This document shows positions 1 to 22,892 of a stretch of 22,892 nucleotides of DNA, one piece after another (the stretch's first letter is position 1; each line of letters begins with the position of its first letter). Made by a program: the position numbers and the translations under genes. The notes beneath the pieces were generated by a model. It was not told the origin of the DNA and did not search any database. It worked only from the letters and a program-made list of their open reading frames with translations. Source of the DNA: Actinomycetota bacterium (GTDB taxonomy: Bacteria; Actinomycetota; Nitriliruptoria; Nitriliruptorales; JAHWKO01). Location of the stretch: the NCBI GenBank assembly GCA_019347855.1, contig JAHWKO010000029.1:1-22892 (forward strand), written 5' to 3'.

Positions 1-119
1 CGACCGATCGTGCCCTCGTCCTCACTGAGACGTAGGACGAGACCCGCGGTGTCGCAGTTCCGTCCGCTGAGCGTCGGGACGGGCACGACCTTCCGCGCCT
101 TCTGTACTTCCTCGGCCAC
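1..119 (-). CDS. 5' end of an unrecognised gene, cut by the window edge
   Basis: A minus-strand frame opens at a GTG (119-117) and stays open to the window edge, giving about 39 residues (begins VAEEVQKARKVVPVP, continues through GRNCDTAGLVLRL). A purine-rich ribosome binding site (AGGGA) lies five bases upstream of the GTG. Amino-acid composition is reasonable and third positions are GC-rich, as in the real genes nearby. I do not recognise the family from this short stretch. It lies downstream of the 242-2185 gene on the same strand, separated by a strong palindrome that probably terminates that gene. The frame could still be chance in such GC-rich DNA, so confidence is moderate. Confidence 0.45.
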   Translation of the reverse strand, partial: MAEEVQKARKVVPVPTLSGRNCDTAGLVLRLSEDEGTIG

Positions 120-210
120 CGCGTTCCCTCCCGTGTTCGGTCGACTCCCAGCCGCAGACGGCGGCGGGTCAGGTGGATCGGTGCGTTGCGAGCCTACGGG
201 GTCTCGTTTC

Positions 211-232
211 CCGTTCGACCACGGTCGAACGG
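211..232 (-). terminator. Perfect 10-bp inverted repeat, probable terminator
   Basis: CCGTTCGACC and its exact complement GGTCGAACGG are separated by two bases, so a very stable hairpin forms (9 bp around a 4-base loop is the realistic fold). It lies just downstream of the stop of the secreted hydrolase gene (stop 244-242) and upstream of the next minus-strand start (119). There is no T-run, only GAAAC after the stem in the minus direction, so an intrinsic terminator is likely but not certain. A dimeric regulator site for the downstream gene is the alternative. Confidence 0.5.
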
Positions 233-241
233 ACACCCAAG

Positions 242-2185
242 TCAGCTGCCGGTGAGGCCCGTCGTGGTGGCGTCCCGGACGGGCAGCTCCAGCGACGGCG
301 GGCCGAACGCCAGCGTGAACGGTGCCGTCGAGGGACGCATGGTCGGAGCATCCACCCCGGCCAGGTCCAGGCGGATCCGATGCCCCGCTTCCAACCGCCA
401 GTGGTTGCCCCAGAGCGGCAGTTCGATCGTCCCGGACGTCCCGTCGTACGCCGGCACCGAGAACCGGTAGGTGCCCCGGGTGACGAGCCGGGCGGTGCCG
501 TCGGGTGCGACGTCCCACACCCTGGCGTTGAGGGTCGCCGAGGTCCCGGTGAGCGTGTAGGGCACCGTCACCGTCCCCAGGCCGATGTAGGTCCGGGGCT
601 CTGGCAGCGGCTGCGAGGTCGCGGTGTACGCGGTCGATGGTCCCGGCGAGACTCGGCAGGCGCCGGGCTGACCCGCGAGCGTGCTGCCAAGGACCGGATC
701 GGTCGCCGGTCCGTTCGGGTCGTCGATGCCGCTGAGGTGCGTCTGGGTGTCACCCTGCGCGTAACGCACCGTGAGCGAACCGTTCCCGAGCTCGTCGGGG
801 GTCCGGGCGTTCTCGTGCGCCGCCGGCTGCTGCTGCCCGCTGTCCGGTGGGCACACCGTGGGCTCGCTCGTGATACCGGTGATCTGGCGGTGACTGCCGG
901 CGAGGTGCGCCTGCAGGAAGCGCCACGCCGCGTGGTTCGCCCGCTCCCAGGTCTTCTTCGGGTTCTGCGCCCGGGGGTGGCCGACGTCACCGAGGAACAC
1001 CTCGACCGGCCACATGGGGTCGAGCCGCTTGAGGTACTCGAACATCCGGAGGGACTCCACCGCGGGGAAGATGTCGTCGGTCCATCCCTGGATCGAGAAG
1101 ACCGCGACGGGTCGTGCCTCGGCCTGCGCCTGCCAGTCCTCCTGCTGGTAGTAGGCGGACCGGAACTCGGTCAGCCCGCGCCGGATCTGCGCGACGGTCG
1201 GGTCCTCGGCGCCGGCCACGTCGTAGGGCTCGCCGACGACCGCGGCTCGGTCGTACCAGACGTGCGTCGAGTACTGCCCCTCCTTGGTGGGCGTGGTCCT
1301 GCTGCCGGCCTCGAACGTGCCCTCCGTGTTGCCGAGCGCGTAGAAGCCCGAGGTGTAGCTCTCCTTCACGACCCCGACCGGGTAGCCCGATCCGGTCTCG
1401 CTGTCCGGTCGCCCGAACGACGACTCGTGGTGGTCGTCACCGGCCGGGCCCCCCGGGTGGCCGTGCGGTGCGAGGCTGTAGGCGAGGTCGGTCCAGGGGT
1501 ACTTGGGAACGGCGACCTGCAGGTCGAGGACAGGCAGTGCTGGGTCCTGCTCGTTGGGGGAGGTCCAGCGCGCCTCGCTGGCCTGGAGCCAGGACTCTCC
1601 TCCGCCGTAGGACCCGCCGGTGACCGCGATGCGGTGGGGGTCGACGTCGAAGGATCGCGCCACCTGTGCGGCGAGCCACTGGGTGTCGCGGATCTCGACC
1701 TCGCGGCTCTTCAGCTGGATCGTGCCACTGGGAAGCGTGTCGGAGGTGCCGGCCGGCGTCTCGGGCGCGTAGGCCTCGCCGTCCTGCTCGGAGTCGAACC
1801 CCCGGGCGGTGTAGGTCAGCACGTAGAAGCCGTGTCGTGCGAACCAGTGGCTGTTCCAGTGCCACTTGTCACGTCCGTCGCCCTCGTCGTCCAGGGACTG
1901 CCACTCGTGCTTGTCGTTGCCGAAGCCGTGGAGCATCACGATGAGCGGTTGGGGGCCTCGGCTGTCCCGCATCGGCAGCGTGAGGTCGACGTCGAGCTGG
2001 GCTCCGTCGAAGCTCGGGACCTGCCCCGTGCAGATCCGCTGCTCCTCGTCGTACCGGGGACAGTCGTTCAGGAACGTCTCGATCGGATCCGATCCGGGCG
2101 TCGCCACGGTGGTCGCGGCCGGGTTGACGAACGCGACGCACGCCAGGGCGACGACGGCGGCGAGCAGGTGGCGGACCGTACGCAA
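242..2185 (-). CDS. Secreted X-Pro dipeptidyl-peptidase / CocE-NonD family serine hydrolase
   Basis: A 647-residue alpha/beta-hydrolase of the peptidase S15/CocE type, expected to cleave peptide, ester or amide bonds outside the membrane. Residues 1-29 form a signal peptide (RH, then a hydrophobic run LLAAVVALACVAFV). The fold is visible as the oxyanion segment VMLHGFGND (about 83-91), the nucleophile elbow GGSYGGG with Ser192, the acid in GWTDDIF (Asp370 or Asp371) and the histidine in GDVGHPRAQ (His403). The C-terminal 200 residues have the beta-rich character of the PepX C-terminal domain usual in this family. The start is TTG at 2185-2183, chosen because AGGGAG lies four bases upstream and the signal peptide begins there. 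The substrate cannot be read from the sequence. The gene ends the minus-strand series after the yhhN-like gene, with an 87-bp gap between them. Confidence 0.88.
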   Translation of the reverse strand: MRTVRHLLAAVVALACVAFVNPAATTVATPGSDPIETFLNDCPRYDEEQRICTGQVPSFDGAQLDVDLTLPMRDSRGPQPLIVMLHGFGNDKHEWQSLDDEGDGRDKWHWNSHWFARHGFYVLTYTARGFDSEQDGEAYAPETPAGTSDTLPSGTIQLKSREVEIRDTQWLAAQVARSFDVDPHRIAVTGGSYGGGESWLQASEARWTSPNEQDPALPVLDLQVAVPKYPWTDLAYSLAPHGHPGGPAGDDHHESSFGRPDSETGSGYPVGVVKESYTSGFYALGNTEGTFEAGSRTTPTKEGQYSTHVWYDRAAVVGEPYDVAGAEDPTVAQIRRGLTEFRSAYYQQEDWQAQAEARPVAVFSIQGWTDDIFPAVESLRMFEYLKRLDPMWPVEVFLGDVGHPRAQNPKKTWERANHAAWRFLQAHLAGSHRQITGITSEPTVCPPDSGQQQPAAHENARTPDELGNGSLTVRYAQGDTQTHLSGIDDPNGPATDPVLGSTLAGQPGACRVSPGPSTAYTATSQPLPEPRTYIGLGTVTVPYTLTGTSATLNARVWDVAPDGTARLVTRGTYRFSVPAYDGTSGTIELPLWGNHWRLEAGHRIRLDLAGVDAPTMRPSTAPFTLAFGPPSLELPVRDATTTGLTGS

Positions 2186-2260
2186 GGGGCTCCCTCGGAC
2201 GTGCGACTGGGCTCACCCGCGGGTTTCGAGGGGACGGGGGTGGGCCCCTGCCGCGTGGAC

Positions 2261-2272
2261 CCGTCCGGACGG
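2261..2272. repeat. 12-bp palindrome directly after a stop codon, copy 1
   Basis: CCGTCCGGACGG abuts the stop codon of the yhhN-like gene. The same 12 bp, within an identical 18-bp context, abuts the stop codon of the flavoprotein gene at 10052. With no loop it could only form a short hairpin, possibly a weak stop signal. Confidence 0.5.
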
Positions 2273-2905
2273 TCAGGTCGTGAGGGACACCACGAGTGCC
2301 CCCTGCGCCAGGTGGTAGGTCACCATGATCGTGACGGGCCCCCACGACAGCTCCTCGACGAACCGGTTCCACGCGATGATGGCATCGGACACCAGGAACG
2401 TGATCGCCCCCACGATCCCCAGCGGCACCCCGGCTCCGATGGCCGCGACCGCCATCCCGGCGATGACCACGATGTAGACCGCGACGGGGACCGCGAAGGA
2501 CCGCTCAGGGCCCCGACGGACCGCGGTCAGTATCCGCGCCCCGAGCGGGACGACCACCACCGCGACGGCGATCAACCCGACGGCCGCGAGACCCGGCGTC
2601 ACATCCCGAGCCACGAAGCCGGCCACGTAGGCGAGGTGCGCCACCAGGAACGAGCCCAACCCCGGCAGGAACCGGTCGAACATGAGAGCGACGTCGCCGA
2701 CGAGCGACGCCGCGACCGCGATGACGAAGACGGCCCGCTGAACGGGATCGGTCGGTTCCAGCGCGACCGCGACGGCCAGGAGCAACGACGTCGCCAGTGG
2801 CTTGGCGAGCTGCTCGAGCCGCCGACGGTCCCGACCGACCGCCACCCAGTCCACGGCCGCGAACGCCCCGGCCGCGCCCAGCATCCACCACGTGAAGGAG
2901 GTCAC
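2273..2905 (-). CDS. YhhN family membrane protein (lysoplasmalogenase-like)
   Basis: A membrane protein of about 210 residues, the usual length for the YhhN/TMEM86 family, whose animal members hydrolyse the vinyl-ether bond of lysoplasmalogens. The family pattern is visible: hydrophobic helices throughout, LVGDVALMF about one third in, FLVAHLAYVAGF after it, and FLVSDAIIAWNRF near the end, which supply the conserved acidic residues of the YhhN core. I chose the GTG at 2905-2903 (VTSFTWWMLGAAG), because the more upstream frame is an arginine-rich artefact overlapping the amidase gene. An ATG nine codons later is an alternative. The start lies 23 bases past the amidase stop, so co-transcription is likely. 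Enzyme activity for bacterial members is inferred from the family only. Confidence 0.8.
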   Translation of the reverse strand: MTSFTWWMLGAAGAFAAVDWVAVGRDRRRLEQLAKPLATSLLLAVAVALEPTDPVQRAVFVIAVAASLVGDVALMFDRFLPGLGSFLVAHLAYVAGFVARDVTPGLAAVGLIAVAVVVVPLGARILTAVRRGPERSFAVPVAVYIVVIAGMAVAAIGAGVPLGIVGAITFLVSDAIIAWNRFVEELSWGPVTIMVTYHLAQGALVVSLTT

Positions 2906-2928
2906 CGAGAGGGGTCCGCACTCCAGTG

Positions 2929-4302
2929 TCAGACGGCGCTCGGGGCGTGTCGCGGCCACGGCCGGCGCGCCTCGAGCTGCGCCGCAACGGACAGCACCAC
3001 CCTTTCGCCTCCTCGCGGCGCGACGAGCTGCACCCCGATCGGTAGCCCGTCCTCGCTCAACCCCGCCGGGATCGACGCCGCGGGGTACCCGGCGAGGTTC
3101 CACCGACTGCAGAAGACGGTGTAGGCGGCCTGCTGGGCTGAGGTGGCGATGAAGCCGCGTCCGTGGTTCTCCCCCACCAGAGCCGGCTGTTTGGCGATCG
3201 TCGGGAGCAGCAGGAGATCGTGGTCGGCGAACCACGCGTCGACGAGGGCACGGAAGCGATCGGCCTCCTGCGGATCGACCGGCGACACGCGCCGCGACAC
3301 GCGTGCGAGGCGGATCTCCACCCGCGTCCGGGGCTCGACCGTGCCGCGCTCGCCGTCCTCGAACTCATCGAGCAGCCCCTCGATCCGGCGCTTGGTGATC
3401 GCCAGCGCGGCCCCGGTGGGCGCCGGTGGGTCGGCCTGGCGAACGTGATGCCCGAGGGCGCGCAGCTCACGCGCGGTCCGATCGACGGCAGAAGCCAGCT
3501 CCTCGTCGACGGGGACGGGGACCGAAGGCTTCCGCGAGACCGCCACCCGTAGCGGGCGCTCCGGCGGCTCGGGGACGCGGAGGTCGGACCTCCCAGCCAG
3601 CACGTCCAGCATCAGGGCCGCATCGGCCACGGTGGTGGCGACCGGCCCCCACTCGGACAGCCCGTACCAATCGTGGGGCACCCCACGCTTTGTCACGACA
3701 CCCGTTCCTGGCTTGATGCCGAACAGCCCGCAGGCGGCGGAGGGGATCCGGATCGAACCCATCCCGTCGGACCCGAGCGCGGACGGGACCATGTTGGCGG
3801 AGACCGCGGCGGCGCTCCCACCGCTCGAACCGCCGGGCGTGTACCGCAGGTCCCACGGGTTGTGGGTGGTCCCGTACGCCAGCGACTCGGTGAACGCCCA
3901 CAGACAGAACTCGGGGACCCGGGTCTTGCCCACGATGATCGCCCCGGCGTCCTTCAGTCGGCGCACCATCTCCGCGTCGCGCTCGGCCGGCCGCGACGAC
4001 GTGGCGTGGGACCCGTTGCGGGTCGGCAATCCCTCGACGTCGACGTTGTCCTTGATCGCGATCGGCACGCCAGCCAGCGGCAGCCGGCTGAGATCCTCGT
4101 CCTCGAGCCGGATGCGCCGCTCGAGCTCGCGGGCCTCCTCGAACGCGGGACCCCGCCGGAAGCACTGGAAGGCGCGGACCCGGTCGTCGTGCTCGGTGAT
4201 CGCGTCGAGGTGAGCGGTGAGGACGTCGACCGGGTCGACCTCGCGGGACCGCACGAGCCCCGCCAGCTCGATGGCCGTCCTGCCGACCAGCTCGTCAACC
4301 AC
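2929..4302 (-). CDS. Amidase signature family hydrolase
   Basis: A 457-residue member of the amidase signature family (the GatA/aliphatic amidase type), hydrolysing an amide bond with a Ser-cisSer-Lys triad. The lysine is in IAIKDNVDVEG (Lys84), the cis-serine in GGSSGGSAAAV (Ser159 or Ser160) and the nucleophile in SDGMGSIRIPSA (Ser183). The glycine-rich stretch usually reads SDTGGSIR; here it is SDGMGSIR, a mild deviation next to the nucleophile. The start is GTG at 4302-4300 with AGGCGG four bases upstream. The gene follows the universal-stress gene after nine bases and precedes the yhhN-like gene. There are no gatB or gatC neighbours, so it is more likely a catabolic or detoxifying amidase than the tRNA amidotransferase subunit. 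The substrate is unknown. Confidence 0.88.
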   Translation of the reverse strand: MVDELVGRTAIELAGLVRSREVDPVDVLTAHLDAITEHDDRVRAFQCFRRGPAFEEARELERRIRLEDEDLSRLPLAGVPIAIKDNVDVEGLPTRNGSHATSSRPAERDAEMVRRLKDAGAIIVGKTRVPEFCLWAFTESLAYGTTHNPWDLRYTPGGSSGGSAAAVSANMVPSALGSDGMGSIRIPSAACGLFGIKPGTGVVTKRGVPHDWYGLSEWGPVATTVADAALMLDVLAGRSDLRVPEPPERPLRVAVSRKPSVPVPVDEELASAVDRTARELRALGHHVRQADPPAPTGAALAITKRRIEGLLDEFEDGERGTVEPRTRVEIRLARVSRRVSPVDPQEADRFRALVDAWFADHDLLLLPTIAKQPALVGENHGRGFIATSAQQAAYTVFCSRWNLAGYPAASIPAGLSEDGLPIGVQLVAPRGGERVVLSVAAQLEARRPWPRHAPSAV

Positions 4303-4311
4303 GCATCCGCC

Positions 4312-4710
4312 TCACTCGTCGTCAGCCTTCACGCACAGCACGGGGCAGTCCGCGTGCAGCACGATCTGCTGCGCGTTGCTGCCGAGCACGAGCTTGCCCA
4401 CCGGCGAGCGGCGTCGGACCCCGATCACGATCAGGTCCGCGCCCCGCTCGCGGGCGAACTCGACGAGGTCCTCGCCTGGCGGGAGGTCCCGGACGAGGTG
4501 GTGGACCTCGGCGTCGACCCCTTCCTCCGCCAGGCGTCCCTCCAGGGACTCCAGCCCCTCGCGGGCCTCCACGAAGTCCTCGTCCTTCTCGTCCCCACGC
4601 TGCGAGTACACGACGAGCAGCTCGGCATCGCGCAGCCGCGCCTCGTCGACCGCCGTACGCAGGGCGACCTCCCCTTCGGGAGTGGGCAGGTACCCGGTCA
4701 CGATCCGCAT
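4312..4710 (-). CDS. Universal stress protein (UspA family)
   Basis: A 132-residue single-domain UspA protein. The first strand reads MRIVTGYLPTPEGEVAL, followed by the amphipathic helix AVDEARLRDAELLVVY. The nucleotide-binding end reads IVIGVRRRSPVGKLVLGSNAQQIVLHADCPVLCVK. The ATP-binding pattern G-x2-G-x9-G-S/T is largely present (Gly97, Gly105, Gly110, Ser111), but the second glycine is replaced by Arg100, a variant I recall in actinobacterial Usp proteins. Role: probably nucleotide-dependent stress signalling in the cytoplasm. It lies three bases downstream of the receiver-domain gene and nine bases upstream of the amidase gene, so it is almost certainly in their operon. Confidence 0.92.
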   Translation of the reverse strand: MRIVTGYLPTPEGEVALRTAVDEARLRDAELLVVYSQRGDEKDEDFVEAREGLESLEGRLAEEGVDAEVHHLVRDLPPGEDLVEFARERGADLIVIGVRRRSPVGKLVLGSNAQQIVLHADCPVLCVKADDE

Positions 4711-4713
4711 CGT

Positions 4714-5100
4714 TCAGCTCTCCTCTTCGTTGCGGTAGGCCGCGCCGGTGACGGCACGGACCACGGAGGTGCTCGGCGAGCCCTTCTTCACGATCCGTTC
4801 GACTCCGAGACCCGCGGCCCCACCGAAGTCGCCCGGATCGACCCCGGCCAGCACGACGACACGGACGTCCGGCGCCGCCTCGCGCAGCTTCGGCAGGATC
4901 TCCTGGCCGCTGACGGGCATGTCCATATCCAGGACGAGGACGTGGGGATCGTACTCGGAGACGAGCTCGAGCACCTGATCCCCGGAGTCGGCCTCGCCCA
5001 CGACCTCGAACCGTCCGTCCCGTTCCAGCATCAGCCGGATGATGCGACGGAACTCCGGCACGTCGTCAGCGAGGACGACGCGGGTGAGCTCGTCGTCCAC
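4714..5100 (-). CDS. Stand-alone response regulator receiver (CheY-like)
   Basis: A 128-residue receiver domain without an output domain. It shows the acidic pair Asp12-Asp13 (VVLADDVPEFR), the phospho-acceptor Asp58 in VLVLDMDMPVSG and the lysine at 105-106 in ERIVKKGS. The conserved Ser/Thr at the end of strand 4 is replaced by alanine (VVVLAGVDPGD, Ala85), which should alter the usual phosphorylation-coupled switch. The start is GTG at 5100-5098. It probably acts by protein interaction, or receives phosphate from a kinase encoded elsewhere, since no histidine kinase lies in this window. It is immediately followed (three bases) by the universal stress protein gene, suggesting a shared stress-response role. 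Confidence 0.9.
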   Translation of the reverse strand: MDDELTRVVLADDVPEFRRIIRLMLERDGRFEVVGEADSGDQVLELVSEYDPHVLVLDMDMPVSGQEILPKLREAAPDVRVVVLAGVDPGDFGGAAGLGVERIVKKGSPSTSVVRAVTGAAYRNEEES

Positions 5101-5194
5101 CTTGGCTCCCGCGGGTCGTGGCTACGGGCGCATCCAAGCAGGCGGACGGGCGCTCGTCAGGTCACGTCGGCGGATCGACGAGGCCGTGGGTCGG

Positions 5195-5503
5195 TCAGGT
5201 GAGGTTGGCCACGAGCTGCCGGAAGAGGTCATCGCGACGCTCGGGGTCGGACTCGAAGAGCATGGCCTCGACCCCGTGAGCGGTGCGGACCGCGATCGCG
5301 GAGTCCTTCGTGCGGATCGACACCGCGGGGCGCAGCACGGCCATCTCGATCTGATCACCACGGACCCGGAAGAGGTGCCCGCGAGAGGTCAGGATGGTGG
5401 CGACCTCCCCCTGTCCCCGTGCGTAGAGGATCGACTCGCCCTCCACCTGCGCGAGGATCTCCGGGTTGATGCCCGTCTCGAGCAGTTCCTCGATCGCGAT
5501 CAT
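5195..5503 (-). CDS. Small conserved-looking protein of unknown function
   Basis: A 102-residue, mostly soluble, acidic protein that I do not recognise. It starts at ATG 5503-5501 with a strong GGAGGCGG site upstream. The sequence alternates strands in the middle (GESILYARGQGEVATILTSRGHLFRVRGDQIEMAVLRPAVSIRTKD) and ends with a helix (DPERRDDLFRQLVANLT), which suggests a small beta-sandwich or PH-like fold with a C-terminal helix. This is inferred from pattern only. It lies 94 bp upstream of the receiver gene on the same strand and is divergent from the patatin gene. The good start signal and clean composition make it a likely real gene. Confidence 0.7.
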   Translation of the reverse strand: MIAIEELLETGINPEILAQVEGESILYARGQGEVATILTSRGHLFRVRGDQIEMAVLRPAVSIRTKDSAIAVRTAHGVEAMLFESDPERRDDLFRQLVANLT

Positions 5504-5562
5504 GGTTCCGCCTCCGTCCGTTCCTTCTCGGCGTCTAACGACGCAGCGTGTTCGTGGTTACG

Positions 5563-5593
5563 CGGACAGTTACCAGGCCGCGTTGCCTACGCT
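5563..5593 (+). promoter_or_regulatory. Possible promoter of the patatin gene, leaderless transcript
   Basis: A TACGCT -10-like hexamer (5588-5593) ends seven bases before the GTG at 5601. A weak CGGACA (5563-5568) stands in the -35 region with a 19-bp spacer. No convincing ribosome binding site precedes the GTG, so transcription starting at or near the GTG would fit. The hexamers are weak matches. Confidence 0.3.
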
Positions 5594-5600
5594 CGGGGGC

Positions 5601-6554
5601 GTGGAGTGCGATCTGGTACTGGCTGGTGGCGGAGTGCGGGGCGTCGCGTTCGTGGGTGCGCTCGCCGCGCTCGAGGACGCCGGCTACGACGTCCGCCGTG
5701 TCGCCGGCGTGTCCGCGGGGGCGATCGTCGGGGCGCTCGCGCTGGCAGGCGTCCCTGCCGTGCGGATGCGGTCGCTCGCGCGCGAGCTCGACTACCGCCT
5801 CTTCGCACTGTCGGACGTGCTCGACGCGGTCGGGATCCGCGAGCCGGTGGGTCGGGCCCTCGACCGACTCGGTATCCGCGGGACCGCACCGGACGACTGG
5901 CTGCGGTCGATCCTCGCCGACCACGGCGTGGAGACCTGCGCCGATCTTCGGGACGAGGACAGCGACTCGGGCCTGCCCGCATCGCGCCGGTACCGGCTGG
6001 TGGCCGGGTCGATCGACCTGGCGAACCGTCGCATCGTCCACCTGCCTTGGGACGCGCGCGAGTACGGCGTGGACCCGGACGAGCTGCCGGTGGCGACCGT
6101 GGTCCGGGCATCGATGTCGATCCCCTTCGTCTACGACCCCGTTCGGATCGGGGAGGGCGACGCTGAGGGTCAGCTGATCGACGGGGGGCTGGTCGCACAC
6201 TTCCCGGTCTCGGTCTTCGATCGCGCCGACGGTCGACCGCCCCGGTGGCCGACGTTCGCGATCCGGCTCGAACCGGGACGACCCCGATCGTCGGGCGAGC
6301 TCACCACCAACCGCCAGCTCCTGTGGGCGCTCGTCGAGACGCTGCTCAGCGCCAGCGACGAGCTGCGAACGGATCGGCCGTGCGATCGGGCGCGGACGAT
6401 CGTCGTGAACACCCTGGGTGTCCGGGCACTCCAGCTCGGGATAGACGACGAGACCGACGACGCGCTGTACGTCAAAGGGTATGAGGCTGTCGAGCGGTTC
6501 CTCGACGGGTGGGATCATGCCGCGTACGTCGAACGGTGCCGCGCCCAGGGGTGA
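5601..6554 (+). CDS. Patatin-like phospholipase
   Basis: A 317-residue patatin-family lipid acyl hydrolase with a Ser-Asp dyad. The oxyanion loop GGGVRG is at residues 9-14, the nucleophile elbow GVSAG has Ser38, and the aspartate lies in LIDGGLVAHFPV (Asp194). The length and the order of motifs are normal for bacterial patatins. I chose GTG at 5601 because the strand leading into the oxyanion loop (VECDLVLAGGG) begins there; frames upstream are not patatin-like. No signal peptide is seen, so it is cytoplasmic or peripheral. It is divergent from the small unknown gene at 5503 and is followed by whiB after 105 bp. The lipid substrate is unknown. Confidence 0.9.
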   Translation: MECDLVLAGGGVRGVAFVGALAALEDAGYDVRRVAGVSAGAIVGALALAGVPAVRMRSLARELDYRLFALSDVLDAVGIREPVGRALDRLGIRGTAPDDWLRSILADHGVETCADLRDEDSDSGLPASRRYRLVAGSIDLANRRIVHLPWDAREYGVDPDELPVATVVRASMSIPFVYDPVRIGEGDAEGQLIDGGLVAHFPVSVFDRADGRPPRWPTFAIRLEPGRPRSSGELTTNRQLLWALVETLLSASDELRTDRPCDRARTIVVNTLGVRALQLGIDDETDDALYVKGYEAVERFLDGWDHAAYVERCRAQG

Positions 6555-6659
6555 GCGGACCAGCCACCACGGCCACCACCGTTCGTCCATCCGACCTCTT
6601 GCGGTCGGCCTCCCGAACGTGACAGGTTGAGTGACCCGTCGACGTCCCCCGGAGCGTCC

Positions 6660-6914
6660 ATGCACTGGCAAGAGCACGCTGCATGCCGCGGCGAGGATCC
6701 CGAGCTGTTCTTCCCCGCCTCCACGTCCGGCCCGGACCACGAGCGTCAGATCCGCGCAGCGAAAGCCGTGTGCGAGCTCTGCCCCGTCCGGTTCGAGTGC
6801 CTCCAGGACGCCATGGGCCGCCACGCGCAGGATGGGATCTGGGGCGGGATGACCGACGTGGAACGCAAGCGGTTGGCACTGGGCCACGGGGCGCGACGTC
6901 GGCAGCTCGCGTAG
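6660..6914 (+). CDS. WhiB family iron-sulfur transcriptional regulator
   Basis: An 84-residue WhiB-like protein, an actinobacterial [4Fe-4S] regulator that works with sigma factors. All four cluster cysteines are present: Cys9 (HAACRG), and Cys39, Cys42 and Cys48 in AVCELCPVRFECL. The turn motif GIWGGMTD follows, then the basic DNA-binding tail ERKRLALGHGARRRQLA. I chose ATG at 6660 because GGAG lies five bases upstream and MHWQEHAACRG is a typical WhiB start. A TTG at 6627 would add eleven residues. The subclass cannot be fixed by eye. The polyphosphate kinase gene begins three bases after its stop, so the two are probably co-transcribed. Confidence 0.95.
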   Translation: MHWQEHAACRGEDPELFFPASTSGPDHERQIRAAKAVCELCPVRFECLQDAMGRHAQDGIWGGMTDVERKRLALGHGARRRQLA

Positions 6915-6917
6915 CCG

Positions 6918-7793
6918 GTGACCGACGGCCTCAGCGATCGTCTCCGGGTCGCTCCGGGTCAGGATCCTGACCTGGATGGTCGTGACCCAGCAGACCGGCT
7001 CGGGGTCGACGGCGGGGACGCCGACCAGCGGATCGCCGAGCTCGTCGATGAGCTGGCGGACCTGCAGTACCGGCTCGAGGCCGAGGGCTCACGAGCCGTC
7101 CTGCTGGTGCTGCAGGGGTTGCCGACCGCAGGGAAGGACGAGACCCTACGCGAGGCACTCCGCGGGCTGAACCCGCAGGCCTACCGGGTGGAGCACTTCT
7201 CCGCGACAGGCGGTCCCGAGGAGGATCACGACTACCTCTGGCGGTTCCACGCCCGGTTGCCCGAGATGGGCGAGATCGGTGTGTCCAACCGTTCCTACTA
7301 CGAGTCGGTGCTCTCCGAGCGCATCCACGGCGACGTGGACGACGAGGAGGCGCGACGCCGCTTCGGCCACCTGAACGACTTCGAACGGATGCTCACCGAC
7401 GAGGGCGTCCAGATCGTCAAGGTGTTCCTCCACGTCTCGAAGGACGAGCAGGCGGCGAGGCTGCGGGAACGGCTGGAGGACCCGGACAAGCGCTGGGAGT
7501 TCGATGCGAACGACCTCGAGGACCGCGAGGTCTGGGACGACTACATGGATGCCTTCGCCCAGTGCATCCGCGAGACGAGCACCGAGCGCGCCCCTTGGTT
7601 CGTGGTCCCCGGGGACGTCCCGATCGCCCGCAACGTCGCTGTCCTCACGATCCTCCGCGATGCGATCGCGGAGATGGACCCGCAGATCCCCCGGGACGTC
7701 TTCGATGACGACCAGATCGAGCGGTGGCTGGATCAGCTCGACGCCGATGAGCCCAGCACGGCGGTAGCAGGTGACGACCCCGCCTCAGGCTGA
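6918..7793 (+). CDS. PPK2-family polyphosphate kinase, class III-like with altered Walker A
   Basis: A 291-residue member of the PPK2 superfamily, which transfers phosphate between polyphosphate and AMP, ADP or GDP. The order of blocks matches the class III branch: Walker A-like LQGLPTAGKDET (Lys73), NPQAYRVEHF, DHDYLWRFHARLPEMGEIG, SNRSYYESVLSERIH, DEGVQIVKVFLHVSKDEQ, DPDKRWEF and APWFVVPGD. As I recall the family, the Walker A loop contains an aspartate (D-A-A-G-K); here that position is Pro69. The phenylalanine before NRSYY is Ser. These changes may reduce or redirect activity. The start is GTG at 6918, three bases after the whiB stop, with a poor ribosome site, consistent with coupling. 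An acidic tail (WLDQLDADEPS) ends the protein. Confidence 0.88.
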   Translation: MTDGLSDRLRVAPGQDPDLDGRDPADRLGVDGGDADQRIAELVDELADLQYRLEAEGSRAVLLVLQGLPTAGKDETLREALRGLNPQAYRVEHFSATGGPEEDHDYLWRFHARLPEMGEIGVSNRSYYESVLSERIHGDVDDEEARRRFGHLNDFERMLTDEGVQIVKVFLHVSKDEQAARLRERLEDPDKRWEFDANDLEDREVWDDYMDAFAQCIRETSTERAPWFVVPGDVPIARNVAVLTILRDAIAEMDPQIPRDVFDDDQIERWLDQLDADEPSTAVAGDDPASG

Positions 7794-7829
7794 CCGCTCC
7801 ACGACGCTCGACGCGACGCGGGGCCCGGG

Positions 7830-8018
7830 TCAGGCCTCGGCGTACGGCCGGGCGGGGTCAGCGGTCTGGAGGGTCACGTAGCGGACCTCCCAGTTGTACT
7901 CGGGTCGCTCCTCGGCGCGTTCCTCGGCGATCCGTCGCGCGTCCTGCTCGCTGACGAACGCCTCCTGGCTGTAGTCGATGTAGTTGCCGTCCTCATCGAA
8001 GGCTTCCACGACCCACAT
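7830..8018 (-). CDS. Small acidic protein of unknown function
   Basis: A 62-residue protein starting at ATG 8018-8016, with AGGA eight bases upstream. It has an N-terminal strand (MWVVEAFDEDGNYIDYS), an acidic helix (SEQDARRIAEERAEERPE) and a final strand (YNWEVRYVTLQT), a beta-alpha-beta pattern. I do not recognise a family. It is convergent with the polyphosphate kinase gene (36 bp between stops) and lies downstream of kup on the same strand. A longer form beginning upstream is possible but less likely, because that extension is irregular. Confidence 0.6.
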   Translation of the reverse strand: MWVVEAFDEDGNYIDYSQEAFVSEQDARRIAEERAEERPEYNWEVRYVTLQTADPARPYAEA

Positions 8019-8061
8019 GTGCTCGATCCTCGTCCGCGTCACATCACAGGGAAGCAGGTGT

Positions 8062-8095
8062 GGATGCGTCGCGGGCGCACGGCCCCGTCGCATCC
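8062..8095 (-). terminator. Hairpin downstream of kup, candidate terminator
   Basis: GGATGCG pairs with CGCATCC seven bases deep. The stem continues inward through two more paired blocks (CG/CG and GG/CC), each separated by a single symmetric mismatch, around an eight-base loop. It begins 14 bases past the kup stop in the minus direction. No T-run follows, so this could be a terminator in the high-GC style or a 3'-end stabiliser. Confidence 0.4.
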
Positions 8096-8109
8096 GACAT
8101 CGGCCGGAT

Positions 8110-9984
8110 CTACAGCTCCACCTGGGCCGACAGCTCCATCACCCGATCCGTCGGCAGGTTGAAGTAGGACGCCGCGCTCGTGGAGTTGCGTCGCAGGAAC
8201 GTGAACAGGTGCTCCCGCCACGTCGCCATGCCTGGCCGATCCGTGACGATGACGGTCTCGCGTCCGAGGAAGTAGGTGGTGTCCTGGTTGTCGATCCCCA
8301 CGTGCCGCTCGAGGTCCGCGCCGACCTGGGGTTCCTCCATGAAGCCGTAGTGCAGCTCGACCTCGGTGATGCCCTCCGCGAGCTCGATCCCCACGACGCG
8401 TCGTACCGGATGGACCCGCGGGGTCTCGTCGGTGACGACGTGGACCACGAGGACCTGCTCGTGCAGGACGTGGTTCGACTCGAAGTTGTACAGGAGAGGG
8501 GGTGGGGCCATGCCAGGGATCCCGAAGAGGTACACCGCGGTCCCCGCCACGCGCTGGGGCGCGTCCTCCATGACGCTCTCGATGAACACGGGCAGCGGGG
8601 TACGACCACGGCGGGTGCGTCGCCGGATGAGGCGACGTCCGGTGAACCACGTGGTGAGCACGGCGAACACGAGTGCACCGACCACCAGCGGGAACCACCC
8701 GCCGTGCGGGATCTTCGGGATGTTGGCACCGAAGAACGCGAGGTCCATCACCAGGAACGCCCCGCACAGGGCCACGGCCGCGGGCAGTGACCACCTGTAC
8801 CGGTCCCGGACCACCAGGTAGTACAGCAGCGTCGTGATCACCATCGTCGAGGTCACCGCGACGCCGTAGGCCGCGGCCAGGTTCGTCGACGACCGGAAGC
8901 CGAGCACCAGCCCGACACACGCCACCATCAGACCCCAGTTGATCATCGGCACGTAGATCTGTCCGCGTTCCTTCGCGGACGTGTGCACGATCCGCATGCG
9001 CGGCAGGTAGCCGAACTGCGACGCCTGCATGGTCAGCGAGAACGCACCGGAGATGAGCGCCTGCGAGGCGATCACGGTCGCAGCCGTGGCCAGCACCGTG
9101 AGCGGCACCAGCGCCCATCCGGGTGCCAGTCGGTAGAAGGGGTTGTCGATCGCTTCCGGCGAGGCGATCAGCAGTGCTCCCTGACCGAAGTAGTTCAGGA
9201 GGAGACCGGGCAGCACGAACGCGAACCATCCCACCGAGATCGCCCGGCGCCCGAAGTGCCCCATGTCCGCGTAGAGGGCCTCGCCCCCGGTGACCACCAG
9301 GAAGACCGACCCGAGGGCCAGGAACCCGGTCATCCGGTTCTCGACGAAGAACCGGACGCCGTGGAGGGGGTTGACGGCTGCCAGCACCGCGGGGTTGTCG
9401 ACGATGTGCACGAGCCCGAGCACGCCGAGCGTCGTGAACCACACGATCATGACGGGGCCGAAGGTCCGACCGACCGTCCCGGTCCCCCGGGGCTGCACCG
9501 CGAACAGACCGACGAGGATCACGATCGCGATCGGGATCGCGTACTGGGAGATGGCAGGCGCCGTGACCTCGGTGCCCTCGACCGCGGCGAGCACGGAGAT
9601 CGCGGGGGTGATCATCCCGTCCCCGTAGAGCAGTGCGGTCCCGAACAGTCCGAGGAGGATCATCGCGCGGCGGCGGCGGCGTGGCTCGTCCCTCCTCGGG
9701 ATCAGGGACGTCAGGACGAGGATCCCGCCCTCCCCGTCGTTGTCCGCCTTCATGACGAACACCAGGTACTTCACGGTGATGACGAGGATCAGCGACCAGA
9801 CGATCAACGACAGGATCCCGAGGACGTTCGCCTCGTTCACCGGGAGCTGGTGGCCGGCTCCCTCGAACGACTCGCGCATCGCGTAGAGCGGGCTCGTACC
9901 GATGTCGCCGTAGACGACGCCCAACGCACCGAGAGCTAGGACCGAGGTCGCCGACCGGTGGGCGGGCTGATCATCCTGCGACAA
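8110..9984 (-). CDS. kup: Potassium uptake permease Kup
   Basis: A 624-residue KUP/HAK/KT-type potassium-proton symporter in the cell membrane. The diagnostic N-terminal block LGVVYGDIGTSPLYAMRESF is present, followed by about twelve hydrophobic spans. Family blocks include KADNDGEGGILVLTSLIPR, GDGMITPAISVLAAVEG, GGEALYADMGHFG, NYFGQGALL and SQFGYLPRMRIVHTS. A soluble C-terminal domain covers the last 170 residues (for example FLGRETVIV and LPTDRVMELSAQVEL). The start is TTG at 9984-9982, preceded by GGAGGTG. Length and motifs are normal. It appears monocistronic: the flavoprotein gene upstream on the same strand ends 67 bp away after a palindrome. I see no ligand-binding leader RNA in those 67 bp. 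Confidence 0.97.
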   Translation of the reverse strand: MSQDDQPAHRSATSVLALGALGVVYGDIGTSPLYAMRESFEGAGHQLPVNEANVLGILSLIVWSLILVITVKYLVFVMKADNDGEGGILVLTSLIPRRDEPRRRRRAMILLGLFGTALLYGDGMITPAISVLAAVEGTEVTAPAISQYAIPIAIVILVGLFAVQPRGTGTVGRTFGPVMIVWFTTLGVLGLVHIVDNPAVLAAVNPLHGVRFFVENRMTGFLALGSVFLVVTGGEALYADMGHFGRRAISVGWFAFVLPGLLLNYFGQGALLIASPEAIDNPFYRLAPGWALVPLTVLATAATVIASQALISGAFSLTMQASQFGYLPRMRIVHTSAKERGQIYVPMINWGLMVACVGLVLGFRSSTNLAAAYGVAVTSTMVITTLLYYLVVRDRYRWSLPAAVALCGAFLVMDLAFFGANIPKIPHGGWFPLVVGALVFAVLTTWFTGRRLIRRRTRRGRTPLPVFIESVMEDAPQRVAGTAVYLFGIPGMAPPPLLYNFESNHVLHEQVLVVHVVTDETPRVHPVRRVVGIELAEGITEVELHYGFMEEPQVGADLERHVGIDNQDTTYFLGRETVIVTDRPGMATWREHLFTFLRRNSTSAASYFNLPTDRVMELSAQVEL

Positions 9985-10039
9985 CGGACACCTCCGGGAC
10001 CGGCGGAGCGTACTGAGCGCCCGCGGGCCCCATGTCGCC

Positions 10040-10051
10040 CCGTCCGGACGG
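10040..10051. repeat. 12-bp palindrome directly after a stop codon, copy 2
   Basis: The second copy of CCGTCCGGACGG, again immediately after a minus-strand stop codon (flavoprotein stop 10054-10052). The flanking bases also match copy 1 at 2261-2272, giving 18 identical bases. Confidence 0.5.
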
Positions 10052-11479
10052 TCAGGCGGCCGGGGTGATGTTGCGGTTCATCCGGAACAGGTTGCCCGGG
10101 TCGTACCGCTGCTTGAGCTCCTGCAGTCGGGCGAGGTTCCCCCCGTACGCCGCAGCCGTCCGCTCCGGGTCATCGTCGGCGAGCTGGAAGTTCACGTAGT
10201 TCCCGCCGGTGGAGTACGGACGGATCCGGTCCCACGCCCCGCGCACCCACTCCACGTGTGCCTCGGACGGACCATCCGGCGGCCACGCCCCCGCGAAGCC
10301 GCCCATGTACGCGACGTCGCGGTTGCCGACGGCACCGTCGTCGTCCGCGTGATCGTTCAGGGCGCCCCCGACGTGGAACAGGATCGACTGCGACATCGGG
10401 GACGTGACCTGAGCGGCGTGCTCGGCGAAGGTGCCCAGGAAGCCATCCGGCAGGTCCGGGAGGTACTCGGTCTTCCAGTAGTAATGCAGCCCCTTCGGCT
10501 GCGTGGCATCCAGCATCGACTGCTGCTCCACGTAGGTCTTCTCGGTCACGAGGTCCGCGACCGGGGTCGGGAGATCCCGCAACGGCTCCAGGTCCGCCCG
10601 GGGATCGGCTCCGGTGTGACACATGACGATCCCGGCGACGGGCTTGCCGTGCCACTCCGGGGGAAGGAAGGGTGCGGCAGGTGCCAGCCGCACGGTGGCT
10701 GCGGCGGTGAGCTCACGAGGCGCAGCAGAGGTGAGCTCGCGGTAGGCCGAGAGCACGTCTGCCGCGTGCGCGCCGTCCCAGACCATCAACCCACCGGTGA
10801 TGGCCGGGCCCACGTCGTGGAGACGGAAGGTGAACCGGGTGACGATCCCGTAGTTGCCGCCACCCCCTCGCAGGGCCCAGAAGAGGTCGGCTTCCTGCTC
10901 CCGGTTCGCGATGCGGACCCGACCGTCGGCCGTGACGACCTCCACCTCCTCGAGGTTGTCGACCGTGTAGCCGAACCGCCGGGTGAGGTAGCCGAAGCCC
11001 CCTCCCAGGGTGAGGCCCGCGACCCCGGTCTCGGACACGAACCCGAGCACGGTCGCGAGCCCGTGCTCCTGGGTCACGCGGTCGACGTGCTTCAGAAGGC
11101 AGCCCGGACCGACGTGAACCAGGCGGCGTTCGAGGTCGACCTCCACGTCGCGGAGGCGCGACATCTCCAGGGTGAGCCCTCCCGGCGCGATCGACGTCCC
11201 GGCGATGTTGTGCCCGCCCCCCTTGACGCTCAGCGCCAGGCCCTCGTCGCGCGCGAAACGGATCCCGGCCGCGACGTCCTCGGTGGTCGCCGGCTGCAGG
11301 ACGATCGCGGGGGTCGTGGCGACCATCCCGTTCCAGATCGACACGGCGTCGTCCCAACCTGGGTCCCCGAGCCGGACGAGTGCCCCATCGGCCCGGGCCT
11401 CGAGCGCGTCGAGCGCCGTCGGGGTGACCGTGACCGTGCCACCATCGATGCCTGCGATCCGTACCGGTTCCGTGGACAT
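10052..11479 (-). CDS. FAD-binding oxidoreductase, BBE/6-hydroxynicotine oxidase type
   Basis: A 475-residue flavoprotein of the PCMH/berberine-bridge family, oxidising an alcohol, amine or sugar with covalent FAD and oxygen as likely acceptor. The N-terminal FAD domain shows TTPAIVLQPATTEDVAAGIRFARDEGL, then the flavin-linking histidine in SVKGGGHNIAG (His90), and GVAGLTLGGGFGYLTRRFG. The second linking cysteine of bicovalent members is absent at the expected place (VSETGVAG), so attachment should be through His90 alone. The C-terminal BBE motif is present (NYVNFQ near the end, then RYDPGNLFRMNRNI). The start is ATG at 11479 with AGAGGTG four bases upstream. No signal peptide is seen. The substrate is unknown. 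It is divergent from the zinc-ribbon gene with a 157-bp gap. Confidence 0.93.
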   Translation of the reverse strand: MSTEPVRIAGIDGGTVTVTPTALDALEARADGALVRLGDPGWDDAVSIWNGMVATTPAIVLQPATTEDVAAGIRFARDEGLALSVKGGGHNIAGTSIAPGGLTLEMSRLRDVEVDLERRLVHVGPGCLLKHVDRVTQEHGLATVLGFVSETGVAGLTLGGGFGYLTRRFGYTVDNLEEVEVVTADGRVRIANREQEADLFWALRGGGGNYGIVTRFTFRLHDVGPAITGGLMVWDGAHAADVLSAYRELTSAAPRELTAAATVRLAPAAPFLPPEWHGKPVAGIVMCHTGADPRADLEPLRDLPTPVADLVTEKTYVEQQSMLDATQPKGLHYYWKTEYLPDLPDGFLGTFAEHAAQVTSPMSQSILFHVGGALNDHADDDGAVGNRDVAYMGGFAGAWPPDGPSEAHVEWVRGAWDRIRPYSTGGNYVNFQLADDDPERTAAAYGGNLARLQELKQRYDPGNLFRMNRNITPAA

Positions 11480-11636
11480 GTTTCACCTCTGGGAAGACGA
11501 TCGACGGACTCTACGGCTGTTCGGCCCTTCTGGGACCTGCGAGTTCGTTCGACTCAACGGCCTCCGGTGGGGCGTCGCTTCGGTCGTGGCCGGGTCCGGC
11601 ACCGTTAGCCTCGGACGGACCCGACAGGAGGACGAG

Positions 11637-11777
11637 ATGGGCTCGGCGAGCGGCAACCAGGACGTCGGCTGCACGATCGGGGACGTGTGCCCGAACTGTG
11701 GCGGCGACGACCTGCGACCCGAGCACGCCCACGTGAAGTGCCCGACCTGCGGCTACATCGGACCGTGCTGCTGGTGA
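11637..11777 (+). CDS. 46-residue zinc-ribbon protein
   Basis: A very small protein with two CxxC knuckles: CPNCGGDD at residues 18-21 and CPTCGYIGPCCW at the C-terminus, plus an extra CC pair and a further cysteine at position 12. The spacing and the GGDD and AHVKCPTCGYIG blocks are those of a rubredoxin-like or zinc-ribbon fold. The gene begins at ATG 11637 behind a strong AGGAGG site. It has a plausible TTAGCCT -10-like box near 11605-11611. The last residues (CCW) are unusual and could bind a second metal or act as a redox pair. It is convergent with the SufR-like regulator (39 bp between stops). Function unknown; binding of zinc or iron is inferred from the cysteine pattern. Confidence 0.75.
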   Translation: MGSASGNQDVGCTIGDVCPNCGGDDLRPEHAHVKCPTCGYIGPCCW

Positions 11778-11816
11778 CGCCGGCGGGGAACGGGGGGACG
11801 TCGCCCGGGGTGTAGG

Positions 11817-12476
11817 TCAGGCCGGCACGAAGGAGACGCAGCACCGTCCCGGCGCGGGATCCAACCGCGCCTCGAACTCGGCCCCCACGGCGGCCAGCAC
11901 GCTGCTCAACATCGACAGGTTCATGCCGCAGATCAGCTCGGTGTGCTCTCGCGCGAGTCGGTGGAACGGGCAGTTGCGCAGCCGGATCACACCCTCGTCA
12001 TCGAACGGTTCGAACCCGTGGCGTTCCAGGTACGCGAGTAGATCGCTCCGATCCCCTCCAGCCGCCTCCGGGAGTTCGCGTCCGACCTCGGCAGCCGCCT
12101 GTTGCAACGCGTCACGGACGGTGCCGGACGCGTCCACGTCGACCGCTCGAGCCAACAGCTCAGCGGCTAGGTGGTAGTCCCGAGGAGGGACGCTGACACC
12201 GAACTCCTCATCGACGCGCGCGTAGTGCTTCGCGGGTCGACCGGCGCCGGGGCCCCCTACCCCCTCCGGTCGCGCGAACGACGCCGCGAGCAGCCCCTCG
12301 TCGACGAGCTTGTCCAGGTGGTAGGCGGCCGTCGACCGCTCGACGTCCAGCGCGGCCGCCGCCTCGTCGCGGGACACCGGCTCCCGCTGCCGAGCGACGT
12401 AGTCGTAGAGACCACGGCGGGTCGGGTCGTCGAGGCTGCATAGCCGGTCGAGCGCTCGGTCTCTCCCGGAACCCAC
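11817..12476 (-). CDS. SufR-like iron-sulfur ArsR/COG2345 transcriptional regulator
   Basis: A 219-residue winged-helix regulator. The DNA-binding half reads LDDPTRRGLYDYVARQREPVSRDEAAAALDVERSTAAYHLDKLVDEGLL (about 15-62), followed by the GRPAKHY wing typical of COG2345/SufR. The C-terminal half carries Cys169 (RNCPFHRLA), Cys183 (ELICGMN) and Cys212-Cys213 (GRCCVSF). This spacing closely follows the three cluster-binding cysteines of cyanobacterial SufR, so I infer an Fe-S cluster sensing iron or redox state. The start is GTG at 12476 with GGAGGG four bases upstream. It is divergent from the doxX-like/folE/reductase operon, and a perfect inverted repeat lies over both promoters. It therefore probably represses itself and that operon. 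There are no suf genes in the window. Confidence 0.85.
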   Translation of the reverse strand: MGSGRDRALDRLCSLDDPTRRGLYDYVARQREPVSRDEAAAALDVERSTAAYHLDKLVDEGLLAASFARPEGVGGPGAGRPAKHYARVDEEFGVSVPPRDYHLAAELLARAVDVDASGTVRDALQQAAAEVGRELPEAAGGDRSDLLAYLERHGFEPFDDEGVIRLRNCPFHRLAREHTELICGMNLSMLSSVLAAVGAEFEARLDPAPGRCCVSFVPA

Positions 12477-12504
12477 GCACCCTCCGTTCTAAGAAGAAAA
12501 CATC

Positions 12505-12536
12505 TTGACTTTAGTACCTTCGCGCTTCTAAAGTCA
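12505..12536 (+). promoter_or_regulatory. Divergent promoter covered by a perfect 9-bp inverted repeat operator
   Basis: TTGACT (12505-12510) and TAAAGT (12529-12534) form a sigma70-type promoter with an 18-bp spacer for the plus-strand operon. TGACTTTAG (12506-12514) and CTAAAGTCA (12528-12536) are exact complements 13 bases apart. Because the element is symmetric, the minus strand reads CTGACT and TAAAGT at the same spacing, giving a promoter for the regulator gene. A dimer bound to the repeat would block both promoters. The AT-rich stretch stands out from the GC-rich surroundings. Confidence 0.75.
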
Positions 12537-12570
12537 GCACAGGTTCATCTTACATCGGAAGGGACGAGCG

Positions 12571-13011
12571 ATGGCGACGACGACCGAGACGGGCGCGACG
12601 ACGAGTGCCGATCTGTCCGACCCGACCTTCCAGGCGTTCGCGCTCCTGCGTGTCGGGTTCACGGCAGCCCCGATCCTGTTCGGGCTGGACAAGTTCGCCG
12701 AACTGATGACGGACTGGTCGATCTACCTGTGGCCGGGGCTCGCGAACGCACTGCCCGGCACGGCTGACCAGCTCATGTTGATCGTCGGCGCCATCGAGAT
12801 CATCGCGGGGATCCTGGTCGCCGTGCGACCCCGCATCGGCGGGTACGTCGTGGCGGCCTGGCTGGGAGGCATCATCCTCAACCTCCTCCTCCTCGGCGAC
12901 TACTACGACATCGCGCTCCGCGACTTCGGTCTGTTGCTGGGTGCCCTGACGTTGGCCCGGCTCGCGGCCGCGTTCCCGGGTGCCCGCTTCCTCGCCGAGG
13001 CGCGCCGATGA
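12571..13011 (+). CDS. DoxX-like four-helix membrane protein
   Basis: A 146-residue integral membrane protein with four predicted spans: around FALLRVGFTAAPILFGLDKF, LMLIVGAIEIIAGILVAV, GGYVVAAWLGGIILNLLLL and LRDFGLLLGALTLARLAA. The early LRVGFTAAPILFGLDKF and the acidic residue in the second span (GAIEIIAGILV) resemble the DoxX/DUF417 group of small quinone-linked or stress-related membrane proteins. The exact subfamily is uncertain. The ATG at 12571 follows GGAAGGG. It is the first gene behind the palindromic promoter, and its stop overlaps the folE start by four bases (ATGA), so translation is coupled. Its role is probably connected with redox chemistry of the reductase in the same operon. 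Confidence 0.7.
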   Translation: MATTTETGATTSADLSDPTFQAFALLRVGFTAAPILFGLDKFAELMTDWSIYLWPGLANALPGTADQLMLIVGAIEIIAGILVAVRPRIGGYVVAAWLGGIILNLLLLGDYYDIALRDFGLLLGALTLARLAAAFPGARFLAEARR

Positions 13012-13643
13012 CGGGCGCGTCCCCCGCCACGGCGGCGCTGGCGCGTCAGCAGGTGGCGCCGCTCCCCCACGCGCGTCCGATCGACCACGACCGCGCCGCC
13101 CAAGCGGTCGAGGAGCTGTTGGAGGCCCTAGGGCTCGACACCGCCAGCGCCGGCCTGGCCGAGACCCCGCGGCGGGTGGCGGAGCTCTACACGGAGCTCC
13201 TCACTCCGGAGACCTTCCGCCCCACCACGTTCCCGAACGCTGGGCGGTACGACGAGCTCGTCCTGGTGTCCGACATCCGTTTCGCGGCGCTGTGTGAGCA
13301 CCACCTGTTGCCGTTCCGCGGCGTCGCGCACGTCGGGTACCTGCCCGGGGAACGGATCGTTGGCCTGTCGAAGCTCGCGAGGTTGGTCCATGCGTTCGCA
13401 CGTCGCCCTCAGGTCCAGGAGCGCATGACCGTCCAGATCGCGGACTGGCTGCGCGACCACCTCGACCCGCGAGGCGTCGGCGTGGTGCTCGAGGCCGAGC
13501 ACCTGTGCATGAGCATCCGAGGGGTCCGGGCAGACGGCTCACGGACCGTGACGTCCACCCTCTACGGGATGCTGCGCGACCGGCCCGCCGCCCGTCAGGA
13601 GTTCCTGCAGCTCGTCCGGCCGAGCTCAGTGCGTGTGCGATGA
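13008..13643 (+). CDS. folE: GTP cyclohydrolase I
   Basis: A 211-residue FolE that converts GTP to 7,8-dihydroneopterin triphosphate, the first step of folate and pterin synthesis. The zinc ligands are Cys96 and His99 in LCEHHLLPF and Cys167 in EHLCMSIRGV. The family blocks GLAETPRRVAELYTELL, HVGYLPGERIVGLSKLARLVHAFARRPQVQERMT and SRTVTSTLYGML are complete and the length is normal. It begins with ATG at 13008, overlapping the DoxX-like stop, and its stop overlaps the next start (ATGA at 13640-13643). No folB, folK or folP lie nearby. This copy is placed in a redox operon under a SufR-like regulator, so it may be a second, conditionally expressed paralogue; that is inference. Confidence 0.97.
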   Translation: MTGASPATAALARQQVAPLPHARPIDHDRAAQAVEELLEALGLDTASAGLAETPRRVAELYTELLTPETFRPTTFPNAGRYDELVLVSDIRFAALCEHHLLPFRGVAHVGYLPGERIVGLSKLARLVHAFARRPQVQERMTVQIADWLRDHLDPRGVGVVLEAEHLCMSIRGVRADGSRTVTSTLYGMLRDRPAARQEFLQLVRPSSVRVR

Positions 13644-14872
13644 GCGACATCCACGACATCGTGCTCGTGGGAGGCGGTCTCGCGTCGGCCAAGGCGGCAG
13701 AGACCCTGCGCGAGGAGGGGTTCAACGGCAGCATCACGCTGATAACGGACGAACCCGAGCGACCTTACGAGCGCCCGCCACTGTCCAAGGGCGTCCTCAC
13801 CGGCCAGGGGTCGCTCGATGACGTGTACGTGCACGGACCCACGTTCCACGATGAGTCCGACGTACGACTGGTGACGTCGGACGCCGCCGTCGAGCTCGAC
13901 CTGGGCGCGGGCCGCGTCCGTACGGCTTCGGGCCGAGACTTCCGGTTCGATCGGGTCCTCCTCGCCACGGGGGCGCGACCGCGACGCCTTCCCCTCGGCG
14001 AGCCCGACCTCGAAGGGATCATGACCCTGCGGACACTGTCGGACAGCCGACGGCTCGCCGAGGAACTCATCCGCGTGGACCACGTCACCGTCGTAGGCGC
14101 CGGCTGGATCGGGTGCGAGGTCGCGGCGGCCGCGAGGACCCTGGGCGCCGAGGTGACGATGGTCGACCCGCTCCAAGTGCCGCTCGAGCGCGTCCTCGGC
14201 CGCCAGGTCGGAGCGATCTTCGCCAAGCTCCACGGGCGCCACGGGGTCGACTTGCGGATGGGGGTCGGGTTCTCCGGAGCGTCGGGACAGGGCCGAGTGG
14301 AACGCGTGACCCTCAGCGATGGACGGACCGTCGACACCGACCTCGTGGTCGTCGGGATCGGGGTCTTGCCGCGAACCGAGCTGGCAGAGCAGGCCGGGCT
14401 CGCCATCGACAACGGGGTGCTCGTCGATGAGACGCTCGTGAGCGCCGATGCGCGGGTGTTCGCCGCGGGGGACGTGGCGAACGCGTGGCATCCGCTGTTC
14501 CGGCGCCCGATCCGTGTCGAGCACTGGGCGAACGCGCTCAACCAGGGGCAGACCGCCGGCCGGAACATGCTGGGGGCCGGCGAGTCGTACGACCGGCTGC
14601 CCTACTTCTACACGGACCAGTACGAGCTCGGCATGGAGTACGTCGGCCATGCGACCGACTGGGACGAGGTCGTCCTGCGGGGTGACCCTGACGCCCTCGA
14701 GTTCATCGCGTTCTGGTTGCTGGAGAGCGGTGTCGGGGCCGCCATGAACGTCAACGTCTGGGACGTCGTCGAGGACCTGAAGGGGCTGATCGCCTCGAGT
14801 GAGGCGGTCGACCACGTCCGCCTCGCCGATCCCGACGTACCGCTCACCGACCTCGTGACACCTGGGCGGTGA
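13640..14872 (+). CDS. NAD(P)H-dependent FAD oxidoreductase, ferredoxin reductase-like
   Basis: A 410-residue flavoprotein of the BphA4/rubredoxin reductase/AIF type that passes electrons from NAD(P)H to a small iron-sulfur partner. The N-terminal FAD site is IVLVGGGLASAKAAETLREEGF, followed by ERPYERPPLSKGVLTG. The NAD site is VTVVGAGWIGCEVAAAARTLGAEVTMVD (about 149-176), and the second FAD contact is VFAAGDVANAWHPLFRRPIRVEHWANALNQGQTAGRNMLG. A C-terminal reductase domain completes it. The ATG at 13640 overlaps the folE stop. No ferredoxin gene lies beside it, so the electron acceptor must be encoded elsewhere. It is the last gene of the operon. Confidence 0.93.
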   Translation: MSDIHDIVLVGGGLASAKAAETLREEGFNGSITLITDEPERPYERPPLSKGVLTGQGSLDDVYVHGPTFHDESDVRLVTSDAAVELDLGAGRVRTASGRDFRFDRVLLATGARPRRLPLGEPDLEGIMTLRTLSDSRRLAEELIRVDHVTVVGAGWIGCEVAAAARTLGAEVTMVDPLQVPLERVLGRQVGAIFAKLHGRHGVDLRMGVGFSGASGQGRVERVTLSDGRTVDTDLVVVGIGVLPRTELAEQAGLAIDNGVLVDETLVSADARVFAAGDVANAWHPLFRRPIRVEHWANALNQGQTAGRNMLGAGESYDRLPYFYTDQYELGMEYVGHATDWDEVVLRGDPDALEFIAFWLLESGVGAAMNVNVWDVVEDLKGLIASSEAVDHVRLADPDVPLTDLVTPGR

Positions 14873-14965
14873 CGTGAGACCGACCGGCCGGTGAGCTGAA
14901 GCGACGTGCGCCATCTCGAGGTCGCGACGAACCCCACGGTAAGCCGACGAGCGGTTACGCCGGCG

Positions 14966-15172
14966 TCACCTGTCAGAAGTGGAGGGCACCAGGATCGGCG
15001 CGGACGGGTCCGACAGGTGTTCAGCCACCTCGCCCCGGTCGTAGCCGCTGAAGAAGACGACGGGGAGGTCCGGGTCGAGCTGGCGCAGTTCGACGATGGC
15101 TTCGTGCCCGGTCATGACGGGCATCATGACGTCCAGGACCCGCGGGCCCGTGGCCGGAGCCCTCCGAGTCCA
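14966..15172 (-). pseudogene. Remnant of a response-regulator receiver domain
   Basis: The minus strand encodes, from about 15142 down to a stop at 14968-14966, a clear C-terminal two thirds of a receiver: VLDVMMPVMTGHEAIVEL, then LRQLDPDLPVVFFSGYDRGEVAEHL and ILVPST. The phospho-acceptor Asp and the MMP that follows are present, as is the Ser in FFSGYD. The N-terminal part with the acidic pair is missing: the frame runs into a TGA at 15175-15173, and the bases upstream do not encode a receiver in any frame. No good start with a ribosome site precedes the homology. The SGYD form is typical of receivers of hybrid kinases. I read this as a decayed gene fragment. An active short protein from the internal ATG pair is unlikely. 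Confidence 0.65.
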
Positions 15173-15237
15173 TCAACGACCCCCAAGCACCACGGACGAC
15201 CCACTCTGTCAGGCGTGTCGCGCAACCGTAGCTGTCA

Positions 15238-16743
15238 TCACGGCGCCGACAGCGGTGACGTTGCGGGACCGCAGAGCACATCGCCGTCGGGCGTGTACCG
15301 AGAGCCGTGGCACGGGCAGTCCCAGCTGGTCTCGGCTTCGTTCCACTGGACGATGCAGCCGAGGTGAGGGCACACGGCCGACCGCTCGGTGACGGCGCCA
15401 TCATCGTCCTTCGTCACCGCCAGGTGCGCGCCGTCGACGAGCACGACACCTGCTCCGCCCGGTGGGATGTCGTCGACCGAGCGGCCGTCCGGGCTGACGC
15501 GGTCTCCGATGAACCGTTCCGCGACGTCGAGGTTGTGCCGCAGGAACCCGCTGGCTGACGCCGTGAGTGTCGTCCGGGTGTTCGACAGCATCTCGGCGTA
15601 GGGGTTGTCCCGCCCGAGCACGACGTCGCTGATGATCGAAGCCGCGACCGTGCCGTTCGTGAGACCCCACTTGTTCAGACCTGTGGCGACGTAGACCTCG
15701 GGTGCCAGCGGGACCTCACCGATCATCGGCAGGAGGTCGACGGGCAGGAAGTCCTGTGCGGACCAGCGGTATGCGGCCGCACCCGCGCCGAGCCGGTCGC
15801 GCGCGAACGCCTCCAGGAGGTCGTTGTGTGCGCCAGTGTCGTGTTCTGCGCCGGTGCGGTGGTCATCCCCGACGACGATCACGTACGCCTGGTCCTCCGT
15901 GTGGTAGTGGCGGATCGACCGTGTGGGCTGCTCTGCCGAGATGTACATCCCGTGGGGGACCTGTCCGTCGATCCTGGCTGCGATGCCGTACGCGGTGGAG
16001 GGTTCGGCGCGGGCGAACTCGAACCCGCGGTCCATGATCGGGATGAGCGTGGCGAGGATGACGTGCTGCGCGGTGATGGTCCCGTGGGGGGTCTCGACGA
16101 CCCGCCCGCGTGAGCTGTCGCTGAGGCTGACGGCCCGCGTCCGCTCGTGCAGGGTCCCGGACAGGGGTCCGGTGAAGGCAGCCGCCAGACCGTGGACGTA
16201 CTTCAGCGCGTGCATCTGCGCCTGGCCCTCGAAGCGCACCGCGCCACGCACGCGGAACGGCAGATCCGTCTCGTCGCTCCACCGCGCGGGGAGGCCGAGC
16301 TGCTGCGCCACCTCGGTCTCGCGCTCGAGGCGAGCGATCTGTCCCTCGTCCTCCGTGTACACGTACGCCTCGGCGGCATCGAGGTCAGCGTCCAAGCCGT
16401 GCCGCTGGACCAGTCCACGGACCGTCCCGATGGCGTCTTCGTTGGCCTGTCCGTACCCGCGGGCGACCTCCTCGCCGTGCTGCTCCACCAGGTCCTGGTA
16501 GATGACCCCGTGCTGCGACGTCACCTTGCCCGTCGTGCCGCCGGTCGTCCCGGACCCGACGCTCCGCGCCTCGATCACGGTCACGTGCGCGTCGGCCTCC
16601 GCGAGGAGCACCCCGCAGGTCAGTCCGGTGACGCCCGCACCGACGACCAGGACGTCCGTCTCGATGTCACCCGTGAGGTGGTCGTACGGCGGCCCCACGG
16701 CCGTTGCCTGCCAGATCGAGTCCCGCTCCGCGCCGTCCTGCAT
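15238..16743 (-). CDS. FAD-dependent oxidoreductase with C-terminal Rieske [2Fe-2S] domain
   Basis: A DAO-type flavoprotein of 501 residues joined to a Rieske domain. The dinucleotide motif [29 protein letters not shown] lies near the N-terminus, and [24 protein letters not shown] is the second FAD contact. The Rieske ligands are Cys458 and His460 (CPHLGC) and Cys476 and His479 (CPCHGS), with the disulfide pair Cys463/Cys478. The fusion is a known actinobacterial and bacillary type whose substrate is mostly unassigned. I prefer ATG at 16743 because AGGA lies five bases upstream; ATG 16749 and GTG 16776 are in-frame alternatives. No signal peptide is seen. It precedes the receiver remnant on the same strand, and 165 bp separate it from the DUF1801 stop. 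Confidence 0.9.
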
Positions 16744-16908
16744 CGTCATCCTCGTTCCACTCTCGCCGTCGCTCACATCAGATCGCTGCGTCCGCGCCCG
16801 CGGGTCGACGGTTCCGGCGACGTCGCTGAGCGGCCTCCACCTTGACCCACGAGCCGGGGGCGGGCGCGACGCCTATGCCGACGAACGGACGCGGACCAGC
16901 GGCTCGGT

Positions 16909-17289
16909 CTAACCCTCGTTCAGGGCGACTGCGGCGCGAACGAGGGACGCGAAGGCGGTCTCGTCGATCTCGTCTCCCTCGTACAGGTCGATGGCGCGCC
17001 TCGTGTTGCCTTCGAGGCTGGCGTTGAACAGTCCTGCTGGATCCTCCAGAGCGGCTCCCTTGGCGAACGTGATCTTCACCTTGTCCTTGTAGGTCTCGCC
17101 GGTGCAGATCATCCCGTCGTGGGACCACACCGGGACGCCTCTCCACTTCCACTCCTCGACGACGTCGGGATCCGCCTGCCTGATCAGACCGCGGATCCGG
17201 GAGAGCATCTCGCCCTGCCAGTCGGGTAGCTCCTCGATCCTCGCGTCGATGAGCTTCGACGCGGACTCGGGCTCGTCCTTGCTCGACAT
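16909..17289 (-). CDS. DUF1801 domain protein
   Basis: A 126-residue protein with the DUF1801 pattern: an N-terminal helix (SASKLIDARIEELPDWQGEMLSRIRGLIRQADPDVVEEWKWRGVPVWSHDGMICTGETYKDKVKITFAKGAALEDPAGLFNAS) followed by an acidic C-terminal helix. EEWKW.GVPVW, the MICTG strand and VKITFAKGAAL are the family core. Some members (YdhG/Fra-like) have been linked to iron handling, but the function is not settled. The start is ATG at 17289 with GGAGG seven bases upstream. It is divergent from the selenoprotein operon with 111 bp between the starts. Confidence 0.85.
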   Translation of the reverse strand: MSSKDEPESASKLIDARIEELPDWQGEMLSRIRGLIRQADPDVVEEWKWRGVPVWSHDGMICTGETYKDKVKITFAKGAALEDPAGLFNASLEGNTRRAIDLYEGDEIDETAFASLVRAAVALNEG

Positions 17290-17343
17290 GGCCAGACCTC
17301 CACAGCGGGGCGGTGGTTCCCCGTGGGATCAGGCTAGGCCCGC

Positions 17344-17374
17344 TTGACCTTCCAGCTGCTGGAGCCTTTACCGT
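17344..17374 (+). promoter_or_regulatory. MerR/CueR-type metal-responsive promoter and operator
   Basis: TTGACC (17344-17349) and TACCGT (17369-17374) are separated by 19 bp instead of 17, the over-long spacer characteristic of promoters twisted open by MerR-family activators. The spacer carries a dyad, TCCAGCTGCTGGA (17351-17363), within ACCTTCCAG...CTGGAGCC. This resembles the CueR/HmrR operators of copper-efflux genes, which begin TTGACCTTCC. Transcription would start near 17381, just ahead of the GAGGAGC ribosome site and the GTG at 17401. The regulator itself is not in the window. Confidence 0.7.
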
Positions 17375-17400
17375 CGAGGCCCCGCAGAGGAGCTCCAGCT

Positions 17401-18480
17401 GTGGAACGTCGGACCTACGCCATCGAGTCCATCCACTGCGAGGGTTGTGAGCGGGCGATCCGCCAGGTCGTGGGGGACCTCGACGGGGTCTCCGAGGTCA
17501 AGCCGGATGCGCGCTCGAACACGACCGAGGTCGTCTTCGATCCGAACGTGGTCAGCGAGAACGATGTCATCTCCGCCTTCGGCGATGCCGGCTTCCCCGT
17601 GATGACCGCGGACGCGCACGACGACGGACGTGGGAGCCGAGGTGCCGGGCGGTACGCCCTGCTGGCCGTGGGTGTGCTGGCCGTCGCGCTCGCCGGGTAC
17701 CTGGGGTACGTCCTGTACCCGCGGTTCGACCTACCGGCGGTCGAGGGTGTCGCGGTCCTGGGTCTGGCAGCGGCGGCAGGGGTCGCGTCGTTCTTCTCGC
17801 CGTGCTCGTTCCCGCTTCTGCTGGCGATCCTCGGCCGGCAGGCGGCGGCACGGTCAGACGGGGAGGGCACGTCCGCCGCGCCTCTGGTGTTCGGTGGGGC
17901 GTTGGCGGCCGGCGCCGGGACGTTCCTCCTGATCGCCGGTCTGGTGATCGCCGCGGGCGGCGGGACGCTGTTCGCGCAGGTGACGTTCGCGAGCACGGCA
18001 GGGATCACCATCCGTGCCGTCGTCGGGGTGGTCCTCGTGCTGCTCGGGCTGGTCCAACTCGGGGTGCTGCCGTCGCCGTTCCATGCCGTCGAGGAGAGGG
18101 TCCGGCCGCTGCTGCGGCGGCAGGCGCAGCTGCGCAGGGAACGCCCGGTGGTGGGGTTCGCTGCGTTCGGGTTCGGCTACGTCCTCGCCGGCTTCGGGTG
18201 AACGGGACCGATCCTGGCCGGTCTGGCCAGCTACACCTTCACGGTCGGCGGGTTCTGGGTCGCGTTCGTGGCGTTCGTCGTCGCCGCGGTGACGATCGCG
18301 GCGTGCGTGTTCGCGGCCGCGTTCACGGTCGCCCGGGCCGAGCAGACGACGGTGGAGTCGATCGAAGCCCGCGCCCCGCAGGTCAAGCGCTGGACCGCCT
18401 GGGTCGTGATCACCGTCGGGTTGTGGTTCCTGGTGCTGGCCATCTTCGCCGACCGCTTCGCTGATGTCTTCCCGGTGTGA
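17401..18480 (+). CDS. HMA domain-CcdA/DsbD-type membrane protein, probable selenoprotein (UGA = Sec267)
   Basis: A 359-residue protein if the in-frame TGA at 18199-18201 is read through. Residues 1-68 are a heavy-metal-associated domain with the metal pair Cys13/Cys16 in IHCEGCE. A transmembrane helix follows (about 80-105), then a CcdA-type core. Its first catalytic motif is FFSPCSFPLLLAIL (Cys135, C-x-x-P). The second is AGFG-UGA-TGPILAGL, where the UGA falls exactly at the second catalytic cysteine before x-x-P. The frame then continues for 92 residues with two or three more helices and ends at TGA 18480. CcdA/DsbD proteins carry electrons across the membrane through this pair, so Sec would replace the outgoing or incoming thiol. 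The start is GTG at 17401 behind GAGGAGC. The promoter looks MerR-controlled. Alternative: a simple Cys-to-stop mutation, argued against by the hairpin after the UGA. Confidence 0.8.
18199..18230 (+). promoter_or_regulatory. Bacterial SECIS-like element: UGA plus adjacent hairpin
   Basis: Counting the T of the TGA as 1, bases 16-21 (CTGGCC, 18214-18219) pair perfectly with bases 27-32 (GGCCAG, 18225-18230) around the loop GGTCT (22-26). In the E. coli fdhF SECIS the SelB-contacting loop is also GGUCU and starts at the same position 22, with the key G23 and U24. A U at position 17, the second SelB contact, is also present here, although it can pair with A31. The hairpin lies wholly inside codons Leu-Ala-Gly-Leu-Ala of the CcdA core. 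Confidence 0.75.
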
Positions 18481-18532
18481 GGACGGTCTACCCTGGCCGA
18501 CAGCTCGCTCGCCGATCGCCATCCGAGGTTCC

Positions 18533-19390
18533 GTGCGCTCCCGCGTGTTCGTCGCTGCCGTCGTTCTCATGCTGGTTCCCGCCTGCTCGTCCGCGACAAC
18601 GGGGACCGGTGACTCCGCCGAGGGCAACCTCCCCGTCAGCGACCACGTGCACGCACTGCGGGCGGCCGACGACGGTGCGCTCTTACTCGGACTGCACGGT
18701 GCGCTTTGGCGGAGCCCGGACGGCGTCAACTGGCGAGAGTTGGGCCTGGAGGGGCAGGACGCGATGGCGCTGGGCGTCGCAGCCGAAGGTCAGCCGTTGC
18801 TCGTGGGCGGGCACGACGTGCTGGCCCGGTCGACCGACACGGGCGAGACCTTCGAGATGCTCAACCCGTCGGATCTGCCGTCGCTCGACATCCACGCGTT
18901 GGCTCAGGCTCCCGGCGAACCCCGGACCGTGTACGCCTACGTGGTGGGCCACGGCATCTACCGCAGCGGCGATGCGGGCGAGACCTGGGCGCCCGCAGCA
19001 CCCGTCGGCGAGCGGTTGCCGGGCGACCTCGTCGCGATGGCCGTCGACCCCAACGATCCGCAGATCGTGTTGGTCGGGAGTGGCGGGCACGGCGTCTTCC
19101 GATCGACGGACGGTGCGGCGAGCTTCACCCGGAGCACGGACTGGGGCACGCTCGGCTTGGCGTTCGGCGCCGACGGGACGGTGCTCGCTGCCACCTACCA
19201 GGGGGTAGACGTGTCGGAGGACGGGGGGAGGTCGTGGGACAACGTCGCGGGAACCGACGGGTTCGATGGACAGCCGCTCGCGGTCGCGCTCGGGCCGGAC
19301 GGGGCGTGGTGGGTGCTGACCGAGGAGCCGCGGGTGCTGTACCGCGGCTCTGACGAGGATGGCGGGTTCGAGGAGGTGGCACGTGCCTGA
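18533..19390 (+). CDS. BNR/sialidase-repeat lipoprotein
   Basis: A 285-residue secreted lipoprotein with a beta-propeller built from Asp-box repeats. The lipobox is LVPAC (Cys18) after the hydrophobic run VFVAAVVLML. Five repeats carry the S-x-D-x-G-x-x-[WF] signature: RSPDGVNWREL, RSTDTGETFEML, RSGDAGETWAP, RSTDGAASFTRS and SEDGGRSWDNV. Proteins of this kind are often labelled glycosyl hydrolase or photosystem-stability-like, but no catalytic residues of sialidases are evident, so a binding or scaffold role is more likely. I chose GTG at 18533 because it places the signal peptide correctly and GAGG lies four bases upstream. It begins 52 bp after the selenoprotein stop, and its own stop overlaps the next start, so it belongs to the operon. 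Confidence 0.85.
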   Translation: MRSRVFVAAVVLMLVPACSSATTGTGDSAEGNLPVSDHVHALRAADDGALLLGLHGALWRSPDGVNWRELGLEGQDAMALGVAAEGQPLLVGGHDVLARSTDTGETFEMLNPSDLPSLDIHALAQAPGEPRTVYAYVVGHGIYRSGDAGETWAPAAPVGERLPGDLVAMAVDPNDPQIVLVGSGGHGVFRSTDGAASFTRSTDWGTLGLAFGADGTVLAATYQGVDVSEDGGRSWDNVAGTDGFDGQPLAVALGPDGAWWVLTEEPRVLYRGSDEDGGFEEVARA

Positions 19391-20399
19391 CCGATCCCGC
19401 CTTCTGGCCGTCTTCTCGGTCCTGGGCGTGCTGGTTGCGTCCTGCGCGTCTGCGAACGGTGCGTCAGAGGCGAGCGTCGGTGCGACGACCGAGGACCGCG
19501 GGTTGGCGGTCGTCGTCGCGTCCTTCGACGTCGCGGTCGGCGATGACCAGCGGCTCCTCGTCGGGGTGTTCACCCCCGATCGCCAGATCGTCGGTGGTGG
19601 CGAGGTCCAGATGCGGTTCACACCGCCAGGTGGAGCGACGGGTACGGAGTCTGTCCGCGAGGTGACCGGACGGTTCCTACCCGTCCCCGGGAGCGGCACC
19701 CCGGCCGACCTGCAGACCCCCGTCGTCCTGGGGGAACCAGCATCGCACGAGCACGCCCCCGGTGAGGCGTCATCGCCCCACGACCACGGCGAACCGGACG
19801 CCGCCGGGGTCTACCAGACCCGGATCGACCTCGACCGTGCCGGGATCTGGCAGGTCACGGTGACCGCGACGCTCGACGGCACGACCCGCAGCGGAACCGC
19901 CGCCTTCCAGGTCTCCGACACCCACCAGGTACCGGCGGTCGGCGAACCGGCACCGGCGGTATCCACCCCGACGCTCGACAGCGATCTGCCGCCCGCGGCG
20001 ATCGACAGCCGAGCGGCGGCGGAAGGACGGGTACCCGACGAGATCCTGCACACCGTGGACCTGGCCGACGCCCTCGCGTCGGGACGTCCCGCTGTCCTGG
20101 TGTTCGCGACCCCGACCTACTGCGCTTCGAGGTTCTGCGGTCCGATCACCGACACCGTCGAGCAGCTCGCGCACCGCTACCGCGACCGAGCCGCGTTCGT
20201 GCACGTCGAGATCTGGCGCGACATCGACGACGGTCGGATGAACGACGCCGTGGAGCCGTGGATCGCGACCGACGACGGCGGCAGCGAACCGTGGGTGTTC
20301 CTCGTGGGAACCGACGGGACCATCACCGCACGCTGGGACAACGTGCTCGACGAGGCCGAGCTCGTCGCGCTCCTCGAAGCCCTGCCGCGGGCACCATGA
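19383..20399 (+). CDS. Lipoprotein with C-terminal thioredoxin-like domain (C-x4-C)
   Basis: A 338-residue lipoprotein. The lipobox LVASC (Cys21) follows the signal run LLAVFSVLGV. Residues 35-180 look like an immunoglobulin-type domain ending in GIWQVTVTATLDGTTRSGTAAFQV, interrupted by a histidine-rich loop (SHEHAPGEASSPHDHGE) that could bind metal. The C-terminal domain is thioredoxin-like: GRPAVLVFATPTYCASRFCGPITDTVEQLAHRY with Cys247 and Cys252, then FVHVEIW and EPWVFLVGTDGTITARWDN. The C-x4-C spacing differs from CxxC thioredoxins and from the CxxxC of Sco copper chaperones. The GTG start at 19383 overlaps the previous stop by eight bases, and its stop overlaps the cytochrome start. It is a natural extracytoplasmic partner for the upstream CcdA-type protein. 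Confidence 0.88.
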   Translation: MPDRSRLLAVFSVLGVLVASCASANGASEASVGATTEDRGLAVVVASFDVAVGDDQRLLVGVFTPDRQIVGGGEVQMRFTPPGGATGTESVREVTGRFLPVPGSGTPADLQTPVVLGEPASHEHAPGEASSPHDHGEPDAAGVYQTRIDLDRAGIWQVTVTATLDGTTRSGTAAFQVSDTHQVPAVGEPAPAVSTPTLDSDLPPAAIDSRAAAEGRVPDEILHTVDLADALASGRPAVLVFATPTYCASRFCGPITDTVEQLAHRYRDRAAFVHVEIWRDIDDGRMNDAVEPWIATDDGGSEPWVFLVGTDGTITARWDNVLDEAELVALLEALPRAP

Positions 20400-20983
20400 C
20401 CGCGCGACCCGCACTCCTGCTCATCCTCATGGCCGCTTCGGTCATCACGGTCATGGCACCGGCTTCCGCCACCCAGGACGCCGGTGTGGATGCCGGCCGG
20501 CAGATCTTCGAGTCGAACTGCGCCATGTGCCACGGCTCCGACGCCAGCGGGATGATGGGCATGCACCCCTCCCTGCGCGGCGCCGTGGAGCGCCTCACGC
20601 GAGAAGGCGTGGAGGTGACCGTGCGGAACGGTCGGGACACCAACCCGCCGATGCCACCGTTCGAAGGACATCTCACCGACCGTGAGATCGAGCAGGTCAT
20701 CGCCTACATCGACTCGCTCCCACCGGGTCCGCGTAACTTCGGTCCCGACACCGACGGAGGCGGGATGATGGACGGCATGATGGGCGGGTGGATGTGGATC
20801 TTGCCCGCCCTGGTCCTGATCGTGATCGCCCTGGCTGTGCTCGCGATCGTCCGCCGCTCGAACGACGGACGGACCACGAACACGGATGATCGCTCTCCCC
20901 GCGAGGTGCTGGACCAGCGGTACGCCGCCGGGGAGATCGACCGTGACGAGTACCTCCAGCGTCGGGACGACCTAGAGGGGTGA
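20396..20983 (+). CDS. Membrane-anchored c-type cytochrome with SHOCT tail
   Basis: A 195-residue monoheme cytochrome c. A signal peptide (LLLILMAASVITVMAPASA) leads to the heme motif CAMCH (Cys42, Cys45, His46) and the class I segment PPMPPFEGHLTDREIEQVIAYIDSLP, whose methionine is the likely second heme ligand. A methionine- and glycine-rich linker (GGGMMDGMMGGWMW), able to bind copper, precedes one transmembrane helix (ILPALVLIVIALAVLAIV). The cytoplasmic tail is a SHOCT motif (SPREVLDQRYAAGEIDRDEYLQRRDDL), usual in actinobacterial membrane proteins. The ATG at 20396 overlaps the previous stop (ATGA). It is the last gene of the operon and may accept or deliver electrons in the same extracytoplasmic pathway. 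Confidence 0.92.
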   Translation: MTARPALLLILMAASVITVMAPASATQDAGVDAGRQIFESNCAMCHGSDASGMMGMHPSLRGAVERLTREGVEVTVRNGRDTNPPMPPFEGHLTDREIEQVIAYIDSLPPGPRNFGPDTDGGGMMDGMMGGWMWILPALVLIVIALAVLAIVRRSNDGRTTNTDDRSPREVLDQRYAAGEIDRDEYLQRRDDLEG

Positions 20984-20992
20984 CGAGGTCCG

Positions 20993-21499
20993 TCAGTCGG
21001 CCCCTCGTCGCTGCCTGGCGACCCCGTAGCGGGTCAGTCCCCGAGGCTTGTAGATGTTCAGGACCTCGACCACGAGGAGCACGAGCAACCCGACCGCCGG
21101 ATGAGCGAGATCCCCACCCAGGCTGTCCAGTCGGGCGCTGGATGCTGTGCGCGCGAGGTCCGCAGTGGCGGTGACGGTGGGCATGTGCAGCACCAGCACG
21201 ATCAACGCGCCGGTCGTGAGGATCAGCGAGACGACCACCCAGTAGTGGCGGAACAGTCCCCACGGGGTGCCGAGGGCCATCGCTATCCCGGTACCCCACG
21301 ACATGACGGCGACGGGCACGATCGCGTACCAACCGATGAGGTCCATCGCGATCCAAGCGGCGCGGGTCACCTCGTCATCGGGGGAAGCGACGGCCGCGAG
21401 ACCCAACGCGAGGTACGCGAGGACCCCGCCGACCCATCCGACCGAGACGGTCAGGTGCGCTGCCAGGACCGCCTTGCGCAGCGCCGGCGGCATGCTCAT
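20993..21499 (-). CDS. DUF2269-like integral membrane protein
   Basis: A 168-residue protein with four predicted transmembrane helices, beginning LRKAVLAAHLTVSVGWVGGVLAYLALGLAAV and continuing with AAWIAMDLIGWYAIVPVAVMSWGTGIAMAL, HYWVVVSLILTTGALIVLVLHM and LAHPAVGLLVLLVVEVLNIYKPRG. The histidine in the first span and GVGGVL-type pattern match the DUF2269 group, also seen in copper-resistance-like membrane proteins. The assignment is by eye and moderately sure. Its start overlaps the preceding small membrane gene by four bases (ATGA), so they are co-translated. It is convergent with the cytochrome gene, with only nine bases between the stops. Confidence 0.65.
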   Translation of the reverse strand: MSMPPALRKAVLAAHLTVSVGWVGGVLAYLALGLAAVASPDDEVTRAAWIAMDLIGWYAIVPVAVMSWGTGIAMALGTPWGLFRHYWVVVSLILTTGALIVLVLHMPTVTATADLARTASSARLDSLGGDLAHPAVGLLVLLVVEVLNIYKPRGLTRYGVARQRRGAD

Positions 21500-21735
21500 C
21501 CGTGGCCGACAGGCGGCGTCCGACCGTGGGTCGTCTGGGTCCCCGCGGCGTCGCCATCGGGGAGATGTCGGCCGGGCCCGTGGTCACCGTCGACCAGCAC
21601 GAGCACGATCAGGAGGAGAGCCGCCGCGACGAGCGCCGCCACGACCAAGCCCTTGACCCACCTCGGCATGCGGTGCTCCCCGTCCCCATCCGACAGGTGA
21701 TCCCCAGGTTCAGGACCGTGCGCTGGTTCCGTCAT
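21496..21735 (-). CDS. Small single-span membrane protein of unknown function
   Basis: A 79-residue protein with an acidic, histidine-containing N-terminus (MTEPAHGPEPGDHLSDGDGEHRMPRW), one transmembrane helix (VKGLVVAALVAAALLLIVLVLV) and a short Asp/His-rich tail (DGDHGPGRHLPDGD, ending GHG) that may sit outside the membrane. The start is ATG at 21735 with GAGGAGC three bases upstream, which rules out the longer upstream frame. The stop overlaps the DUF2269-like start. The several histidines suggest metal contact, but this is inference. The pair is divergent from the TetR gene, which may regulate it. Confidence 0.7.
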   Translation of the reverse strand: MTEPAHGPEPGDHLSDGDGEHRMPRWVKGLVVAALVAAALLLIVLVLVDGDHGPGRHLPDGDAAGTQTTHGRTPPVGHG

Positions 21736-21759
21736 CGTCGCTCCTCTATCGCCGGGGGA

Positions 21760-21798
21760 GTTTACGATACGGAACGTCTCGGCAGGAACGTGGTGTTC
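21760..21798. promoter_or_regulatory. Candidate TetR operator region
   Basis: The 94-bp gap between the divergent starts holds two exact copies of GGAACGT (21771-21777 and 21785-21791), an imperfect dyad GTTTACGATACGGAAC (21760-21775) and GAAC-N5-GTTC (21786-21798). These overlap the likely promoter of the small membrane gene. They are a plausible binding site for the TetR protein encoded alongside. Confidence 0.35.
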
Positions 21799-21829
21799 GA
21801 TCCACGGTGGGGCGCGTAGGCTCACCGAT

Positions 21830-22414
21830 GTGCCCAAGCTCTGGAGCGAGACGATCGAGGCGCACCGTCGCGAGGTGCGCGACGCGATCATGGGAACGAC
21901 GGCGGAACTGGCCGGCGAGCACGGTCCGCTCAACGTCTCGATGACCCAGGTCGCCGAAGCGACCGGGATCGGTCGCGCCACCCTCTACAAGTACTTCGAC
22001 AGCGTCGAGACGATCCTCCACGCCTGGCATGAACGTCAGATCAGCGATCACCTCGCCCTGCTGACCGAGCTGGCGGGACGTGAGGGGAGCCCCCTCGAGC
22101 GCCTCGAAGCCGTCCTGAAGGGGTACACCTCCATCCACCGCGCCCGCGACGATCACCACCGCACGCCACACGGCATGGACCTGTCCGCTTTCCTCCATCG
22201 TGACCACCAGCTCGCCCCTGCCGAACGGCGGCTCCAGGAGCTCGTGCGAGACCTGTTGGGTGCCGCAGCAGACGCGGGGCAGATCCGGTCCGATATCCCA
22301 CCGTCGGAACTGACGATCTTCTGTCTGCACGCACTCGACGCTGCTTCCGAGCTGCCATCGGAGGCCGCCGTCGAACGTCTCACCGAGGTCACGCTCAACG
22401 GCCTGCAGGGGTGA
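21830..22414 (+). CDS. TetR/AcrR family transcriptional regulator
   Basis: A 194-residue TetR-type repressor. The helix-turn-helix is LNVSMTQVAEATGIGRATLYKYFDSVETILHAWHERQ (about 34-70), with the typical ATLYKYF recognition helix. The C-terminal two thirds are helical and would form the ligand-binding and dimer domain. Start: GTG at 21830, following an ATG in another frame. The ribosome site is weak, and a TAGGCT box 10 bases before it suggests a short or absent leader. It is divergent from the two membrane-protein genes, the standard arrangement for a TetR target, and abuts the ABC permease gene at its 3' end. The ligand is unknown. Confidence 0.93.
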   Translation: MPKLWSETIEAHRREVRDAIMGTTAELAGEHGPLNVSMTQVAEATGIGRATLYKYFDSVETILHAWHERQISDHLALLTELAGREGSPLERLEAVLKGYTSIHRARDDHHRTPHGMDLSAFLHRDHQLAPAERRLQELVRDLLGAAADAGQIRSDIPPSELTIFCLHALDAASELPSEAAVERLTEVTLNGLQG

Positions 22415-22892
22415 TCACTCGGTGGTGCGGAGGGCGGTGGCCGGCCGGATGTGGCTCGCCTGTCGCGCGGGCCAGCCTGCGGCGAGCACGGATGCGCCCA
22501 CGGTGATGGCGAGTAGCAGTCCGATCTCCGTCCAGGGGACGACGAAGTCGACGTCGGTCCCGCCAAGTGCGCCGGCGTTGGTGATCAACTGGTGGGCGGT
22601 GGCGGTGCCGAGCACGGCGCCGATGAGGATGCCCTGGAGACTGATGAACGCCGCTTCGAGCATGAAGGAGCGTCCGACGGTGCCAGGTTGGAGACCGACC
22701 GCGCGCAGCACGCCGATCTGTTGGCGTCGCTCACGGACGGCGCGAACCATCACCACGGCGAGGCCGGCGATACCGATGAGCAGGCCGAGCATGAGGTAGC
22801 CCTGCAGGATGCGCAGGAACCGGAGGTTGTCCTGCTGGCGTTGCGCGACGATGTCGCGGAAGGTGCGGGCCTGCACGCCGTGCTGCAGGTGT
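22415..22892 (-). CDS. C-terminal part of an FtsX/MacB-type ABC transporter permease
   Basis: The frame is open from the right window edge to a TGA at 22417-22415, giving about 158 residues of a longer protein. It contains the FtsX-family core: LMLGLLIGIAGLAVVMVRAVRERRQQIGVLRAVGLQPGTVGRSFMLEAAFISLQGILIGAVLGT, then another membrane helix (IGLLLAITVGASVLAAGWPARQASHIRPATALR). The terminal P-A-x-A-L-R is the usual end of these permeases. Such proteins work with an ATP-binding subunit in lipid, peptide or lipoprotein export. The ATPase would be outside the window. The stop touches the stop of the TetR gene. Confidence 0.92.
   Translation of the reverse strand, partial: HLQHGVQARTFRDIVAQRQQDNLRFLRILQGYLMLGLLIGIAGLAVVMVRAVRERRQQIGVLRAVGLQPGTVGRSFMLEAAFISLQGILIGAVLGTATAHQLITNAGALGGTDVDFVVPWTEIGLLLAITVGASVLAAGWPARQASHIRPATALRTTE

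Follow-up and report, generated by a model that had tools for sequence, protein, structure and literature searches.

The 2026 catalogue of prokaryotic selenoproteins comprises 119 families, and its Table 1 (PMC13188914) contains no CcdA or HMA-CcdA family, the nearest entry being TsoB with the motif UxxxxU. In the same review most of the Sec-bearing MerT-like and SO_0444 transporter proteins are linked to metal resistance (PMC13188914), and its main text contains neither 'Actinobact-' nor 'Actinomycet-', the lineages that carry the family described here not being mentioned by name. In an ammonia-oxidizing archaeon, genes of DsbD-family and sialidase-like proteins were reported in clusters raised under copper limitation (PMC7785015). 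Full-text searches of the literature, outside Haft and Gwadz 2023 and Haft and Tolstoy 2025, gave no CcdA-type selenoprotein, and NCBIfam (June 2026) held no full-length model for the protein reported here, which did not reach the cut-offs of TsoB, MerT_CopZ_Se and UxxU.

The gene of this protein lies in a stretch of 22,892 nucleotides of an Actinomycetota bacterium (contig JAHWKO010000029.1), which was analysed as a whole and is called the window below. Like the CcdA/DsbD proteins (PF02683), the window protein has a core with two catalytic positions, SPCxxPL and C/U-x-G-P-I-L, but its family carries Sec for the second cysteine, has an additional helix at the N-terminus and in many cases an HMA domain, and has a metal-type promoter ahead of it. 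With NF045683, a MerT/CopZ fusion-like heavy metal transport selenoprotein by its name, and with the MerT-type selenoproteins it shares the combination of a membrane selenoprotein, an HMA domain and a metal context; however, only the HMA part matches that model (20.9 bits, cut-off 375), the membrane part in the window being CcdA-like. TsoB (NF045694), a rhodanese/DsbD fusion-like protein with the motif UxxxxU and two Sec residues, is likewise a named DsbD-like selenoprotein, but the comparison, made by profile score and description and not by sequence, gave 4.1 bits (E 9.5, cut-off 805), and the window protein has one Sec and another motif. The UxxU metal-binding (seleno)protein NF041115 matches the HMA-type part with 37.3 bits (cut-off 95); there, judging from the motif, Sec replaces the metal-binding cysteines, whereas the window protein keeps Cys at these positions and has its Sec in the membrane. 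ScsB and the archaeal copper-linked DsbD-family proteins are also DsbD-like membrane proteins of a metal response, although the latter source does not describe them as selenoproteins or HMA fusions in the parts concerned (PMC7785015). The predicted family is a group of selenoproteins with a CcdA-like core, outside the catalogued families; it adds one with Sec at a membrane-embedded, probably catalytic site, and ties selenium use to a probably metal-inducible gene control.

The gene (17401..18480, plus strand, as are all features of the window given below) encodes 359 residues followed by a terminal TGA, in the order HMA domain, TM0 and six-helix CcdA-like core. The re-reading of the frame 17401-18480 found one internal stop, the TGA at 18199-18201, and then the terminal TGA at 18478-18480, in agreement with the original prediction of a continuous frame with a single internal TGA. 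The start codon is likely the GTG at 17401, after the AGAGGAG at 17386..17392, which ends 8 nt 5' of it and is RBS-like on a reading of the sequence only. The HMA domain (residues 5-65, 17413..17595) contains the metal-binding motif HCEGC, a CxxC with C13 and C16, and exceeds the cut-off of PF00403 (40.3 bits against 24.8, E 4.3e-10); the CopZ and MerP folds are matched by it as well. The first CcdA-type catalytic cysteine is Cys135 (TGC, 17803..17805) of the motif SPC135SFP. The internal TGA, read as selenocysteine at residue 267 in the context GFG-U-TGPILAGL, occupies the second CcdA-type catalytic position (U-T-G-P). Because this UGA stands at the second CcdA-type cysteine and is followed on its 3' side by a conserved SECIS hairpin, the full frame is predicted, with near certainty, to encode a selenoprotein with Sec267.

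The assignment of the membrane part to CcdA is based on the relatives, on the fold and on a low-scoring profile alignment with a CcdA of known structure. In alignment A2 of the family C135 is invariant and position 267 is Cys or Sec. The profile alignment to 5vkv, which we take to be the CcdA from Thermus, placed C135 and residue 267 in register with both cysteines over 228 profile positions; it is weak, with an E-value of 0.21 for the sequence and of 13 for a single stretch. The AlphaFold2 model of the whole protein, calculated from 87 sequences with Cys in place of Sec, reached a mean pLDDT of 85.6 and a pTM of 0.68 and showed the HMA domain at 1-67, a helix at 81-109 and then the core helices, and the membrane part alone, also with Cys in place of Sec, gave a pLDDT of 86.9 and a pTM of 0.77. 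Foldseek ranked 5vkv first (probability 1.00, E 0.015). The CcdA core named in the original prediction is a probable assignment; PF02683 (CcdA/DsbD_TM) was not matched by the window protein at E 0.01 and was matched by three of the 23 members of A2.

The protein search found 423 homologue clusters, 120 of which were listed, and all cluster counts given here refer to these 120. It was found that 114 of them stop exactly at the residue before the TGA, as expected from the earlier claim that automated annotation cuts the protein there. Cys occurs at the Sec site in two listed clusters (P0114, P0120) and Trp in three (P0022, P0047, P0086), while P0108 diverges earlier. The Trp residues are probably due to translation of TGA with table 4 by the annotation pipeline; P0022 also reads on past its own end, with Trp after FPV, which is consistent with such a translation.

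The site was also read directly from DNA. Scanning of genome contigs yielded 80 loci (L001-L080). Among L001-L032 the codon is TGA in 29 and TGC in two (L023, L028), L022 ending before the site; among L033-L080 it is a Cys codon in 47 of 48, L077 ending before the site. Two evenly drawn phylum samples of 396 and 400 genomes, searched with profiles for further genes, contained a match at the E-values used in only 13 and seven genomes, respectively. They added eight TGA genes from six genomes (L104, L105, L106, L107, L114, L115, L122, L123) and five Cys genes (L110, L121, L124 and, more distant, L112 and L113); L117 coincides with L115 and was counted once, and L111 and L116 end short of the site and were left out of the codon counts. 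The frame of L115 is broken, and L105 has one additional stop upstream of the core. In total the DNA shows TGA in 38 genes, the window included, and a Cys codon in 54, with no other codon at the site, so that the in-frame UGA is aligned with Cys of homologues and every relative read as DNA has at residue 267 one of the two residues which the original prediction expected there. Many of the relatives cut short at the TGA come from environmental bacteria, and by the taxon labels of the records the family occurs in Actinomycetota, in classes of Chloroflexota and in Armatimonadota. The label 'Acidobacteria' of genome G006 was considered unsupported by the taxonomy used, since a sample started from G006 mostly gave again the genomes of the first phylum sample.

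A reassignment of UGA to Trp (code 4 or 25) or a sequencing error is extremely improbable, because the Trp found in the three listed clusters is opposed by the use of TGA as terminal stop in 21 of 30 read-through frames, by Cys and never Trp in the DNA of relatives, by one in-frame TGA also within selD of 25 of the 28 carrier genomes having selD, and, as to error, by the identical TGA in dozens of separate assemblies.

An ordinary stop, with a truncated protein and a remainder that is a pseudogene or is separately re-initiated, would agree with the gene calls in the databases, which terminate at the TGA. It is nevertheless very unlikely, since the protein is conserved across the TGA in 38 genes, including the TGPILAGL directly after it, and since the DNA-read relatives without TGA carry Cys at the site. 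Moreover, at codons +1 to +5 after the TGA the pairwise difference is 0.000 at second positions as compared with 0.58 at third positions.

The UGA is followed by a bacterial SECIS apical hairpin, CUGGCC-GGUCU-GGCCAG (18214..18230), with the stem 18214-18219/18225-18230 and the loop GGUCU at 18220-18224. The 6-bp stem, the loop and the register described in the original prediction, with the loop positions G23 and U24 and the stem position U17 when the U of UGA is counted as 1, were all reproduced on the sequence. The GGUCU loop and its distance from the UGA agree with what we take to be those of the E. coli fdhF SECIS, although compared with the latter the conservation in the window family is limited to the short apical hairpin. 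The bSECIS criteria given in PMC13188914 include a loop of 3-9 nt with G in its first two positions, a stem of 4-16 bp, a distance of 16-37 nt from the UGA and an MFE of at most -7.5 (PMC13188914), and the folded window hairpin falls within them, with a 5-nt loop, 6 bp, a loop beginning 18 nt 3' of the UGA and -11.6 kcal/mol. The hairpin energy was rejected as proof of a SECIS, being equal to that of shuffles (z -0.14). The window is GC-rich, and of the 71 TGAs that lie in frame within its long open frames 29, that at 18199-18201 included, are followed by a bSECIS-like hairpin in our scan; structure-only SECIS calls in GC-rich DNA therefore say little, and the hairpin argument of the original prediction would by itself have been insufficient.

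Conservation among relatives is of another kind. The codon analysis comprised the window and the 29 TGA loci (30 genes) and 71 columns with a conserved degenerate amino acid. Fully invariant codon choice was confined to positions +6, +7 and +8, counted from the Sec codon (18217-18225), with GCC in 30/30 genes, GGT for 29/29 of the Gly codons and CTG in 30/30, the exception at +7 being AGT (Ser) instead of GGT in L021. The median pairwise codon identity over the 71 columns was 0.37, and GGT accounts for 17% of the Gly codons elsewhere in the genes. The pairwise third-position difference, 0.580 for codons +1 to +5 and 0.584 for codons +9 to +15, was 0.000 for +6 to +8. GCC GGT CTG is present also in all eight TGA genes from the phylum samples, and this region offers a sequence-exact SECIS core for searches.

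The stem 16-21/27-32 is paired in 91.4% of cells, as compared with at most 47.1% when the partners are slid. Changes on both sides were seen only at pair 18-30 (G-C 19, G-U 3, U-A 3, C-G 2, U-G 1, mismatch 1); two inner pairs are constant throughout, and the outermost one, 16-32, is formed in 15 of 29 cases. Beside the loop, four or more consecutive pairs are present in 29 of the 30 genes (mean 6.1 and maximum 14 in 2000 draws of a codon-preserving null), and the loop GGUCU also in 29 of the 30 (mean 4.2 and maximum 11 in 2000 draws); as the genes are related, the null draws are not independent, and the divergence at the neighbouring codons is the better control. A SECIS beyond chance is thus strongly supported by the conservation in relatives, not by the hairpin alone, and the pattern of conservation shows selection on the gene as a single frame that has Cys or Sec at residue 267 and a predicted SECIS. 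Of 53 Cys genes tried, 48 were readable by pattern and only one of these kept GCC GGT CTG. This gene, L110 (genome G093, TGC), may have changed from Sec to Cys recently and retained a remnant of the SECIS, since it is a close bacterial Cys relative that keeps these codons.

The Sec machinery was searched in 48 of the genomes behind the 80 loci, namely 29 carrying a TGA gene, 18 carrying a Cys gene, all of the latter labelled as archaea, and G022. At the curated cut-offs SelB was found in 25, SelD in 28 and SelA in 26 of the 29 TGA genomes, and each of the three proteins in 0/18 of the Cys genomes, a comparison in which domain and trait are confounded because the Cys genomes of this first sample are all archaea. 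G022 has SelA and SelD over cut-off. RF01852 (tRNA-Sec) gave at least 55 bits in 21 of the 29 TGA genomes, but it was unspecific in controls, matching 14/14 control genomes and exceeding the cut-off in five, and ARAGORN was therefore used; it found tRNA-SeC with the anticodon TCA in all of 20 stretches, each taken from a different TGA genome. SelB was present in all six TGA genomes newly found in the phylum samples and also in five bacterial genomes with a Cys gene (G093, G209, G315, G679, G709). As a discriminating proof the machinery is weakened by its frequency in Actinomycetota without the gene, SelB occurring in 19/30 and SelD in 20/30 of such genomes (the first 30 of the draw, not a random choice). 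The genome nearest to the window among 66 of its class, G001 (78% DNA identity in part of the kup region), has a TGA gene together with SelA, SelB and SelD over cut-off, but no tRNA-Sec exceeded the cut-off there. Sequencing error, reassigned UGA and pseudogene were rejected, none of them fitting the codon, SECIS and machinery data. In genome G030 a selA match over cut-off (contig C24:10358-11668) itself contains one internal TGA.

Upstream of the gene a MerR-type promoter was predicted at 17344..17374, with the -35 element TTGACC (17344-17349), a 19-bp spacer with the dyad TTCCAGCTGCTGGAGCCTT and the -10 element TACCGT (17369-17374). The pattern applied to the relatives was TTGAC-x, a spacer of 18-20 bp and TANNNT at 330-1000 nt before the Sec codon, the TANNNT replacing a stricter -10 that caught few genes. 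It was found upstream of 27 of 37 TGA genes, as compared with 72 of 4000 stretches of 670 nt taken as background; L014, L021 and L025 were kept among the 37 despite having fewer than 250 bases upstream, and L122 was excluded. No MerR regulator gene was found within the window. A MerR-family gene lies within about 2.3 kb at 18 of the 29 TGA loci; contig ends truncate many of the 29. Seven distinct neighbouring MerR proteins were scanned and all match MerR models, the NCBIfam cut-off being reached by none of six. The central cysteine of MerR regulators typically marks sensors of divalent metals, and in the 19 regulators that could be aligned (21 matches) both the central and the C-terminal Cys are kept without exception. 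In view of the promoter statistics on relatives, regulation of the family in response to metal is very probable; this metal-regulatory context is new with respect to the original prediction, which missed it.

At L031:1384-4439 the gene order is CcdA(Sec), MerA and MerR, the MerA reaching 562.5 bits with TIGR02053 (cut-off 454.45), so that in this mer-like operon a membrane selenoprotein takes the place in which one might look for MerT. Mercury is one candidate for the metal; MerA over cut-off is confined to this locus, the FAD reductases at L004, L009 and L028 being below cut-off.

Three genes of the window (18464-20983) follow the selenoprotein gene in the same direction. The first, a beta-propeller-like gene at 18464..19390 whose start was taken from the ORF list, is related to F510_1955 (NF045728, 96.9 bits with a cut-off of 175; PF15902, 27 with a cut-off of 33). 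The second (19359..20399) encodes a putative exported protein for which no family was over cut-off and whose C-terminal part (CASRFC) appears thioredoxin-like by inspection of the sequence. The third (20306..20983, start chosen by us) encodes a c-type cytochrome (CAMCH), matched by PF13442 with E 6.5e-16 on the longer frame 20258-20983. A conserved operon was rejected, as among the loci searched the beta-propeller recurs in L017 and L106 only and the cytochrome in L106 and L026 only; the thioredoxin-like gene had no match in the other loci searched.

Taken together, a Sec267 selenoprotein with a MerR-type promoter and a presumed Cys135/Sec267 relay is, with good confidence, the best explanation of the data. 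The N-terminal HMA domain, cytosolic according to our reading of the topology, would sit on the membrane core, in which Cys135 and Sec267 would form a switchable selenenylsulfide pair. Under soft-metal stress this pair would relay reducing equivalents across the membrane in a CcdA-like manner, and the electrons would go to extracytoplasmic thiol sites. We infer that the Cys/Sec pair may be redox active as in CcdA and that the protein may serve the soft-metal response; electron relay as the main activity is put at about an even chance. The relay is favoured because both catalytic positions match CcdA and the operon of the window contains a thioredoxin-like protein and a cytochrome c. The family would allow a direct test of why a membrane thiol relay should need selenium.

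The protein might instead be a selenoprotein in which Cys135 and Sec267 are a soft-metal ligand pair, MerT/MerP-like, that moves Hg(II), Cd(II) or Cu(I) between the cytosolic HMA domain and the exterior, a possibility to which we attach some weight, although well short of conviction. It is in line with the position of the HMA domain, which shares a single open frame with the core in the window, L001, L104, L106 and L114 and lies close upstream in L002 and L105, where a stop intervenes, and in L016 and L115, where its frame differs. It is also in line with a CxxC within the first 60 residues in 98 of the 114 clusters that end at the Sec site (120 listed). The two cysteines kept in 19/19 aligned neighbouring MerR regulators and the CcdA(Sec)-MerA-MerR order at L031 point in the same direction, as do the Sec of MerT-like and SO_0444 transporters, mostly linked to metal resistance (PMC13188914), and the copper-limitation DsbD-family gene of the ammonia-oxidizing archaeon, whose product was proposed to bind Cu+ (PMC7785015). 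On the other hand, both catalytic cysteines of CcdA have their counterparts in the aligned core, an HMA match is lacking in the neighbourhood of many members of the family, and MerA exceeds its cut-off at L031 only, the other three reductases staying below. That a CcdA-like fold has turned into a selenol-based soft-metal translocator under MerR control is rather doubtful; if so, Sec267 and Cys135 would be opposite one another in the membrane and would deliver Hg(II) or a comparable ion to the HMA domain and then to enzymes like MerA.

A thioredoxin-like protein of the DF family, a possible redox partner, lies near the gene at L003:5666-6004, L024:2337-2705, L025:1223-1573, L030 and L032:5883-6239. 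These relatives of DF-family (seleno)proteins have Cys in the motif in four cases, the copy at L030 being shortened; of the two scanned against the NCBIfam cut-off, that of L024 passes and that of L003 fails. A DUF7482-like protein is encoded 3' of the selenoprotein gene at L011:1808-2365, L013:6790-7353 and L017:4232-4744. A long downstream frame without Pfam match recurs at L024:2506-3516 and also at L006, L025, L027 and L032; it may correspond to an incorrect reading frame over a genuine gene.
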